Translations under genes and position numbers: made by a program
Notes under the pieces: model-generated
The model's input: the letters and a program-made list of their open reading frames with translations, nothing else
What the model was told of the DNA's origin: nothing
The model's database searches: none
Source of the DNA: Candidatus Enterousia intestinigallinarum
GTDB lineage: Bacteria; Pseudomonadota; Alphaproteobacteria; Rs-D84
Assembly (NCBI GenBank): GCA_944407095.1
Contig: OX097180.1
Span: 930,001 to 994,000 of the forward strand
DNA: 64,000 nt
Direction: 5' to 3'
Shown: positions 1 through 64,000 of the stretch, in pieces
How the letters are laid out: each line of letters opens with the position of its first letter
How positions within the stretch are numbered: position 1 is the stretch's first letter

Positions 1-50
1 CTTGCATGGCATGCAAGGGGTCGTCGGTTCGAGTCCGATCAGCTCCACCA
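1..50 (+). tRNA. tRNA-Ala (GGC), 3' part only
   Basis: The window opens inside this tRNA, at the 5' strand of the anticodon stem. CTTGC pairs with GCAAG around the loop ATGGCAT, which carries anticodon GGC after the invariant T33. A normal T arm (GGTTCGAGTCC) and a 3' end with an encoded CCA (48-50) follow. The D arm and the 5' acceptor strand lie outside the window. Confidence 0.93.
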
Positions 51-62
51 GAAATGTAGTAT

Positions 63-140
63 GGCGGATGTAGCTCAGTTGGTTAGAGCGTTGGTTTGTG
101 GTACCAAATGTCGCCGGTTCGAATCCGGTCATCCGCCCCA
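63..140 (+). tRNA. tRNA-His (GTG)
   Basis: This is a complete cloverleaf. GCGGATG (64-70) pairs with CATCCGC (130-136). The extra G at 63 pairs with C137, the G-1:C73 identity pair of tRNA-His. The anticodon loop TTGTGGT gives GTG. The T arm is GCCGG-TTCGAAT-CCGGT and the CCA is encoded (138-140). It follows tRNA-Ala by 12 nt, so the two are probably co-transcribed. Confidence 0.97.
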
Positions 141-145
141 GAAAT

Positions 146-170
146 AAAAAGCGCCCAGCGGGCGTTTTTT
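146..170 (+). terminator. Rho-independent terminator of the tRNA-Ala/tRNA-His unit
   Basis: CGCCC (152-156) and GGGCG (160-164) form a GC-rich hairpin with loop AGC. It is preceded by AAAAA and followed by TTTTTT, so the stem can extend through A-T pairs and may work in both directions. Confidence 0.85.
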
Positions 171-283
171 ATTTCTGTGTAAGGATGCGGATGAGAACCG
201 GCGAAAGAGCCGTTCGAACCGCCGCAAAAAGGCGAACGTCAGTGCGCCGGTTTGCGTCAGCAAATTTTGCAAGGTGACGAAGT

Positions 284-302
284 AATCCGGTCATCCGCCC
301 CA
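284..302 (+). repeat. Second copy of the tRNA-His 3' end (19-nt direct repeat)
   Basis: These 19 nt are identical to tRNA-His positions 122-140, including the 3' CCA. GCGGATG also recurs at 187-193 and can pair with CATCCGC at 292-298. The segment 187-302 therefore has matched acceptor-like ends but no tRNA body between them. The pattern fits an attachment-site scar of an element that integrated into tRNA-His, or a decayed tRNA duplication. Confidence 0.75.
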
Positions 303-331
303 CGAGTAACCAGTAACGAGTAACTAGCAAC
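303..331 (-). repeat. Heptanucleotide tandem repeat abutting the rph stop codon
   Basis: On the minus strand, beginning with the final G of the rph TAG stop, the sequence reads as four consecutive 7-mers: GTTGCTA, GTTACTC, GTTACTG, GTTACTC. The same 7-nt unit occurs near 7659, 30459 and 31403. Confidence 0.75.
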
Positions 332-1047
332 TATTCCAGTACCCGTTTTTGCAGTTCTATCAGTTTTTTGCATCCGGCCGACGCCATATCCATCAGTTTT
401 GAAATCTGGTCGCGGTCAAATGGGTGTTGTTCACCAGTTGCCTGAATTTCGATAAATTTACCGTCACCAGATACAACAAAGTTTGAATCCATTTCAGCGA
501 CACAATCTTCGTCATAATCCAAATCCAATATCAATTCACCGTTCCACAGACCTGCTGAAATTGCGGCAACATAATCCCGTATAGGATTTTCGCGTATGCG
601 TCCTGCATCAATCAGCCACCGCACTGCCAGCACCAGTGCCACGTACCCGCCAGTGACCGCCGCGCAACGTGTCCCGCCGTCGGCCTGAATCACATCACAG
701 TCGATTGTTATTGTGTGCCGCCCCAGTTTGTCCATATCAACAACGCTGCGCATTGCACGGCCAATCAGGCGCGAAATTTCTGCACTGCGATGATCCTTCA
801 TCAAAGTTTCGCGACCCTTGCGCGTGCCGTTTGCACGCGGCAACATTGAATATTCTGCCGTAACCCAACCGCCGGTTTTATTCTGTATTCGTTTCCAAAG
901 TGGCTGATTCATTTCAACTGATGCGGTGCATAAAACCTGGGTCCCGCCCATTTTTATCAGGCACGAACCTTCGGCCCACTTGTTGACACCGGTTTCCATC
1001 GAAACGGGTCGAATTTGGTCGGTTTTACGCATAGATGGTCGCATCAT
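331..1047 (-). CDS. rph: Ribonuclease PH
   Basis: RNase PH is a phosphorolytic 3'-to-5' exoribonuclease that trims tRNA 3' ends and works as a ring of dimers. The 238 residues match the usual family length. Recognisable stretches are the N-terminal RPVS, GGTQVLCTASVE, the RLIGRAMRS segment, and DVIQADGGTRCAAVTGG in the middle, which is the phosphate and active-site region of the PH fold. An AAAGGA ribosome site lies about 7 nt before the ATG at 1047; a second ATG follows directly. It is divergent from the YbhN-like gene and ends against a heptamer repeat. It sits beside two tRNA genes, but that need not be functional. Confidence 0.96.
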   Translation of the reverse strand: MMRPSMRKTDQIRPVSMETGVNKWAEGSCLIKMGGTQVLCTASVEMNQPLWKRIQNKTGGWVTAEYSMLPRANGTRKGRETLMKDHRSAEISRLIGRAMRSVVDMDKLGRHTITIDCDVIQADGGTRCAAVTGGYVALVLAVRWLIDAGRIRENPIRDYVAAISAGLWNGELILDLDYDEDCVAEMDSNFVVSGDGKFIEIQATGEQHPFDRDQISKLMDMASAGCKKLIELQKRVLE

Positions 1048-1170
1048 AAATAAATCCTTTGTTTTTGAATTGCTGTATACTATATAATAAAGGGACAGGA
1101 TTGCAATGCTTTTTGCATTTGCTTTTTTACTGCTATGCGTGTATCCTGTCCAGTCGGTAAAAGGATTTTT

Positions 1171-2193
1171 ATGTCAGCCAAAGCAAAACGCTTGTTCAAA
1201 AAGTTAGTTAGTTATTCAGGCATTTTTTTCTTTGTATTAGCTGCCGTTATGTTGTGGTGGCAGCTGCGCGAATACAGTTTTTCGGACATTTTTCACGCGT
1301 TGGTCAATATACCCGTTGTAAATTTGCTGGTGGCGTGTATAGCGTGTTTTGCCGGATATTTGACATTGTCATTGTATGACTATTTGGCATTGCGGTATGT
1401 TGGCGCGCGTGTGTCGTGGTGGAAATGGATGCTGGCGGGAATGCTGGGGTTCGCAATCAGCAATAATGCCGGCCACGCCGTGGTCAGTGGTGGTGCGATA
1501 CGTTACCGGTTATATACACGCTGGCGCATTAGTGGCGGCGATATTGTAAAGATGCTGACGTTTTCCGGAATGACGTATTTCCTGGGGTGTTCAGCAATAT
1601 TGATTATCGGGTATTTTTTGGTTCCGTCGGAATTGCTGTCGCGTTCTGTTGGGGCCAGTGTTGGAATAAACACGTTGTTTATTATATGCACGGCGGCAGT
1701 TTTGGCATACTTTGCGGCAACAGTGTTTTTTCAAAAGAAAAGTATAAAAATAAAAAGCATAAAGTTCCAGATTCCGACAACAAAAACCGCATTATTACAG
1801 ACATTATTGGGTGCGGCGGACAGTTTTCTGGCCGGATTGGTATTGTATTTCTGCCTGCTGTCGTTTGTTCATATACCGTTCGGCACCTATATCGGGCTGT
1901 TTGTTATCGCGCAAACAACCGGCGTATTTAGCCAGGTTCCCGGTGGTATCGGTGTATTTGAAAGTATATTTTTGCTGGCATTACCCGATGGCGTGGACAA
2001 GGCGGATATATTCGGGGCGCTGTTAGCGTACAGAATAATATACTATGTTCTGCCGTTGATTGGGGTTGGCGGGTTGTTTTTTATATATGAAAACTATCTG
2101 CGTGCGCGTATGAAGCGCTGGCTGGCCGAAGCCAAGGAACGAATTCCCCAGATCCCGGCTAAAATCAAAAATATCCGTCACGGTAAAAAATAA
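1171..2193 (+). CDS. YbhN/UPF0104-family flippase-like membrane protein
   Basis: This is an integral inner-membrane protein of 340 residues with about eight hydrophobic segments. It belongs by its pattern to the UPF0104/LPG_synthase_TM group, related to the flippase half of MprF. Family hallmarks include the polar loop NAGHAVVSGGAIRYR near residues 105-120 and the motif VPGGIGVFES near 255. It lacks the soluble lysyl-transferase domain of MprF, so lipid lysinylation is not expected. A lipid-translocation role is an inference from the family. I chose ATG 1171 because AAAGGATTTTT precedes it; an in-frame codon at 1135 has no ribosome site. It stands alone between divergent rph and the RNase E/G gene. 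Confidence 0.85.
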   Translation: MSAKAKRLFKKLVSYSGIFFFVLAAVMLWWQLREYSFSDIFHALVNIPVVNLLVACIACFAGYLTLSLYDYLALRYVGARVSWWKWMLAGMLGFAISNNAGHAVVSGGAIRYRLYTRWRISGGDIVKMLTFSGMTYFLGCSAILIIGYFLVPSELLSRSVGASVGINTLFIICTAAVLAYFAATVFFQKKSIKIKSIKFQIPTTKTALLQTLLGAADSFLAGLVLYFCLLSFVHIPFGTYIGLFVIAQTTGVFSQVPGGIGVFESIFLLALPDGVDKADIFGALLAYRIIYYVLPLIGVGGLFFIYENYLRARMKRWLAEAKERIPQIPAKIKNIRHGKK

Positions 2194-2398
2194 ATGCCTT
2201 GCCTGGTCGGCTTTGGCGTGCTATGCTGAATCTCAACGTATGAAATGGGATTGATATAAGTGTTTGTATTATCACTGCTCTTTGTAATTCGATACGCGCT
2301 GTTTATCATCGTTGCGCACTCCCTTGGCATAGGCACGGACGCCTCACGGGGACGGGTTATGGCCATTGCATACGCATACAACACAAAAGGATTACTAA

Positions 2399-4195
2399 AT
2401 GTCAAAGAAGATTTATGTGGACGCAGTCCACCCGGAGGAAACACGTGTGGTCGTGGTGGATACCGCAACCAACCGTGTTTCTGATTTTGACGTTGAAACA
2501 ACCACTAAGCCCCAGATAAAGGGAAACATTTATCTGGCCAAGGTTATTCGCGTCGAACCTTCCTTGCAGGCGGCATTTGTTGACTATGGTTCTGGCAAGA
2601 ACGGATTTCTGCCGTTTTCGGAAATACACCCGGATTATTACCAGGTAACCCCCGAACAGAAAAAGAAACTGATTGAATTGGCGCACGCCAATATTGTTGA
2701 CGACGACGACGATCCCGATGACGAAGCGGACGAAGTCGCCGAATACGACGACCACAGTGCCGGCGAAGATAACAAGGAATTGCTGAAACGTTCCCACGAA
2801 TTCAAGATTCAGGACGTTATAAAGCCAAAACAAATTTTATTGGTTCAGGGTGTCAAGGAAGAACGTGGTCAAAAGGGCGCGTCAATGACGACATATCTGT
2901 CGTTGGCGGGTCGCTTTGCGGTTTTGATGCCCAATTCGCGCAAACGCAACAGTTACGGTATTTCCAAAAAGATTTCTGACAAGGCCGAACGCGCACGTCT
3001 GCGTGAAATTCTGCACGAATTAAAAATTCCCAAGGGTATGACCGTTGTTCTGCGTACTGCTGCAATGGGGGCAAACGCCGTTGATATCGCCAAGGATTAT
3101 GATTATCTGGTGAATCTGTGGAATGAAATCCGTAAAACGACCCTGGAATCCGTTGCGCCAGTAACTATTCATACCGAAGATTCATTGTTGCGTCGTGTCG
3201 TGCGTGATTTCCTGTCGGACAAGGACGACGTACTGATTGTCCAGGGGGACGAAGCATTTGACGCCGCCAAACAGTATTTTCAACAGATGTATGGCCGCGC
3301 ACCGCGCAAACAGTTGGTGCAATATCGCGATGCCGCGGTGCCATTGATGGTCAAGGCCGGCGTTGAAAAACAGTTAGAAGGTATGCACGGTCCATATGTC
3401 CAGTTGCCGTCGGGTGGATCCCTGGTCATCAACCAGACCGAAGCAATGGTGACAATCGACGTAAATTCATCCCGCGCGATAAAGGAAAAAGATATTGAAC
3501 AGACGGCTCTGAACACTAATCTGGAAGCCGCCGAAGAAATCGCCCTGCAACTGCGCCTGCGTGATTTGGCCGGTATTATTGCGATTGACTTCATTGATAT
3601 GGAAGAAGAGAAAAACAATCGCAAACTGGAATCCAAAATGCGCGAGGTTATGAAACGTGATCGCGCCCGCACCCAGGTTGCCAAGATAAACAATTTTGGT
3701 GTTTTGATGCTGTCACGCCAGCGTTTGCGCAGCAGTTTTATGGAATCGTCGTATGTGCAGTGCCCGCACTGTATGGGGGCCGGCGTTGTGCCGTCAATTC
3801 AGACCGCGGCAATAATTTTGTTCCGTCATTTGCAAGAAAAGTTGTTGGCAAAAAGTGCCCAGAAAATCATAATGACGGTGCCCAGTGATGTCGCCATATA
3901 CCTGCTGAATAGCAAGCGTGCCGAGTTGGCCGCGATGGAGGCGGAATTTGACACCGAAATCGTTATCATCGGTGATGACAGTTTGATGAATATTGACCAG
4001 TATTCTATTCAACGTGTCGCCCCAGAACAGAACAAAACCGAAGATTTGCTGAACGCGTACGCGCCGTCAACGGATGCCCGTCGTAAAAACGCCCGTCATA
4101 TGGACGCCAAAAAGACGACTATGAACGCGCCACGTCGCAAACGTAAAAAGGGGCCGAGCCAGAAAAAAACAATCTGGCAAAAACTGGTTGGATAA
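2399..4195 (+). CDS. rne: Ribonuclease E/G family endoribonuclease
   Basis: This single-strand endoribonuclease processes rRNA and tRNA precursors and turns over mRNA. An S1 RNA-binding domain begins near residue 36 and is split by an acidic insert (DDDDDPDDEADEVAEYDD, about 100-120). RNase H-like and catalytic DNase I-like regions follow. The two magnesium-binding aspartates sit in TIDVNSSRA (about 350) and AIDFIDM (about 397), and the zinc link is CPHC (about 454). At 598 residues, with only a short basic tail, it lacks the long C-terminal degradosome scaffold of E. coli RNase E, so it could equally be called RNase G-like. The roughly 200-nt upstream gap may be its 5' leader; RNase E leaders are often autoregulatory, but no conserved motif was recognised here. 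Confidence 0.95.
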   Translation: MSKKIYVDAVHPEETRVVVVDTATNRVSDFDVETTTKPQIKGNIYLAKVIRVEPSLQAAFVDYGSGKNGFLPFSEIHPDYYQVTPEQKKKLIELAHANIVDDDDDPDDEADEVAEYDDHSAGEDNKELLKRSHEFKIQDVIKPKQILLVQGVKEERGQKGASMTTYLSLAGRFAVLMPNSRKRNSYGISKKISDKAERARLREILHELKIPKGMTVVLRTAAMGANAVDIAKDYDYLVNLWNEIRKTTLESVAPVTIHTEDSLLRRVVRDFLSDKDDVLIVQGDEAFDAAKQYFQQMYGRAPRKQLVQYRDAAVPLMVKAGVEKQLEGMHGPYVQLPSGGSLVINQTEAMVTIDVNSSRAIKEKDIEQTALNTNLEAAEEIALQLRLRDLAGIIAIDFIDMEEEKNNRKLESKMREVMKRDRARTQVAKINNFGVLMLSRQRLRSSFMESSYVQCPHCMGAGVVPSIQTAAIILFRHLQEKLLAKSAQKIIMTVPSDVAIYLLNSKRAELAAMEAEFDTEIVIIGDDSLMNIDQYSIQRVAPEQNKTEDLLNAYAPSTDARRKNARHMDAKKTTMNAPRRKRKKGPSQKKTIWQKLVG

Positions 4196-4196
4196 T

Positions 4197-4224
4197 AAAA
4201 ACGGGACATATGTCCCGTTTTTAT
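4197..4224 (+). terminator. Terminator after RNase E/G
   Basis: A perfect 24-nt palindrome runs from AAAACGGGACAT (4197-4208) to ATGTCCCGTTTT (4209-4220), followed by TTATT. It ends the RNase E/G transcript before recG. Confidence 0.9.
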
Positions 4225-4263
4225 TATTGCTAAATTCGTACATTTTGACTAATTTTATAGTAT

Positions 4264-6318
4264 ATGAAACGCGAACTGTTTGAATTTTTGAATACCGACC
4301 TGCAGTTTATCAAGGGCGTCGGCCCGGTTTTAGCCACACGGTTTGACGATGTATTGGGCGGGCGTCGGGTGTTGGATTTTATGCTGCATACGCCGGCATA
4401 TATTCGCGCGCGTGATGTTACCGAAAACGTTTTGGATGCCGTCGCGGGCGATGTGATAACAATACCGCTGTTGGTAAAATCGCACAGGGCGGGGGGCGTT
4501 TTTCGCGGACGTCGTCGCCCGACACAGATTCTGTGTGCTGATAAAATGGGAAACACGGTGGTGATTCAGTTTTTTAATGTGAACTTTCTGGATTATTGGT
4601 TGAAAAAATTGCCTGTTGGTGATTGGCGTATGGTCAGTGGAAAACTGGAACGCGGTGGGCGTGCGACGATAAATCATCCTGACTTTATCGAAGAAATGCA
4701 AAACGCCGATAAAATTCCGTCCATCCAGGCGATTTATCCCGCGGGCGAAGGCCTGACCCAGAAAACATTTGCAAACGTCCGTGACCAGATATTTAATATC
4801 TTGCCCGACAAGATTGCGGGCGAAACAGATGACAATGTGCGCGAATTTTTTGATGCATTGCGTCACGTGCATTATCCACAGTCAGACGCTGATTTAATGC
4901 CAAATTCGACATATATGGCAAAGTTGGCGTATTGGGAATTATTGGCGCACCAGTCGGCGATTGTAATCAGTCGTCGCAATCGTGCGGACGTGCGCAATCG
5001 GCGCGTCGTGCGTCCAAAAAAGTATGAGTTGTTGGAACGCTTTTATTCGGCACTGCCGTTTGCACTGACTGGTGCTCAGACACGTACGCTGGGTGAAATA
5101 TTTGATGATATGTCGCGCGATGTGCCTATGATGCGCCTGGTTCAGGGCGACGTGGGCAGTGGTAAAACAATCGTTGCGCTGGCGGCGGCGGTTAAAATGG
5201 CCGAAACCGGGGCTCAGACGGCACTGTTGGCGCCAACCGATACCCTGGCACAGCAACACTATGCAAAAATAAAGCCACTGTGCGATAAAATTGGCATAGT
5301 TTGCGATATACTGACCGGCCGGGACAAGGGTGCGCCACGTCGTGAAAAATTGGTGTCCCTGCGTTCTGGGCGAACAAAAATAGTTGTTGGTACACACGCA
5401 TTATTTTCTGATGATGTTGAATATAAAGATTTGGGACTGGTAATAGTTGATGAACAGCATCGCTTTGGCGTTTCCCAACGCGAAGCATTACGATCCAAGG
5501 GTGCAAATCCCGACCTGTTGGCACTGTCTGCAACGCCGATACCGCGTACGTTGTCTATGACGATATACGGTGATATGGACGTATCGATTATAAATGAAAA
5601 GCCGGCGGGACGTCTGCCGATTATAACGACTAAATTGCCGGTTGCGCGTGTCGGTGAACTGGTTGCGCGCCTGCGCGTGCAAATTGATAACGGGGCCAAG
5701 GTGTTTTGGGTCTGTCCATTGGTTGAGCAATCTGAAGTATCGGACTTGACGGCGGTAAACGCCCGATACGATGATTTGAAAAAGTTTTTTCCCACTGCGG
5801 GACTGGTGCACGGCCAAATGGAAAAGCGTCAGCGTGACGCCGTAATGGCCGAATTTGCCGACGACAATTCGGATATGAAAATACTGGTTGCCACCACGGT
5901 TATAGAGGTTGGCATTGACGTCCCGCGTGCAACAATAATTGTTATTGAAAACGCCGAACGGTTTGGCCTGGCCGCGTTGCACCAGTTGCGCGGACGTGTC
6001 GGACGTGGCAACCAACAATCGTATTGCATATTGCTGTATGGACGCAATATCAGCGAAGACGGGCTGAAGCGTCTGGACGTACTGACGGAAACGGACGACG
6101 GATTTGCCATTGCCGAACAGGATTTAATTATGCGTGGCACAGGCGAACTGTTGGGGACGCGCCAAAGCGGGTGGATAAACTATCACTTTGTGGATTACGC
6201 GCGTCATCGGGATTTATTCAAATTGGCTGCGTCCGCTGCGCGTGATATGGTGGATGTTGACGCGTGGACACGCGATTTGATGTTCATATTTGACCGCGGG
6301 GTGACAATCAGTGCATAA
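4264..6318 (+). CDS. recG: ATP-dependent DNA helicase RecG
   Basis: RecG is a superfamily 2 helicase that regresses stalled replication forks and remodels Holliday junctions. The 684 residues cover the whole protein. The N-terminal wedge/OB region spans about 1-150, Walker A is GDVGSGKT (about 295), the DEAH-type box is VDEQH (about 396), motif III is SATPIP (about 421), and the C-terminal motif QLRGRVGRG (about 575) is followed by the TRG-type tail. No ribosome site is visible. TTGCTA (about 4238) and TAATTT are 17 nt apart and 8 nt before the ATG, so the mRNA may be leaderless. The last codons overlap the GTG of the next gene by 8 nt, suggesting co-translation. Confidence 0.97.
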   Translation: MKRELFEFLNTDLQFIKGVGPVLATRFDDVLGGRRVLDFMLHTPAYIRARDVTENVLDAVAGDVITIPLLVKSHRAGGVFRGRRRPTQILCADKMGNTVVIQFFNVNFLDYWLKKLPVGDWRMVSGKLERGGRATINHPDFIEEMQNADKIPSIQAIYPAGEGLTQKTFANVRDQIFNILPDKIAGETDDNVREFFDALRHVHYPQSDADLMPNSTYMAKLAYWELLAHQSAIVISRRNRADVRNRRVVRPKKYELLERFYSALPFALTGAQTRTLGEIFDDMSRDVPMMRLVQGDVGSGKTIVALAAAVKMAETGAQTALLAPTDTLAQQHYAKIKPLCDKIGIVCDILTGRDKGAPRREKLVSLRSGRTKIVVGTHALFSDDVEYKDLGLVIVDEQHRFGVSQREALRSKGANPDLLALSATPIPRTLSMTIYGDMDVSIINEKPAGRLPIITTKLPVARVGELVARLRVQIDNGAKVFWVCPLVEQSEVSDLTAVNARYDDLKKFFPTAGLVHGQMEKRQRDAVMAEFADDNSDMKILVATTVIEVGIDVPRATIIVIENAERFGLAALHQLRGRVGRGNQQSYCILLYGRNISEDGLKRLDVLTETDDGFAIAEQDLIMRGTGELLGTRQSGWINYHFVDYARHRDLFKLAASAARDMVDVDAWTRDLMFIFDRGVTISA

Positions 6319-7606
6319 AATTCTGGTTATTCTGTTGTGTGTTTTTCTGGCGGTGCCGGCACGTGCGGCGTCGCTTATCAACGATACCGAAACAGAACGC
6401 GTTTTAACGGAATTGATAACGCCGTTGGCGGATGCCGCCGATATCCCAGCCGGACGTCTGCGCGTGCATATTATAAACAGCAATGAATTTAACGCGTTTG
6501 TTATGGGGGGTGAAGATGTGTATGTGTACACAGGCCTGTTGACGCAAATCAAATCACCTGATGCATTACAGGCGGTTGTCGCACACGAATTGGGGCACAC
6601 ATTGGGCGGACATATGGCGCAAATGGCCGACCGAATGAGTGCAGAAATGACGCGTACTATGCTGATTCAGGCATTGGGCATTGGATTGATGGCGGTTGGG
6701 GGTGACCCGTCGTTGGGGGCGGGGGTATTGGCTGGTTCCAGTGGCGTGGCGCAACAATCTATGCTGGCGTTCACCCGGGACGAAGAACGCATTGCCGACG
6801 ATATGGGATTAAAATTGATGATACGTGCAAAATTAAATCCCAACGGGTTTATAGACGTGTTTGAACAAATGTCACATATGACGGGCGCACTGGAATCACG
6901 CATAAATCCGAACCGAATAAACCACCCGCTGACTGCCGAACGTTTAAGCAATGTTCGCGCCCAGATTGATAAAATGGACGCATCATATACGCCGTCAAAC
7001 GCACCGACCGCGGATCAGCGTGCCGAATACGAACTGGTTCGGGCAAAGTTGGTCGGATATCTGGACAGTGCGGAAAATGTCACGACAATGTATCCAAATT
7101 CCGATACGTCGGATGCGGCACTGTATGCGCGTGCAATCGCACATATGCAGATGGGTAATCTGGACACGGCGCGTGACGGCACAATGACACTGATATCACG
7201 TAACCCGGAAAATCCGTATTTTTATGAATTGCTGGGTGATATAGAATATCAACTGGGGCACTATGACGACAGTGTCAACGCGTATGAGCAGTCATTAAAA
7301 TTGACCGACAACGCGCCCCAGATTGAAACGGCGCTGGCACTGGTGCTGACCGAACGGAACGCATCTGGCGACCGCGACCGGGCGATTGCATTGTGCAAAC
7401 GTTCGTTGCTGTCCGCGCCGGCACCGATGACGTATTGGGTATTGGCGCGTGCATACGGTGACGACGGACGTGCCGATTGGGCCCGTGCGGAATATTATCA
7501 TATGATGGGGCGTGAAAAACAGACACGCGAATATGCGCGTCGCGCACAAAAATCGTTACAACCCGGCACCCCCGAATATATCAAGGCCGGGGATTTACTG
7601 GAATAA
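6311..7606 (+). CDS. Periplasmic M48 metalloprotease with TPR repeats (BepA-like)
   Basis: This is a zinc metallopeptidase exported by an N-terminal signal peptide (residues 1-19, ending ARA). The zinc motif is HELGH (about 91-95), with the third ligand region EERIADDMG about 65 residues later. The C-terminal half (about 250-420) holds TPR-like helices. This is the layout of BepA/YfgC, which edits outer-membrane protein assembly, so a role with the Bam machinery is a family-based inference. It starts at GTG 6311 inside the end of recG (8-nt overlap), so translation is probably coupled. It ends before a two-way terminator shared with ackA. Confidence 0.9.
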   Translation: MHKILVILLCVFLAVPARAASLINDTETERVLTELITPLADAADIPAGRLRVHIINSNEFNAFVMGGEDVYVYTGLLTQIKSPDALQAVVAHELGHTLGGHMAQMADRMSAEMTRTMLIQALGIGLMAVGGDPSLGAGVLAGSSGVAQQSMLAFTRDEERIADDMGLKLMIRAKLNPNGFIDVFEQMSHMTGALESRINPNRINHPLTAERLSNVRAQIDKMDASYTPSNAPTADQRAEYELVRAKLVGYLDSAENVTTMYPNSDTSDAALYARAIAHMQMGNLDTARDGTMTLISRNPENPYFYELLGDIEYQLGHYDDSVNAYEQSLKLTDNAPQIETALALVLTERNASGDRDRAIALCKRSLLSAPAPMTYWVLARAYGDDGRADWARAEYYHMMGREKQTREYARRAQKSLQPGTPEYIKAGDLLE

Positions 7607-7658
7607 ATTTTATTCTGGAAAACATCACACACGTATTATGTAATTACAATTGTATTTT

Positions 7659-7675
7659 CTAGTAACCTGTAACTA
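7659..7675. repeat. Short heptanucleotide repeat (two units)
   Basis: On the minus strand this reads GTTACAG then GTTACTA, two units of the 7-nt repeat seen near 303, 30459 and 31403. It lies about 50 nt after the M48 stop and directly before the terminator. Confidence 0.5.
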
Positions 7676-7676
7676 A

Positions 7677-7702
7677 AAAAACCGGGGTAATCCCCGGTTT
7701 TT
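7677..7702. terminator. Bidirectional terminator between the M48 gene and ackA
   Basis: ACCGGGG (7681-7687) pairs with CCCCGGT (7692-7698) around the loop TAAT. It is flanked by A and T runs, so it can stop the two converging transcripts. Confidence 0.88.
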
Positions 7703-8943
7703 TATTTTGCAAATGAATAATCCATTTCCAAGTGATTTGGATTATACGTGCCGTTCATAATTGCGATGGTATCTTCTACGATAACCAGTTCTTCGTTTGT
7801 GGCAATCATAAAGATTTTTACACGGCTGTCGGGGGTGGATATTTCCATTTCATCAACACCCTTGCGTGCCAGGGCGGCGGCATTTTTTTCTTTGTCCAGT
7901 TTTACGCCCAATTCTTCCAAACCGCTGCAGAATTTTTCACGCAGATAGTCGTCATTTTCACCCACGCCCGCCGTAAATACCAACGCGTCCGTGTGCCCCA
8001 GTTCCGCCATATAAGAACCAATGTATTTTTTTACATTGTGTGCTTCCATATCAATGGCCAGACGGCACTTGTCGTTAGTTTCACGGTTTGATTCCACGTC
8101 ACGACGGTCTGCAAAACATTCTGTGACCCCCATTAAACCTGAATCTTTGTTCAAATGCTTTTGCATTTGTTCCGGTGTCAGATGCAGACGTTCCATAACA
8201 TATAAAACAACCCCCGGATCGATGTCGCCCGGACGTGTTCCCATTGTCAGGCCGGCCAACGGTGTCATCCCCAGTGATGTATCAACAGAAACACCGTTTT
8301 TAATTGCGGTTGCTGATGCACCCGACCCAATGTGCAAAGTAATCAGATTGCATTTGTCCGCCGGTTTTCCCAACAGTTTCGCCGCGCGTTTGGATACATA
8401 CAGGTGCGATGTCCCGTGAAAACCGTATCTGCGCACGCCCAGTTCAGTGTACCACGCATTGGGCACGGCATAGCGATATGCATAATCTGGCATTGTCTGG
8501 TGAAAAGCGGTGTCAAATACGGCAACCTGTTTTGCGTTCGGCAATAATTGTTTTGCCGTAACAATCCCCATCAATGCAGGCGGATTGTGCAACGGTGCGA
8601 TTGATGACAGTTCATCAATTGTACGCATAACTTCGTCCGTGATTTCCACAGATGATGCAAATTTATCACCGCCCATAACGACACGGTGACCAACGCCGCC
8701 AATTTCGTTCATATCAATGGATGCATCGCGCAACATAAACAGCACGACATTCAGCGCTTCGTCGTGGTTTTTCATTTCTGTTTCTTTGCGTGTTTTTGTG
8801 CCGTCGGGATATTTCTGGGTTATGAAAGAATCTGGCAAGCCAATTTTTTCAACATTTCCGCCGACAATATATTTTTTTGAATCAGCGTCAAAAACCTGGT
8901 ATTTCAGTGATGAAGAACCACAATTCAGTGCAAGTATGTACAT
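7702..8943 (-). CDS. ackA: Acetate kinase
   Basis: Acetate kinase interconverts acetyl phosphate + ADP and acetate + ATP in the cytoplasm. It is usually paired with phosphotransacetylase, but no pta gene is in this window. The protein has 413 residues. Family landmarks include LNCGSSSLKY at the N-terminus, GHRVVMGGDKF, DTAFHQTMP, YGFHGTSH and HIGSGASA (phosphate and nucleotide sites of the ASKHA fold). The start at 8943 is supported by AAAGGGG about 6 nt upstream and by homology to LNCGSSS; 22 codons further upstream are open but unlikely. The gene suggests substrate-level ATP production through acetate. Confidence 0.96.
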   Translation of the reverse strand: MYILALNCGSSSLKYQVFDADSKKYIVGGNVEKIGLPDSFITQKYPDGTKTRKETEMKNHDEALNVVLFMLRDASIDMNEIGGVGHRVVMGGDKFASSVEITDEVMRTIDELSSIAPLHNPPALMGIVTAKQLLPNAKQVAVFDTAFHQTMPDYAYRYAVPNAWYTELGVRRYGFHGTSHLYVSKRAAKLLGKPADKCNLITLHIGSGASATAIKNGVSVDTSLGMTPLAGLTMGTRPGDIDPGVVLYVMERLHLTPEQMQKHLNKDSGLMGVTECFADRRDVESNRETNDKCRLAIDMEAHNVKKYIGSYMAELGHTDALVFTAGVGENDDYLREKFCSGLEELGVKLDKEKNAAALARKGVDEMEISTPDSRVKIFMIATNEELVIVEDTIAIMNGTYNPNHLEMDYSFAK

Positions 8944-9010
8944 AATGTCCCCTTTTTCTATGGCGTCAGCATAACACACGGCGCATAATGTTTCAACCGT
9001 AAAAAGCACA

Positions 9011-9039
9011 AAAAAGTACCGCCATTGGCGGTGCTTTTT
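9011..9039 (-). terminator. Terminator of the 749-residue orphan gene
   Basis: AAAAAGTACCGCC and GGCGGTGCTTTTT form a 13-bp stem (one T-G pair) around ATT. It overlaps the stop codon of the minus-strand gene and is followed on that strand by a T run. It also separates this gene from ackA. Confidence 0.8.
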
Positions 9040-11287
9040 ACGCGGTAATTTGATAATTGTTCAGGTTATCTAAAATTATTTGGTCCGCTATGGACAGATT
9101 GGTATTTGGATTTTTCTTGTTAAAGTTCTTTTGTTTGTCCTTTGCACTGCCGGGCGTCCACGAATACATTTTCCCGGTATGGCTGTCGCGTCCCGTTTCC
9201 AGCATATCCCAATACGCCATCAGTTCACGATATTTATCCTTATGATTGGCGTCCCAGTTATTCAATACATCGTTTTGTTTTGTAATCTGATCATTTAACA
9301 TTTGTATTGACTGGGTTGCATTTTCAAATTCCTGGCGCTTTTTAATCTTTCTGTCCATTTGTTTGGTTTTTGTGGTGATGTCACGCTGGGATTGTGAAAT
9401 ATTTTGCACCCGTGCCTGAACCGCCGGGTCGGTAACCGTTGGTGCGGCCGGGTTTGACCCCGCCTGAAGTTGTACTAAATAATTTGCAACCGCATTGGCA
9501 TCCGGATGCGTCTGGTTTGCAGCCAGCCATTGTTCTAAATTACGTACCTGATTGTCTAAATTCTGATTTAGTGCGGATATATCCTGTCTGTATTGGCCGA
9601 TTGATGCATCCAATGCCTGTTCGGTCAGCCCGCGATTACGCATAGCGGTCAGATTGTTTTCCAGGTCGGTTTTCTGCATTTCGTTCGCTGTCTTTTGTTG
9701 CTGGGTTGCGGTCTTTTGCGCATTGGTATCGGCAATCCAGGTGTCGCGCGCACCCTTTATGCGTCCGGTTTTACCGTTAAACTTGCTGCCGTTCAGGCGG
9801 ATTGCGTTCCCGCCCATAGTTATCAGGTACCCAACACCCATAAATGCGGCCTTGATACTTTTGTCCATCGCATTTGTAACGAATTGTACGGCCTGGTTTT
9901 TATTCCAGGACAAACCGCCATCTGAAAAGATAGATAATTTTTCGTTGCCCAATGCGTCCATAATTTTACTGGTGGTGTAACCGTATTTTACGACGGATAA
10001 AACCTCCATCGCGGTTTTGGCTTCGTCCATTTTGTTTTCACGGACGGCCTTGATAACCAGTTCGGAAACAATCGCCTTCATTTGACGTCCGGTTTTCAGG
10101 GCGCCGGCAAATGCCTTGGGCATTGTGTTTTTTAATTCGCCCAACGTTTTGTTCATCCAATCAAAATGGTCAACCGCGCGTGGCGATTTGTACATCAGAT
10201 TCTTTTTTATGTCGCCCGCACTGCTCAACAGTTTGTCCAGCCCGTCCGTTGGTTTGAACTTTGCACCCGTCAGGGCCTTGAATATCAACTGGGCCGAATT
10301 GGAAAAATACAGACGGTCACCGCGCAACTTGATATACTTGTCCATATAATCGGTCCAAGTATCTTTTACGTTATCTTTCAGGTGCTGCCACGGCGTAAGT
10401 TCATCGCTGCGCTTTGGCGGGACATAATCCTTGCTGTCGGCGTTGGCGTAATCAACCTTGCCAACCGATGTTTCCAGGTGTTTGGAAATTTTACCGTGGT
10501 CGTATAGTTTGAATACATCGTATACCTTGGAATCGGTAACCAGCGTATTTAACAGTGATTTATAATTGCGCTTGAAATAATCCAGTTTGTTTGGGTTGAC
10601 GGTACTGGTGTCAAATCCGTTTTCAATATCCGTAAAGTTGGGAAGTTGTCGTCCCTGCAGACCAAGTGCCTGTTGAAAATCCGGTTGTTGGACATAAAAT
10701 GTTATATATTGCGCAACGGTCTTTAGTTTTTTCTGGAAATCCGGCGCCGTGTTATATTTTTTGGAACTGATGCCATTTAACAAATCTGAATAAGAAAAAT
10801 CAGAATCAACCAATCCCCATTGCTTCAGATAAATTTCCAGGCCATTGCGATGATCGGTTAAAAATTGTTTGAAATCACCATTGATTAAAGATTCTGCCGT
10901 CGGATTTGCAACGGCATTTGCAAACAAATGTGTCGCCGGATCACCAAAGTATTCGTTCAGGAAACTGGTTGCCTTGGCATTGTCTTTGAAACTGTCCTTG
11001 GACGCGGACATTTCGCGAAATGCGTCCTGAAACGCGTTAAAGAATTTTGTCCACTCCTTGTCATCCAGAAAGAAGTTACCAGTTGCATCATTGGGATCGG
11101 GCAGGTCGTTTTCAACCCACTTGCCGTTTGCATCCTGGTGCATCAGTTTGGATTTCCAGTCCTTCATATTTCCGCGGAAATCATCGGATGCCAGATATAC
11201 GTCAAATTGGGCGCGAACCTCTGGCGGCATTGTGTTAAAACGCCGCTGCATATAATACTGCAAAAGAAATTCGTTCATATTTGCCAT
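9038..11287 (-). CDS. Large orphan protein, 749 residues, coiled-coil C-terminal third
   Basis: No family recognised. The protein is soluble and hydrophilic, with no signal peptide or clear membrane segment. Residues 1-500 look globular and helical, rich in aromatic and acidic residues; about 510-690 is Gln/Asn/Lys-rich heptad sequence typical of coiled coils; the tail is charged. ATG 11287 is preferred over 11311 because the divergent promoter has its -10 at 11315-11320, which puts transcription start near 11308, downstream of the longer start. GGGGTG lies 6-8 nt before 11287; a third ATG at 11278 is possible. It is monocistronic. A structural, phage-derived or secreted effector role are all possible, and none is shown. 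Confidence 0.75.
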   Translation of the reverse strand: MANMNEFLLQYYMQRRFNTMPPEVRAQFDVYLASDDFRGNMKDWKSKLMHQDANGKWVENDLPDPNDATGNFFLDDKEWTKFFNAFQDAFREMSASKDSFKDNAKATSFLNEYFGDPATHLFANAVANPTAESLINGDFKQFLTDHRNGLEIYLKQWGLVDSDFSYSDLLNGISSKKYNTAPDFQKKLKTVAQYITFYVQQPDFQQALGLQGRQLPNFTDIENGFDTSTVNPNKLDYFKRNYKSLLNTLVTDSKVYDVFKLYDHGKISKHLETSVGKVDYANADSKDYVPPKRSDELTPWQHLKDNVKDTWTDYMDKYIKLRGDRLYFSNSAQLIFKALTGAKFKPTDGLDKLLSSAGDIKKNLMYKSPRAVDHFDWMNKTLGELKNTMPKAFAGALKTGRQMKAIVSELVIKAVRENKMDEAKTAMEVLSVVKYGYTTSKIMDALGNEKLSIFSDGGLSWNKNQAVQFVTNAMDKSIKAAFMGVGYLITMGGNAIRLNGSKFNGKTGRIKGARDTWIADTNAQKTATQQQKTANEMQKTDLENNLTAMRNRGLTEQALDASIGQYRQDISALNQNLDNQVRNLEQWLAANQTHPDANAVANYLVQLQAGSNPAAPTVTDPAVQARVQNISQSQRDITTKTKQMDRKIKKRQEFENATQSIQMLNDQITKQNDVLNNWDANHKDKYRELMAYWDMLETGRDSHTGKMYSWTPGSAKDKQKNFNKKNPNTNLSIADQIILDNLNNYQITA

Positions 11288-11314
11288 AAATCGCACCCCA
11301 TATTGACCCATATT

Positions 11315-11343
11315 ATTATAGTGCCTTTTTTGACAAAAATCAA
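11315..11343 (-). promoter_or_regulatory. Promoter of the 749-residue orphan gene
   Basis: On the minus strand TTGATT (11343-11338), a 17-nt spacer and TATAAT (11320-11315) form a near-consensus sigma-70 promoter. It overlaps the MFS promoter on the opposite strand, so the two polymerases cannot bind at the same time. Confidence 0.8.
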
Positions 11344-11358
11344 TATTTGCGCTATAAT
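11330..11358 (+). promoter_or_regulatory. Consensus sigma-70 promoter of the MFS gene
   Basis: TTGACA (11330-11335), a 17-nt spacer and TATAAT (11353-11358) form a perfect consensus promoter. The MFS start codon lies 28 nt downstream and has its own GGAAGGG ribosome site. Confidence 0.9.
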
Positions 11359-11386
11359 TCCTACTGATATATGGAAGGGTATTTTT

Positions 11387-12619
11387 ATGAATAAAAATTC
11401 TGCGTTGCGCCGTTTCCTGCGTAATGTATATGGGTATTCATTTTTTAATAAATTGATATTGCTGACACCCGTCTATGCCGTGTTTATGCAGGAAAACGGT
11501 CTGACGGATTTGCAACTGTCGCTGATGTTTATAATTTTATCGGCGGGAACTTTCCTGACCCAGATACCAGTTACCTGGATAACAAACAAATTGGGTGCCA
11601 AGCCCGCAATTATATTGGGCCAGCTGTTAAAGGCGATTGCATTTGTATTGTGGTTGGTATGGCCGACGTTCTGGGGATTTGCAATCGGTATGTTTTTATG
11701 GGGTATGGAATGGGCGTTTTTTAATGTATCGTTTGAAGGTATGGTGTATGACGAACTGCGTGCCCGCCGTCATCAAAAGATTTATTCCAAGGTTTTGGGA
11801 ATCCGATACAATGTTCAGGCAATAGGAACCGCATTGTCGGCTTTTGGGTCGTTGCTGATGTTTGCGGGATACGGGTGGATTACGTTTGCGTCACTGGTAT
11901 CGCTGGCGCTGTCAGTGTTATGTATAGCCCGCATAGATATGCGTGCACATCCAACCACGCCACGCCGCGTACGCAAGACGAACTTTATGAAGTTGTTCCG
12001 CACGGGGGTGCGCATTTGTGCCAAAACACCGTGTATATGGCTGATGCTGGTGTTGAGTTTGTTGGTTGCTAATGTTGCGTATTTAGATGATTATTTAAGC
12101 CCCATTGGCATTGAAATTGGATTGCCGGTGGAATTTGTCGGATTTATTCAGTTCTTTATTCTGGGGTGTGCAGTGTTGGGGCAAACATTTGCATACCGCT
12201 TTTCGCGTATTCGTGATTGGATTTTGTACACGATAATATGTGTTGCGGGTGGGGCGTTTGTTCTGTTTTCATTTATGTATTCGCTGGCGGGATTGTGGGC
12301 GTTGGGGCTGGCATACGTATTATTCAGCGGTCTGAACGTTTTGTTGTATTCGCGGTTCCAGGACTTTGTACCAACAACGTATCGTTCAGTGATTTTGTCA
12401 CTGTACAGTATTGGTGATAATATAATTTATATAGGAACGTGCCTGGTAATCGGATTAGGTGGAATGCTGGGCAGTTGGCGTTACAGCATATTAGCACTGG
12501 GGATGATATTGATAGGCGTCGGACTGTGGGCGTTGCTGTTCATACGTGATAAGTGCGCCATATCTGCTGCGCCTGGTGCGCGTGCCGTAAAAACGACTCA
12601 TCCGACTGGCAAGGCATAG
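11387..12619 (+). CDS. MFS transporter
   Basis: This is a 410-residue inner-membrane permease with about twelve hydrophobic helices, the size and layout of the major facilitator superfamily. A basic cytoplasmic loop (TTPRRVRKTNF, about 190-200) separates the two six-helix halves. A loop after helix 2 (TNKLGAKPAIILGQLLKAI) fits the family's motif A position only loosely. The substrate cannot be read from sequence. The start at 11387 is fixed by the promoter at 11330 and the ribosome site GGAAGGG; the reading frame stays open far upstream, but that part overlaps the opposite gene. Confidence 0.88.
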   Translation: MNKNSALRRFLRNVYGYSFFNKLILLTPVYAVFMQENGLTDLQLSLMFIILSAGTFLTQIPVTWITNKLGAKPAIILGQLLKAIAFVLWLVWPTFWGFAIGMFLWGMEWAFFNVSFEGMVYDELRARRHQKIYSKVLGIRYNVQAIGTALSAFGSLLMFAGYGWITFASLVSLALSVLCIARIDMRAHPTTPRRVRKTNFMKLFRTGVRICAKTPCIWLMLVLSLLVANVAYLDDYLSPIGIEIGLPVEFVGFIQFFILGCAVLGQTFAYRFSRIRDWILYTIICVAGGAFVLFSFMYSLAGLWALGLAYVLFSGLNVLLYSRFQDFVPTTYRSVILSLYSIGDNIIYIGTCLVIGLGGMLGSWRYSILALGMILIGVGLWALLFIRDKCAISAAPGARAVKTTHPTGKA

Positions 12620-12662
12620 GTTCCTGTACAATTCGCCGACTGGTTTGCTGTAAAATTACGGT

Positions 12663-13358
12663 ATGGCGATAAAACTGCGTAATATATTACTGAAAATGAT
12701 ACCGTACGTACTGTCAGTGGCAGGCGGACTGATATTGTTTATAGTTACCAAGGATGAAGTACATAATCCCAATGTAACAGATTTGATAAATAATATTTCC
12801 GCGTCACTGTTATCAATACCGCTGGTGTTTTTGTTGTATGACTATACGAACTATCGCGTTTCAAAGCAGTTAAATAAAACTATGGCGGACAGTATGACGG
12901 ATAAAATAAATATCATATTGCTGAATTTGATAATGATAATTCGTCAGATGCTGGGCATTCGTGGAACGCTGACATTTGCGTCTATGAATAAAATGAGTAA
13001 TCTGTCACAGTCCAAAATAGTGGCTAACTTGAAAATAACCCAGAATCTGGCAAATGAATTGCGTACGTACCGCGATGAAATAGACAATATGATTTATAAC
13101 GGGGCAAAACCGAATGTCTTGACCGGAGCCCAGGTGCAAATGTTGACCGGATTAGTACGTGAATTATCGCTGTTGATAAATGAACACAGTTTTCGTCGCA
13201 ATCGCCGTGTGGCGGCAAAATATATAGAAAATATCATAGGCAAGATAATTGACTGGATGGATTCAGATGCATTTGCGTCTATGCATTTTCAGCAGTTGTT
13301 GGGTGCGGCGCAACTGGACGCCACAAACCGCAAAAGTACAAAAAGCAAAAATAATTGA
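12663..13358 (+). CDS. Small two-TM protein of unknown function
   Basis: No family recognised. The protein has 231 residues. Two hydrophobic segments lie near the N-terminus (about 10-30 and 45-62, the second ending LLYDYTNY). The remaining 165 residues are cytoplasmic-looking and helical, with amphipathic and basic stretches (SFRRNRRVAAKY near 185). The start is unusual: TAAAAT lies only 6 nt before the ATG and no ribosome site is visible, so the transcript may be leaderless. It follows the MFS gene by 43 nt in the same direction, but this internal promoter would uncouple it. Confidence 0.75.
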   Translation: MAIKLRNILLKMIPYVLSVAGGLILFIVTKDEVHNPNVTDLINNISASLLSIPLVFLLYDYTNYRVSKQLNKTMADSMTDKINIILLNLIMIIRQMLGIRGTLTFASMNKMSNLSQSKIVANLKITQNLANELRTYRDEIDNMIYNGAKPNVLTGAQVQMLTGLVRELSLLINEHSFRRNRRVAAKYIENIIGKIIDWMDSDAFASMHFQQLLGAAQLDATNRKSTKSKNN

Positions 13359-13406
13359 TTCTATACGTTGCCCAGTATTTTAATAAATATTATTTATAAT
13401 AAAAAT

Positions 13407-13424
13407 CCCGCGGAAATCCGCGGG
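13407..13424 (-). terminator. Terminator of tRNA-Lys
   Basis: CCCGCGGA (13407-13414) and TCCGCGGG (13417-13424) form an 8-bp stem. On the minus strand it is followed by ATTTTTATT, the expected U tract directly after the tRNA gene. Confidence 0.88.
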
Positions 13425-13431
13425 TTTATCG

Positions 13432-13507
13432 TGGTGGGGACACAGGGACTCGAACCCTGGACCCAATGATTAAAAGTCATTTGCTCTACCAACTGAGCTA
13501 TGTCCCC
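13432..13507 (-). tRNA. tRNA-Lys (TTT)
   Basis: This is a complete 76-nt tRNA on the minus strand. The acceptor stem is GGGGACA with TGTCCCC, the anticodon loop CTTTTAA gives TTT, the T arm contains GGTTCGAGTCC, and the CCA is encoded (complement of 13432-13434). Confidence 0.97.
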
Positions 13508-13523
13508 AAAACTGAACTGGAAT

Positions 13524-13543
13524 AAAGAACCCAAGGGTTCTTT
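13524..13543. terminator. Hairpin between ugd and tRNA-Lys
   Basis: AAAGAACCC (13524-13532) and GGGTTCTTT (13535-13543) form a perfect 9-bp stem with a two-base gap. On the plus strand TT follows, completing a short T run; on the minus strand it could end ugd before tRNA-Lys, but the U tract there is poor. The rest of 13544-13700 shows no gene. Confidence 0.45.
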
Positions 13544-13700
13544 TTCCAAAGTTCGGGCTCAATTTTGCCACAGAAAAAAACAAAAATCAAGAAAAAATAC
13601 CGTGTATTGTATAATTTTTTATCAGGTATTTATATCATGTAACATGCCACCGCAAAATACGATATAAATAATGTCGTACTGTGCGGTGAATTCAAACGAA

Positions 13701-14966
13701 CTATTTCCCAATTCGTTTGTATGTTACATTTTCTTTGGTGGACATTACGTTTTCGTCCAACAGGTTTCTGTAATCCAGTATGATTGTTGGATGTTCAAAT
13801 GTTGCGGATTCCATTTCGCGGAATTCTGGCCATTCTGTCAAGATTACGATTATATCTGCATTTTCAATGCAATCATGCAATGAATTTGCATATTTAACGT
13901 TTGATCCCAATACATTTGATGCATTTTTCATTGCCTGGGGGTCATATGCATAAATTTGGTTATGACGTATGTTTTTAATAATATCAATGGCAGGACTGTA
14001 TCTGACATCGTCTGTACCATTTTTGAACGCCAACCCCAGAACCGCCACGCGTGCATTTTCGCCAATTTTATCAATTTGTGCGTTTATGCGATTTGCGATA
14101 TTTTGACGGCGTTCATGATTACCCTGGATTGTTTTAGAAACCAATCCTAAATGTACGCCATGCTTGTTGGCCACATATGCCAATGCATTTGTGTCTTTTG
14201 GAAAGCAACTGCCACCGTATCCGATACCAGCGTTCAAGAATTTGCGACCAATTCTGGAATCCATGCCCATACCGTCGGCAACATCTGATACATTTGCGCC
14301 AACTTGTTCACACAGGTCTGCGATTTCGTTTATAAATTGGATTTTTGTTGCCAAAAACGCATTTGATGCATATTTAATAATTTCCGCAGAACGGCGACTG
14401 GTACGAATTATTTTATCTGGTGAAATATGCGGTGCATACAAATCGCGCAGTTTATTATACGCATCGACATTATCAGTACCGATTATAATTCTGTCTGGGC
14501 GGAAAAAGTCATGCAGTGCGTAACCTTCGCGCAGAAATTCCGGCATAGATACAACAGTTACATTTTTATTGTCGATTATGCGTTCTATTTCATCGTTTGT
14601 TCCAACTGGCACTGTTGATTTTGTGGCAACGATTGCACCGTTTTGCAAGAAAGGTTTTATTTCATCAGCGGCCGCATATATGTATTGCAAATCCGCAGAC
14701 CCATCGTCTGCCATTGGTGTGCCAACGGCCAATATAATTAAATCTGCATTGCGAATATCTGACATATCGCCAGAAAATCTGATGTTGCTTTTATTAGATT
14801 CGTATAATTCTTGTAATCCGTCTTCGAACAATGGCATATAGCCAGATTGCAATATTGCCAATTTTTGTTCGTTGTTGTCGATACATACAACATGGTTACC
14901 AAAACTGGCCAAACCACATGCTGTTGGTAATCCAACGTATCCAGAACCTATAACTGCTATGTTCAT
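13701..14966 (-). CDS. ugd: UDP-glucose 6-dehydrogenase
   Basis: This enzyme oxidises UDP-glucose to UDP-glucuronate with two NAD+, supplying acidic sugars for surface polysaccharide. The protein has 421 residues. The N-terminal Rossmann motif is GSGYVG (8-13). The central region includes VGTPMADDGSADL and EFLREGYALHDFF. The catalytic cysteine is in GGSCFPKDTNAL (Cys near 253). The C-terminal UDP-binding domain has AVLGLAFKNGTDDVR. GGAGGTGTGAT directly before the ATG is a strong ribosome site. It is separated from the glycosyltransferase block at 17.8-26.4 kb by a few housekeeping genes but probably feeds that pathway. Confidence 0.96.
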   Translation of the reverse strand: MNIAVIGSGYVGLPTACGLASFGNHVVCIDNNEQKLAILQSGYMPLFEDGLQELYESNKSNIRFSGDMSDIRNADLIILAVGTPMADDGSADLQYIYAAADEIKPFLQNGAIVATKSTVPVGTNDEIERIIDNKNVTVVSMPEFLREGYALHDFFRPDRIIIGTDNVDAYNKLRDLYAPHISPDKIIRTSRRSAEIIKYASNAFLATKIQFINEIADLCEQVGANVSDVADGMGMDSRIGRKFLNAGIGYGGSCFPKDTNALAYVANKHGVHLGLVSKTIQGNHERRQNIANRINAQIDKIGENARVAVLGLAFKNGTDDVRYSPAIDIIKNIRHNQIYAYDPQAMKNASNVLGSNVKYANSLHDCIENADIIVILTEWPEFREMESATFEHPTIILDYRNLLDENVMSTKENVTYKRIGK

Positions 14967-15078
14967 ATCACACCTCCGTCTAAATGTGTATAATTGGAAT
15001 ATTTACATAATCATTTACGGAAATTCAATAAATAATTAAACTTTGCAAATCAGTGATGAAAGATTTATCCTGGGTATC

Positions 15079-15816
15079 ATGATAAAAATAATAGATGCAC
15101 ATTGCCATATTCAATCGACCCAGGATATTGCCCATATGTTATCACGCGCTGATGATATGGGGGTGGTGGGGGCGATATGTAACGCCACGTCGCCGGCGGA
15201 TTGGGGGCGTATTATTGAACTGACACAGAAGTATGCCGGCCTTTACGGATGTATCGGTGTGCATCCGTGGCATATCGCGGGGCTGGCACCTGGGTGGAAC
15301 GATAAAATGCACGAAATGTTGCGGCAATTTCCAACCCTGATGGTGGGCGAGGTTGGTTTAGATAAAAATCACCCGGATATGCCGGTCCAGGAATCCGTTT
15401 TTATTTCACAGATGAAAATTGCTGGCGACCTGGGGCGGCCGATATTTGTTCACTGTGTTGGGGCGTGGGATCGTGTACTGCATATTTTGAAAAACTATCG
15501 TGGTGCGCGTCCGCGGGCCTTGATAGCGCACGCCTTTGCTGGGTCGCGCGACATAATGGAACGCCTGGGGACAGAATATGGTTTTTATTTTTCTTACTCG
15601 CCGGATATATTGAACGATAATCGCACTCGCTTGGTGGATACGGTGCGCGAAACGCCGATTGAACGGATTTTGATTGAAAGCGACGCCGCCACGCCAGATA
15701 TTGTTCCCGATGTTCTGCGTCGTGTGGCGGAAATAAAATCGATTGCGGTTGCCGATGTTGCTGATATAGTTTATAAAAATACAATCAGAATTATAAGAAA
15801 TGGACAGATTGCATAG
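15079..15816 (+). CDS. TatD-family metal-dependent hydrolase
   Basis: TatD-family enzymes are TIM-barrel metallo-nucleases of the amidohydrolase superfamily, linked to DNA repair and tRNA quality control in other bacteria. Visible metal-ligand motifs are DAHCH at the N-terminus, GVHPWH (about 67), GEVGLD (about 100), VHCVGAW (about 130) and ESDAA near 205, in the family order. At 245 residues it is slightly short, like several alphaproteobacterial members. ATG 15079 is preferred because the protein then begins directly with MIKIIDAHCH; an upstream in-frame start at 15043 lacks support. The 3' end overlaps the TcdA gene by 17 nt, so the two are probably translated together. Confidence 0.88.
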   Translation: MIKIIDAHCHIQSTQDIAHMLSRADDMGVVGAICNATSPADWGRIIELTQKYAGLYGCIGVHPWHIAGLAPGWNDKMHEMLRQFPTLMVGEVGLDKNHPDMPVQESVFISQMKIAGDLGRPIFVHCVGAWDRVLHILKNYRGARPRALIAHAFAGSRDIMERLGTEYGFYFSYSPDILNDNRTRLVDTVRETPIERILIESDAATPDIVPDVLRRVAEIKSIAVADVADIVYKNTIRIIRNGQIA

Positions 15817-16474
15817 AACACGTTTATTGTTTGGCGACGCGGCAATGCAACGCCTGGGCGAAGCAACGGTAATGGTCGTTGGGTGCGGGGCGGTTGGTTC
15901 GTTCGCCATAGAAGCATTGGCACGCATCGGTGTAGGCAATTTGATTCTGATAGATTTTGACGGGGTTGAAGAATCAAATATAAATCGCCAGTTGTTTGCG
16001 CTGGATTCAACCATTGGCCTGGCAAAGGTTGACGTTGCCGCGGCACGAATTAGTGATATAAACCCAAAGATTCGCGTTACGGCACTGAATATGGTCTTTG
16101 ATGAAGCGCACACGCCGGACGTAACGCCGGATTTTGTTATTGACGCCATAGATTCCGTACCGTCTAAAATTGCGTTGTACAAATGGTGCGCCGCACGTGG
16201 GGTGCCGTTTATATCCAGTATGGGGGCAGCACGCAAGACCGACCCCACGCAAATCAGAATTTCAAAAATATCAAAAACATCTGTTTGCCCGCTGGCCGCA
16301 AAAATTCGGCGGATTGTACGTGACGAGAATATTGCTGATTTTGATGTAGTATATTCTGTCGAGCCAGCAGATTCAACCGTATCCGGCCGAGAGTTTGGAT
16401 CATTGATAACGGTAACAGGAACGTTTGGGTTGATGATGGCAAATTTTGCGGTGCAAAAAATAGTTGGTAAATAA
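15800..16474 (+). CDS. tcdA: tRNA threonylcarbamoyladenosine dehydratase-like protein (TcdA/CsdL family)
   Basis: This E1-like ThiF-fold enzyme is expected to cyclise t6A37 in tRNA to ct6A using ATP. The dinucleotide motif is GCGAVGS (about 29-35), followed by IDFDGVEESNINRQ, which matches the ATP-binding region of ThiF/MoeB/TcdA, and DAIDSVPSK near 115. The C-terminal part, with VYSVEPADSTVSGREFGSL, is typical of TcdA rather than ThiF. The length of 224 is shorter than E. coli TcdA (about 268). It overlaps the TatD gene; tatD and tcdA both relate to RNA metabolism, though this neighbourhood may be chance. Confidence 0.88.
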   Translation: MDRLHRTRLLFGDAAMQRLGEATVMVVGCGAVGSFAIEALARIGVGNLILIDFDGVEESNINRQLFALDSTIGLAKVDVAAARISDINPKIRVTALNMVFDEAHTPDVTPDFVIDAIDSVPSKIALYKWCAARGVPFISSMGAARKTDPTQIRISKISKTSVCPLAAKIRRIVRDENIADFDVVYSVEPADSTVSGREFGSLITVTGTFGLMMANFAVQKIVGK

Positions 16475-16562
16475 AAACATTTATGGCAATTTGTTCCGGG
16501 GTATATAAAGAAAGTCCAGTATTTCTGCGGATAAGAACCTTTTCCTAAATGCGCTATTGCGA

Positions 16563-16591
16563 TTGAAACCGTGTTTGAAAGCGGTTATAAT
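16563..16591 (+). promoter_or_regulatory. Sigma-70 promoter of the DUF378 gene
   Basis: TTGAAA (16563-16568), a 17-nt spacer and TATAAT (16586-16591) lie 52 nt before the start codon. This is one of the strongest promoter matches in the window, in front of a very small gene. Confidence 0.85.
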
Positions 16592-16642
16592 GAACCTGTC
16601 TTATTACAAGACAAACTAAATCTTGAAAAGGAGAAAAAAGAG

Positions 16643-16855
16643 ATGAGAGGACTGACAACCTTTGTGTTGATGCCATTGACGATTATCGGTGCCCTGAACT
16701 GGGGTTTGATTGGAATCTTTGGTTTCGACCTTGTTGCGTTTATATTTGGCCCGGCCACGATTGCCAGCAGCATTGTGTACAGCATTATTGGTATCGCGGC
16801 GTTGGTATGGTTGATATGGATGATAATCGACCGTCCGGTGCGCAACGAACGCTAA
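16643..16855 (+). CDS. DUF378-family small membrane protein
   Basis: This 70-residue inner-membrane protein has two hydrophobic helices. Helix 1 contains LTIIGALNWGLIG, the conserved signature of DUF378, and helix 2 contains IIGIAALVWLIW; a basic tail (RPVRNER) follows. DUF378 proteins have no established function. AAGGAG at 16628-16633 fixes the start at 16643, and a strong promoter precedes it, so the gene is probably well expressed. A long-loop inverted repeat follows the stop codon. Confidence 0.9.
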   Translation: MRGLTTFVLMPLTIIGALNWGLIGIFGFDLVAFIFGPATIASSIVYSIIGIAALVWLIWMIIDRPVRNER

Positions 16856-16884
16856 ATAAAGCAACTGGAATATTTCGTGTCAAT

Positions 16885-16946
16885 CGTCCTGCTGCGATAT
16901 TGTAAAGATATTGTTCTTTGATATGTATGCAGGACGTTTTGCTTTT
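16885..16946 (+). terminator. Long-loop inverted repeat before the recombinase gene
   Basis: CGTCCTGC (16885-16892) is exactly inverted as GCAGGACG (16929-16936) and followed by TTTTGCTTTTGC. It may end the DUF378 transcript, although the 36-nt loop is long for a terminator. It could also be a binding site for the recombinase encoded next door. Confidence 0.45.
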
Positions 16947-17010
16947 GCAACAGTCGGTATTTTTTTCATAACTTTTATAATCAGAGCCGTATAACCAACA
17001 GGAGGAAATT

Positions 17011-17652
17011 ATGATATACGGCTATATACGCGTCAGCACTGACAAACAAGATTGCGAAAACCAAAAATTTGGCATAGAGGCCAAAGCCCGCGAATTGGGT
17101 GTAAAAATAGAAAAATATATCGAAGACGCCGGTGTTTCTGGCACTCGCGAACCAGAACGACGTGCACTGGGCGGATGTTTGCGCCGGCTGCACGCGGGCG
17201 ACGTCATTATTTGTTCGGAATTATCGCGCCTGGGCCGCAAGATGTTTATGATAATGCGTATTTTAGAGCACTGTATGCGTGTTGGTGCCCGGGTGTACAC
17301 GGTCAAGGATGGATATGAACTGGGGGACAATATCCAAAGCAAGGTTATGGCGTTCGCATTTGGACTGTCGGCGGAAATAGAACGCGATTTAATCAGTCGC
17401 CGAACCAAGGAAGCATTGGATTTGCGTCGTGCCCAGGGACAAAAACTGGGGCGTGCGTTTGGCAGCCGTAACAAACATCATATTCTGGATGGCAAGGCCG
17501 CCCGCATTATTGCGATGGCAAATCGTGGCGATTCCAAACTAAAAATAGCCCGAAAAATGGGCGTTTCTGCGGCAACAATAGGACGTTTTTTGCGCGGAAT
17601 AAATGAAAAATCGGACAATCAAACGGTGATTAGATTGTTTAATGTTTCTTGA
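17011..17652 (+). CDS. Serine site-specific recombinase (resolvase/invertase family)
   Basis: This is a small serine recombinase of 213 residues. The N-terminal catalytic domain begins MIYGYIRVST with the nucleophilic serine at position 9. It continues with the LSRLGRK segment (about 73) and the long E helix LSAEIERDLISRRTKEAL. The C-terminal helix-turn-helix is LKIARKMGVSAATIGRFL (about 175-193). The size matches DNA invertases and resolvases rather than large integrases. AGGAGGAAATT directly before the ATG is an unusually strong ribosome site. No transposase or other mobility gene is adjacent; downstream lies a polysaccharide operon and a set of inverted repeats that start inside this gene's 3' end. 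A role in phase variation is a reasonable inference, not shown. Confidence 0.93.
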   Translation: MIYGYIRVSTDKQDCENQKFGIEAKARELGVKIEKYIEDAGVSGTREPERRALGGCLRRLHAGDVIICSELSRLGRKMFMIMRILEHCMRVGARVYTVKDGYELGDNIQSKVMAFAFGLSAEIERDLISRRTKEALDLRRAQGQKLGRAFGSRNKHHILDGKAARIIAMANRGDSKLKIARKMGVSAATIGRFLRGINEKSDNQTVIRLFNVS

Positions 17653-17754
17653 TATGGCAATGATACGAAAAATTTTACTGGAATCAAGAATTTTTTTATT
17701 GCAAACTATTGACCGTTGGATTGTTCCCTATTTAAGGACATTTGATTGTTCCGA
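17611..17754. repeat. Imperfect inverted repeats around the recombinase 3' end
   Basis: TCGGACAATCAAA (17611-17623) is inverted as TTTGATTGTTCCGA (17741-17754), with one inserted base. A related GGATTGTTCC lies at 17718-17727 and AGATTGTT at 17632-17639. Repeated ATTGTTCC-type motifs flanking about 120 bp next to a serine recombinase suggest recombinase binding or crossover sites. They lie between the recombinase and the polysaccharide operon. Confidence 0.5.
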
Positions 17755-17799
17755 AATTAGGGCAGAAAAACAGCTAAAACTGCTTATCAAGGAGCAATT

Positions 17800-17916
17800 A
17801 TGAGTTTTATATCTTGTACTCCCAATAAAGCTATTCACGGGGGCGATAAGGTCACCGCGGCTCTTTTTCTATCACAACTGGCAATTAAACAAACAGCGGG
17901 GGTGTTATGGAAATAA
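17800..17916 (+). CDS. 38-residue leader ORF overlapping the first polysaccharide gene
   Basis: An ATG with AAGGAG six nt upstream opens 38 codons (MSFISCTPNKAIHGGDKV at the start), ending with TAA at 17914-17916, inside the next gene. That gene's ATG (17907) lies within the last codons of this ORF in another frame, so ribosomes finishing here could restart there. No family recognised. It could be a leader peptide for translational coupling or a real small protein. The larger gene's own start lacks a close ribosome site except GGGGG 6-10 nt upstream, which lies inside this ORF. Confidence 0.6.
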   Translation: MSFISCTPNKAIHGGDKVTAALFLSQLAIKQTAGVLWK

Positions 17917-18839
17917 AGCGGTTATTTTTATTCGCCGGATATGACGCCCAGGGTATTGTGGATAATACATTGTTGCATTATTTGCGATGTCTGTCCGGAT
18001 ATGGCGATATCGTTTTTGTTATGGATAATGATGCGGCAGAATCCGAAGTGGATAAAGTGGCATCAATTCCAAACGTTCTGTACGCGGTGGCCACACGTCA
18101 CGGCGAGTATGATTTTGGTTCATACAAGCGCGCGTATGATTGGGCGGATAAAAACGGCCTGTTGAACAAATATGATTGGGTTTATCTGGTCAATGACAGT
18201 GTATATGGCCCGCTGTATGATATTCGGCCAATTCTGGACGATTTGGAATCGCGCGGGGTTGATTTGACTGGTATGATTGATTTTTCAAACAAATGCACAC
18301 CTGTTCAGGTACAGTCCTGGTTTGTGGGACTCAGTCGTCGTGTCGCCACCAGCGATTTTATGCACGTTTTTATGAAAAATATTCGTGCCCAATCGGATAA
18401 GCAACTGATTGTTTTGAAATACGAGGTTGGCCTGTCACAAATAATACTGCATCACGGATATAAAATGTCGACCCTGATAAAAGACGAAAACGGTGATGTT
18501 AAACATCTGATATATGACTGTCCGTTAGAAGCGCTGAAATTGGGGCTGCCATTTGTTAAAAAGGGTGCAGTTGCAAATTTACCTGGATTACAATATTTGT
18601 ATCCATATACGACTGAAAAATTTGTTGATGATGTATATCATAATATAACCCGTTCAGGGTTGTCTGTTGCGGTAATTGAACCAGAACGGCCCAGATATAA
18701 TAAAAGTTACAGATTGACGCTTTTATCAATTCCATTGGTTACAATTTATCGTCAGCGTCATATTTCGATGGCAATAACGTGCTATAAAGTGTACCTGTTT
18801 GATTTTCTGCCAATATTTAAAATACTGACAAAACGGTAA
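17907..18839 (+). CDS. RgpF-like (rhamnan synthesis protein F) glycosyltransferase
   Basis: This is a 310-residue cytoplasmic or membrane-associated protein with the pattern of the RgpF family of polysaccharide-assembly proteins. It has an N-terminal FAGYDAQGIVD segment, VVFVMDN-type strand, the hallmark EYDFGSYKRAYDW (about 70-82), and YLVNDSVYGPL (about 93-103). Related proteins take part in assembly of rhamnose-rich or other surface glycans. Its acceptor and sugar cannot be read. It is the first large gene of a five-gene run; its stop shares one base with the next ATG (TAATG). Confidence 0.82.
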   Translation: MEIKRLFLFAGYDAQGIVDNTLLHYLRCLSGYGDIVFVMDNDAAESEVDKVASIPNVLYAVATRHGEYDFGSYKRAYDWADKNGLLNKYDWVYLVNDSVYGPLYDIRPILDDLESRGVDLTGMIDFSNKCTPVQVQSWFVGLSRRVATSDFMHVFMKNIRAQSDKQLIVLKYEVGLSQIILHHGYKMSTLIKDENGDVKHLIYDCPLEALKLGLPFVKKGAVANLPGLQYLYPYTTEKFVDDVYHNITRSGLSVAVIEPERPRYNKSYRLTLLSIPLVTIYRQRHISMAITCYKVYLFDFLPIFKILTKR

Positions 18840-19516
18840 TGAGAAAAGTTATAAACTTTTTATTGGTAATTATTACAATCGCAGCCCTGGTATGCGTTGG
18901 TGTGTATATTTATAATCGTGAATACAGAAAAACTTTAATTACAGATATTATCAATACAACAACAGACAAGTCAAAATTCAAACCGTATATTTTGGGTACA
19001 AACATATCTTTTGCGCGTAATGGAAACAGTGCAGAATATATCAATGTGTCTGACGGTTGGGGTGGCCAAGAAGATGTTCATCGTTGTGCATTGGGAAATA
19101 CATCTGTTCTTCGATTGTATATTCCAGACGGGGCGGGAACAACTTTACGTTTAACAGTTGATGCATTTGGTGTTTTTGCGCCAAAGATATATGATTCTCA
19201 AAAAATAACGGTTTATGCGAACGATAATATGGTGACGGTATGGTATGTCGGATACGATGGACCATTTTCTGTTGTTATACCAGATTGGATAATGATTGAT
19301 AACACATTGGTGTTGCGGTTTGAAGCGGCTGCGCCGTATGCGCCACCACCGGACAAACGCAAAATAAGTATGGCGGTTAAAAATATTGTCATAGAAAAAA
19401 TATATGCTGCACGTGTTAAACGTGAAATAGGTTTATGGATAAAAAATAATCTGATGGACGGTGGCATCCAGCAAACGTATGATACAGATATTGTAACCGA
19501 TGATAATTGGATGTAA
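18839..19516 (+). CDS. Membrane-anchored protein of unknown function in the polysaccharide operon
   Basis: No confident family. The protein has 225 residues. One N-terminal transmembrane helix (about 5-27) is followed by an extracytoplasmic beta-rich domain. The spacing of GWGGQEDVHRCALG, LRLYIPDGAGTTLRLTVDAFG, an NDNMVTVWYVG strand and VIPDWIMIDNTLVLRFEAAAPYAPP resembles the beta-sandwich domain often fused to the C-terminus of membrane glycosyltransferases (DUF7024-like). Here it stands alone on a single helix. It overlaps the preceding gene by one base and precedes the ABC exporter, so a role in glycan transfer at the periplasmic face is plausible. Confidence 0.72.
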   Translation: MRKVINFLLVIITIAALVCVGVYIYNREYRKTLITDIINTTTDKSKFKPYILGTNISFARNGNSAEYINVSDGWGGQEDVHRCALGNTSVLRLYIPDGAGTTLRLTVDAFGVFAPKIYDSQKITVYANDNMVTVWYVGYDGPFSVVIPDWIMIDNTLVLRFEAAAPYAPPPDKRKISMAVKNIVIEKIYAARVKREIGLWIKNNLMDGGIQQTYDTDIVTDDNWM

Positions 19517-19538
19517 TCGGAATTGGGAAAGGGTAATT

Positions 19539-21326
19539 ATGGCTAATAATAAGAAAGAAAGTACATCCGCATTGGCACGTAACGCATTTGTCAAGAATTA
19601 CAAACGTATGTGGCCATATGTAAAACCTTATTGGTTTCAGGCGTTGCTATCTGTATTATTAGCAATGCCCATTGGTGCGCTAGAAGGTGTAATCGCTATG
19701 TCATTAAAGCCGTATATGGACTTGGTAATGATTGATAAATCATTACAGGCGGCTTGGTATATTCCATTGGTAATCGTTTTGTTCACATCACTGCAGGGTG
19801 CATTGACATATGCTGCAAATTATTTGAATACGTGGGTTGGGGCAAAAATTACAAATCTGTTGAAACTGGATTTGTATAAAAAAATGCTTTCTTTTGATAC
19901 AAACTTTTTTAACCGCAAAAACTCTGGCGATGTATTGATAATGTTTAATAACAATGCAGATATGGCGTGCGCGGGATTGCTGACCAACCTGAAAAACTTT
20001 GTGCAAAAGATTTTTACTGCAATTTCTTTGATATTTGTGCTGTTTTATAATTCTTGGCAACTGGCGTTGGTTTGCGTCACGATTTTGTTTGTTGCTTTTC
20101 TGCCAATGACGACATTGAAAAAGAAGTTGCAATCTGTGTTTAATAATACGTTAATTGCAGATTCAACAATGATGACGGCATATAATGAAACTTATGCAGG
20201 TAATAAAACAATTACTTCATATAATTTGTCCGATTTTCAACAGAAAAAATTCAAAAATATTCTGGACAATGTATTTAACCTGCAAATAAAAATGGTTCAA
20301 AAAACACGCTGGTTGACCCCTGTTATGCATATAATTTTATCAATAGGTATTGGGGCCGCAATATGGTTTGGGTCTTATCTGGTGCTAAATAATTATATAA
20401 CCAGTGGTGGTTTCGTATCATTTTTAACTGCACTGATAATGTTATATAACCCAATGAAAGGTTTGGGGTCTAATTATAATTCTGTATTGATGTCATTTAT
20501 GGCGATTGAACGTGTGTTTAATATAATGGATACAACGCCAGCAATATCAGACAGACCAAACGCCCGTGAAATGCCGGCACAGCATCGTGTTATTGAATTC
20601 AAGAACTTGTCATTTGAATATAATCGTGGTGTACCAATCTTAAAAAATATTAATCTGACAGTACAACAGGGACAAATTATTGCATTGGTTGGTAATTCTG
20701 GTGGTGGTAAAACGACACTGGTTAGTTTGCTGCCACGTTTTTATGATCCGACCGGGGGTGCGATATTGGTGGATGGGACGGATATACGTGACTTTACATT
20801 AAAATCGTTACGTCAAAATATTGGTGTTGTGTTCCAAGATAATTTCTTATTCGCTGGTTCAATTCGTGAAAATATTATGCTGGGGAATGAATCTGCCACT
20901 GAGGCGCAATTACAAACTGCTATAAAAATGGCGTGTCTGGATGATTTTATAGCGAGCTTGAAAAACGGATTGGACACACAAATAGGTGAACGCGGAATAC
21001 TGTTGTCCGGCGGTCAAAAGCAGCGTGTTGCGATTGCGCGTGCATTTTTGAAAAACGCCCCAATTTTGATATTGGATGAAGCAACATCCGCACTGGATAA
21101 TAAATCAGAAGCAGTTGTTCAGCGTGCCATAGAAAACCTGATGCAGGATAAAACGGTATTTGTAATCGCACACAGATTGTCCACCATTCGTAACGCATCA
21201 AAAATAGTTGTTGTGAACCAGGGGGAAATAGTAGAATCAGGTACTCACGATGAATTGATGCAAAACGAATGTGGTGCATACAGAACATTGTACGATATGC
21301 AGTTCAAATGCCGTACGGATAAGTAA
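19539..21326 (+). CDS. MsbA-type ABC exporter (fused membrane and ATPase domains)
   Basis: This 595-residue half-transporter is expected to work as a homodimer. About six transmembrane helices occupy residues 30-330, and the C-terminal ATPase has Walker A GNSGGGKT (about 390), signature LSGGQKQR (about 492), Walker B ILILDEATSALD and the switch AHRLS. The family exports lipid A, lipid-linked glycans, or peptides. Its place between glycan genes suggests export of a lipid-linked polysaccharide precursor. I took ATG 19539, preceded by GGGAAAGGG, rather than an upstream in-frame codon at 19500 that overlaps the previous gene. Confidence 0.93.
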   Translation: MANNKKESTSALARNAFVKNYKRMWPYVKPYWFQALLSVLLAMPIGALEGVIAMSLKPYMDLVMIDKSLQAAWYIPLVIVLFTSLQGALTYAANYLNTWVGAKITNLLKLDLYKKMLSFDTNFFNRKNSGDVLIMFNNNADMACAGLLTNLKNFVQKIFTAISLIFVLFYNSWQLALVCVTILFVAFLPMTTLKKKLQSVFNNTLIADSTMMTAYNETYAGNKTITSYNLSDFQQKKFKNILDNVFNLQIKMVQKTRWLTPVMHIILSIGIGAAIWFGSYLVLNNYITSGGFVSFLTALIMLYNPMKGLGSNYNSVLMSFMAIERVFNIMDTTPAISDRPNAREMPAQHRVIEFKNLSFEYNRGVPILKNINLTVQQGQIIALVGNSGGGKTTLVSLLPRFYDPTGGAILVDGTDIRDFTLKSLRQNIGVVFQDNFLFAGSIRENIMLGNESATEAQLQTAIKMACLDDFIASLKNGLDTQIGERGILLSGGQKQRVAIARAFLKNAPILILDEATSALDNKSEAVVQRAIENLMQDKTVFVIAHRLSTIRNASKIVVVNQGEIVESGTHDELMQNECGAYRTLYDMQFKCRTDK

Positions 21327-21347
21327 CTTTATAGGCGGGGATAAAAA

Positions 21348-24300
21348 ATGAAGATTTTTGGTAAAAAACATAATCATTTTAGTGAATACAAATTAGTAAA
21401 AAAATCAAAACTGTTTGATAAGAAATGGTATTTACAAAAATATCCCGATGTTCGTAATGCTGGTGTTGATCCGGTATGGCATTATCTTACACACGGTTGG
21501 CGCGAAAATCGCAATCCCAGTGATAAATTTGATACGGATGTATATTTATACTTAAATCCTGATGTTAAACAAGCCGGTGTGTGCCCATTGACACATTACT
21601 TACAACACGGCATCAAAGAAAATCGTAAAACTGCATTACGCTTTGATAATAAATATTCATATATTAATTTACAAAACAAAATGCGGCATATAGAAAAATG
21701 TATAGAAAATCCCAATATATCATATGTCAGTTTTGATATTTTTGATACTCTGTTGGTCAGACCTGCGATTGAGCCAAGGGATATTTTTTATCTGATTGCC
21801 CAGCGTGTTGATAAAAAATATAAGCTGGATTTTATGTCTATGCGCTATGACGTTGAAAGCGAAATGAATGATAAATATGCATCAATTTATGATATATATG
21901 AATTTATTCAAAAAAAGTATCAGTTAAAATCGTCTGTAACACGCGCAATAATGAAATGTGAAATAGAATGTGAAACACAACTATTGTTTCCGCGGTTGGA
22001 TGGCAAGAAGTTATATGATTTGGCGGTAAAAAATAAAAAGCACATTATTGCCGTATCAGATATGTACTTGCCATCGGATATATTAAGACACATACTGGAC
22101 AAAAACGGATATGATAAAATAGAGCAAGTATTTGTATCAAATGAATTTCAGGGTCGCAAATCAGATTCCAGATTATTTCGCGCGGTAACTGGAAATCTGA
22201 AAATTTCCCCAAAATCTATTTTACATATTGGTGATAATTATCAATCTGATTATTTAATACCAAAATCATTGGATTGGAATGTATGTCACTTACCGGCGGT
22301 TATGGATGTGGTATTGGGGCATTCTGTATATTCAAATATATTTAATAAAAATATCAGTTCAGATTATGGTGCACGTATTCTGATGGGGTTTGCATTTAAT
22401 TTAACTTTTGGTGATTCTGATGTAAATAATATTGACGATACCAGAATATTCCCGAATTTGTCGGTATTTTCGGATGTCTATTTGGGGCCTATATTATTTT
22501 ATATTTGTTCATATATTTTAACCGATAAAAATATTCAGGAAAAATATAAACGTGTTTTATTCGCATCACGTGACGGTTGGTTGCCCAGTCGTGTTTACAA
22601 TCTGCTGCGCCCGATATTTGGTGGGGTGCCATCTGAATATGTCTGTACCGATCGCAGGGCATATTATATGGCGCATATCAAAAATTTTTGGGAATATTTG
22701 CAAACATTAAATTTTTCTAATAAATGTATATATACATTACAAAATGTGATTGATTGTTATATTTTGGATGAAAAGTTACATAATAAAATAATCAACAATA
22801 TATCAAATGACATACTGGGGCTGGATTTTACACAGCACAGGGATAAATGTATTACGGAATTAAAGCGATTTGACAGGGAAATATTAAAACATATTGAACA
22901 ATTAAAAAATAATGCCATAACTTATTATAAATCATATGCGTCCAAGGGCAGAAATATAATATTTGATTGTGGATATGGTGGATCTGTGTCTGATGCACTG
23001 ACACAAATTACTAAACAGCCATTTGATAAAATTTACCTGTGGCAAAATGATAACAATGTTAAAAAGGACAAGCAAAACGGTACAAAAACATTTGCTTTGT
23101 TCGGAGACCGATTTGCATATTTGAATGAACACATTATTCTGGAAGAACTATTTTCACCATTGTCTGGCACGTGCATCGGATTTGACAAAGATGGCACCCC
23201 GATTATAGAACAGTTGAATTTTTCTGATGAAATGCGTCAAGATATGGAAACAGTATCTGATACTTGTACGCAGTTTTTCACAAAAATTGTCGATGTTTTC
23301 GGCGATTGGTTGCCGTTGTTAAATGTTGCTGATTTTAACTTTTTGCGTGCAACATCTGTGGCTGCATTTTCGCCAATGCAATCGGCGGAAAAATCATTGT
23401 TCCGCAATATTGTATTTCCAGATAGCGTTTTTTATTCAAATGCATTGTCGTTGGAACAAAAATTGCTGCCTTTTCTGACAAACAACACTATTTGTGATAA
23501 ACCAAAAATTTTACTAGTTTCAAACGAAATGACATATTCTGGTGCGCCGCATTCTTTATTGCGTATGTGCCGTGTATTGCGTGAAAAATATGATTTAACT
23601 GTTTGGACATTGAAAAGTGGGCCGTTTGAAAGAGAATTTAATAATTTGGGAATACCTGTAAAATGTATATCTGTTAATGGTTTGTCAGAACAGTCAATAA
23701 TTGATAAAATTAAAACTTTTGATTTGGCCATATGTAACACTATTATCACAGGCAATGTTTGTGAAGAATTGGAAAAGTATGTCCGTTGCATTTGGTATAT
23801 TCGCGAGGCCCACAATATCCCAAAATTTTTAGATAATAAAACAGAACGTTTTTTAAGAACTTGTAAAAATACGGATATTTATTGTGTCAGTGAATATGCA
23901 AAACAGTTTATAGATAAAACATTTAATACAAATGTTGGTGTATGTCATAACTGTGTGGAAGATAATAATGACGGGTACAAGAAAAAGTTTTATAAAAACA
24001 AAAAATTAAATGTTTTGGTTATGGGTGGGTGTGAGCCCAGAAAGAATTTTGGTATTGTCATAGAAGCAATAGAAAAATTACCAGAAAAATATAAGCACAA
24101 GATTCATTTGAATATAGCAGGGCGGATTTATTCAGGACCGTACAGTACCAGTATATTAGATTCAGTCAATAAAAACGATAATATATCTTATTTGGGCGAG
24201 ATAGATAATCTGACCGATAAAATAAATTTGTACAAGGAAACAGATATCGTAATCGTCCCATCAACAGATGAAAGTTGTTCTTTGGTAACACTAGAAGGAA

Positions 24301-26390
24301 TAATGATGGGCTGTCCTGTCATAGTAAGTAAAAATGTTGGTGCCAAATATGTTGTTGATGATAATGTTGGTTGGATATTTGATACAAACAACTCTGACGA
24401 TTTATGTGAAATTTTACAAAATGTTTTGTCTATTGGTGCAGATTTGCCAGAAATGGGGCGCGCAGCGCGTAAAAAATATCTGGAAACATCAAATATGGAT
24501 ATATATCGGCAAAATATTTTGAATATAGTTCAAAAATCTATTGCTGCATCTGCTGTGCCAAAATTGTTGGTGCACTTGCATTTATATTATGAAGCCCAAC
24601 TGGATTATATGTTGTCGAAATTATCTAATATTTCTGGCTGTGATTGGGATTTATATGTGACTGTGCCCCATACAACTAATCATAAAATTTTATCCAAAAT
24701 ACAGCGGTTCAAGCCTGATGTAAAATTTATTTATGTTGATAATATCGGGTACGATGTTTGGCCATTTATTCGGGTTTTACAGACAGTCAATCTGGATAAA
24801 TATGATTATGTATTAAAAATACATACCAAAGCATTCCAAGAAAGACCAAACGCATTGGGTAAAACTGGATTTTGGTGGCGCAATGAGTTGATTGATGTTT
24901 TGTTGGGAAGTTCAGAACAATTTATCAGAAATATAAATTTGCTTAAACTGCACGATGATATAGGAATGATTGGCAGCAAATTGATGTTGCGTACGGTTTC
25001 TCGTAATGTTCCAGAAGAAACAACTTTATTTAACAAGGAATTTAAGCGGTTAAAATTTTCGACAGATGGTCGCGAATTTATTGCTGGAACAATGTTTATG
25101 GCGCGTGCATCTGTGTTTAGCTTTATCAAATCTGCTGGGCTAACGGCCGATATGTTCGACGGAATACCACAAACATATGGTTCGGGTACTTTGGCGCATG
25201 TGTATGAACGGTTGTTGGGTGTTGCTGTGTCCAATGCGGGGTACAAGATATACCCGCAAATACAGCACGCAGAAAATAAAGTTATTCCTGTTGCATACGC
25301 AACAGATAATGCATATATGCCGTATACGATAGTTTCAATTCGTTCTTTATTGGCAAATAAGCTGCCGGATACAAAATACGATATAATCGTATTATATGCA
25401 TCTGACATAGATAAAAAATATCTGCGCAGTATTTCAAAAATGGCCAAAAATAATAATTCAATGGTGCATTTTTACAATATGCGCGATAAATTCAAAAACG
25501 CCAAATCATCTATTGCACATATTTCTGTGGTTACATATTACAGATTGGCATTGCCTAATTTATTACCACAATATGATAAATTGATCTGGTTGGATGGAGA
25601 TACAATCGTTTGTCGTGATTTATCGTGCTTGTTTAATACGGATATGGGTAATAATTATATTGCTGGTGTTTTGGCACCTTACGTTGCCCAGGATGCAAAT
25701 TATGCAAAAATATTGGGCATTCCAAATATGAAAACATACGTAAACGCTGGTGTTTTATTATGGAATTTGGACCTAATGCGTCAAAATAGTTTGGAACAGA
25801 AATTTATGTCATTGGTTGATATAAACTATATTATGGCGGATCAAGATATTTTGAATACAGCGTGTTTTGGCCACATTATGCTGTTGCCGTTGCGATTTAA
25901 TATGATGAATAAATTGCTAAAACAAAATAACAAGCAAATGGTTCTTGGGGCAAACTTATATTCTTTACAGGAATTTGATAATGCTGTATCTGCGCCTGTT
26001 GTAATACATTATTGTGATGCACAAAAACCGTGGAATACGCCGGACAGTCCGATGTTTGCACAGTGGGATAAATATTCTAATAAAAAAACATCTGTAAATA
26101 AGCCCCGCAAAACGCATAATAAAAATAATTTATTACGCTTTGCGTTTAATGTGACGCGGGATAAAGGGGTGAATACTTATAAAGTGCTTGGAATGCGATT
26201 TGTAATACATAAGCAATCAGCAATAATACAAAATCTGATTTCTAGTTATGAAAAAACGTTTATATCAAAATATCAAGATTTAGCCAATCGTATGATTAAA
26301 ATTACAAATGAAATCAGTGAAATAAAATCAGAACTGACTTCAATGACAAAGAAAATGGAAAAAGGGCATTTAAAAAATAAAAATAAATAA
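21348..26390 (+). CDS. Giant multi-domain glycosyltransferase (repeat-HAD-GT4-RgpF-GT8)
   Basis: One uninterrupted 1680-codon frame joins at least five modules. Residues about 15-100 hold two copies of a repeat (FDKKWYLQKYPDV, then DPVWHYLTHGWRENRNPS) common at the ends of bacterial glycosyltransferases. About 125-320 is HAD-like (FDIFDTLL, HIGDNYQSD). About 400-560 contains FASRDGWLPS and FDCGYGGS. About 717-1065 is a GT4-type domain (SNEMTYSGAPHSLLRM; EPRKNFG; STDESCSLVTLEG). About 1070-1290 is RgpF-like (KLLVHLHLYYEAQL; IKTHTK-like segment). About 1310-1560 is GT8 with DGD (about 1417). The tail is lysine-rich with coiled coil. Its composition is markedly AT-rich compared with housekeeping genes, suggesting acquisition. 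It is the last gene of the operon, 21 nt after the exporter. Confidence 0.9.
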   Translation: MKIFGKKHNHFSEYKLVKKSKLFDKKWYLQKYPDVRNAGVDPVWHYLTHGWRENRNPSDKFDTDVYLYLNPDVKQAGVCPLTHYLQHGIKENRKTALRFDNKYSYINLQNKMRHIEKCIENPNISYVSFDIFDTLLVRPAIEPRDIFYLIAQRVDKKYKLDFMSMRYDVESEMNDKYASIYDIYEFIQKKYQLKSSVTRAIMKCEIECETQLLFPRLDGKKLYDLAVKNKKHIIAVSDMYLPSDILRHILDKNGYDKIEQVFVSNEFQGRKSDSRLFRAVTGNLKISPKSILHIGDNYQSDYLIPKSLDWNVCHLPAVMDVVLGHSVYSNIFNKNISSDYGARILMGFAFNLTFGDSDVNNIDDTRIFPNLSVFSDVYLGPILFYICSYILTDKNIQEKYKRVLFASRDGWLPSRVYNLLRPIFGGVPSEYVCTDRRAYYMAHIKNFWEYLQTLNFSNKCIYTLQNVIDCYILDEKLHNKIINNISNDILGLDFTQHRDKCITELKRFDREILKHIEQLKNNAITYYKSYASKGRNIIFDCGYGGSVSDALTQITKQPFDKIYLWQNDNNVKKDKQNGTKTFALFGDRFAYLNEHIILEELFSPLSGTCIGFDKDGTPIIEQLNFSDEMRQDMETVSDTCTQFFTKIVDVFGDWLPLLNVADFNFLRATSVAAFSPMQSAEKSLFRNIVFPDSVFYSNALSLEQKLLPFLTNNTICDKPKILLVSNEMTYSGAPHSLLRMCRVLREKYDLTVWTLKSGPFEREFNNLGIPVKCISVNGLSEQSIIDKIKTFDLAICNTIITGNVCEELEKYVRCIWYIREAHNIPKFLDNKTERFLRTCKNTDIYCVSEYAKQFIDKTFNTNVGVCHNCVEDNNDGYKKKFYKNKKLNVLVMGGCEPRKNFGIVIEAIEKLPEKYKHKIHLNIAGRIYSGPYSTSILDSVNKNDNISYLGEIDNLTDKINLYKETDIVIVPSTDESCSLVTLEGIMMGCPVIVSKNVGAKYVVDDNVGWIFDTNNSDDLCEILQNVLSIGADLPEMGRAARKKYLETSNMDIYRQNILNIVQKSIAASAVPKLLVHLHLYYEAQLDYMLSKLSNISGCDWDLYVTVPHTTNHKILSKIQRFKPDVKFIYVDNIGYDVWPFIRVLQTVNLDKYDYVLKIHTKAFQERPNALGKTGFWWRNELIDVLLGSSEQFIRNINLLKLHDDIGMIGSKLMLRTVSRNVPEETTLFNKEFKRLKFSTDGREFIAGTMFMARASVFSFIKSAGLTADMFDGIPQTYGSGTLAHVYERLLGVAVSNAGYKIYPQIQHAENKVIPVAYATDNAYMPYTIVSIRSLLANKLPDTKYDIIVLYASDIDKKYLRSISKMAKNNNSMVHFYNMRDKFKNAKSSIAHISVVTYYRLALPNLLPQYDKLIWLDGDTIVCRDLSCLFNTDMGNNYIAGVLAPYVAQDANYAKILGIPNMKTYVNAGVLLWNLDLMRQNSLEQKFMSLVDINYIMADQDILNTACFGHIMLLPLRFNMMNKLLKQNNKQMVLGANLYSLQEFDNAVSAPVVIHYCDAQKPWNTPDSPMFAQWDKYSNKKTSVNKPRKTHNKNNLLRFAFNVTRDKGVNTYKVLGMRFVIHKQSAIIQNLISSYEKTFISKYQDLANRMIKITNEISEIKSELTSMTKKMEKGHLKNKNK

Positions 26391-26944
26391 ATTCTTATGT
26401 CGATATGGGCAATAAAACAAGCGTTATGAATTTATTATATTACACACAAAATTCGCGGGCTGACAGTATATTTGTGGTGCGTGTCGTCAATAGCACCTGA
26501 TTCTGCTACTGGTTGTAGTTATGCAATCAATTCCATAAATTGTGAATATAATATGTTCTAAAAAAGTGAATTAAACAGCAAATTCAACCAGTGCTTGATT
26601 TTATTATATGGTTCTAATTTCGCTCAGTTTAATTAGTATAGGATTATTTATTTATACTTGAAATATAAAATATATTCAACCTATGGTTGTATTTATTGGC
26701 GGGATATGTGTTGATATGACTGTTGTATATAAAATATTTTGAATGTTATATGAAAATTCCATCGCTTGAAATAAAGGAAATAATTCATCAAAATTCAATG
26801 CACTAACATATTTTTTATAAATAATTATTAAAAAATGTATTGTTGACGATTTTACGCGAATTGTATGCCTACTGGGCGTACAAAGATTACAGCGGTTTAA
26901 TGAGATAAGATGCAGTTCATAGAATATAAACTAAAAATTAAATA
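26391..26944. other. AT-rich stretch without a recognisable gene
   Basis: This segment separates the giant glycosyltransferase from tRNA-Asn. No frame gives a protein-like translation of useful length on either strand, and no strong terminator or structured RNA was seen. It shares the AT-rich character of the polysaccharide block. A decayed gene is possible, but nothing is recognisable. Confidence 0.6.
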
Positions 26945-26947
26945 AAA

Positions 26948-26969
26948 AAGGCCTTCGTCTGAAAGCCTT
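26948..26969 (-). terminator. Terminator of tRNA-Asn
   Basis: On the minus strand AAGGCTTTC and GAAGGCCTT pair around AGAC (one T-G pair) and are followed by TTTTTATT. It lies 8 nt after the tRNA 3' end. Confidence 0.85.
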
Positions 26970-26977
26970 AGAATCTT

Positions 26978-27053
26978 TGGCTCGGGCAACTGGACTCGAA
27001 CCAGTGACATACGGATTAACAGTCCGTTGTTCTACCGACTGAACTATGCCCGA
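26978..27053 (-). tRNA. tRNA-Asn (GTT)
   Basis: This is a complete 76-nt tRNA on the minus strand. The acceptor stem is TCGGGCA with TGCCCGA and discriminator G. The anticodon loop CTGTTAA gives GTT. The T arm contains GGTTCGAGTCC, and the CCA is encoded (complement of 26978-26980). Confidence 0.96.
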
Positions 27054-27108
27054 ACAGCCCGCATATAATATAACCTTTTTTATCCCATTTCAAGTGTTTT
27101 TTTATTTA

Positions 27109-27137
27109 TTGCGATTTGGCTTTTTTGGTGCTATATT
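27109..27137 (+). promoter_or_regulatory. Sigma-70 promoter of fabI
   Basis: TTGCGA (27109-27114), a 17-nt spacer and TATATT (27132-27137) lie 37 nt before the fabI start. The ribosome site AAGGAAG sits in the resulting leader. Confidence 0.7.
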
Positions 27138-27174
27138 TTCCCCCGTCCAATTAAAACAAATATAAGGAAGCAAA

Positions 27175-27993
27175 ATGTTATTAAAAGGAAAAAAGATTTT
27201 AATTACCGGCGTCGCAAATGATTGGTCTATGGCCTGGGCCATTGCCAAGCGTGCGCACGACGAAGGTGCCGAAATCGCAATGCCGTATGCTATGCCGAAC
27301 CTGGAAAAACGCGTTCGTCCGTTGGCCGAATCCATCGGTGCAAAATTTGTTCAGGAATGCAATGTTCAGAACGATGAACAAATGGATTCCCTGTTCAACA
27401 ACATTGAACGCGAGTGGGGCAAACTGGACGGTATGCTGCACGCGATTGCGTTTTCTGATAAAAATGAATTGACGGGCCGATATGCCGATACAACCCGCGC
27501 TAACTTCAAGAATACTATGGACGTTTCCGTTTATTCATTGGTTGATTTGACACGTCGCGCGTCAAAACTGATGCGTGATGGCGGCAGTATCGTTACCCTG
27601 ACATACTATGGCGGGGAAAAGTCCGTTCCGAATTACAACGTAATGGGTGTTGCAAAGTCCGCCCTGGACAGCAGTGTTCGCTATCTGGCGTCCGACCTGG
27701 GGCGTGATAAAATCCGTATCAATGCAATCAGTGCGGGCCCGATTATGACACTGGCGTCATCCGGCGTTGGGGGGATGAAATCAATGCTGCGCCTGAACGC
27801 GGAACAGACCCCGTTGCGTCGCAATATGACATTGGACGATGTGTCCGGTGCAGCGATTTATTTGTTCAGTGATCTGTCCAGTGCCGTCACTGGCGAAGTT
27901 CATCACGTCGATTGCGGATATTCCACAACTGGTATGATTCCAAACGAACTGAAAGAAGTTCTGTTAAAGGGTCTGGACGAACAGAATCAATAA
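27175..27993 (+). CDS. fabI: Enoyl-[acyl-carrier-protein] reductase (NADH), FabI
   Basis: FabI reduces trans-2-enoyl-ACP in the last step of each fatty-acid elongation cycle. It is a 272-residue short-chain dehydrogenase-like Rossmann protein. The nucleotide region is GKKILITGVANDWSMAWAI, where the usual SIA of FabI is read as SMA. The catalytic pair is in TYYGGEKSVPNYNVMGVAK (Tyr then Lys six residues later). The substrate-loop region GPIMTLASSGVGGM is also typical. It is monocistronic, with promoter upstream and terminator downstream. FabI is the target of triclosan and isoniazid-class inhibitors in other species. Confidence 0.96.
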   Translation: MLLKGKKILITGVANDWSMAWAIAKRAHDEGAEIAMPYAMPNLEKRVRPLAESIGAKFVQECNVQNDEQMDSLFNNIEREWGKLDGMLHAIAFSDKNELTGRYADTTRANFKNTMDVSVYSLVDLTRRASKLMRDGGSIVTLTYYGGEKSVPNYNVMGVAKSALDSSVRYLASDLGRDKIRINAISAGPIMTLASSGVGGMKSMLRLNAEQTPLRRNMTLDDVSGAAIYLFSDLSSAVTGEVHHVDCGYSTTGMIPNELKEVLLKGLDEQNQ

Positions 27994-28014
27994 CTTTGTT
28001 TGTAAAAAAACGCT

Positions 28015-28041
28015 AAATTCCGCCATAATGGCGGAATTTTT
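28015..28041 (+). terminator. Terminator of fabI
   Basis: AAATTCCGCC and GGCGGAATTT form a 10-bp stem around ATAAT, followed by TTT. Confidence 0.9.
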
Positions 28042-28143
28042 TATTACGAATATTTTCCTGTAAAAAATAATTGATTTTATATATGAATACAATCATAATT
28101 AGAATATATTCTTATACATAAGGGGCTAGCAAGGGGGAGTAAA

Positions 28144-28389
28144 ATGCTGACCAACTCTATGTTTTGGCGTGCTATTGATAATTTGGCCGCTGCACACAAT
28201 ATTTCCTGTTCCAGATTGGCGCAAATCAGTGGTATGGATATAACCGCACTGAACAAAAGCAAACGTATCGGGTCTGATGGTAAAGAACATTGGATGTCGG
28301 TTGGCAGTTTGGTAAAAATAATGAATGCGACCAACACCAGTTGGACTGAATTTGCCCGTTACTTTCCACCGGAACGCGTTCGTGCCTAA
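28144..28389 (+). CDS. Small HTH protein, S24-repressor-like DNA-binding domain only
   Basis: This 81-residue protein matches the N-terminal HTH half of alphaproteobacterial S24/LexA-like repressors. FWRAIDNLAAAHNIS, SRLAQISGMDITALNKSKR, then a WMSVGSLVKIMNATNTS segment follow the family's order. The S24 self-cleaving peptidase half is absent and the gene ends with its own stop, so it cannot be inactivated by RecA-stimulated autocleavage. A close paralogue lies at 53573. AAGGGGGAG six nt before the ATG is a strong ribosome site. The target is unknown; ligA directly downstream has its own promoter. Confidence 0.85.
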   Translation: MLTNSMFWRAIDNLAAAHNISCSRLAQISGMDITALNKSKRIGSDGKEHWMSVGSLVKIMNATNTSWTEFARYFPPERVRA

Positions 28390-30458
<2,069 letters not shown>

Positions 30459-30459
<1 letters not shown>

Positions 30460-30544
30460 TTGTTGGTAACTCGTTACTCGATACTCGTATATATTCTGTC
30501 ATACCGCTATAAATACAAGCAACAAGTTACGAGTACCCAGCAAC
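30459..30544. repeat. Heptanucleotide repeats in inverted arrangement after ligA
   Basis: Starting at the last G of the ligA TAG stop, the plus strand reads GTTGTTG, GTAACTC, GTTACTC, GATACTC. From 30516 to 30544 four such units lie inverted (minus strand GTTGCTG, GGTACTC, GTAACTT, GTTGCTT). The two arms can pair across a 29-nt gap, so the region may fold into a long hairpin and end the ligA transcript. Confidence 0.65.
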
Positions 30545-30559
30545 AATATCAACTATTGC

Positions 30560-30588
30560 TTGCATTATTTAGTGGGGCGCGATAACAT
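30560..30588 (+). promoter_or_regulatory. Promoter of structured leader RNA copy 1
   Basis: TTGCAT (30560-30565), a 17-nt spacer and TAACAT (30583-30588) lie exactly 12 nt before the conserved GGGTGTTCC block. In copy 2 the gap from TATAAT to its GGGG run is also 12 nt. Confidence 0.65.
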
Positions 30589-30600
30589 AGTTTTGTCGGC

Positions 30601-30798
30601 GGGTGTTCCGTCGATGGGGTGTGAGAACCCGTACATACGCGTCGGAATATACGGGCGGCGCAAATGCGCCGGTTTTAATATTACGACGAAAAACAAACTC
30701 CTGATTTTTGGGTCAGGAGGGTCGCGAATATCAAATAAGCGACACAATTCGTATGATTGTTCTCAACCTCCTGACCACCAAATAATTGGTGGTTTTTC
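30601..30798 (+). ncRNA. Structured leader RNA copy 1 (attenuator-like), upstream of a secreted Cys-rich protein
   Basis: It opens with GGGTGTTCC-N5-TGGGGTGT-N3-AACC, spaced exactly as in copy 2. A variable hairpin follows (GGCGC/GCGCC near 30660). Stem A is CTCCTGA/TCAGGAG (30698-30704 with 30713-30719). Stem B is GGTCAGGAGG/CCTCCTGACC (30711-30720 with 30767-30776). B shares its 5' strand with A, so A and B exclude each other. Inside B are hairpin D, GTCGC/GCGAC, and hairpin E, ACAAT/ATTGT. Stem C is ACCACCAA/TTGGTGGT (30774-30793) followed by TTTT, a terminator whose 5' side overlaps B. The layout is that of a switchable attenuator. No known riboswitch class was recognised. Confidence 0.75.
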
Positions 30799-30824
30799 AT
30801 TTCGAAAAAAACAGGAGTTTGAAA

Positions 30825-31403
30825 ATGAAAAAAGCATTATATGTTGCGCCGATAGTCGCGGTGGTGTGCAATGGTGCCATTGCTTGGACGCCGGGTCAAC
30901 AGTGCAGCGCCGATTACGATATGTCCACATATTATCAGTGTGATTGCCCAATAGAAGACAGAATGGACACTGGCTGGATTGTTGGCCCCTGTGATTCTTA
31001 CGAACAAATATGGTGTTATGATGCAGACGGAGTTTGTGCCGGCGACGGTGGCGAAGGTGCGTGTGGTGTCTGTGGTTGCACGGATTCTGTTGGTGATTGG
31101 GAAAAAGTAGATGATCCATTTGTTGGTGAATTTATGCAACGCGTTATCACGACATACAGTCACTCGGATAACTATTACATATGCCGGGCGTCAACCGAAC
31201 GCCAAACCGCCTGTTTGCCAGGATATTATAATAACAGCACTTCCAGACTAGATTGCCGTTTGTGCCCGTCGTTTAATGGCACCGCGGGCGCGTCCGATAT
31301 TGGCGCCACCAGTATTACAGATTGTTATATTGCGGCCGGCACAACATTTTCAGACAGTACCGGTACATACACATATACCCGCGATTGTTATTATAGTAAT
31401 TAG
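30825..31403 (+). CDS. Secreted Cys-rich protein with C-terminal CxxCP/ITDC module
   Basis: This 192-residue protein has a signal peptide (MKKALYVAPIVAVVCNGAIA). The mature part is rich in cysteine, glycine and aspartate. A central CGVCGC cluster lies near residues 80-86. The C-terminal module, with CRLCPSFNGT, ITDCYIAAGTTFSD and DCYYSN, is also found in the small protein at 59742 and weakly in that at 54560. No catalytic motif was seen; it is probably a disulfide-stabilised surface or secreted protein. AACAGGAG precedes the ATG, as in the HTH gene behind leader copy 2. Expression is probably governed by the structured leader. Confidence 0.8.
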   Translation: MKKALYVAPIVAVVCNGAIAWTPGQQCSADYDMSTYYQCDCPIEDRMDTGWIVGPCDSYEQIWCYDADGVCAGDGGEGACGVCGCTDSVGDWEKVDDPFVGEFMQRVITTYSHSDNYYICRASTERQTACLPGYYNNSTSRLDCRLCPSFNGTAGASDIGATSITDCYIAAGTTFSDSTGTYTYTRDCYYSN

Positions 31404-31437
31404 TTGCTTGTTGCCAGTTACTAGTAACCAGTAACGA
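31403..31437 (+). repeat. Heptanucleotide repeat array after the Cys-rich gene
   Basis: From the last G of the TAG stop the sequence reads GTTGCTT, GTTGCCA, GTTACTA, GTAACCA, GTAACGA: five in-register 7-mers, directly followed by a terminator. Confidence 0.75.
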
Positions 31438-31460
31438 AAACGGGGCGTATGCCCCGTTTT
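31437..31460. terminator. Bidirectional terminator between converging genes
   Basis: AAAACGGGGC (31437-31446) and GCCCCGTTTT (31451-31460) pair around GTAT. The flanking A and T runs suit both strands. Confidence 0.92.
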
Positions 31461-32294
31461 TTATTTTGCGCCAAACGCAATGTCCATTTTTGCGCCACCC
31501 GGCGTTTCAGTCCATTGAACCAGTCCCGCGGCCTCGGTCGGTATACCCGATTCCGGAACGTATCCATAATAGTGCACATCCATTTTTGCACCGGTGGATG
31601 AAATTACACCGTCGGCGTCCGGGGTGTTATCCAATTTTACCTGGTCATAGGCGTTTTTGTAATTTGTGAAAGTTATGCTGCCCGTATTATCGTTTTTTAC
31701 GACGATGTCATACCAGTTATCAAACTGTGCCCCCAGTGTACTGATGCCGGAATCTTTATCAAAGTTTAATGTTGCATTTCCGGCCAGGTCAACAACCTGA
31801 TTTTCGTTTGATGCAGTCCCAATCGCACGCCCGGTAAATTGCACATTATTCGCAATGTTGCTGTATTCAATTTCACGCGTGTGGTCGCCGGTAAAAAACG
31901 CGGTTTCTTTGTGCGGCGCATAGTTTGTCGTAATATCTGCATTGGTTGTATATGTGCCGAAATTAGCAAACGACAGCCCCATTTGACGTCCAACGGACGT
32001 GTACGAGATTATTTCATTACGGCCAGAACTTGGGGCACGTGTGTCGGTATTGTTACGGTCATTTGTTGGCTCGTGATTTGTGTCGTCACCGCGATCGTCA
32101 CTGGGGGTATATTCCGTGTCATCCCCGCGGCCACCACTGGGATTGTGACCAGAACTGTCGCCACGGTTGTCGCTTGGCGTCAAAAATGTGCAATCGCGTC
32201 CGGAATTTATACAGGTTGCAGAACTGCCGCCGCCACCACCGCCACTGCACGCAGTCAGTAAAACAGCCATTATAAAGCATACGAATTTGTTCAA
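31461..32294 (-). CDS. Surface lipoprotein with repetitive linker (Slam-type barrel suspected)
   Basis: This 277-residue protein has a lipoprotein signal (lipobox LLTAC, Cys near 16). A glycine run (GGGGGGS) follows, then a repetitive acidic linker about 40-90, with units such as PSDNRGD, PSDDRGDD and PTNDRN. The C-terminal half is beta-rich. FTGRAIGT, LAGNATLNFDKDSGISTLGAQ and a WYDIVVK strand resemble the small beta-barrel of Slam-dependent surface lipoproteins (TbpB/fHbp type). No Slam gene is in this window, so surface exposure is inferred from the fold only. The long unit-built linker is prone to length change by slippage. Confidence 0.75.
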   Translation of the reverse strand: MNKFVCFIMAVLLTACSGGGGGGSSATCINSGRDCTFLTPSDNRGDSSGHNPSGGRGDDTEYTPSDDRGDDTNHEPTNDRNNTDTRAPSSGRNEIISYTSVGRQMGLSFANFGTYTTNADITTNYAPHKETAFFTGDHTREIEYSNIANNVQFTGRAIGTASNENQVVDLAGNATLNFDKDSGISTLGAQFDNWYDIVVKNDNTGSITFTNYKNAYDQVKLDNTPDADGVISSTGAKMDVHYYGYVPESGIPTEAAGLVQWTETPGGAKMDIAFGAK

Positions 32295-32370
32295 TGTGTG
32301 CCTACATTATCTTATAAATTATAATATAGTATAAACTAAAAAGCGTATTCAAACAATATATTAAAATTAA

Positions 32371-32394
32371 AACCGGGGTTGTCCCGGTTTTTTA
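32371..32394 (-). terminator. Terminator of the OMP gene at 32392
   Basis: AACCGGG (32371-32377) and CCCGGTT (32383-32389) pair around GTTGT, with A and T runs outside. It overlaps the OMP stop codon. It also lies in the short promoter region of the lipoprotein gene, which it insulates. Confidence 0.85.
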
Positions 32395-33018
32395 TAATCC
32401 AAACTTGTATGCGGCGCCGATGTAAAATTCCGTGGCGTCTATTTCGGTTGTGGTATGCGTGCCGTCACCGTTCGTCATATCTATATCGCCATAATTTTGG
32501 TATTTCAGTCCCAAATTCAAATCTATGCGCTGGTTCAATGCAAAATTCACCCCGACCATTGCCGACCAGGACATATCCGCCGTGGCGTCCGACATATTAT
32601 ACGCGCCGTTTGCCGAACCCCATATACCGGCCACACCAATGCCCAGCCCCGCGTACGGTTCAACCGCACCACCAAACTGTTGATACAAATATACGTTCAG
32701 CATATTTGACCATACGTCAAAGTCATAATCTGTTCCGTACTTTTGTTCGCCGCCGCCCGTGTATGCGGTTTCAAATTCAACCTTTATATGATTTGTCAAA
32801 CGGTTCCCGACAACCAGGCCTATGCCAAAACCGTCATCGCGCAACGTTGTGCCGTCGCCGCCGTCCGGTTCAAATCTGAACGCAATATTTTCATTTTTAT
32901 GCAGACGCACCCCGACATAGTTATCACGGCGCGGTGTAGTGTTATATCCATATCCGTAATCATCGGCAAATGCCGGCATCGCGGCCAGGCAAAACATAAT
33001 TGCGCACAGTTTTTTCAT
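32392..33018 (-). CDS. Outer-membrane beta-barrel protein (OmpW/Opa-like size)
   Basis: This 208-residue protein has a signal peptide (1-18, ending AFA). Alternating strands then run from DNYVGVRLHKNEN to a final aromatic-poor strand EFYIGAAYKFGL. The pattern of about eight amphipathic strands and the glycine-rich turns (YAGLGIGVAGIWG, MVGVNFALNQRIDLNLGLKYQNYG) fit the small OmpA-type porin fold. It has no periplasmic OmpA domain. Its ligand is unknown. It sits tail-to-head with the lipoprotein gene on the same strand but has its own terminator. Confidence 0.85.
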   Translation of the reverse strand: MKKLCAIMFCLAAMPAFADDYGYGYNTTPRRDNYVGVRLHKNENIAFRFEPDGGDGTTLRDDGFGIGLVVGNRLTNHIKVEFETAYTGGGEQKYGTDYDFDVWSNMLNVYLYQQFGGAVEPYAGLGIGVAGIWGSANGAYNMSDATADMSWSAMVGVNFALNQRIDLNLGLKYQNYGDIDMTNGDGTHTTTEIDATEFYIGAAYKFGL

Positions 33019-33119
33019 ATCTCTCTATCCTTTAGTTCGTATGCGGCAATTATAGTTTTAATTTATGGCAAAAGGCAAGACGTTTGTGATATAATTCCAA
33101 CATACACAGGGAAAATAAG

Positions 33120-34886
33120 TTGTTCACCAGAAGTAATGTCAATAACAATACACAGAAAACAGGCCCGTCGCGCGGACTGCGATTGTTCGTGTGGTGTGTG
33201 GATTTATTTCTGTTAGTATTAGTGGGTGTCGCGATTTACGTTGTTATTGTGTTTTTACAGATGCCGTCGTTGGACGCTATTTTGCACGAAACACGCCCCG
33301 CTGCAATAGTTTTTCTGGACAAAAACGGCAATGAAATACGTTCGTCCAACCGCATAATGGGCACACCGGTATCGGTTGAAACATTGCCCCCATATGTATG
33401 GCAGGCAATCGTCGCAATCGAAGACAAGCGTTTCTTTGAACACGGGCCGATTGATATTCGCGGTATTACGCGTGCGATGCTGTCAAATCTGGTGCACGGG
33501 CGATTGGCGGCGGGCGGTTCGTCCATTACGCAACAGACCGCAAAAAACATATTCTTATCGCGTGAAAAAAAGATTTCGCGCAAGGTTCAGGAATTGATTC
33601 TGTCATACTGGTTGGAAAATCGTTTTACCAAGAATCAAATTCTGGATTTATATATGAACCGCGTGTCATTGGTTGGTGGTATGCGCGGAATTGATGCGGC
33701 CGCACGCGTTATGTTTCAAACGTCTGCAAATAATCTGTCCATTGCCCAGGCCGCACAAATCGCCGCTATGTTAAAGGCACCAACAACATACAGCCCACTG
33801 GTCAACCCGGACAAGAATATAACACGCGCCCGCGTGATACTACAGGAAATGGTACGCCAGGGATATATAACATTGAACCAGGCGCGTATAGCGGCGCGCG
33901 AATTGGCACCCGCAACGCCTGCGCCAAATACAAATATATATCGCTATTGGACGGACTTTGTACTGGACGAAGTTGAATCCACAATCGGCACATTGGAATC
34001 CGATGTTTATGTGTACACCACACTGGATATGGAATTACAGGAACATATTGCCGATATTTTGCCCGACCAGGTTGGCGGGTACCAGGGTGCAGTGGTTGCA
34101 ATGCATACCGACGGCGCGGTGCGTGCAATGGTTGGTGGAACAAATTACCAGGAAAGTCAGTTTAATCGTGCGTTGGCGTTGCGCCAACCGGGCAGTTCTT
34201 TTAAGCCGGTGGTATATCTGGTTGCATTGGAAAACGGTATGACGCCAGACAGTTATGTAAATGATTCACCGTTCACAATCGGTGATTATTCACCACAGAA
34301 TTATAATAAGCGGTATTATGGTGACATCACACTGGCGACTGCATTTGCAAAATCTGTAAATTCGGTACCGCTAAAATTGACCCAGGAATTTGGTATTGAT
34401 ACCGTGCTGGATATGGCGGGACGTCTGGGGGTGGGTAACAAACTGCGCCGTGAATATTCAACAGTTTTGGGCGCGTCGGAAATGTCGCTGTTGGATTTAA
34501 CGACTATTTATGCGGTGATATGGAACGATGGGTATTCCGTTCGTCCGTATGCAATTACAAAGATAACCGACCCGCACGGCAATGTTATTTATCAACGCAA
34601 TCCGTCGGACGCACTGCGCGTGCTGATGCCACAGACGGTGGATTATATGACGGAATTGTTGGCCGATGTGGTAAAAGTTGGCGGAACAGGTCACCGTGCT
34701 ATGGCACCGGGGGTGTTGGGTGGAAAAACTGGCACCAGTAACGATAATCGCGACGCTTGGTTTGTTGGTGCGTGGCGCGATTTGATAATCGGTGTATGGG
34801 TCGGGAACGATAATTTTACATCTATGACGTCCAAGGTTACCGGCGGTACAATCCCGGCAACTGTATTTCACGAAATTGTGAAATAA
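33120..34886 (+). CDS. Class A penicillin-binding protein (glycosyltransferase + transpeptidase)
   Basis: This bifunctional peptidoglycan synthase polymerises lipid II and cross-links stem peptides in the periplasm. One anchor helix (about 23-47) precedes a GT51 domain with EDKRFFEH (catalytic Glu near 101) and GGSSITQQTAKN. The transpeptidase has SSFK (catalytic Ser near 361), SVN (about 415) and KTGTS (about 540). At 588 residues it is compact and lacks the extra domains of E. coli PBP1a. The start is TTG 33120, with GGGAAAATAAG upstream; the nearby ATG is out of frame. An extended -10 (TGATATAAT) lies 22-30 nt upstream. Confidence 0.94.
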   Translation: MFTRSNVNNNTQKTGPSRGLRLFVWCVDLFLLVLVGVAIYVVIVFLQMPSLDAILHETRPAAIVFLDKNGNEIRSSNRIMGTPVSVETLPPYVWQAIVAIEDKRFFEHGPIDIRGITRAMLSNLVHGRLAAGGSSITQQTAKNIFLSREKKISRKVQELILSYWLENRFTKNQILDLYMNRVSLVGGMRGIDAAARVMFQTSANNLSIAQAAQIAAMLKAPTTYSPLVNPDKNITRARVILQEMVRQGYITLNQARIAARELAPATPAPNTNIYRYWTDFVLDEVESTIGTLESDVYVYTTLDMELQEHIADILPDQVGGYQGAVVAMHTDGAVRAMVGGTNYQESQFNRALALRQPGSSFKPVVYLVALENGMTPDSYVNDSPFTIGDYSPQNYNKRYYGDITLATAFAKSVNSVPLKLTQEFGIDTVLDMAGRLGVGNKLRREYSTVLGASEMSLLDLTTIYAVIWNDGYSVRPYAITKITDPHGNVIYQRNPSDALRVLMPQTVDYMTELLADVVKVGGTGHRAMAPGVLGGKTGTSNDNRDAWFVGAWRDLIIGVWVGNDNFTSMTSKVTGGTIPATVFHEIVK

Positions 34887-34927
34887 TTCTTAAATGATAA
34901 AATCTGTTTTTATTGATGCTGTATTTG

Positions 34928-34936
34928 TGATATAAT
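34928..34936 (+). promoter_or_regulatory. Extended -10 promoter giving a leaderless OMP mRNA
   Basis: TGATATAAT (34928-34936) is an extended -10 element. It ends 7 nt before the ATG at 34944, so transcription would begin at the start codon. The same TGATATAAT stands before the PBP gene. Confidence 0.65.
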
Positions 34937-34943
34937 ACTGAAT

Positions 34944-35924
34944 ATGAAATGTAGGAATTTGCTTTTATTGCCGGTGCTGTCGTGCCTGATGTTTGGCGTG
35001 GCGCGCGCAAATTGGGAATATCCCGGATATTATGTCGGCGAAGGTGCATATACCGATGATGGCAGTCGGTTCATTGTTTCCGTGCGCGGCGGTGCATCTG
35101 TCGGTATGGGAACAATAAAAAATGAAATCGGCGAACTGACACCGTTGTATTATATGAGTCCCGACGGCAGTGTAATTATGTCTGAATTGGGATATTATCA
35201 ATGTACCGACCGGGGACAGTGTGCGGACTATATACCGGCGGGCTATGTAAATTTGGGTGATTTGCCCGCGACCAAGGATTTTGAATCATTTGGCTTTGCG
35301 GCGGGGGCCAGTTTGGGTTGGACTATTCCAAATTCACCACAGTGGCGAATTGAATTGGGGTGGGATCATATATCAGAAAGCGAATATAACGCGTCCCCAT
35401 TTATTGAGGGCGAAGCACCATTGTTTGGTGGCAGTGTTTCTGACGTAACCGCCGTCATATCCAGTGGCGCCGTTCAGTCCAAGGTTGTTACTGATATAAT
35501 CAGCGTTATGGCGTTTTACGATTTCTTTGACGGGATACAGAAACCGACGCGTACAGTAATACCGTATATTGGTTTTGGTGTCGGCTATGCTGATATAAAA
35601 ACAACGTTGCAACTATCTGACCCATATGGTGATTTGTCTGGAATATATGAATTACTGCCATACGGGGTCAAAGAGCAAGATGATTCTGTCATACAGTTCT
35701 ATCGTTCAGAATTGAGTTCTGCAAACATTGCCGGTGTATTGGCATTGGGGTTGTCATACGGTATAACAGAAAATATGTTTTTTGACATTGGCGCGCGCGT
35801 TGCGTACATACCGCGTATTCGTTGGGCGTTGAGTAATGAAGACGCCAGCCAGTATCGTGACTGGTTCAGTGCAGAAAACGCAATTTATGCGAATATAATG
35901 TTGAGCTTGCGCTTTGAGTTCTGA
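34944..35924 (+). CDS. Outer-membrane beta-barrel, surface-antigen (Msp4/P44-like) type
   Basis: This 326-residue protein has a signal peptide (about 1-22, ending ARA). Strands such as RFIVSVRGGASVGMG, FGFAAGASLGWTI, RTVIPYIGFGVGYADIKTT and a last strand ending in LSLRFEF fit an eight-stranded barrel with a terminal phenylalanine for Bam recognition. The PYIGFGVGYADI segment resembles Rickettsiales surface antigens, although this is a pattern match only. The start is at the likely transcription start (leaderless). Confidence 0.82.
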   Translation: MKCRNLLLLPVLSCLMFGVARANWEYPGYYVGEGAYTDDGSRFIVSVRGGASVGMGTIKNEIGELTPLYYMSPDGSVIMSELGYYQCTDRGQCADYIPAGYVNLGDLPATKDFESFGFAAGASLGWTIPNSPQWRIELGWDHISESEYNASPFIEGEAPLFGGSVSDVTAVISSGAVQSKVVTDIISVMAFYDFFDGIQKPTRTVIPYIGFGVGYADIKTTLQLSDPYGDLSGIYELLPYGVKEQDDSVIQFYRSELSSANIAGVLALGLSYGITENMFFDIGARVAYIPRIRWALSNEDASQYRDWFSAENAIYANIMLSLRFEF

Positions 35925-35930
35925 CGACAA

Positions 35931-35956
35931 AAAAATCCGCCATCTGGCGGATTTTT
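35931..35956. terminator. Bidirectional terminator between OMP and comM
   Basis: AAAAATCCGCCA and TGGCGGATTTTT form a 12-bp stem around TC, overlapping the comM stop codon. Confidence 0.92.
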
Positions 35957-37476
35957 TATTTAACACCGTATTTGCCGCGGTTTATTGGGCGGTATGATAA
36001 TGCTTCGGCCAGGTCGGACATTTCGATATTTGTCGCCCCGCGCAAATCGGCGATTGTGCGTGCTATGCGTCTAATACGATTATATCCGCGGGCGGACATA
36101 CCCATTTGCTGGGCTGCAGTGTTCAAAAATTCGGTCAGTTCGCCCGACAGCGTCGCCACCGTATCCAACGCCGTTCCATCCAGTTGGGCATTTGGTATGC
36201 CCTGGCGCGCAATTTGTCGTTCGCGTGCGGCGACAACGCGTGCGCGAATTTGCGCGGATGTTTCCACAGGTGTGGAATCTGCGCTGTTCATTTCCCACGG
36301 ATTGACGGCGTCAACATCGACGTGCAAATCAATTCTGTCCAATAATGGACCTGATATTTTGTTTTGGTATGCTTCAGCACATCGGGGCGCACGCGAACAC
36401 GACAGTGCGGCATTTCCCAAATGCCCACACGGACACGGATTCATCGCCGCAATCAGTTGAAAGCGGGCGGGATACGTCGCGGTGCGCTTTGCACGTGCAA
36501 TCATTATTTTGCCGGCCTCCATCGGTTGGCGCAGGATTTCCAGCGTTGCACGACTAAATTCCGGCAGTTCGTCTAAAAATAGCACACCGTTATGTGCCAG
36601 TGATATTTCCCCCGGACGCGCATCGGCGCCACCGCCGGCCAATGATACCGCGCTGGACGTATGATGCACACTGCGAAATGGCCGCGTTGTTATCAATGAT
36701 TTTCCGTTCAACTGTCCGGCAATGGAATATATTATCGATGTTTCCAGAATTTCAGCCGGACTCATTTCCGGCAATATAGTTGGCAGTCGTGACGCCAGCA
36801 TTGTCTTTCCTGCACCCGGCGGCCCAATCATCAGCATTGCGTGCCCGCCGGCCGCCGCAATTTCCAGCGCGCGTTTTGCCGCGTGTTGACCGCGAACCTC
36901 GGCCATATCCAGGTTTGACCGCACTGTATCGGTTATTGTCGCGGTTTCTGGCACGGGCAGGATTTGGGTTCCCTTAAAATGATTTATCAGTTCCAAAACG
37001 TGAAATGGTGCCAATATGTTGGTGTGCCCGGCCCAGCGTGCTTCGGTACCCTGGTCGCCAGGACATATTATCCCCAGGTTGTTTTGATTTGCCCAGACAC
37101 TGGTTGGTAATACGCCGTCTGTTTTTAATATTGCGCCGTTTAGTCCGACTTCGCCAATAATTACGTATTTAGACAATTCTGATTCCGGCAGCACGCCAAT
37201 CGCACATAATATCCCGCACAAAATTGGCAGGTCGAAATGAGACCCGGTCTTTTCAACATCGGCCGGCGACAGATTTACCGTCAACCGCTTCGGTGGCAAT
37301 GACATATTTAATGCGGATAAAACGTTTCTGATTCTTTCGGCGGATTCTTTGACTGCGCGGTCGGCCAGACCGATGATATTAAATTCTGGTTTTGCCAATC
37401 CGGTGGACAGTTGTACCTGGACATCTATGGGTGTTGCGTCCATACCGTTGAATATGATTGATCTTAAAGATATCAT
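35956..37476 (-). CDS. comM: ComM/YifB-type AAA+ ATPase (Mg-chelatase-like)
   Basis: ComM is a hexameric helicase that promotes branch migration during natural transformation and is found even in species without known competence. The 506 residues begin with a Lon-protease-like fold (IDVQVQLSTGLAKPEFNIIGL), followed by the AAA+ core with Walker A GPPGAGKT (about 217) and Walker B LFLDELPEF (about 300). The segment NPCPCGHLGN with RAPRC carries clustered cysteines typical of the family. A C-terminal Mg-chelatase domain (SARGYNRIRRIARTIADL) ends the protein. No other competence gene is in the window. It is divergent from lepB. Confidence 0.95.
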   Translation of the reverse strand: MISLRSIIFNGMDATPIDVQVQLSTGLAKPEFNIIGLADRAVKESAERIRNVLSALNMSLPPKRLTVNLSPADVEKTGSHFDLPILCGILCAIGVLPESELSKYVIIGEVGLNGAILKTDGVLPTSVWANQNNLGIICPGDQGTEARWAGHTNILAPFHVLELINHFKGTQILPVPETATITDTVRSNLDMAEVRGQHAAKRALEIAAAGGHAMLMIGPPGAGKTMLASRLPTILPEMSPAEILETSIIYSIAGQLNGKSLITTRPFRSVHHTSSAVSLAGGGADARPGEISLAHNGVLFLDELPEFSRATLEILRQPMEAGKIMIARAKRTATYPARFQLIAAMNPCPCGHLGNAALSCSRAPRCAEAYQNKISGPLLDRIDLHVDVDAVNPWEMNSADSTPVETSAQIRARVVAARERQIARQGIPNAQLDGTALDTVATLSGELTEFLNTAAQQMGMSARGYNRIRRIARTIADLRGATNIEMSDLAEALSYRPINRGKYGVK

Positions 37477-37546
37477 ATGCGCATATTAAAACTTGCGCTG
37501 AATCAATTCAAGTTATAAAATGGTGCCCGAAAAGGATAATGAAATT

Positions 37547-38434
37547 ATGCCAGCCAAAAAGAAATCTAATGTTGCACGCGATTGGTTTAACACCATTTTT
37601 TATGGTGCGCTGATTGCAATCGCGTTTCGCAGTTTTTTACTGGAACCGTTTAATATCCCGTCTGGTTCTATGATACCGACATTGCACGTCGGCGATCATA
37701 TATTTGTGGAAAAATGGCCGTACGGTTATTCGCGTTATTCGTTCCCGTTTGGATCGTGGCATTTGTGGAACGGGCGCTTTTGGGGGCACGAGCCAGAGGT
37801 TGGCGACGTTGTCGTATTTCGCAATCCGATAAACGAATCCCAGGATTATGTTAAACGCCTGATTGGCAAACCTGGCGATACTATTCAGATGATAGAAGGA
37901 CGCCTGTATATCAACGGTGAAATTGTCCCGCGTGATAATCCGCGTCCGTATATTATCGCTAATCTGCCAAAGGCATTGCGCAGTGCCGGATACCATATCC
38001 CTGAAAAAAATATTATGATAAAGGGGAATAAAATCTGGGTGGATAACAAGCCGGCTGAATTTAATTATACCATTGAATACAAGGATGATAAATATTGTCG
38101 CGTCAACAGTTGGGACTGTGGCGTGTTTGAGGGCACGGAATACACTGAAACATTACCAAATGGTGTTCAGCACAGTATTGTTGAAATGTCTGATAATGCG
38201 CGCTTTGATAACACAATGATGTTCACGGTGCCGGAAAACCATTATTTCTTTATGGGGGACAACCGCGATAACAGTGGCGACAGCCGTGCGGACATAGGAT
38301 ATGTTCCGCGTGATAATGTTCTGGGACCGGTTTGGTTTATATGGTATTCGCATAATTATTATTCGCCGATGCTGGCGGTATGGAACTGGGGCGATAAAAT
38401 GCGCTGGGACAGATTTGGAATGGGGATTGACTAA
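37547..38434 (+). CDS. lepB: Signal peptidase I
   Basis: LepB cleaves signal peptides of proteins exported by Sec or Tat. One N-terminal transmembrane segment (about 14-32) is followed by IPSGSM, with the catalytic serine near 39, and YVKRLIGKPGD, with the catalytic lysine near 102. The box MGDNRDNSGDSR lies near 240. The chosen start 37547 has AAAGGA upstream; the longer start at 37520 directly abuts TATAAA (37514-37519), which looks like the -10, so it would not be transcribed. lepB, rnc and secG form a run in one direction; lepB and rnc are almost overlapping. Confidence 0.95.
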   Translation: MPAKKKSNVARDWFNTIFYGALIAIAFRSFLLEPFNIPSGSMIPTLHVGDHIFVEKWPYGYSRYSFPFGSWHLWNGRFWGHEPEVGDVVVFRNPINESQDYVKRLIGKPGDTIQMIEGRLYINGEIVPRDNPRPYIIANLPKALRSAGYHIPEKNIMIKGNKIWVDNKPAEFNYTIEYKDDKYCRVNSWDCGVFEGTEYTETLPNGVQHSIVEMSDNARFDNTMMFTVPENHYFFMGDNRDNSGDSRADIGYVPRDNVLGPVWFIWYSHNYYSPMLAVWNWGDKMRWDRFGMGID

Positions 38435-38435
38435 A

Positions 38436-39068
38436 TTGGCAGAACTTAAATACAAATTCAAGAATCCACAATTATTGGAACTGGCATTGACCCAAAGTGG
38501 GGCCGATGCCGTTCATAATAATGAGCGCTTGGAATTTATTGGTGATCGTGTATTGGGACTGTCGGTGGCGGCACTGCTGTACGATATGTTCCCGTCGGAA
38601 CACGAAGGCGAACTGGCGCGTCGTCACGCAATGTTGGTGTCGACAGAAACATTGGCACGTGTTGCGCGCGATTTAGGATTGGACAAGCGTGTACGTCACG
38701 GTCATATGACTGCCGGTCGCAGCCAGCATATGTATGCCGACGCGATGGAGGCCGTATTTGGCGCCATTTTCCTGGACGGTGGTTTTGATGCGGCGCGCGA
38801 TATTATTGATGATATCTGGCGTGATTTGGCCGCGGCGGATGTCATCGCGCCCAAGGATGCCAAAACCGCATTACAGGAATTAGTGCAAAAGGCGGACGGT
38901 GGTGCGTTGCCAGTGTACGAATATCTGCCGGCAACCGGTGCGTCACATAAACCGGTGTTCAACGTTCGCGTATCTGCAATGGGGCATACCGCCACGGGCA
39001 GTGGGGCATCCAAAAAGGCCGCCAGCATCGCCGCCGCTGAAGAGTTGTTGAAAATCCTTGCAATTTAG
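38436..39068 (+). CDS. rnc: Ribonuclease III
   Basis: RNase III cleaves double-stranded RNA, including rRNA precursors. The catalytic signature is NERLEFIGDRVLGL (about 25-38), and a second acidic cluster is YADAMEAVFGAIFLDGG. A C-terminal dsRNA-binding domain (about 140-210) has PVYEYLPATGASHKPVFNV and GASKKAASIAAAEELL. I used TTG 38436: GGGGA lies 9 nt upstream inside the lepB end, and no ATG is suitably placed. A second TTG nine bases upstream is possible. The lepB-rnc order is widely conserved in bacteria. Confidence 0.93.
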   Translation: MAELKYKFKNPQLLELALTQSGADAVHNNERLEFIGDRVLGLSVAALLYDMFPSEHEGELARRHAMLVSTETLARVARDLGLDKRVRHGHMTAGRSQHMYADAMEAVFGAIFLDGGFDAARDIIDDIWRDLAAADVIAPKDAKTALQELVQKADGGALPVYEYLPATGASHKPVFNVRVSAMGHTATGSGASKKAASIAAAEELLKILAI

Positions 39069-39112
39069 GGTTTTGATATATAGAATTAGCGCAAAGTAAA
39101 GGATAAACATAT

Positions 39113-39472
39113 ATGTTCACAATTTTATTGGTTTTATTGATAATCGTCGCAATTTTAATGACCGGCATCATTTTGTTACAGAAATCCGAGGGCAGCGGTA
39201 TGTCCGGTTCGTCCGCGGCGTCTATGTTTGGCGGTGCGTTGACCGGGGCGGCGGCTGGTAATTTCCTGACGCGTGCAACGGCGTGGTTGGCGACCATATT
39301 CTTTGTATTGTGTGCATTATTGGCGTTGGTGTCGGCAAAATCCGATATGGCGTCCCAACAAAGTGATTTGCGTAATGAATTGATTATTCAGGGCGACGCC
39401 GCGTCACAGTCCGCAATTCCGGGCGCAACGGGCGAAGTGACTGATACACCGACCGTTCCAGAAACAAAATAA
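39113..39472 (+). CDS. secG: Preprotein translocase subunit SecG
   Basis: SecG is the small SecYEG subunit that helps SecA drive export. The 119 residues include two transmembrane helices (about 2-22 and 55-77) separated by a glycine/serine/alanine-rich loop (KSEGSGMSGSSAASMFGG), which is the family hallmark. A 40-residue polar tail follows. AAAGGATAAAC lies before the ATG. It follows rnc by 44 nt and ends in a strong terminator, so it closes the lepB-rnc-secG run. Confidence 0.94.
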   Translation: MFTILLVLLIIVAILMTGIILLQKSEGSGMSGSSAASMFGGALTGAAAGNFLTRATAWLATIFFVLCALLALVSAKSDMASQQSDLRNELIIQGDAASQSAIPGATGEVTDTPTVPETK

Positions 39473-39473
39473 A

Positions 39474-39499
39474 AAAAATCCCGCATTTGCGGGATTTTT
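39474..39499 (+). terminator. Terminator after secG
   Basis: AAAAATCCCGCA and TGCGGGATTTTT form a 12-bp stem around TT. It may also serve the converging small gene at 39515. Confidence 0.92.
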
Positions 39500-39514
39500 T
39501 ATACATATAATTTT

Positions 39515-39781
39515 TTATTTTTTTGATGTTTTCTTTTTGGCGGATTTCGGCGCGGCGGCTTTCTTTTCCGTTGCGGAAACTGTTTTGTGTGCAAATTCTT
39601 CTTTGAATTTGCGGTACAGGGCCGCACCACATATATATGCAACTAATGCACTGAACGCCGTCAGTAATCCCGGAATCAGACCATCAGAAAAATATGCAAA
39701 GAATATGACCGCAACAATCAGAACGATTGTGTATCCCAGATTCTTGCCGAAAACATTCATAATTCTTTCAAAAGTGTTCAT
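39515..39781 (-). CDS. Small two-TM protein with Lys/Ala-rich tail
   Basis: No family recognised. The protein has 88 residues. Two hydrophobic segments (about 15-30 and 35-55, the second ICGAALYR) are followed by a cytoplasmic-type tail rich in Lys, Ala and Thr (EKKAAAPKSAKKKTSKK). Basic low-complexity tails of this kind occur on small inner-membrane proteins that contact nucleic acid or acidic partners, but no function is assigned. CGAAAGGAAT stands before the ATG, a good ribosome site. Confidence 0.75.
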   Translation of the reverse strand: MNTFERIMNVFGKNLGYTIVLIVAVIFFAYFSDGLIPGLLTAFSALVAYICGAALYRKFKEEFAHKTVSATEKKAAAPKSAKKKTSKK

Positions 39782-39844
39782 TATTTATTCCTTTCGTTTG
39801 GACGGGTTGAATTATATCACATTTTGCATAAAAAATCCATAAAA

Positions 39845-39869
39845 AACGGTTGCGTATTGCGCAACCGTT
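39845..39869 (-). terminator. Terminator of the 264-residue gene
   Basis: AACGGTTGCG (39845-39854) and CGCAACCGTT (39860-39869) form a 10-bp stem; the minus strand continues into TTTTTATGG. Confidence 0.9.
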
Positions 39870-39896
39870 ACAGGGGAAACTGATCTTTCACGGTGG

Positions 39897-40691
39897 TTAT
39901 AAGATAACCTGGCCACCAATACGTGCGGTGCCCGGAATCGGCCCGAACGAAGATGTCGGTGTGACGTATATATTTCCAGTAACCGTAAATTCGCCACCGA
40001 ACTGCAACATTCCCATATCGCGCAGGAACAGGTGTCCTTCGATACGTACACCGCGTGGCAGTGTGTACTTGCGCATATGTTGCAGGAACAGGTTACCCTT
40101 TACAACGTCGCCGGGTTTCAACATAGTTGCTGCACCACGACTGTCAATAATCACGTCGCCATACATTGTTTTGCCACAGCGGGCCGTTTGCTTGATTGCG
40201 ACGTTATCTGGCTGTACACGTGCAACATTGATGGTTTCGGCGGTAAAGACACGATTTTCATCACGACGTATGGGCAGTGCCGTCACGCGCTTTGAATCGC
40301 GTTCACGCACAATGCGTGGTGTGTTTGAATTGGAATCAGCCACCTGGCTTTGTGTTGCAGCAGGGGCATTGTCCTGGGCAATTATGACAACCGGTTTTTT
40401 ACAGCCGACAATATCAATAATCAGCATAGAAAATAAAACGATGATTGCTGACAACAAAGTTATATTGACCAGACCAATCAAATCAATACTGCGTACCCAT
40501 TTCCAGAATGCACGGCACCAGCGTCCTATTGCACGAAAAGGTACACATACGGCGTTCCATACGCGTGGCCAAAACGATGAACGACGCGATGTGGTGCGCG
40601 ATTTCTTTGTGCTTGTGCGCTTTTTGTTGCCACGGCGTTCCATACGGCGGGCCGCAATTTTCATTTTCAATGCCTTGAACATATTGCTCAC
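39897..40691 (-). CDS. Single-TM protein with beta-helix-like C-terminal domain
   Basis: Not confidently recognised. The protein has 264 residues. The first 50 residues are strongly basic (many Arg/Lys), then comes one transmembrane helix (about 75-97). A Ser/Asn-rich linker is followed by about 90 residues of short repeating strands (GDVVKGNLFLQHMRKY, VRIEGHLFLRDMG, FTVTGNIYV) with spacing of about 20, like bactofilin-type beta-helix repeats. Basic cytoplasmic N-terminus and extracytoplasmic repeat domain suggest an envelope scaffold, which is inference. Its promoter region holds three phased TTGACAAA units. Confidence 0.72.
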   Translation of the reverse strand: MSNMFKALKMKIAARRMERRGNKKRTSTKKSRTTSRRSSFWPRVWNAVCVPFRAIGRWCRAFWKWVRSIDLIGLVNITLLSAIIVLFSMLIIDIVGCKKPVVIIAQDNAPAATQSQVADSNSNTPRIVRERDSKRVTALPIRRDENRVFTAETINVARVQPDNVAIKQTARCGKTMYGDVIIDSRGAATMLKPGDVVKGNLFLQHMRKYTLPRGVRIEGHLFLRDMGMLQFGGEFTVTGNIYVTPTSSFGPIPGTARIGGQVIL

Positions 40692-40731
40692 CTTTGTTTA
40701 AGTTTATACTTATTATGACCCTAAAAATGTA

Positions 40732-40763
40732 TTTGTCAAGTATTTTGTCAACAAATTTGTCAA
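40732..40763 (-). promoter_or_regulatory. Three TTGACAAA repeats at 12-nt intervals
   Basis: TTTGTCAA occurs at 40732, 40744 and 40756 (TTGACAAA on the minus strand). The proximal copy, with CATAAT 16 nt downstream, gives a good -35/-10 pair for the gene at 39897. The other two copies may be alternative -35 boxes or an operator with a 12-nt period. The site lies between divergent genes. Confidence 0.6.
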
Positions 40764-40817
40764 AATAATATATATTTGGGTATCTTGTTTGACTGGCGGT
40801 GTTTTTTGGGGTATGAT

Positions 40818-41564
40818 ATGACAACTATGTCGCACGGCAGGTTGCTGTTAGTTTTTATGTTATCTGGTTGCGTGGCCACATCTGGTTGGCACGCACAGAA
40901 TGATTTTACATATGTTCCGATTTCAACCGATGATTATGAAATTGCCACCTGGCAAAAGATATCGGATTCACGTGGCCCAGTGCATATTTATATAGAAGGT
41001 GACGGTCACGCGTTCAACGGCCGCGGCACGCCAACATCAGATCCGACACCACGTGGCACACTGGTGCGTGATTTGGCGGCATCGGATAGCGCCCTAAATG
41101 TTGTTTATGTTGCGCGTCCGTGCCAGTATATAATGTCCGCATCCTGTACGCGGTCTGATTGGACGGACGGACGGTTTTCATCGCGTGTAATAAAATCCGT
41201 TGCGGATACGATAAGAACAGTTGCCGGCGCGCGCCCGATTGTGCTGGTTGGATATTCCGGCGGTGCGATGGTGTCGGGACTGGTGATTCAAAATTATCCA
41301 GATTTGAACGTTAAACAATGGATTACGATTGCCGGTGTTTTGAATCATAGCGATTGGACGGAATATTTTGGCGACAGTCCGCTGACACAGTCAATGTCCC
41401 TGAACAAATTGCCGAATTTGCCGCAGACGCATTATGTTGCGGAAAAAGACGAAACCGTGCCGACGGCATTGTCTGTGCGGTGGACGGGCGGGGCAAACAT
41501 CGTTATCGTTCCAAATGCCACACACGACAACCTTAAAAATTTGAAAATTGATTTTATATATTGA
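40818..41564 (+). CDS. Alpha/beta-hydrolase-fold lipoprotein
   Basis: This 248-residue protein has a lipoprotein signal peptide with lipobox MLSGC (Cys near 18). A hydrolase pattern follows: IYIEGDGHAF (oxyanion strand), YVARPCQY, the nucleophile elbow GYSGGA (Ser near 144), and a likely catalytic histidine in NATHDN at the C-terminus. These fit serine esterases or lipases of the alpha/beta-hydrolase superfamily, acting in the periplasm or at a membrane. The substrate is unknown. GGGG lies 6 nt before ATG 40818; a second ATG at 40827 is possible. Confidence 0.82.
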   Translation: MTTMSHGRLLLVFMLSGCVATSGWHAQNDFTYVPISTDDYEIATWQKISDSRGPVHIYIEGDGHAFNGRGTPTSDPTPRGTLVRDLAASDSALNVVYVARPCQYIMSASCTRSDWTDGRFSSRVIKSVADTIRTVAGARPIVLVGYSGGAMVSGLVIQNYPDLNVKQWITIAGVLNHSDWTEYFGDSPLTQSMSLNKLPNLPQTHYVAEKDETVPTALSVRWTGGANIVIVPNATHDNLKNLKIDFIY

Positions 41565-41599
41565 CAAATAATTATTTTTGTACTAAATTAAATGGAGCT

Positions 41600-42361
41600 A
41601 TGAATAATATAAAGATTTTACCGATATTCAATCAGTCCGCCCCCAATGTGTGGGAAGATTTTATATATATTCGCGGACTTTCTATGGATTATGTATATGA
41701 CTATCACTTCAATGTTGAAGATTATGTTCTTGCGTTGGATGATTTTCGTGATACCTGGCGTCACAACAGTATGAACTTTGCGTTTGGTGCGTATGACGGT
41801 ATGAATATGATCGGATTTATTCGTGGCTATTGTAATGACAGAACCGCGCAAATAGATAATTTATATGTACTGCCAAAATATATGCGCCACGGTATAGGTG
41901 GGCGACTGTTGGCGGCCGCACAACGCAGTGTTATTTTTGACGCAGATTATGCCGAACTGGTGTCACTGTTGCACGCCCAAGAATTTTATGCGCGTAATAA
42001 TTTTACCCCCGTGTCGCGTGGCAGCAATCGTTTTTACAAGACATTGTCTCATTCGTCTTTGACTGGCGGAAATGTGGTTCCGGTGTTCTATCCAAATGCG
42101 ACGGTTGCACGTGCTGTGCGTGCAATAGCCATTAAAAACAATGCCGAACCAGTGGATATTCGGAAAATACGGGCACAAAGAACGCCTATGTTTGTATATT
42201 TGGACGCAGAATCTAAAATACGCGGTTTGGGGGTTGCTGGCGATACCGACAAAGCACCAACCCGGATTCAGGTGGACCAAAAGTATATGACGCGATATAT
42301 ATCGATGTGCCTGGGGGCAAAATTGTCAGCTGTTGCACACCTGCACAATAATGACAGATAA
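41600..42361 (+). CDS. GNAT-family N-acetyltransferase
   Basis: This 253-residue protein has an N-terminal GNAT domain. The acetyl-CoA loop and flanking strand are seen in QIDNLYVLPKYMRHGIGGRLLAAAQ (about 90-113), with IGFIRGY before it, and EFYARNNFTPVSRG is the usual C-terminal helix-strand. A further 100 residues (about 150-253) are not recognised, so the substrate may be bound there. TGGAG directly before the ATG is the ribosome site. It lies 36 nt after the hydrolase gene and 20 nt before a methyltransferase-like gene, probably one transcript. Confidence 0.85.
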   Translation: MNNIKILPIFNQSAPNVWEDFIYIRGLSMDYVYDYHFNVEDYVLALDDFRDTWRHNSMNFAFGAYDGMNMIGFIRGYCNDRTAQIDNLYVLPKYMRHGIGGRLLAAAQRSVIFDADYAELVSLLHAQEFYARNNFTPVSRGSNRFYKTLSHSSLTGGNVVPVFYPNATVARAVRAIAIKNNAEPVDIRKIRAQRTPMFVYLDAESKIRGLGVAGDTDKAPTRIQVDQKYMTRYISMCLGAKLSAVAHLHNNDR

Positions 42362-42380
42362 TTATGTAAGGAAAGAAAAA

Positions 42381-43253
42381 ATGGCAAAAGCAAAAGAATT
42401 AAAATATGGATTGATGGATATACCATTGTCGTGCAGCGTGTTTTTGGAACCGGCATTAAATAAATATATCCGCAGCATCGAGCCCGTATCGCGCGAAACC
42501 AAGAAATTTGTTCACGAATGGAATCTGGCACTGGTGGACATATTAAAAACGTCGCAATACAGTGCTCATTTGGGCGATATGGGGCGCAAGATTTTGTCCC
42601 GTACATTGCAATCCGATATGTTTCCGGCAAAATGTGTTGAATCGGCCAAAAGTGTCCCGCTGCATTCGTTGCATTATGCGATACGCTTTTCGGAAAGTAT
42701 GCGTTTTCTGGCGTCTAAGATTGCGTCCAATCCGAATATAAAGTTTGTTGATTTTGGTTGTGGCTTTTCACCGCTGGCCCCGGTTGTCCAGTCGGAATAC
42801 AATATTGATAACGCGTACTGTATTGATGACAAGCCAGAAATCATAGAAGTATATTCCCGTGCATCGGAAAAAGTTTCCGGCCGCGCCCCGCGCAGCATTT
42901 CCTGGGCCGAAGCAAAATCAATGGCGACGTCTAAAAATCTGGATACCATTGTGGCGATGGGTGTTTTACCGTACATTGCGCTGGACGACCAGGTTTCGCG
43001 TCTGAAGTTTATAAATACTAATTTTCCGAATTTTATGATTGAAATAAAGTATAATAACAATGCGGAAACAGCGGGCGAAAATGTGTTTGATTTGACACGG
43101 TTGCAGAAACTGCGCCTGTCGGTGGAAAATACCCAGACATTAGAAACCACAATGATTCAAAATTCGCTGCGGTATCTGCATAAATTTATGTGTGCGATGC
43201 CGGGCAAGCGCTACTTTCTGGCCAATGACCGCAGTTTATTTTTAAGCAGATAA
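42381..43253 (+). CDS. SAM-dependent methyltransferase-like protein
   Basis: The protein has 290 residues. A motif I-like VDFGCGFSPLAPV (about 127-139) is followed by an acidic strand end (CIDDKPEI) and VAMGVLPYI, consistent with the Rossmann-like methyltransferase fold. The N-terminal 120 residues are helical and unrecognised. No substrate motif was seen. AAGGAAAG precedes the ATG. The gene is in a compact run with the GNAT and YcgN-like genes (gap of 3 nt to the latter). Confidence 0.72.
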   Translation: MAKAKELKYGLMDIPLSCSVFLEPALNKYIRSIEPVSRETKKFVHEWNLALVDILKTSQYSAHLGDMGRKILSRTLQSDMFPAKCVESAKSVPLHSLHYAIRFSESMRFLASKIASNPNIKFVDFGCGFSPLAPVVQSEYNIDNAYCIDDKPEIIEVYSRASEKVSGRAPRSISWAEAKSMATSKNLDTIVAMGVLPYIALDDQVSRLKFINTNFPNFMIEIKYNNNAETAGENVFDLTRLQKLRLSVENTQTLETTMIQNSLRYLHKFMCAMPGKRYFLANDRSLFLSR

Positions 43254-43256
43254 AAA

Positions 43257-43796
43257 ATGACAGATACAGAAATTAAAAATCGCATAGAATCCCTGGCGCG
43301 TCTGGACGATGCGGCGTGGGAATCGTTGTGCAAATGCTGTGGCGTTTGCTGTATGTTAAAGCATTCGCGCCATACCGGCACATATTATACATCTGTTGCG
43401 TGTAATAACCTGAATCTGGGGACGCGGCGATGTGCGGTTTATTCAACACGCCTGAACAATCGTGTTTTTTGTGCACGCGTTGATTTGTCGGTTGTACTGC
43501 GTACAGGATTGTTGCCGGATTCGTGCGGGTATATTGAATACATTTACGGTCCCGCGCCGATACAGATACGCCCCGATTTTTCCAAGGTAATTCACGAACG
43601 CGATATGTCGCACGCGACACCAGTATCACAAATGGAATCTGGTAACAGCCATCCGCGTCATACAACGCCGGGCCCGTGGAATCATATTATAGATGATTCA
43701 TTGGGGTGGCGTACACGCGCGATGGAATTGCGCGATAAATACGCCGATTTCGGGCGTGATATTTTACGCCGTATCGCCCGCACCACCCAAAAATAA
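43257..43796 (+). CDS. YcgN/UPF0260-family cysteine-cluster protein
   Basis: The protein has 179 residues. WESLCKCCGVCCM near the N-terminus, followed by YYTSVACNNLNLGTRRCAVY, is the conserved cysteine array of the UPF0260 (YcgN) branch of Fe/Zn cluster-binding YkgJ-like proteins. DSCGYI follows at the expected position. The biochemical role of the family is not established. The last 60 residues are less conserved. It is 3 nt downstream of the methyltransferase-like gene, so translation is probably coupled. Confidence 0.88.
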   Translation: MTDTEIKNRIESLARLDDAAWESLCKCCGVCCMLKHSRHTGTYYTSVACNNLNLGTRRCAVYSTRLNNRVFCARVDLSVVLRTGLLPDSCGYIEYIYGPAPIQIRPDFSKVIHERDMSHATPVSQMESGNSHPRHTTPGPWNHIIDDSLGWRTRAMELRDKYADFGRDILRRIARTTQK

Positions 43797-43876
43797 ATTT
43801 TTCCAGTAAAAATCATCTTTCGTTATTGTAATCAGAAAACGATTATAAACCTGTGGAAAATATAAATCAGATAGTA

Positions 43877-44060
43877 TATAATACCCATTGCATTGGGGTG
43901 TTCCCGGTGTGGGGTGTTACAACCTGTCAGCAAGTGCCAGCGATGGCATTAAATATCTCCAACCAGTGGTTGGAGGGTTGTGAATATATTGAATAAGCAA
44001 CACAATACTTGCTGATTGTTGTAAACCTCCAACCACCTGAAATCTTTCCGGTGGTATTTT
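43877..44060 (+). ncRNA. Structured leader RNA copy 2 with its promoter, upstream of an HTH gene
   Basis: TATAAT (43877-43882) ends 12 nt before GGGGTG. GGGTGTTCC-N5-TGGGGTGT-N3-AACC follows (43896-43924), as in copy 1. The variable hairpin is TGCCA/TGGCA. Stem A is CTCCAACC/GGTTGGAG (43957-43964 with 43968-43975). Stem B is GGTTGGAGG/CCTCCAACC (43968-43976 with 44026-44034). Hairpin D is GTTGT/GCAAC, and hairpin E is ACAAT/ATTGT. Stem C is ACCACC/GGTGGT (44032-44055), then ATTTTTATTT. Compared with copy 1, A and B changed TGA to AACC on both strands and D changed C-G to T-A, so pairing is kept while sequence differs. Confidence 0.78.
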
Positions 44061-44087
44061 TATTTAATAAAAAAACAGGAGAGAGCA

Positions 44088-44345
44088 ATGTCCAATCACG
44101 ACATAATAGACGTGTATGATATTCTGACGGTTGGTACCGAAACAATTCCGCCAAAGGAAATATATTACGCAAAACTGGGCAAACTGATATGCGCTATGCA
44201 TAATGAAGCGAACGTAACCCTGCAACAGATACAACGTGCCACGGGCATAACCCCCGATGTATTACAGGATTACGAACTGGGGCGTCGTGAAATCCCAGTT
44301 TATGATTTGTTGGTATTGATGAGTTATCTGGAAAACCGGGGATAG
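44088..44345 (+). CDS. Small XRE-type HTH protein
   Basis: The protein has 85 residues. After an acidic N-terminus (about 1-20), a Cro/XRE-type helix-turn-helix is visible: KLGKLICAMHNEANVTLQQIQRATGITPDVLQDYELGRREIPVYDL, with the DYELGRREIP motif that follows the recognition helix in XRE proteins. It is probably a DNA-binding regulator, target unknown. AACAGGAG precedes the ATG, shared with the gene behind leader copy 1. Its expression is probably set by the attenuator-like leader. It is followed by a terminator shared with groL. Confidence 0.85.
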   Translation: MSNHDIIDVYDILTVGTETIPPKEIYYAKLGKLICAMHNEANVTLQQIQRATGITPDVLQDYELGRREIPVYDLLVLMSYLENRG

Positions 44346-44350
44346 TAACA

Positions 44351-44374
44351 AAAACGGGGCAAACGCCCCGTTTT
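44351..44374. terminator. Bidirectional terminator between the HTH gene and groL
   Basis: AAAACGGGGC (44351-44360) and GCCCCGTTTT (44365-44374) pair around AAAC and adjoin the groL stop. Confidence 0.92.
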
Positions 44375-45991
44375 TTACATCATACCCGGCATTCCGCCGC
44401 CCATTTGCGGGGCGGGTTTTTCTTCGGGTATTTCCGACATAACCGCACCAGTTGTCAGCAATACGCCCGCCGTGCTGGCCGCGGCCTGGATTGCGGTTTT
44501 AACAACCTTGGCCGGGTCGATAATGCCCGCTTTCATCATATCGACATATTCACCGGTTTGCGCGTTATAGCCAAAGTTGTAATCCTTGGCTTCCATAACT
44601 TTGCCGACGACAATTTCGCCGGATACGCCCGCGTTTTCTGCAATCTGGGCGCACGGCGCAACCAGGGCACGACGCACAATATCAATACCAACATTTTGGT
44701 CTTGGTTTGCGCCACTCAGTTTATCCAATGCCGCTGTTGCGCGCACCAATGCGATACCACCGCCGGCCACAATACCGTCGGCCACGGCCGCACGTGTTGC
44801 CGCCAATGCGTCATCAACACGGTCTTTCTTTTCTTTTACTTCAACTTCAGTCATACCGCCGACCTTGATAACTGCGACGCCACCGACCAGTTTAGCCAAC
44901 CGTTCGGCCAGTTTTTCTTTGTCATAGTCACTGGTTGACGTGGACATCAGTTTGCGGATTTCATCGGCGCGGGCGTCAATCGCTTTTTTATCGCCGCCAC
45001 CCTGAGCCAACAAGGTTGAATCCTTGGTTACAACGATTTTTTTGGCTGTGCCCAAAACGTCGGTTGTAATGTTTTCAAACGTCATACCCATATCGTCGGA
45101 CACAACTGTTGCGCCGGTAACCGCCGCAATATCTTTCAGCATTTCTTTGCGTCTGTCACCAAATCCCGGTGCCTTGACCGCGCAAACCTTTAACCCGCCG
45201 CGCAGTTTGTTCAGCACCAGTGTTGCCAACGCTTCGGATTCAACATCTTCGGCGATAATCAGCAACGGGCGACCCGACTGTGCCACCGGTTCCAGTATCG
45301 GCAGCAATGCCTGCAGACCGGTAATTTTCTTTTCAGAAACCAAAATTTGTGCACCGTCCAGTTCGGCCAGCATTTTTTCGCTGTTTGTCACGAAATAGGG
45401 CGACATAAATCCCTGGTCAAACTGCATACCTTCGACAACGTCGATTTCTGTTTCCAGACCCTTGGCTTCTTCGACGGTGATAACACCTTCCTTGCCGACC
45501 TTTTCCATTGCGCCGGCGATTTTTTCACCAATTTCAGAATCAGAATTTGCGGAAATCGTTGCGACCTGGGCAATTTCAGAACTGTCTTTGACAGGACGGG
45601 CGTGCTTTTCTATATCGGCAACAACCGCGGCGGTTGCCATATCAATACCGCGCTTTACATCCATTGGGTTCATACCAGCGGCGATTACACGGCGACCTTC
45701 GCGAATAATTTTTTGCGCCAGAACGGTTGCCGTTGTTGTTCCGTCGCCGGCATCATCGCCGGCCTTTTTGGCGACTTCCTGTACCATACGGGCACCGATA
45801 TTTTCCTGGGGGTCTTTTAATGATACCGCCTTGGCCACGGTAACACCGTCCTTGGTTGCGACTGGCGCGCCATATGATTTATCGATGACGACAGTGCGAC
45901 CCTTTGGCCCCATAGTAATTTTTACCGCGTTGGCCAGTTTGTCGACACCGGCCGCCAGTTTGTCTGTATCAAATACGATTTCTTTTGCCAT
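44375..45991 (-). CDS. groL: Chaperonin GroEL
   Basis: GroEL is the 60-kDa tetradecameric folding chamber. The 538 residues are complete. Landmarks are [11 protein letters not shown] (about 27-37), the ATP site [11 protein letters not shown] (about 86), and the apical region with [25 protein letters not shown] and the Gly-Met tail GGGMPGMM close it. It follows groS by 19 nt, and both are read from a heat-shock-type promoter at 46335. The single groESL copy here is of housekeeping type. Confidence 0.98.
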
Positions 45992-46010
45992 TATAAAATC
46001 CTTTCGTTAT

Positions 46011-46295
46011 TTATAAAATTCCCAATATGTCTGTTTCTTTAATCAGAACGTAATCTTTGCCGTCAATTTTAACCTCGTTCGCGGATGCGGCCCATTTAGC
46101 AAACAGGACGTCATCGCCGACCTTTACAGTCATCGGGATACGGTCGTCACCGTCAAATGCACCGTCGCCAACCGCGATTACACGACCGCGTGACGGTTTT
46201 TCCTTGGCATTGTCGGGGATTATAATTCCGCCGGCCGTTTTGTTTTCTTCTTCGATACGTTCCAACAGAACATAATTATGCAGGGGTTTAAACAT
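46011..46295 (-). CDS. groS: Co-chaperonin GroES
   Basis: GroES is the 10-kDa lid of GroEL. The 94 residues start with [17 protein letters not shown]. They contain the mobile loop ([19 protein letters not shown]) and end with [13 protein letters not shown], all typical. AAGGAGAATCAAAT is the ribosome site. It is the first gene of the groS-groL operon. Confidence 0.97.
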
Positions 46296-46334
46296 ATTTG
46301 ATTCTCCTTATGTTCAACTTGTTTCTGGGTATGG

Positions 46335-46362
46335 ATATAGTGCGTGTCTGGTTGATTTCAAG
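46335..46362 (-). promoter_or_regulatory. Probable RpoH (sigma-32) promoter of groESL
   Basis: On the minus strand CTTGAA begins at 46362 and CTATAT lies 18 nt after its CTTG. This fits the alphaproteobacterial heat-shock pattern CTTG-N17/18-CYTATNT reasonably well. No CIRCE inverted repeat (TTAGCACTC type) was found, so HrcA control is unlikely here. Confidence 0.5.
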
Positions 46363-46430
46363 TGCTTGATTTTATACCTGCAGTGTAGTATGTTAAATTC
46401 AATAAAACAATGGGAATCAAAGGGTAAAAT

Positions 46431-46778
46431 ATGTACGACAAAAATAATATTTTTGCAAAAATTCTGCGTGGCGAAGCACCATCAACAAAAATATATGAAG
46501 ACGATTATGCACTGGTATTTCAAAACATCGCACCGCGCGCAAAAACACATATTTTGGTTATACCAAAGGGTGATTATACCGACATTTATGATTTTACGGC
46601 CAATGCCCCCACCGAATTACAGGCCGGTTTCTGGGCGGCGGTGCGTAAAACGGTTGATTCGTTGGGACTGCGTGATAATTTCCGCACTGTTGCAAATACG
46701 GGTGCTGGTGCTGGACAAAGCGTTTTTCATTTCCATTTGCATATTATGAGTGATGAACGATTCAAGACGGACTTTTAA
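46431..46778 (+). CDS. HIT-family nucleotide hydrolase/transferase
   Basis: This 115-residue protein belongs to the histidine-triad superfamily, probably of the HinT branch that hydrolyses adenosine phosphoramidates. It begins with NIFAKILRGEAPSTKIYED. The catalytic triad is FHFHLHIM near 98-105. KTHILVIPK and NTGAGAGQSVFH are also typical. Its last codons overlap the DUF167 gene by 26 nt in another frame, so the two are probably co-translated. Confidence 0.93.
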   Translation: MYDKNNIFAKILRGEAPSTKIYEDDYALVFQNIAPRAKTHILVIPKGDYTDIYDFTANAPTELQAGFWAAVRKTVDSLGLRDNFRTVANTGAGAGQSVFHFHLHIMSDERFKTDF

Positions 46779-46983
46779 CGTTCGGGTAATACCGCGTGCA
46801 CGCAAAAATGGGGTAACCGTTGACGCGGACGGGACTTTGCGTGTGCACACAACCGCCGCGCCGGCCGACGGCGCGGCAAATGCAGCGGTAATAAAAATGC
46901 TGGCCGAACACTTTGACGTGCCGAAATCCAGCATAGAAATTATTCGTGGCGCAACCGCCAGGACAAAGGTCGTACGCCTTTAA
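46753..46983 (+). CDS. DUF167-family protein (YggU-like)
   Basis: The protein has 76 residues. The small alpha/beta family pattern is present: VRVIPRARKNGV, LRVHTTAAPADGAANAAVIKMLAEHF, and SSIEIIRGATARTKVVRL with the invariant KxxxP and GxxxRxK surroundings. The function of the family is unknown. ATG 46753 is chosen; a GTG one codon upstream is equally possible. It starts inside the HIT gene and its stop overlaps the stop of the converging LOG gene, so no room remains for a terminator. Confidence 0.88.
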   Translation: MNDSRRTFNVRVIPRARKNGVTVDADGTLRVHTTAAPADGAANAAVIKMLAEHFDVPKSSIEIIRGATARTKVVRL

Positions 46984-47531
46984 TATTCCATAATCTTTTT
47001 TATCAAATCATCGGGCGTGGATGCGCCGTGAATATTATAGTCGTGAATACTTTCGATAAATCCCTGGCGCTGCATATGTATAAACAGGCGTACAAACGGG
47101 ATCCAAAATCCCGATGTGTTCAAAAAGAACAGTGGCTTTTTTGATTCGCCGATTTGCTGCATCGTCATAATGTCGGTCAGTTCGTTCAATGTTCCGATTC
47201 CGCCCGGTAATATGATGAACGCGTCCGACAGTTCAAACATTTTCTGTTTGCGTTCGTTCACCCCGTCAACAATTTTAATGTCAACGCCGGTATGTACGGG
47301 TTCCTGTTTTTCAATAACGTTGTTTGTGGAAACACCGATTACGTGTCCCCCGGCGTCCAGCGCCGCCGTCGCCACCGTTCCCATCAGGCCGACGTCGCCC
47401 CCGCCAAACACCATACGGATATTGTTTCGTCCCAAAAATTCGCCAATCGTGGCCGCGTCGCGCGCGAATTGCGGATCCGTGCCAAACTGGTGACCGCAAT
47501 ATACCGCAATGGATTTCAGTTTCCCTGTCAT
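46980..47531 (-). CDS. LOG-family protein (TIGR00730, nucleotide phosphoribohydrolase-like)
   Basis: This 183-residue Rossmann-like protein has the family signature GGGDVGLMG (about 42-50) and PGGIGTLNELTDIMTMQQIG (about 109-128), which holds the PGGxGTxxE catalytic motif. Family members cleave nucleoside 5'-monophosphates such as cytokinin precursors, and others are lysine decarboxylase-like by name only. The substrate here is unknown. AAAGGAAAAAG stands before the ATG. It converges with DUF167, with stops overlapping by 4 nt. Confidence 0.92.
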   Translation of the reverse strand: MTGKLKSIAVYCGHQFGTDPQFARDAATIGEFLGRNNIRMVFGGGDVGLMGTVATAALDAGGHVIGVSTNNVIEKQEPVHTGVDIKIVDGVNERKQKMFELSDAFIILPGGIGTLNELTDIMTMQQIGESKKPLFFLNTSGFWIPFVRLFIHMQRQGFIESIHDYNIHGASTPDDLIKKIMEY

Positions 47532-47581
47532 AATTTCTTTTTCCTTTATTTTTGCGAATTATATCATAAAATGGCGTTGTT

Positions 47582-48580
47582 ATGAATCAAAAGTTTTTGA
47601 ATTTTATGCGCGGTATGGCGGGACAACGCCTGGCGGTGGCGGTCAGTGGCGGGGTTGATTCCGTATGCCTGTTGTGCTGGTTGGCGCAAATTGGCGCCGA
47701 TATAACGTGCCTGCACGTAAATCACGGATTGCGCGCAAATGCGGAAACAGAAACACAGTATGTGCGCGACTTATGCGCGCGCCTGGGCGTGCCGTGCCAA
47801 ATTTTCTATTGGACGGGGGAAAAACCAGCCACCGGGATTGAGGCCGCCGCCCGCACCGCGCGTTATCGTTTTATGACGGATTGGTGCCGTGAAAACAATA
47901 TGTATGCACTGCTGACCGCGCACCAGGCGGACGACCAGATTGAAACGTTTTTAATGAACCTGGGGCGGGGCAGCGGGTTATACGGACTGGCTGCGATGCG
48001 ACGTGTGTCCACACGTGACGGGGTACGGATTGTTCGTCCGTTGTTGGATGTGCCGCGTGCGGAATTAAAGAAATATTGTGACGATAACGAAATTAAATAT
48101 TTTATGGACGAAATGAACGATGACGCGCACTATACTCGTGTTCGAATTCGCCAGAATCGGCATTTGTTGTCTGAAAAACTGGGTATCAGCGATGCACGCA
48201 TTTTGTTGGCGGTGCAAAACCTGGGGCGGGTGCGTGACGCACTGGACGAACAAATCGCGCAAATGGTGGCGTCTGTTACAAATAATCGCCGTGCGGTATT
48301 TTCTGATTCTTTTCTGTTTGACCCGGCCCCCGATGTTAGATTAAAGTTGCTGGGGACATTGATTCAAAAAATAGGGGGGGACGAATATCAACCACGCTTG
48401 AATTCATTATCAAATGCACTAGATAAATTGACACACGATTGCAAATTTACACTGGGGCATTGTACAATTCGACGCCTGGGGGATAGAATTTTAATCGTGC
48501 CCGAGGGTTCAAAAACAAGCTTTAGGACAAGATATGGAAAACAAAAATCAAAATCTGAACAGCAAATCAAAAAAGAATAA
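47582..48580 (+). CDS. tilS: tRNA(Ile)-lysidine synthase
   Basis: TilS adds lysine to C34 of tRNA-Ile(CAU), changing its identity to read AUA. The 332 residues contain the PP-loop SGGVDSVCLL (about 21-30), CLHVNHGLR, and the substrate region TAHQADDQIETFLMNLGRGSGLYGLAAM (about 115-142). A shorter C-terminal part follows. No ribosome site is evident. The gene ends 47 nt inside ftsH in another frame, an unusually long overlap. The tilS-ftsH order is widely conserved. Confidence 0.95.
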   Translation: MNQKFLNFMRGMAGQRLAVAVSGGVDSVCLLCWLAQIGADITCLHVNHGLRANAETETQYVRDLCARLGVPCQIFYWTGEKPATGIEAAARTARYRFMTDWCRENNMYALLTAHQADDQIETFLMNLGRGSGLYGLAAMRRVSTRDGVRIVRPLLDVPRAELKKYCDDNEIKYFMDEMNDDAHYTRVRIRQNRHLLSEKLGISDARILLAVQNLGRVRDALDEQIAQMVASVTNNRRAVFSDSFLFDPAPDVRLKLLGTLIQKIGGDEYQPRLNSLSNALDKLTHDCKFTLGHCTIRRLGDRILIVPEGSKTSFRTRYGKQKSKSEQQIKKE

Positions 48581-50447
48581 TTTTTTTCGTCGCGGTGATT
48601 CTGGGAACCTTTTTCTGATTATATTTGCGGCGTTGTTTGTTGCGGTTATGGTGCGTTCTTTTATGAGTATTGGAACGACGCCTGCATTGTTGCCAAACGG
48701 CACACCAGCACCAGAACCGATTGAACTGACTTTTTCTGATGTGTTGCGTCGTGCGCCAGAAATTCAGACAATGGAAATTCGTGGAAACGATGCGTCTGGC
48801 ACATTGACGGACGGTACACCATATACCGCGACAATCACATACGATCCAGAATTGTTGAGCCAGATTGCCGAAAACGGTGCGACAATTTCAATCGATACGT
48901 CCAAGACGTGGGTTGACTATTTGGGGACGTGGGTTCCGATTTTAATGGGACTGTTCTTTATATGGTGGATATTCCGCGGTTTTAAGGGCGGTGCTGCCGG
49001 CATCAGCCGCAGTTTGGCGCAATCAAATCCGACAAAAATTACAACCGGAAAAACTAAAACCACGTTCAAGGATGTCGCTGGCATAGATTCTGAAAAACAG
49101 GAACTGATGGAAATAGTTGATTTCTTGAAAGACGGCAAAAAATTCCGCGATGTTGGTGCGCGTGTGCCACGCGGGATATTACTGTCGGGCGAGCCAGGAA
49201 CCGGTAAAACTCTATTGGCACGTGCCATTGCGGGCGAAGCGAACGTTCCGTTTTTTGCCGCATCGGGCAGTGATTTTTCCGGCATTATCGTTGGATTGGG
49301 TGTTGCCAAGATAAAGGAAATCTTTGAAATGGCCAAACGCAACGCGCCGTGCATACTGTTCATTGATGAAATAGATGCCATTGGCCAGCGTCGCAGTACG
49401 CATTCCTATAACGATCAGGACAGGGAACAGACCCTGAATCAGTTGTTGATTGAAATGGACGGATTTTCGAACGATACTGGAATTATCGTTATTGGTGCAA
49501 CAAACCGTGCGGATATGTTGGATCCGGCATTGTTGCGTCCCGGTCGCTTTGACCGCCAGGTTTATATTGAATTGCCTGATTTGTCGGGTCGCCGCGAAAT
49601 TCTGGATTTGTATGCTAAAAAATTAAAGGTTGGCAGTGACGTAAATCTGCAGGATTTGGCACGCGGCACAACCGGATTTTCTGGGGCTGATTTGGAAAAC
49701 CTGTTGAACGAAGCGGCATTGCACGCCGTGCGCAACGGTCGTGCCGAAATCGCCCAACCCGACGTGGAAGAGGCGCGTGATAAAATCCTGATGGGCCCGC
49801 GCAAAGTTCGTAAAATGCGCCCCGAAGATATAAAATTGACCGCCTATCACGAGGCCGGCCACGCATTTGTCAGCATAATGTACGCCGATATTACCGACCC
49901 AATACACAAGGCGACAATTATCCCACGTGGTCGTGCATTGGGTATGGTGCAGCACCTGCCCATTGACGACAAGGTTTCAATGACCATTGCCGAGGTTCGC
50001 GCCAATCTGGCCATTGCGTTGGCTGGGCGTGCCGCCGAAGAAATCTTTTTCGGTGCGGATAAAATAACCACCGGCGCGGAAAGTGACATCGCGATGGCGA
50101 CACGCCTGGCGCGTTATTCCATAACGACGGCGGGACTGTCACCAAAACTGGGACTGGCCGCAATAAACCAGGTGAATAGTTTCGGTACGCGCAGCGCGTT
50201 GGAAAATGCGTCTGAAAAAACCGCCGAACTGGTCGATGCCGAGGTTCGCGCCTGGTTGGATTCCGCGCACGCGGATGCAACAAAATTGTTGTCTAAAAAC
50301 AAGGAAACGGTTCGCAAATTGGCCGAAGAATTGTTGGCGCGTGAAACCCTGACTGGTGACGAAATAAAGGAAATTGTTTCCGGCAAAAAATCCAAAAAAA
50401 CGGCAAAGACCACAACCAAAAAGACGCAAAAAAATGCCACAAAATAA
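48534..50447 (+). CDS. ftsH: ATP-dependent zinc metalloprotease FtsH
   Basis: FtsH is a hexameric membrane protease that degrades unassembled membrane proteins and short-lived regulators. Residues about 22-42 and 122-142 are transmembrane helices flanking a periplasmic domain. The AAA+ module has Walker A GEPGTGKT (about 222), DEIDAIGQRR (Walker B) and the SRH ATNRADMLDPALLRPGRFDR. The zinc motif is HEAGH (about 438), and a later acidic ligand follows. At 637 residues it is full length, with a lysine-rich tail. AGGACAAGAT precedes the ATG within tilS. The end overlaps the MBL gene by 14 nt. Confidence 0.97.
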   Translation: MENKNQNLNSKSKKNNFFRRGDSGNLFLIIFAALFVAVMVRSFMSIGTTPALLPNGTPAPEPIELTFSDVLRRAPEIQTMEIRGNDASGTLTDGTPYTATITYDPELLSQIAENGATISIDTSKTWVDYLGTWVPILMGLFFIWWIFRGFKGGAAGISRSLAQSNPTKITTGKTKTTFKDVAGIDSEKQELMEIVDFLKDGKKFRDVGARVPRGILLSGEPGTGKTLLARAIAGEANVPFFAASGSDFSGIIVGLGVAKIKEIFEMAKRNAPCILFIDEIDAIGQRRSTHSYNDQDREQTLNQLLIEMDGFSNDTGIIVIGATNRADMLDPALLRPGRFDRQVYIELPDLSGRREILDLYAKKLKVGSDVNLQDLARGTTGFSGADLENLLNEAALHAVRNGRAEIAQPDVEEARDKILMGPRKVRKMRPEDIKLTAYHEAGHAFVSIMYADITDPIHKATIIPRGRALGMVQHLPIDDKVSMTIAEVRANLAIALAGRAAEEIFFGADKITTGAESDIAMATRLARYSITTAGLSPKLGLAAINQVNSFGTRSALENASEKTAELVDAEVRAWLDSAHADATKLLSKNKETVRKLAEELLARETLTGDEIKEIVSGKKSKKTAKTTTKKTQKNATK

Positions 50448-51081
50448 CGATGCGCCAAATTTTGAAATACTGCATATGCCGCCCGAAAACACCAATTCAC
50501 TGTTGGTGACACGCGGCGGTGATGCGGTGATTTTTGATGCGTGGGGCAACGCGGTTGACTGGGAACGATTGCTGGAATCGCGCGGATTGCGACTGCGTGC
50601 GATTTATTCAACGCACGGGCACGGTGATCATATTTCCGCCGCGCCAACGTTGGCGGAAAAGTATGATGTGCCGTGGTACCTGAACGCCGAAGATAACGAT
50701 TTGATTTCCTGGTCTAACAATTTGTTAAACTATTTCGGATTGCCGCAATTTGAACGTGATTTCAAACGCCCAGTTGATATCTGTGCGGGAACGATTGACG
50801 TACTGCCCGGTGTCACGGTTGAAGTAATAGAATCGCCCGGACATACGCCGGGTGGGGTTATGTACTACTTTCCGGACTTTGGTATTTTAATGACCGGCGA
50901 CACGTTGTTTCGTGACGGGTTTGGTCGCTATGATTTGCCCGGTGGTGACGCTAATGCACTGTGGCAGTCAATTTCAAAAATATATGAAATGAATTTGCCA
51001 GATGAAACGTATGTTGTGCACGGTCACGGTGTAGATTCAACAATAGAAATCCTGAAGCGTGAAAATCCATATTTTAAGTAA
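50434..51081 (+). CDS. Metallo-beta-lactamase-fold hydrolase
   Basis: The protein has 215 residues of the MBL superfamily, of the glyoxalase II-like short type. The metal motif is STHGHGDH (about 59-66). Further ligands are in ESPGHTPGGVMY (about 130) and TGDTLFRDGFGRYDLPGG (about 152-168); VVHGHG (about 195) completes the site. Related small enzymes hydrolyse S-lactoylglutathione or persulfides; the substrate here cannot be told. It starts inside ftsH (14-nt overlap) and converges with prmC. Confidence 0.9.
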   Translation: MPQNNDAPNFEILHMPPENTNSLLVTRGGDAVIFDAWGNAVDWERLLESRGLRLRAIYSTHGHGDHISAAPTLAEKYDVPWYLNAEDNDLISWSNNLLNYFGLPQFERDFKRPVDICAGTIDVLPGVTVEVIESPGHTPGGVMYYFPDFGILMTGDTLFRDGFGRYDLPGGDANALWQSISKIYEMNLPDETYVVHGHGVDSTIEILKRENPYFK

Positions 51082-51083
51082 GT

Positions 51084-51854
51084 TTAGACGGAAAAAACAA
51101 TAACCCGTTCAATACCGGATAAATCTTTTTCGGTACGGTCAAAGTGCCAACCGTGTTTTTCAAATATTTCACGGACGCGTGCACCCATATCAATCCCGAT
51201 TTCCAAATAAATTTTACCGCCGCGCCGAATCCATTTGCGCGAATTTTTTGCGATTGATTTATATGCCGCATATCCGTTGTCGTTCGCATACAAGGCGCGT
51301 TTTGGGTCGTGCTGTGCGCCGGCATCAACACGCATATCACCCGCCGCAATATATGGCGGATTTGAAACAATTACATCAAAAGTATTTTTTTCAAATGCGT
51401 TTGGATTATTGAAACTTTTTCTGACTATATGGATTTTATCTGTTAAATTTAATTGTCGCACATTTCGGCGTGCCACGCGCAGTGCACCGTGCGATACATC
51501 AATTCCAACCCCCTGGGCGCCCGGAATGTTTTTGACCAGCGACGCAATAATGCACCCGGTTCCGGTGCCTATATCCAAAATATTTGGATGTTTGCCGCCA
51601 CAATCAGATATTACTGCTGCAACCAACGTTTCTGTGTCTGGGCGTGGGTCCAATGTATGACGATTAGTATAGAATTTCAGCCCATAAAACCATTTTTGAT
51701 GTATTATTTTTGCCACCGGCACGCCACGTCGCAATGCGCGCGCCATACGCCATACGGCCAGGCGTGAAAATTTTTTCGTATTTTCAGTAATAACCCGCGC
51801 ATCGTGGGCATTGCCCGCGCGTGCCAGAATTTCAAATGCTTGATTTATTTGCAT
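51084..51854 (-). CDS. prmC: Peptide chain release factor N5-glutamine methyltransferase
   Basis: PrmC methylates the GGQ glutamine of release factors RF1 and RF2. The 256 residues have an N-terminal helical domain, the LDPRPDTETL segment before the SAM domain, motif I ILDIGTGTGCI (about 100-110), and the substrate motif VSNPPYIA (NPPY near 163). GGKIYLEIG follows. Its start region overlaps the promoter of the divergent M23 gene. Confidence 0.95.
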   Translation of the reverse strand: MQINQAFEILARAGNAHDARVITENTKKFSRLAVWRMARALRRGVPVAKIIHQKWFYGLKFYTNRHTLDPRPDTETLVAAVISDCGGKHPNILDIGTGTGCIIASLVKNIPGAQGVGIDVSHGALRVARRNVRQLNLTDKIHIVRKSFNNPNAFEKNTFDVIVSNPPYIAAGDMRVDAGAQHDPKRALYANDNGYAAYKSIAKNSRKWIRRGGKIYLEIGIDMGARVREIFEKHGWHFDRTEKDLSGIERVIVFSV

Positions 51855-51868
51855 AAAGCCATTATAAT
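51840..51868 (+). promoter_or_regulatory. Promoter giving a probably leaderless M23 mRNA
   Basis: TTGATT (51840-51845), a 17-nt spacer and TATAAT (51863-51868) are followed after 7 nt by the ATG. No ribosome site can fit, so the message would begin at the start codon. It overlaps the prmC 5' end. Confidence 0.8.
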
Positions 51869-51875
51869 CGCCGGT

Positions 51876-53132
51876 ATGGAAAAAGCAAAAAATATTCTGA
51901 ATATAAACAATATTGCCCGTGCGGTAATTTGTTTGGCATTGATATTGGTGATAGTGGTGATTGTGCTGATATGCACACGACCGCGTGGTGGTGACGGTTC
52001 CGCAACGGGGGATGAATATCGGTCGGTTGTTGTGGTTGCATCTGGCGATACATTGTCAAAATTATTGACAGACCAGGGTTTTTCCAATGCTCAGGTTTTA
52101 GAAATAGCCAAAGTTTTGAAATCTGACGCAAATATAACCAGTTTGCGTGCCGACAGTGATAAAATAGAATTTGTACGCGACGCCGCTGATGCGCCCGTAT
52201 CAAAGATAGTAATAATTCCATCCCCCTGGCGCCAGGTTGAAATAACCTGTAACCCGGACGGGGCGTGGGTTTGCCAAACGGTGGATATTACCCCGGACAA
52301 GCGTGTTGTTTATCGTGGTGGTGAGATTTTGGACGGGGACAGTTTTTATCTGGCCGGTGCCCGTGCGGGTATTCCCGACGGTATTTTGGCCGAGGTTTAT
52401 GACCTGTTGGCGTTTGAAATGGACTTTGAACGTGATGTTCGTGCCGGTCAGAAGTTTTCCGTATTATTCGAAGAAAACTATGCTGATGGTAAAAAGGTTG
52501 ACAATGGTCGTGTTTTGGCCGTTCAGTTCGAAGCATTGCGTGGCAATGTCAAAATGTACCGTTTCAAGACGGCCGACGGCAAAACCGGATACTATGATGA
52601 AAATGGTAATGGGGCAATTAAATCGTTGAAGCGTACCCCAATAAATAATGCCAAGGTTACCAGCAGTTTTTCCACCAGTCGCAAACATCCCGTTTTGGGA
52701 TATACCCGTGCACACAAGGGGGTTGATTTCCGCGCATCAACCGGAACACCGATTCCGTCCGCTGGTGCGGGTCGTGTTGTTGCCCGTGGATATAACAGTG
52801 GTCACGGCAATTACATAAAGATACGCCATAATGCATCATATGAAACACTGTATGCGCATATGTCGCGCTTTGCCAAGGGGGTTGTTGTCGGTACAACGGT
52901 AAAACAGGGGCAGACAATCGGATACGTTGGTTCAACGGGTCTGTCCACCGGGCCGCATTTGCATTATGAAATTATCAAGGACGGCAAACACGTCAATCCG
53001 ATGACTGTAAAATTGCCGGCAATCAGCAATCTGGGTAAAGCGGACAAGGAAAAATTCCTGGAATATCGCAAAACATTGGATTCTGGTATAGAACAGTTGT
53101 CCAAACATCCGGATTGGTTTATCCAGTTATAA
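51876..53132 (+). CDS. M23-family murein endopeptidase (MepM/NlpD-like layout)
   Basis: The protein has 418 residues. A transmembrane anchor (about 13-35) precedes a LysM/OapA-like region (VVASGDTLSKLLTDQGFS, about 50-68). A central beta domain is followed by a LytM peptidase domain (about 275-380). Its zinc ligands are in HKGVDF (His and Asp) and GPHLHYE (the HxH). With all ligands present it is probably active as a DD-endopeptidase on cross-links, unlike degenerate activators. ATG 51876 is set by the promoter. It ends in a bidirectional terminator. Confidence 0.93.
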   Translation: MEKAKNILNINNIARAVICLALILVIVVIVLICTRPRGGDGSATGDEYRSVVVVASGDTLSKLLTDQGFSNAQVLEIAKVLKSDANITSLRADSDKIEFVRDAADAPVSKIVIIPSPWRQVEITCNPDGAWVCQTVDITPDKRVVYRGGEILDGDSFYLAGARAGIPDGILAEVYDLLAFEMDFERDVRAGQKFSVLFEENYADGKKVDNGRVLAVQFEALRGNVKMYRFKTADGKTGYYDENGNGAIKSLKRTPINNAKVTSSFSTSRKHPVLGYTRAHKGVDFRASTGTPIPSAGAGRVVARGYNSGHGNYIKIRHNASYETLYAHMSRFAKGVVVGTTVKQGQTIGYVGSTGLSTGPHLHYEIIKDGKHVNPMTVKLPAISNLGKADKEKFLEYRKTLDSGIEQLSKHPDWFIQL

Positions 53133-53134
53133 TG

Positions 53135-53163
53135 AATAAAACGGGCGCAAAGCCCGTTTTATT
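53135..53163. terminator. Bidirectional terminator between M23 and alkyltransferase genes
   Basis: AATAAAACGGGC and GCCCGTTTTATT form a 12-bp stem around GCAAA, overlapping the alkyltransferase stop. Confidence 0.92.
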
Positions 53164-53452
53164 TTTGTTCAGATTGTAATAATCGTATTTTTTCTGCAAT
53201 ACCGCCGGGCGCCGAATATCCGCCAAGTTTTCCATCCGTACGCACAACGCGATGACACGGTATATACGGTGGACAGGGATTTTTCCCAACCGCATTTGCA
53301 ACCGCGCGAACGGCGTTCGGGTGTCCCGCCATTTCGGCCAGTTCGGTGTATGTTCGCACTTGTCCCCGTGGAATACGCAACAGTGCACGCCACACATCGT
53401 GTTGAAACGCTGTTCCGGGCAGTTTGTCTATGTCTGAATCTGTAATAATCAT
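53159..53452 (-). CDS. Methylated-DNA-[protein]-cysteine S-methyltransferase (DNA-binding domain form)
   Basis: This suicide repair enzyme transfers alkyl groups from O6-alkylguanine to its own cysteine. The active site PCHRVV follows NPCPPYIP, and FQHDVWRALLRIPRGQVRTY begins the wHTH domain; GKLGGYSAPGGIAEK is the conserved tail. At 97 residues it holds only the C-terminal domain; the N-terminal ribonuclease-like domain of Ogt is missing. This form occurs in ATL proteins too, but those lack the cysteine, which is present here. An in-frame TTG at 53479 would add nine residues. No ribosome site settles the choice. Confidence 0.9.
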   Translation of the reverse strand: MIITDSDIDKLPGTAFQHDVWRALLRIPRGQVRTYTELAEMAGHPNAVRAVANAVGKNPCPPYIPCHRVVRTDGKLGGYSAPGGIAEKIRLLQSEQK

Positions 53453-53572
53453 ATTGGTATTATAAACGATTTTTTTCAAACATCAAACAAAGGAAAATGT
53501 TCTCCTGTCAATGGGTTGAATAAAGTATCAATATATTCATATTGTAATATCCTTATGAATCGGAGAGGGAAA

Positions 53573-53875
53573 ATGCAAAAAATGAATTTAGCAATGTGGT
53601 GCAGTATGGATTATCTGGCCAAGAAAATGAAGTTATCTTGTTCGGGTCTGGCGGTCAGGGGCGGCCTGAATGCGACAACATTTAATAAAAGCAAGCGCGC
53701 GTCAAAATATGGCCAGCCACGTTGGTTGTCTATGGAAACGATATTCAAGATTTTGAAATCGTCCCACACCAGTGTTATGGAATATGCGGCGATTTTACAA
53801 ATGCTGATGGATTCCATAGATGACCCGGATGCCAATGGTGTACAAAATACATCGCACGATAAAAATATAAAATAA
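53573..53875 (+). CDS. Small HTH protein, paralogue of the one at 28144
   Basis: The protein has 100 residues. It shares the S24-repressor-like HTH order with the 28144 protein: a start with W and YLAKKMKLSCSGLAVRGGLNATTFNKSKR, then PRWLSMETIFKILKSSHTS. The C-terminal peptidase domain is again absent; it ends in a short polar tail. CGGAGAGGG before ATG 53573 is a good ribosome site. It is next to accessory genes (Cys-rich proteins, reverse transcriptase remnant), so it may be left from a mobile element or act as a regulator of that block. No target is known. Confidence 0.83.
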   Translation: MQKMNLAMWCSMDYLAKKMKLSCSGLAVRGGLNATTFNKSKRASKYGQPRWLSMETIFKILKSSHTSVMEYAAILQMLMDSIDDPDANGVQNTSHDKNIK

Positions 53876-53942
53876 CATACAGTTTTTTATATAAAAAGGC
53901 CCATAACATACGGACTATTGTGTATTTTTTTGCAAATAAAAA

Positions 53943-54020
53943 TGCCGAAAATAAAGGGCCGTTTATTTTCAACGCTTATTTAATTACATTTTATCTCAAT
54001 TTCTGCGTATGTGTCAATCA
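53943..54020. promoter_or_regulatory. Hairpin-rich upstream region of the Cys-rich gene at 54113
   Basis: GAAAATAAA (53947-53955) and TTTATTTTC (53962-53970) form a perfect 9-bp stem around GGGCCG. GGCCGTTTA (53957-53965) can instead pair with TAAACGGCC (54037-54045), so the folds exclude each other. Parts of the segment (GCCGAAAA, TTTATTTTC, ATTTTATC, GTCAAT) recur in the same order at 59613-59692, before another Cys-rich gene. On the minus strand the hairpin could also act as a terminator (ATTTTTATTT follows). Confidence 0.45.
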
Positions 54021-54112
54021 TAAAATATGTCGAATCTAAACGGCCATTTGCATTCAGCCAAACCCAGCGAATTGCATCAATGCATAATGGCCCAGCAACA
54101 GGGGAAACAATA

Positions 54113-54547
54113 ATGTATTTTTCAAAGGGCATATTTTTATTGGGTATAACAATCGCACTTTGCACACCGGCCTCTGCCGTTACTAAATGCGTAAAACTGT
54201 CATCATCAACAACGTGTTCGTATGGTAACCCCGGGGGTTATGTTGTTGACTGGACATCAAATTGTACATCCAGTGGGACAAGTGTTGCAATAAGTGGCAT
54301 AAGCCAATGTTCCAGCACAAGTGGCAGTTTAGTTGGCCAGAAAGCGACGGCTTTGAAAATTAGTGGCGGTACTGGTGACAAGTATTGCTGGTGTAAAATG
54401 GTTTCACCGGCCGTGTCGTCTTGGGTTTTCATCTCCGCCAACGGATCAGCGATTGATTGTGCCTACTATTGCGCGATCACCTGTGCGTCCTCCGCAGCGG
54501 CCAGTGCGTCTTTCCGGTCCGCGTTGTTTAGTGGACTATCTGACTAA
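54113..54547 (+). CDS. Secreted Cys/Ser-rich protein
   Basis: The protein has 144 residues. A signal peptide (MYFSKGIFLLGITIALCTPASA) precedes a mature part rich in Ser, Gly and Cys, with KYCWCKM near the middle and CAYYCAITCASSAAA near the end; there are about ten cysteines. No family recognised. AGGGGAAAC precedes ATG 54113. It is 12 nt upstream of another secreted protein and 300 nt upstream of the reverse transcriptase remnant. It may be part of the cargo of a former mobile element. The CAxxC spacing suggests disulfide bonding. Confidence 0.72.
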   Translation: MYFSKGIFLLGITIALCTPASAVTKCVKLSSSTTCSYGNPGGYVVDWTSNCTSSGTSVAISGISQCSSTSGSLVGQKATALKISGGTGDKYCWCKMVSPAVSSWVFISANGSAIDCAYYCAITCASSAAASASFRSALFSGLSD

Positions 54548-54559
54548 ACGGGGGCGAAT

Positions 54560-54838
54560 ATGAAACGCATATTTATTTTTGTACTAGCGATTGTGCCGAT
54601 TGGCGCATTTGCCGCCGCGCCGTCTACTTCGTGTCCCGCTGGATACGTTGCGGTTGTGGAATCGTATATGGAAATCGCGGACAGCACGTGTCCCAGTGGA
54701 TATACATCCGCCGGTACGGCGGACAGTTGTCTGATTTCATCACCGGCCGGTTCGTGTATTATGTATGCACCAACCGGTGTAACTTATACCGACAGCAGTG
54801 GTTCATATGAATTTACATCCGCCTGTCCATTGGAATAG
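54560..54838 (+). CDS. Small secreted protein with CP/TYTDSSG tail
   Basis: The protein has 92 residues with a signal peptide (about 1-19, ending AFAA). The mature part includes two CPxGY units (CPAGYVAVVES and CPSGYTSAGT) and a tail (PTGVTYTDSSGSYEFTSACP) that resembles the C-terminal module of the proteins at 30825 and 59742. It is probably surface-exposed or secreted. GGGGGCGAAT stands before the ATG. It directly precedes the reverse transcriptase remnant; variable proteins of diversity-generating retroelements lie in that position, but no template repeat was found. Confidence 0.75.
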   Translation: MKRIFIFVLAIVPIGAFAAAPSTSCPAGYVAVVESYMEIADSTCPSGYTSAGTADSCLISSPAGSCIMYAPTGVTYTDSSGSYEFTSACPLE

Positions 54839-54842
54839 GTAA

Positions 54843-55157
54843 TGCATATCGCCAGAAAACTTTGAATTGGCGGCACGTCGTGCTGTGCGGGGCAAAAAGT
54901 CCAAGGAACAAATTCGGCGTTTTATGGCCAATCGTGATGTTTTATTGGCCAGACTGCGTGATATGATAATAAATAACAAATTCAAAACTTCAAAATACCG
55001 TATTATAAAAATTCACGAGCCCAAAGAACGATATATTTACGTTTTACCATTATACCCGGATCACATTGTCCATCACGCGTTGATAAATATCTTGGGGCCA
55101 ATATGGCAACGTATGTTTATCCGCGATTCTTTTGCGTGTATTCCCAACCGTGGTTTA
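54843..55157 (+). pseudogene. N-terminal remnant of a reverse transcriptase (diversity-generating retroelement type)
   Basis: The open frame after TAA 54840-54842 reads SPENFELAARRAVRGKKS, then KYRIIKIHEPKERYIYVLPL, YPDHIVHHALINILGPIW and MFIRDSFACIPNRGL. This order (helical N-terminus, KERxIxxLPxYPDxxVHHA, PIWxxxFIxDSxAC, RG) is that of the fingers region of DGR-type and related bacterial reverse transcriptases. Homology stops at about 55157. The palm motif YxDD and the thumb are absent, and no start codon with a ribosome site is present. It is therefore truncated at both ends, about 105 of more than 300 residues. Confidence 0.82.
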
Positions 55158-55221
55158 TTTTCGGCATTTATATACACATTATGTTATCCTAAATATATAG
55201 GCGCGTCAATCTTAAAAGTCG

Positions 55222-55284
55222 TAATAAAAACAACGCCACGAAACCGTGACGTTGTTATTTATTCTGGCGCGCCCAGAAGGATTC
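55222..55284. repeat. Distal copy of a 63-nt direct repeat (tRNA-Arg 3' end plus terminator)
   Basis: These 63 nt match 55406-55468 at 62 positions. The repeat contains the tRNA-Arg terminator hairpin and the last 20 nt of the tRNA (55265-55284 here), including its CCA end. The tRNA body is absent. The 121-nt stretch between copies holds no gene. Confidence 0.9.
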
Positions 55285-55405
55285 CCTCGCACGGCACATA
55301 TGGTGCCGGCTGCGGGGCATTCGTGACGATTTGGCCGCGCCTGGCTTGCCAAATCTACTCATTGTCGAACCCTTTTGTTCGGGTTCAAATCCTGGGGCTT
55401 GCACA

Positions 55406-55468
55406 TAATAAAAACAACGCCACGAAACTGTGACGTTGTTATTTATTCTGGCGCGCCCAGAAGGATTC
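55406..55468. repeat. Proximal copy of the 63-nt direct repeat, at the intact tRNA-Arg
   Basis: This copy contains the terminator of tRNA-Arg (AACAACG/CGTTGTT stem, then on the minus strand TTTTTATTA) and the 3' 20 nt of the functional tRNA. It would correspond to the att site that restored the tRNA. Confidence 0.9.
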
Positions 55469-55525
55469 GAACCCTCAACCTTCTGATCCGTAGTCAGATG
55501 CTCTATCCAATTGAGCCATGGGCGC
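55449..55525 (-). tRNA. tRNA-Arg (ACG)
   Basis: This is a complete 77-nt tRNA. The acceptor stem is GCGCCCA with TGGGCGC, and the discriminator is G. The anticodon loop CTACGGA gives ACG, to be modified to ICG. The T arm has GGTTCGAATCC, and the CCA is encoded (complement of 55449-55451). Its 3' end is duplicated at 55265. Confidence 0.96.
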
Positions 55526-55581
55526 AACGTTCGTATATTTTATAACTTTTTATTCGGATTGCAAGTAAAAATATATTGTTT

Positions 55582-56172
55582 TTATCTGCTGCCCTTGCCG
55601 TCGCGATCGGTGCCGTGATACAGCATATTAAAATGCTGGCGACAAACAGATTTATAATTACTGTCCCCGACGGCAATTTGTGCGCCCGCGCGAACTACGT
55701 TACCCGCCGCATCATATCGCAGGTGATGCGTCGCCAGATGCATACAGCCCGGTATTTGACACGTCGATTCCATACGGTGCAGTTTTGCGCCAACCTCTAT
55801 CAGGCGACGTGACGCCGGAAATATTTGTTCGTTACTGTCTATCATCAATCCATAGCACATAATTATAACCGGTGTGCTGTCGGCAATTCGAACCAGTATA
55901 TCAATATCGTCCGGGCTAAAGAACTGGATTTCATCAATTAAAACCATTTTAGTATCCGGTGCTGGCGACCAACCGCGCAATGAAGCCAAAACTGTTGCGT
56001 CCGCCGATATTCCGATGCGAGAATTTACTTTATTTTCACTGAAACGGTTATCGATTTTGGGTTTTATGATTTCCGTTTTGTTTCCGTTTTTATTTTGGTT
56101 ATACGCATTTATGACCAGTTGCGCTGATTTGCTGCAACCCATTGTGCCATAATGAAAGTGCAAATTTGCCAT
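55582..56172 (-). CDS. tdk: Thymidine kinase
   Basis: This type II thymidine kinase phosphorylates thymidine in pyrimidine salvage. The 196 residues have a P-loop GTMGCSKSA (9-17), a lid region, and the Walker B DEIQFF (about 88). The zinc-binding cysteines lie in TCQIPGCMHLA and near CRQHFNML. The usual SGKS of the P-loop is here CSKS, as in some alphaproteobacterial and firmicute enzymes. It is 16 nt downstream of htpX on the same strand. Confidence 0.94.
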   Translation of the reverse strand: MANLHFHYGTMGCSKSAQLVINAYNQNKNGNKTEIIKPKIDNRFSENKVNSRIGISADATVLASLRGWSPAPDTKMVLIDEIQFFSPDDIDILVRIADSTPVIIMCYGLMIDSNEQIFPASRRLIEVGAKLHRMESTCQIPGCMHLATHHLRYDAAGNVVRAGAQIAVGDSNYKSVCRQHFNMLYHGTDRDGKGSR

Positions 56173-56188
56173 AATATCCCCCGATTAT

Positions 56189-57121
56189 TTAAGATGCCAT
56201 TGATTCCAATCGTTCGATACGCTTTTCCACCGGTGGATGCGTTGCCATCAGCGAACTAATAAATTCGCGTGGCCCACCTGGATTTGCGATGCATACCGCC
56301 GCCATAGATTTAACCTTGTCCAGGCATTCAACGCGTGAATCAGTTGTGATTTTACGCAGTGCATTTGCCAGCGCCATTGGGTTGTGTGTAATTTGCGCAC
56401 CGGTGGCATCGGCCGCATATTCGCGGTTGCGAGACACGGCCATACGCAAAATAGGTGTTATTATCCAGTTAAATACCATAAACGCCAGCCATACCATAAT
56501 CAGAATTGCGGCACCGTTATTTTTATTGTCATTGTCATTTCCACTGACCATTGCCATACGCAGAATCATATCCGCGGCAAACACCGTTACCCCGACCCCC
56601 GTAATCAGCATCATATCCAGTCGAATGTCGCGATTACCAATATGCGCCATTTCGTGGGCGATTACGCCTTCCAGTTCCAATTTGTTCAGTTTTTTAATAA
56701 TCCCCCGGGTCAGTGCCACCGATGCGTCGCGCGGTGTGCGTCCCGTGGCAAATGCGTTCATAGAATCGTCGTCTATGATATATACACGTGGTCGCGGCAG
56801 TCCGGCGGCAATCGCTACATTTTCAACGCTGCGGAAAATTTCACGGTTTTCGGCATCGGTATCAAAAATTTCGTGTGCGTGCGCGGAATTCAGCATCATA
56901 GAATCGCCAAACGCCCACGATATCAGCAGCCACACCGCGCACGCAATAAATGTTGGAATTGCGACGCGCACGGCCGTTTCCATCGCGGTTTGTGCCGGTG
57001 CGACAATCCACGTGAACAGGAATATCAGCGCGATAAAAATCAATGGAAAGCAAATCACCAGCAATATGGTTTTTATATTGTTACTGCGAATATGGTCATA
57101 TACCGTTTTGACTTTGTTCAT
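56189..57121 (-). CDS. htpX: Protease HtpX (membrane zinc metalloprotease)
   Basis: HtpX degrades misfolded membrane proteins alongside FtsH. The 310 residues include two N-terminal transmembrane helices (about 15-38 and 50-68), the zinc motif HEMAH (about 155), NREYAADATGAQIT (third ligand) and two more helices near 180-230. The length is usual. It carries the conserved insert region FATGRTPRDASVALTRG. GGAACC precedes the ATG; the minus-strand upstream region is short. Both FtsH and HtpX are in this window, 6 kb apart, but not in one operon. Confidence 0.95.
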   Translation of the reverse strand: MNKVKTVYDHIRSNNIKTILLVICFPLIFIALIFLFTWIVAPAQTAMETAVRVAIPTFIACAVWLLISWAFGDSMMLNSAHAHEIFDTDAENREIFRSVENVAIAAGLPRPRVYIIDDDSMNAFATGRTPRDASVALTRGIIKKLNKLELEGVIAHEMAHIGNRDIRLDMMLITGVGVTVFAADMILRMAMVSGNDNDNKNNGAAILIMVWLAFMVFNWIITPILRMAVSRNREYAADATGAQITHNPMALANALRKITTDSRVECLDKVKSMAAVCIANPGGPREFISSLMATHPPVEKRIERLESMAS

Positions 57122-57189
57122 AGCAAATGGTTCCTGTTAAATTTTATTGTTTCGCCACATATTATAAACAAAAAACGGGGCGCGTCATT

Positions 57190-58347
57190 ATGAAAAATAT
57201 ATTCCGGCTTTTTATATTATTTTTCTGTTTTGATACGGCGGCATATGCAGCAAATAATAATATTTTTTCTGGTATGCCGGGCTATTTGGTTGATACGGCC
57301 CACGCGTGGGCGGGGATTTATTCTGAATTTGGACCTGGCGCGCAAATTGCTACATATATCAATGAATCCCGCACAAACGATATTGCACGTTACTTGGATA
57401 CAATATCCATATTGGGATTTAATAATACCGCGATGGCGTTGTTTGAAGTGTCCAGTCATATTGACCGTGCATTTGATGTCATAGATGCCCCATTGGTTGC
57501 GCGTCGCGGGTCGTGTACTGCGAATTTAGCGACTTGTGAATATGGGCGGCGCACATTGGTTGTTGACGGACACGTGTCGGGGACTTTTTCAGAATACCGC
57601 GCCGGGCAAAATGGCGATTTCAAGACAAAAAACACTGGTTTTGCAATAAACGCCAAAAGTTACTTTGCGGATGGCTGGTTGTTTGGTGTTGAATACACGC
57701 GGACAATGACTGATACGCACGATACGCGGATTTATTCGGACGCAACCGGCAACAGTGTGACTATGTTCACACAGTATCTGGCGCGTTCTGGACTGTTTTG
57801 GAACGTCGGTATAAATGCCGGGCATACCAGTTGGAATATAGACAAATCCATTGCCGGTATTTCGGATGACGGGACATATGATACAAACTTTTATGCCGGC
57901 CAGACGAATTTTGGAATTCGTATGCAGCGGAATCGCATATCAGTAACGCCCAGCGTCGCGGTACGATACCTGCGCGTCAGTGCCGATGAATATATTGACG
58001 CGGTGGCACAACAGTTTGACCAATGGTGGTACAATTCATTGACCGCATCCGTCGGATTAGATTTAGGTTTTGACTTTGTCGGATCAGATTTTGTGGTGCG
58101 TCCGTCGTTACACCTGGGCGGGCGGTATGATGTAATCAGCAATGGCACCGATGAAATGCGTGTACAGCTGATAGACAACCAGTTTTATTATGTTCCGATT
58201 GATACGCCACATCGTGCTGCATTGGATGCGGGCATTGGATTGGATTTCTTTAACCAGTATTTTACAGCGGGGCTGACATATGGCTTTGATATGCGTTCTG
58301 ATTATATGTCGCATACAATAATGGCAAAATTAAAGATAGCGTTTTAA
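57190..58347 (+). CDS. Autotransporter-like outer-membrane beta-barrel protein
   Basis: The protein has 385 residues with a signal peptide (about 1-21, ending AYAA). After about 100 residues, some 14 amphipathic strands follow: TLVVDGHVSGTFSEYRAG, TGFAINAKSYFADGWLFGVEYTRT, and so on to the last strand MAKLKIAF, ending in phenylalanine. This is the size and pattern of the autotransporter barrel or of similar 12-14-strand porins. No long passenger is present. GGGGCGCG stands before ATG 57190. The codons upstream to 57127 are open but lack support. Confidence 0.83.
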   Translation: MKNIFRLFILFFCFDTAAYAANNNIFSGMPGYLVDTAHAWAGIYSEFGPGAQIATYINESRTNDIARYLDTISILGFNNTAMALFEVSSHIDRAFDVIDAPLVARRGSCTANLATCEYGRRTLVVDGHVSGTFSEYRAGQNGDFKTKNTGFAINAKSYFADGWLFGVEYTRTMTDTHDTRIYSDATGNSVTMFTQYLARSGLFWNVGINAGHTSWNIDKSIAGISDDGTYDTNFYAGQTNFGIRMQRNRISVTPSVAVRYLRVSADEYIDAVAQQFDQWWYNSLTASVGLDLGFDFVGSDFVVRPSLHLGGRYDVISNGTDEMRVQLIDNQFYYVPIDTPHRAALDAGIGLDFFNQYFTAGLTYGFDMRSDYMSHTIMAKLKIAF

Positions 58348-58380
58348 TTTTGTTCCGCAATTTGGTATAATATTCGTATT

Positions 58381-59202
58381 ATGAGAAGTACTGGAATATG
58401 CACGGTTGCAATATTGATGATACTGTATGCACACGTTGTGCACGCGGCCAGTTTATTAAAACAAACGTCATTTCCAGGAACAACCGCTGATTTGACATTT
58501 ACCCAAAATGTTGCGTTGCAGTCAGCGGGCTATGAACCGTGGGAAGCCGAATATGATTCTGCCGGTCGTTGTATTTCCGGCTGTACATACAGAAATTTGA
58601 CGATACAAGATGATTTGAAAAACATAGAAAATAATACTATCAACGCCCGACGTGATTTGGCGACATATGGATATACTTTTCCAGCATTTGGTGCACCCGC
58701 ATCGGGTACAGCGCAAGCCCAAACGCCAAACCGGCCACAACAAATAATCGTACAAAACGCACCGCGTTGCACACCGGTTCAGCCAGATGTTCCAGCCGGT
58801 CAAACTGTGCCGTTGGGTGAACCATTGATTGGACGGCCACAGATAACATCTGCGTACGGCGCGCGTATTCACCCAGTTACTGGCAATCGTTCTGTGCACA
58901 AGGGACTGGATTTTTCTGCGGCGGTTGGTACGACCGTATTTTCGCCCGCCGCTGGCACGGTTGAATCGGTTTGGACGGATGCAACGTGTGGAAATGGATT
59001 AAAAATAGCGCACTCTAATGGATACGAAACGATATATTGTCATTTGAATAAATCATTGGTTGCGGCGGGCGATCGTGTCGGCGCCGGGTGTGCGGTTGCC
59101 GAAACCGGAAATACCGGTCGTACAACCGGACCGCATTTGCATTATGGAATTAAATATAATGGCGAATATATAAATCCGACGGATTGGGTTGGTCGGGGCT
59201 AG
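58381..59202 (+). CDS. Secreted M23-family peptidase
   Basis: The protein has 273 residues with a signal peptide (about 1-22, ending VHA). The middle carries a proline/glutamine-rich linker (TAQAQTPNRPQQ). The C-terminal LytM domain (about 155-265) has SVHKGLDF (His and Asp ligands) and GPHLHYGI (HxH); all zinc ligands are present. It has two CxxC-type pairs (CISGC; ATCGNG with YCHL). TATAAT ends 9 nt before the ATG and no ribosome site is seen, so the mRNA may be nearly leaderless. It follows an OMP gene. Confidence 0.9.
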   Translation: MRSTGICTVAILMILYAHVVHAASLLKQTSFPGTTADLTFTQNVALQSAGYEPWEAEYDSAGRCISGCTYRNLTIQDDLKNIENNTINARRDLATYGYTFPAFGAPASGTAQAQTPNRPQQIIVQNAPRCTPVQPDVPAGQTVPLGEPLIGRPQITSAYGARIHPVTGNRSVHKGLDFSAAVGTTVFSPAAGTVESVWTDATCGNGLKIAHSNGYETIYCHLNKSLVAAGDRVGAGCAVAETGNTGRTTGPHLHYGIKYNGEYINPTDWVGRG

Positions 59203-59570
59203 TCACGTTTTCGCCGAAATCTGACATCAAAACTGCCATTGTTTATTGGTGAAAAAGATAATATGTATGGCGATAAAATACTTTCGCACGCCCATTGCGG
59301 GAACTTTTGGTGTAAAATTCCGCTGGCGCCGGTGATAATGGTTGCACGACGTACCCCCGATGTAGCCAGATTCATAATTTCGGCCCAGGCCTGTTCTTCG
59401 GTTTTTTGATGTAAATCCAGCGTTACGTGTGCTGGGGGCGGTAATTGAGATACCGAAATCTGTGCGGACAGTTTTAACTCTGCACGCACCCGCCGCCGCG
59501 TGGCATCGTCGTTTGGGACAAATTCAGTGTCCGCCATTTTTGCAATATCAAAATCAGACAGTTGTTTCAT
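59199..59570 (-). CDS. Smr-domain protein
   Basis: The protein has 123 residues. The C-terminal domain begins THVTLDLHQKTEEQAW-like (VTLDLHQKTEEQAWAEI), then RRATIITGASGILHQKFPQWA and NNGSFDVRFRR. This matches the MutS2/Smr fold. The loop GKGxGxL of typical members is here GASGIL, and the LDxHG histidine is followed by Q, so nicking activity may be altered. Such stand-alone Smr proteins are common in alphaproteobacteria and are probably nucleic-acid binding. The stop overlaps the M23 stop. Confidence 0.85.
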   Translation of the reverse strand: MKQLSDFDIAKMADTEFVPNDDATRRRVRAELKLSAQISVSQLPPPAHVTLDLHQKTEEQAWAEIMNLATSGVRRATIITGASGILHQKFPQWACESILSPYILSFSPINNGSFDVRFRRKRD

Positions 59571-59614
59571 AGTTACCAGATTATACGCAATTTTTTACAA
59601 AGTTTTACAAAAAA

Positions 59615-59721
59615 ATACCGCCGAAAAAAATCGGTGGTTTATTTTCGTTTTTCTGTCCTTGTTATTTTATCCCAAAAACCGGCACATAGTCAATAAATTT
59701 TTTGCTGAAAATAAACCACCG
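59615..59721 (+). promoter_or_regulatory. Alternative-hairpin leader before the Cys-rich gene at 59742
   Basis: ACCGCCGA and TCGGTGGT form a hairpin (around 59617-59638) followed by a T-rich run, like a terminator. CGGTGGTTTATTTTC (59632-59646) is also perfectly inverted 60 nt later as GAAAATAAACCACCG (59707-59721). Both use the same central strand, so only one can form. This would suit attenuation of the downstream gene. Confidence 0.5.
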
Positions 59722-59741
59722 TTTTATGTAAGGGGGGTAAT

Positions 59742-60053
59742 ATGAAATTACGATATCTGTTTACTGGTGCATTTTTATTGATGTGGTGTACCACGACATA
59801 CGCGGCAACAACAGTTACGAAAAAGTGCGTTGTTGCGTCGTGTGACGCTGGGTATTATGCATCGGGCAGTGTATCAGCTGGTGGCAGCACGTATTATACA
59901 GGGTGTACACGTTGCCCGGCATTCAACGGTGTTTATGGTACGACCAGTGCGGGTATGTCACAAATTACAGATTGTGCGATTCCAGCCGGTCGTAATTTTT
60001 CAGATTCAGCGGGTACCTGGTCATTTACCCAGGCGTGCAAATATTCAAACTAA
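59742..60053 (+). CDS. Small secreted Cys-rich protein with CP/ITDC module
   Basis: The protein has 103 residues with a signal peptide (about 1-23, ending TYA). The mature part has CVVASCDAGYY and the module CTRCPAFNGVYGT, ITDCAIPAGRNFSDSAGTW, then CKYSN, closely parallel to the C-terminus of the 30825 protein. It appears to be the module alone. AAGGGGGGTAAT is a strong ribosome site. It is followed after 15 nt by another Cys-rich gene. Function unknown; probably disulfide-bonded and exported. Confidence 0.82.
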   Translation: MKLRYLFTGAFLLMWCTTTYAATTVTKKCVVASCDAGYYASGSVSAGGSTYYTGCTRCPAFNGVYGTTSAGMSQITDCAIPAGRNFSDSAGTWSFTQACKYSN

Positions 60054-60068
60054 ATAAACGGGGAAAAA

Positions 60069-60680
60069 ATGGCAAAACAAATAAAACGTTTTTGGGTGCG
60101 TTTGGCGGCAATGTTTATAACATTGTATTTTGCGCCGTTATCTAATTTTATAACGTCACTGTTTGGAATAAAGAATAGTGGCACGGCAAATGCCGCTATT
60201 GATATGGTGAATACCATATATTGTAACTCGAGCGATCCTAGTCAAGCAGGGAGGAAAAACTATAGTTGTTTAAATGGTGGGACAGATAATCAAGTTTATA
60301 TAACGGGGACTAAAATTTCGTGCAGCTGTAATTCATCAGAACACCCGAAAATGGTTGAAATAGTTGTTTGTTCTGACAATAAAAGTTGGAATGCAGTAAA
60401 GAGTGATTGGGATCATTACTATTATTGGGATAAAACACAAGATTGCACACCCGAGTGTAACAATAATCAAACACGTGATTGCAGTTCTACTACTCGGTAT
60501 TGTACACAAACCTGTAATAACGACACAGGCCGTTGGGGGTCGAAACAATGGGGTGCGTGCAAATCCGGATATGTTATGGTGTCTGGCAGTTGTGTTGCCA
60601 GTTGTTATATAGCAAATGGGGATGGGTATGAAATACAAATCGCGGAATCTTCTTCCAGCAGCAGTAGTTCGCAAGCTTAA
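60069..60680 (+). CDS. Secreted Cys-rich protein with polyserine tail
   Basis: The protein has 203 residues. An N-terminal hydrophobic segment (about 10-30) could be a signal peptide or anchor. The rest contains about 16 cysteines, in groups such as ISCSCNSS, CTPECNNNQTRDCSS and YCTQTC, and it ends in a run of serines (ESSSSSSSSQA). No family recognised. GGGGAAAAA precedes the ATG. The last 53 nt overlap the nucleotidyltransferase gene in another frame. The serine run is encoded by mixed codons (AGC, AGT, TCT), so it is not a simple slippage tract. Confidence 0.72.
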   Translation: MAKQIKRFWVRLAAMFITLYFAPLSNFITSLFGIKNSGTANAAIDMVNTIYCNSSDPSQAGRKNYSCLNGGTDNQVYITGTKISCSCNSSEHPKMVEIVVCSDNKSWNAVKSDWDHYYYWDKTQDCTPECNNNQTRDCSSTTRYCTQTCNNDTGRWGSKQWGACKSGYVMVSGSCVASCYIANGDGYEIQIAESSSSSSSSQA

Positions 60681-61428
60681 ATTTTTTCCACGTTTTATAT
60701 ATCACAATAAACTGGATGCGCATATATGGGAATCTGATATGCAAATGCGCAAACTGGTTTCAAATGCGTTGCAAATGGTCAGCTGGAGTTATATTGCATT
60801 TATGCAGCGTATGGGATATCCGTTGCCAGATGATGCGATATTGGATATATTTGTACACGGATCCAGCACAAATTATTATTATGACGACACCAGTGACATA
60901 GATATTGCAATAGTTGCAAACCTGGATGGAATGCGTGCGATGTTTCCAAATGTGGATATAAACGGATTGATGAAATCTGCGCTGGGGTCGTGGATGCGAT
61001 ATCACAGAATTCGTGTATGTGGCCGCGGCATAGATATAGATGTGCTGGATGTCAATACGCCACGCTATGGTCCCGGAATATACAAGGTCGGCAGTGCGTA
61101 TTCATTAAAGTCAGATTCTTGGATCCGGCGTCCAGAACTGCTAAAGCCGGACGTGGTGCGTGAAATTCGTAAATCTGCGTGGAAAATATTCAAAGATTTT
61201 CGTCGTCAATATAATCAAATGCGAAAAAATAATATGGGTGCGGATTTTGTTGATACGTTTATGACGCGCATTACAATGGAACGCAAGGACAGCTATGCTA
61301 AAAATTATCTGCAACCTGTTACCCCGGAAACAATGGCGTTTCGTATGATACGTCGTTGCGGAATGTGGCGCGATTTAATAGAATTATCTGCACGACAACG
61401 TTCGCGTGATTTCAATATATCATTATAA
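60628..61428 (+). CDS. Nucleotidyltransferase-fold protein
   Basis: The protein has 266 residues. FVHGSSTNYYYDDTSDIDIAIV (about 75-95) shows the GS...DxD catalytic signature of DNA polymerase beta-type nucleotidyltransferases, and a third carboxylate may be in GIDIDVLDV (about 135). The remaining helical part is not recognised. It might modify an RNA, protein or small molecule, as toxin-like, antibiotic-modifying and second-messenger enzymes of this superfamily do; sequence alone does not choose. ATG 60628 is preferred (GGGGATGGGT upstream). Two further ATGs, 60616 and 60622, are possible. It starts 53 nt inside the preceding gene. Confidence 0.8.
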   Translation: MKYKSRNLLPAAVVRKLKFFPRFIYHNKLDAHIWESDMQMRKLVSNALQMVSWSYIAFMQRMGYPLPDDAILDIFVHGSSTNYYYDDTSDIDIAIVANLDGMRAMFPNVDINGLMKSALGSWMRYHRIRVCGRGIDIDVLDVNTPRYGPGIYKVGSAYSLKSDSWIRRPELLKPDVVREIRKSAWKIFKDFRRQYNQMRKNNMGADFVDTFMTRITMERKDSYAKNYLQPVTPETMAFRMIRRCGMWRDLIELSARQRSRDFNISL

Positions 61429-61452
61429 AAAACGCCCGGTTGGGCGTTTTTT
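61427..61452. terminator. Bidirectional terminator between the nucleotidyltransferase gene and bamD
   Basis: AAAACGCCC (61429-61437) and GGGCGTTTT (61442-61450) pair around GGTT with flanking A and T runs. Confidence 0.92.
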
Positions 61453-61453
61453 A

Positions 61454-62218
61454 TTACTTTTGTTCAGTACCGGATTCAAAGTCAGCGGGCTTTTTATCCA
61501 ACTTCTTTGTCCAGTCGTTGTCCGGAAAATTCAGTCGCAGCATTTCCGCGTATCCGTACGCCTGTTCCGGCAGGCCAATTGCCGTATAGCATTCCGTCAG
61601 GCGATATAGTGCCTCGGGCGTCATAACGGTTTCCTGGGCGGACTGCACCACAGATTGCAGGCGCGAAATCGCACTGGGCCAGTTTTCGCGTGCCATATCT
61701 GCGCGGGCGGAATACATTGCCTTGCCCGCGACATAGTTTTTCAGGATAATGATTTTGTTTTTCGCATTTTCGGCATATTCGGAATTTGGGAATCTGTCGA
61801 CCAGTTGTTGGAACTGTTGCAGGGCATATGCCGACATTCCCGGTTCGCGGCGAACATCACTGACCTGGCGGTAATAGCACATTCCACGCAGATACAGCAT
61901 ATACGGAACGTCACGGTGCCCGGGGTGGAATCGCATAAACCGGTCGGCCGCCAAAATCGCACCGGCAAAATCTTCGTCCATATAATATGAATATGCCGCC
62001 ATTACCAACGCATCGGCCGCCCAGGGACTGGATGGATACTGTGTTTCCGCGTGCAGAAATTCGGCCGCGGCCGCGTCATAGTTTTCGTCATTAAATTCCG
62101 CGTATGCGGTGGTGTAAATTTCCGGCAAACTGCGTTCGACCGAAATATCGTTGTCCGTGCCAGCGCACGCCCCCAGCGCCAGTATGGTCATTAAAGCAAA
62201 TATTTTCTTTGTGTGCAT
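61454..62218 (-). CDS. bamD: Outer-membrane assembly lipoprotein BamD
   Basis: BamD is the essential lipoprotein partner of BamA in outer-membrane protein insertion. The 254 residues begin with a lipoprotein signal (lipobox LGAC, Cys near 18). TPR-like helices follow: YTTAYAEFNDENYDAAAAEF, PSSPWAADALVMAAYSYYMDEDFAGAI, and FPNSEYAENAKNKI, in the family's order. The true start is ATG 62218; a 202-codon frame extension upstream is antisense to murJ and not plausible. It is divergent from murJ. Confidence 0.93.
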   Translation of the reverse strand: MHTKKIFALMTILALGACAGTDNDISVERSLPEIYTTAYAEFNDENYDAAAAEFLHAETQYPSSPWAADALVMAAYSYYMDEDFAGAILAADRFMRFHPGHRDVPYMLYLRGMCYYRQVSDVRREPGMSAYALQQFQQLVDRFPNSEYAENAKNKIIILKNYVAGKAMYSARADMARENWPSAISRLQSVVQSAQETVMTPEALYRLTECYTAIGLPEQAYGYAEMLRLNFPDNDWTKKLDKKPADFESGTEQK

Positions 62219-62227
62219 ATTCCTGCC

Positions 62228-62257
62228 TTGATTTTGTTTCTTAAACGTGAGTATAAT
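62228..62257 (+). promoter_or_regulatory. Promoter giving a probably leaderless murJ mRNA
   Basis: TTGATT (62228-62233), an 18-nt spacer and TATAAT (62252-62257) are followed after 7 nt by the murJ ATG. No ribosome site is present. Confidence 0.75.
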
Positions 62258-62264
62258 CGAAACT

Positions 62265-63725
62265 ATGAAACTAGGCAAACATATTTTCGGCGTCGGCGTT
62301 ATGACCGGTATCAGCCGCGTATTTGGGTTCTTGCGCGATTTGTTGATTGCGCACGTGTTTGGGGCGGGGCGTCTGTCGGACGTATTCCTGGCTGCGTTCA
62401 AGTTACCGAATCTGTTCCGCGACCTGTTGGGCGAAGGCGCATTGTCGTCCATATTTATCCCGATGTACACAGACAGGAACAAAGACGAAAACTTTGCCAA
62501 GAACGTTTTTTCTTGGCTGATGGTTGTGTTGCTGTTTATAACATTGCTGTTTGAAATATTTATGCCGCTGGTTGTGTGGATTCTGGCACCGGGATTTGCC
62601 GATGATCCGGGAAAGATGCAACTGACCGTTGTTATTTCGCGGATAATGTTCTGGTATGTTATATTTATATGCGCATCGGCGTTTTTGTCGGCAATATTGA
62701 ACGCGTTTTCCAGGTTTTTACTGGTTGCATTTATGCCGGTGCTGTTGAACATAATGCTGATAGGGGCACTGCTGTTGGCGGCGTGGTTTGCCCCTGAAAC
62801 AATATTGTACATTATGGCGTTCACGGTTGTTTTGTCTGGTATTGTGCAGTTTGCGATTCTGTGGTCGCGTATTCGCCGGCATCATTTTGGATTGCGACTG
62901 GTGCGGCCGCGGTGGACGCCCGCGATTAAAAGTATGTTCAAGCGGCTGGGAATCAGTATTATTGGCAACGGGTTTTATCAGATAACTATAATAGTCGGTA
63001 CGCTGGTCGCCAGTTTCCAGAACGGTGCGGTATCGTGGCTGTATTATTCCGACCGTATTATCCAGTTGCCGTTTGCGCTGATTGGATTGGCGGTGGGGAC
63101 TGTGCTGATGTCGTCGATTTCAAATGCGCTGGCCGAAAAAAATATGCGCAGTGTGTATATTCAGCAAAATTCATCTATGCGTCAATCGATGATGCTGATT
63201 ATGCCGTGCGTGGTGGGATTGTTTGTATTGGCTGAACCGATTATACGATATCTGTTTGAATATGGTGCGTGGACGCCGGAATCAACCCACGCAGTGGCAA
63301 TGGCGATAATGATTCAGGTTTTGGTTCTGCCAGCGATGATGATAAGCCAGATTTACAGCAAAACCCTGTATGCGTCCCAGGATGTCCGTACACCGGTAAA
63401 AACCAGTATAGTATCATTGGCTGTGGCGGCATTGATTTACGTATCCGCGTTCCACTTTATTGGCTATTTGGCGATACCGGTCGGCATAGTGGTCAGTGGA
63501 TATTTGAAAAACTGGCTGTTGCGTCGTGCGTGCCGGCGTCGTGAACTGATACGTACCGATGTTCGTACGCGTCGTGCTATTTTGGCATTTGGTGCATTGG
63601 CCGTGCTTATGGGGGCGGGGCTGTGGTTCGTGCCGATTACCAGCATATGGATACTGTTTTTGGCGATTGGCGGATTTGCAATTATATACCTGCCGATTGC
63701 ATATCAGTTGGACAGAAAAATATAG
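62265..63725 (+). CDS. murJ: Lipid II flippase MurJ
   Basis: MurJ moves lipid II across the inner membrane for peptidoglycan synthesis. The 486 residues are almost all in about 13-14 helices of the MOP/MVF superfamily. N-terminal ISRVFGFLRDLLIAHVFGAG and KLPNLFRDLLGEGALSSIFIPMY hold the conserved arginines, and LPFALIGLAVGTVLMSSISNAL, PIIRYLFEYGAWT and YSKTLYASQDVRTPVKTS are further signatures. ATG 62265 is chosen over the frame's upstream codon at 62247 because the -10 sits between them. Confidence 0.96.
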   Translation: MKLGKHIFGVGVMTGISRVFGFLRDLLIAHVFGAGRLSDVFLAAFKLPNLFRDLLGEGALSSIFIPMYTDRNKDENFAKNVFSWLMVVLLFITLLFEIFMPLVVWILAPGFADDPGKMQLTVVISRIMFWYVIFICASAFLSAILNAFSRFLLVAFMPVLLNIMLIGALLLAAWFAPETILYIMAFTVVLSGIVQFAILWSRIRRHHFGLRLVRPRWTPAIKSMFKRLGISIIGNGFYQITIIVGTLVASFQNGAVSWLYYSDRIIQLPFALIGLAVGTVLMSSISNALAEKNMRSVYIQQNSSMRQSMMLIMPCVVGLFVLAEPIIRYLFEYGAWTPESTHAVAMAIMIQVLVLPAMMISQIYSKTLYASQDVRTPVKTSIVSLAVAALIYVSAFHFIGYLAIPVGIVVSGYLKNWLLRRACRRRELIRTDVRTRRAILAFGALAVLMGAGLWFVPITSIWILFLAIGGFAIIYLPIAYQLDRKI

Positions 63726-63797
63726 TCAAAATAAAGTTGAAAGCGGACTTTTTATATGATAAAATTTAATCATAAAAGAATGTAAGGAGTCCCACTA

Positions 63798-64000
63798 ATG
63801 AAAAAAGTATTATCTTTGGCGGTATTGACGGCGGTGCTGGCCGGCTGTACGGATTTAAGCACCACGGATACCAGCACTATGAACGGATATGGTGCCGATG
63901 GCTTTGGTGAAGAAACATTGGTTACCACCGATGAATCATTGAACAATACATATCTGTTGGCGCCAGCCCCGAAATATTATGTCGGCAGCGCGTACAAAGT
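63798..64000 (+). CDS. RlpA-like lipoprotein, 5' part only
   Basis: The window ends inside this gene, with 67 codons visible. It has a lipoprotein signal (MKKVLSLAVLTAVLAGC, Cys at 17), a Ser/Thr/Asp-rich linker, then APAPKYYVGSAYKV. The YxVGxxYxV pattern is the conserved start of RlpA, a septal lytic transglycosylase/double-psi barrel lipoprotein. The catalytic residues lie beyond the window. TAAGGAGTCCC is the ribosome site. Confidence 0.72.
   Translation, partial: MKKVLSLAVLTAVLAGCTDLSTTDTSTMNGYGADGFGEETLVTTDESLNNTYLLAPAPKYYVGSAYK

Follow-up and report, generated by a model that had tools for sequence, protein, structure and literature searches.

We propose, at a probability of roughly 0.6, that the structured RNA leaders found twice in the window (the whole stretch of 64,000 nucleotides analysed here) are self-contained, copy-specific attenuators, each derived from, or sharing ancestry with, the C4 and sRNA-Xcc1 RNAs. 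Judged from their sequences, the two leaders are an amplified variant of the sRNA-Xcc1/C4 kind, previously unmodelled and with known relatives. The helices, the mutually exclusive stems, the weakening of the terminator, the promoter and terminator layout, the kinship with RF02221 and the separate pairing code of each copy are all computed results and are set out below.

Both leaders carry the pattern GGGTGTTCC-N5-TGGGGTGT-N3-AACC, read directly at the coordinates given by an earlier, sequence-only reading of this DNA, and those coordinates stand, except that the element itself begins ∼7 nt further 5' than that reading had placed it. GTCGGC-GG/CC-GTCGAT folds into an 8-bp hairpin with a 5-nt loop (P0), the apex of which, the loop and its closing pairs, is the shared GGGTGTTCC. 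P1, a long closing stem, takes its 5' side from the strand running from GGGGTGT to AACC and its 3' side from the AACCTCC that lies directly before the terminator. The parts of both leaders are collected in Table 1, together with copies of a second sub-type; the HTH-like protein downstream of copy 2 has an HTH_3 match that falls under the Pfam cut-off.

Table 1. Parts of the two leaders (window positions) and copies of the RF02221-like sub-type (positions on G000:C1)
Feature	Position	Strand	Detail or basis
Copy 1 promoter	30560..30588	+	TTGCAT 30560-30565, 17 nt, TAACAT 30583-30588; read from sequence, profile of 51 copies
Copy 1 P0 hairpin, 8 bp, loop GTGTT	30595..30615	+	At predicted transcript start; covariation, helices 1 and 2
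Copy 1 P1 5' strand, variable part = decoy segment a1	30616..30627	+	Partner 30760-30771; helix 3
Copy 1 decoy segment b1 (CATACG)	30634..30639	+	Pseudoknot partner of P5 loop; helix 4
Copy 1 P2 hairpin, long type	30640..30688	+	Alignment and covariation
Copy 1 P3 (stem A)	30698..30719	+	30698-30704 with 30713-30719; helix 6
Copy 1 stem B, encloses P4 and P5	30711..30776	+	GGTCAGGAGG 30711-30720 with CCTCCTGACC 30767-30776, then ACCA
Copy 1 P4 (stem D), conserved GAAUA/AAUA loop	30721..30743	+	Helix 7
Copy 1 P5 hairpin (stem E)	30745..30759	+	Loop 30750-30755 = antisense segment b'; helix 8
Copy 1 P1 3' strand	30760..30771	+	Antisense segment a' and switch strand AACCTCC; helix 3
Copy 1 intrinsic terminator (predicted)	30774..30797	+	Folding energy; U-run in genus copies
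Copy 1 SD and gene	30813..31403	+	AGGAG 30813-30817; ATG 30825; 192-aa secreted protein, 16 Cys
Copy 2 promoter -10, TATAAT	43877..43882	+	Sequence and promoter profile
Copy 2 P0 hairpin	43890..43910	+	Folding and covariation
Copy 2 P1 5' strand with a1	43911..43922	+	Partner 44019-44030 (covariation)
Copy 2 b1 (AGCAAG)	43929..43934	+	Pseudoknot partner of 44008-44013 (covariation)
Copy 2 P3 (stem A)	43957..43975	+	Covariation
Copy 2 stem B	43968..44034	+	GGTTGGAGG 43968-43976 with CCTCCAACC 44026-44034; encloses P4 43977-44001, P5 44003-44018
Copy 2 intrinsic terminator (predicted)	44031..44061	+	Folding energy
Copy 2 SD and gene	44077..44345	+	AGGAG 44077-44081; ATG 44088; 85-aa HTH-like protein
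RF02221-like copy, L186	G000:C1 111251-111341	-	
RF02221-like copy, L166/L197	G000:C1 448390-448481	-	
RF02221-like copy, L167/L205	G000:C1 6061-6153	+	
RF02221-like copy, L168/L212	G000:C1 343001-343092	+	

Compared with shuffled sequence, the folds give z scores of -4.75 (copy 1) and -5.13 (copy 2). Eight helices, namely P0 (as two runs), P1, P2, P3, P4, P5 and a pseudoknot, are supported, first by the 11 copies of the own genome and then by a set of 51 from the whole genus. Over the 51 copies 97.1% of the cells are paired, both sides change in 35 of 44 pairs, there are 530 double-change cells against 149 after shuffling, and the covariation score is 0.64, where slid controls do not exceed 0.10 and are less than 49% paired; these values come from an alignment fitted to a model that holds most of the tested pairs, those of P5 and inner P0 being absent from it. 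P0 is paired in 99% of cells, with 3-6 pair types at most positions, P4 in 99.6%, with double changes in 5/5 pairs, and P5 in 100%. P5 crosses the pseudoknot b1:b', in which all 6 pairs change on both sides and which joins the P5 loop to the strand behind P1. The sequence-only reading had missed this pseudoknot: its stem E is indeed a hairpin, identical with P5, but was incomplete as described, the loop pairing back behind P1. Its stems A, B and D and its terminator C are all present and covarying. Another motif (AUGUCCA-GC...GCUAAAAGCC/GCCAAAAGCC) takes the place of the P4 loop in a few relatives belonging to different orders (L109, L115 and L183).

In stem B, the nucleotides that follow a' pair with what is otherwise the 3' strand of P3, so that stems A and B are mutually exclusive, and both covary. 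For stem B, 95.7% of the cells are paired, with 81 double-change cells and a score of 0.387 against at most 0.139 in the controls; it begins with GGU and is followed directly by ACCA or ACC.

A -35/-10 profile stands at a fixed spacing from the element in the 51 copies (TTGAA near -34, TATAAT near -11), which places the transcript start at P0. By these signatures both leaders start at a sigma-70-type promoter of their own and end in a predicted intrinsic terminator. All 43 genus copies for which a start codon was assigned have a U-run between the element and the SD, an arrangement that speaks for control of transcription in cis. When stem B forms it takes the base of the terminator, the predicted energy of which falls from -12.1 to -3.4 kcal/mol in copy 1 and from -11.3 to -3.4 kcal/mol in copy 2, and because the terminator is weakened in this way the attenuator layout that had been proposed, with stems A and B sharing a strand, is structurally upheld: of two exclusive stems, one removes, by computation, an intrinsic terminator that precedes a gene. 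The fold with P1 and P3 is favoured over that with stem B (-87.1 versus -77.7 kcal/mol in copy 1, -71.3 versus -52.9 kcal/mol in copy 2), a preference of 9.4 and 18.4 kcal/mol in an energy model that ignores the pseudoknot. With a1 and b1 blocked in silico, the pseudoknot again being ignored, copy 1 refolds to stem B and copy 2 keeps P3 and the terminator, so that antitermination by an RNA in trans is not general in this energy model. Attenuation through a leader peptide was rejected, since there is no conserved start codon and the ATG before GGGTGT is missing in several copies.

The switch strand after a', CCUCC or CUUCC, tends to match the SD: GGAAG SDs accompany 9 of 20 CUUCC elements versus 1 of 48 CCUCC elements (Fisher 2.8e-5, uncorrected for relatedness). 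Five relatives (L108, L114, L119, L120 and L134) have no clear terminator and a switch strand complementary to the SD (e.g. CCTCCAA with TTGGAGG), a combination that suggests a switch acting on translation.

On the window copies, and on the first 11 copies collected from the own genome, every Rfam family stays below its cut-off (RF02221 gives nothing at E ≤ 5). Covariance models nevertheless link the element to RF02221 (sRNA-Xcc1) in both directions and its parts are arranged as in the C4 antisense leaders of phages, so that the claim of a family outside any described class is not upheld. With a gathering cut-off of 53 bits, RF02221 gives sub-threshold matches of 35-39 bits in divergent members, where they coincide with the 3' half, and its core (outer stem, P4 with the AAUA/GAAUA loop, P5 and 3' ACC) is found in co-linear alignments on L112, L115 and L122. 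Searched genome by genome, it also matches main-type copies (G000 247387 at 31.3 bits, others in G010, G049 and G307), and its best score in the own genome, 50.4 bits at 111251, belongs to a different sub-type. In the other direction R1, a covariance model built only from the 11 window-genome copies, finds 5 RF02221 loci at full length (E 1.3e-5 to 0.025). Run without filters, it also picks up the leader before ant in Escherichia phage Rac-SA53 at 5.5e-7 and two RF02221-type own-genome copies at 5e-6 and 1e-5. Given these matches in both directions, the 87-nt RF02221 model seems to describe just the 3' half of an element that is longer and has two parts. Since the RF02221 cut-off is not reached, kinship and likeness are claimed here, not membership. 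Among 398 sampled Pseudomonadota genomes, RF02221 scores above its cut-off in 39.

sRNA-Xcc1 was described as an 88-nt RNA of Xanthomonas, present as a separate transcript of ∼88 nt (PMC2996969), and lies upstream of symE in integron cassettes (PMC12444791). An explanation of it as a two-part leader was not found in the openly licensed literature, and priority is not certain. The window copies resemble it in the outer stem (= stem B) followed by ACC, in the AAUA/GAAUA internal loop of P4, in the b' segment of the P5 loop and in a'; RF02221 loci in turn share with the window copies a 5' half (a1, b1, a hairpin and often P3) that is absent from the 87-nt model. The window copies differ in scoring under the cut-off, in their extra P0 hairpin and the terminator between element and gene, in having mostly lost complementarity to the ribosome site, and in the genes that follow, which encode secreted or HTH proteins where RF02221 loci have antirepressor genes or symE. 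A second, RF02221-like sub-type (39-50 bits, below cut-off) shares the genome with main-type copies (G000:C1, Table 1); its copies at 448390 and 6061 stand before secreted Cys-rich proteins, and their a' matches, by eye, the ribosome site of the next gene.

At RF02221 loci, a' is the segment before the outer stem, and b' is the P5-loop segment. Across 30 such loci the complementarity to the 75 nt behind the element is 6.50 nt in own pairing versus 4.63 nt when swapped for b', and 5.90 versus 4.74 nt for a', values of own pairing that 0 of 5000 permutations reached in either case. The two matches flank the SD, by eye, in many loci (e.g. L165, GTCTTGTTGC with ggagGCAACAAGAC), and the target sequences recur in the 5' half. 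Proteins encoded downstream include Bro-N, SymE, P22_AR_N, KilA-N and Rha domains, and the annotated gene after the element is ant in both Haemophilus phage Aaphi23 and Escherichia phage Rac-SA53. Many of these loci (L136-L165; L216 in Aaphi23, L217 in Rac-SA53) have an extra terminator between the decoy and antisense halves.

In C4 of P1/P7, a' and b' act on the target and RNase P cuts at GGW before the outer stem (PMC5320573); c4-a1b1 is listed as a separate motif by Weinberg et al. 2010 (PMC2864571). The likeness to the C4 antisense RNA of P1/P7 (RF01695; c4-2 RF02944) is one of layout, with an upstream decoy a1b1, an antisense a'/b' and a regulated gene, and window-type copies have such an upstream decoy a1b1 complementary to a'b' (P1 and the pseudoknot, helices 3 and 4). 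The Rfam C4 models (RF01695/RF02944) gave no match on the window copies or the tested RF02221 elements, one unrelated c4-2 match lying elsewhere in L145, and the C4 targets a2/b2 are not conserved in the window subfamily. The C4-derived sRNAs of Acinetobacter baumannii (PMC5320573) are similar in that an antisense RNA of phage type, its a' loop varying, is present many times in the chromosome of one genome; those copies, however, are described as sRNAs processed from longer transcripts (PMC5320573), whereas the Enterousia copies are leaders with their own promoter, terminator and gene.

Within the window subfamily the self-pairings a1:a' and b1:b' are strictly kept, and the codes are distinct in all 24 own copies, with a full cross-match in 0 of 552 pairings. 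Copy 2 and its paralogue L021 (G000:C1, ∼902.5-902.8 kb) differ at 16 of 24 positions of the code, but in the promoter at 2 of 52 and in the coding sequence at 10 of 258. This pattern is what selection for copy-specific recognition would give; the rapid divergence of the code concerns this one pair of paralogues, the leaders of other paralogues being as conserved as their genes or more so. The HTH-like genes (L018, window 44088-44345, and L021) and their promoters are near-identical, and the leaders differ almost only in code, P2 and P3.

Complementarity of main-type copies to their own downstream region is not significant for b' and weak for a'. This bears on the possibility that the element is a working C4-type antisense RNA, the 3' half of which is excised and represses mRNAs in trans at a2/b2 sites, its position as a leader being secondary. 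The GG at the start of stem B and the ACC(A) that follows it are as in an RNase P substrate, a' still matches the surroundings of the SD, by eye, in two RF02221-like copies (448390 and 6061), and a few main-type copies (L025, L027-L029) have a 6-nt a' match there. We nevertheless consider such a role unlikely, main-type copies having no significant complementarity to their own targets and the U-run preceding the SD in every one of the genus copies tested.

A 29-nt shared pattern occurs, with at most 3 mismatches, at 11 places in the genome of 1,001,484 bases, and the reversed pattern at none. R1 extends this to 24 own-genome copies at E ≤ 1e-14, at least 24 where the sequence-only reading had counted two. 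MAGs that carry the pattern are labelled either Candidatus Enterousia or uncultured Alphaproteobacteria, and many of them come from animal guts; Enterousia belongs to the GTDB order Rs-D84, whose genomes are of ∼1 Mb and whose members are predicted to live as symbionts or parasites (PMC12306168). R1 matches 55 of 59 Enterousia genomes (at least 30 matches in eight of these), 10 of 18 genomes from other Rs-D84 genera and, in the same sample, two elsewhere in the class; in a separate sample of the class the element is found in 17 of 289 genomes. Small secreted Cys-rich proteins follow 15 of the 24 own-genome copies, small HTH-like proteins 5, and other or unassigned frames 4. Read from the sequences, the element in other alphaproteobacterial orders precedes lipoprotein-like, porin-like and pilin-like genes, and the notion of a transferable control module set before unrelated genes is, on these counts, partly right. 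Window-type copies gave no exact match in viral contigs and no blastn match in phages. In relatives the element may be clustered, with two or three copies within 1-2 kb, some in tandem (L118, L122/L131, L123 and L053). The product of the gene at 30825-31403 of the window and those of other targets make up a family of small secreted proteins that is large for a genome of 1 Mb; each has 10-27 cysteines, and most have no match in Pfam.

Terminator-platform riboswitches (e.g. the SAM-I and c-di-GMP classes) have a closing stem that competes with an alternative stem controlling a terminator, and stand in several copies per genome upstream of envelope genes. The leaders might likewise sense a ligand, with P0, P1, P4 and the pseudoknot as the pocket and the ligand stabilising P1 and the terminator, or releasing it, across a secreted or envelope regulon. 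A multi-helix junction with a pseudoknot, the conserved P0 loop and the GAAUA/AAUA loop of P4 would suit this, as would an aptamer-like closing stem in competition with stem B and the relatives before envelope genes in other alphaproteobacterial orders. Unlike riboswitches of this type, however, the leaders have pairing segments that diversify between copies, a separate code in every own copy, relatives in RF02221 that behave as self-coded antisense RNAs, targets without a common biosynthetic theme (antirepressors, SymE, secreted proteins, HTH proteins) and no known ligand, and we regard a riboswitch as improbable. It is more improbable still that the leader is merely an RNA stabiliser, an insulator or a thermometer-like structure with no specific signal: the folds are very stable and stand before highly variable secreted proteins, but such a role needs neither two exclusive covarying stems, nor a pseudoknot, nor a terminator ahead of the coding sequence. 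Least likely is a repeat, perhaps of MITE type, that was scattered by transposition and is devoid of regulatory function; this would account for a copy number of two dozen or more in a 1-Mb genome, but hardly for copies that nearly all lie between promoter and ORF in the same orientation, or for compensatory changes, which show selection acting on the RNA.

Under the reading that we prefer, that of a self-recognising attenuator, the sigma-70-type promoter would produce an RNA in which the 3' half (b', a') meets its decoy in the 5' half (a1, b1) of the same molecule. With a1:a' (P1) and b1:b' (the pseudoknot) paired, stem A would stay intact and the terminator form, a presumed default OFF state. 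Where decoy pairing is prevented, the 3' half would refold compactly as an antisense RNA, with P4 and P5 inside stem B; the latter would take the foot of the terminator and transcription could enter the downstream gene (ON); in the read-through RNA the switch strand (CCUCC or CUUCC) could also pair with the SD. The window copies would on this account have lost most of their ribosome-site targets, and the self-pairing of decoy and antisense would have been turned into a leader switch. The switch presumably acts in vivo and in this ON/OFF direction, the RNA may be cleaved before stem B as in C4, and the self-pairing may be broken by an RNA of the same code in trans rather than by a ligand or protein, with processing of the RNA as a further candidate. 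More tentatively, a phage immunity-type RNA may have been domesticated and amplified into non-cross-reacting RNA switches, each with its own code and gating secreted Cys-rich proteins, two dozen or more per 1-Mb genome, in host-associated Alphaproteobacteria with reduced genomes.

For sRNA-Xcc1, so far annotated as a trans-acting sRNA, this gives a testable function, as the 3' half of a self-recognising leader before antirepressor or symE genes. The device appears to have spread through the Alphaproteobacteria before secreted and envelope genes, and to have been amplified to dozens of copies across one genus. If the codes work as keys, these leaders would be a natural example of orthogonal RNA switches working in multiplex, and would offer a rare way into the control of secreted proteins in uncultured, genome-reduced gut symbionts.
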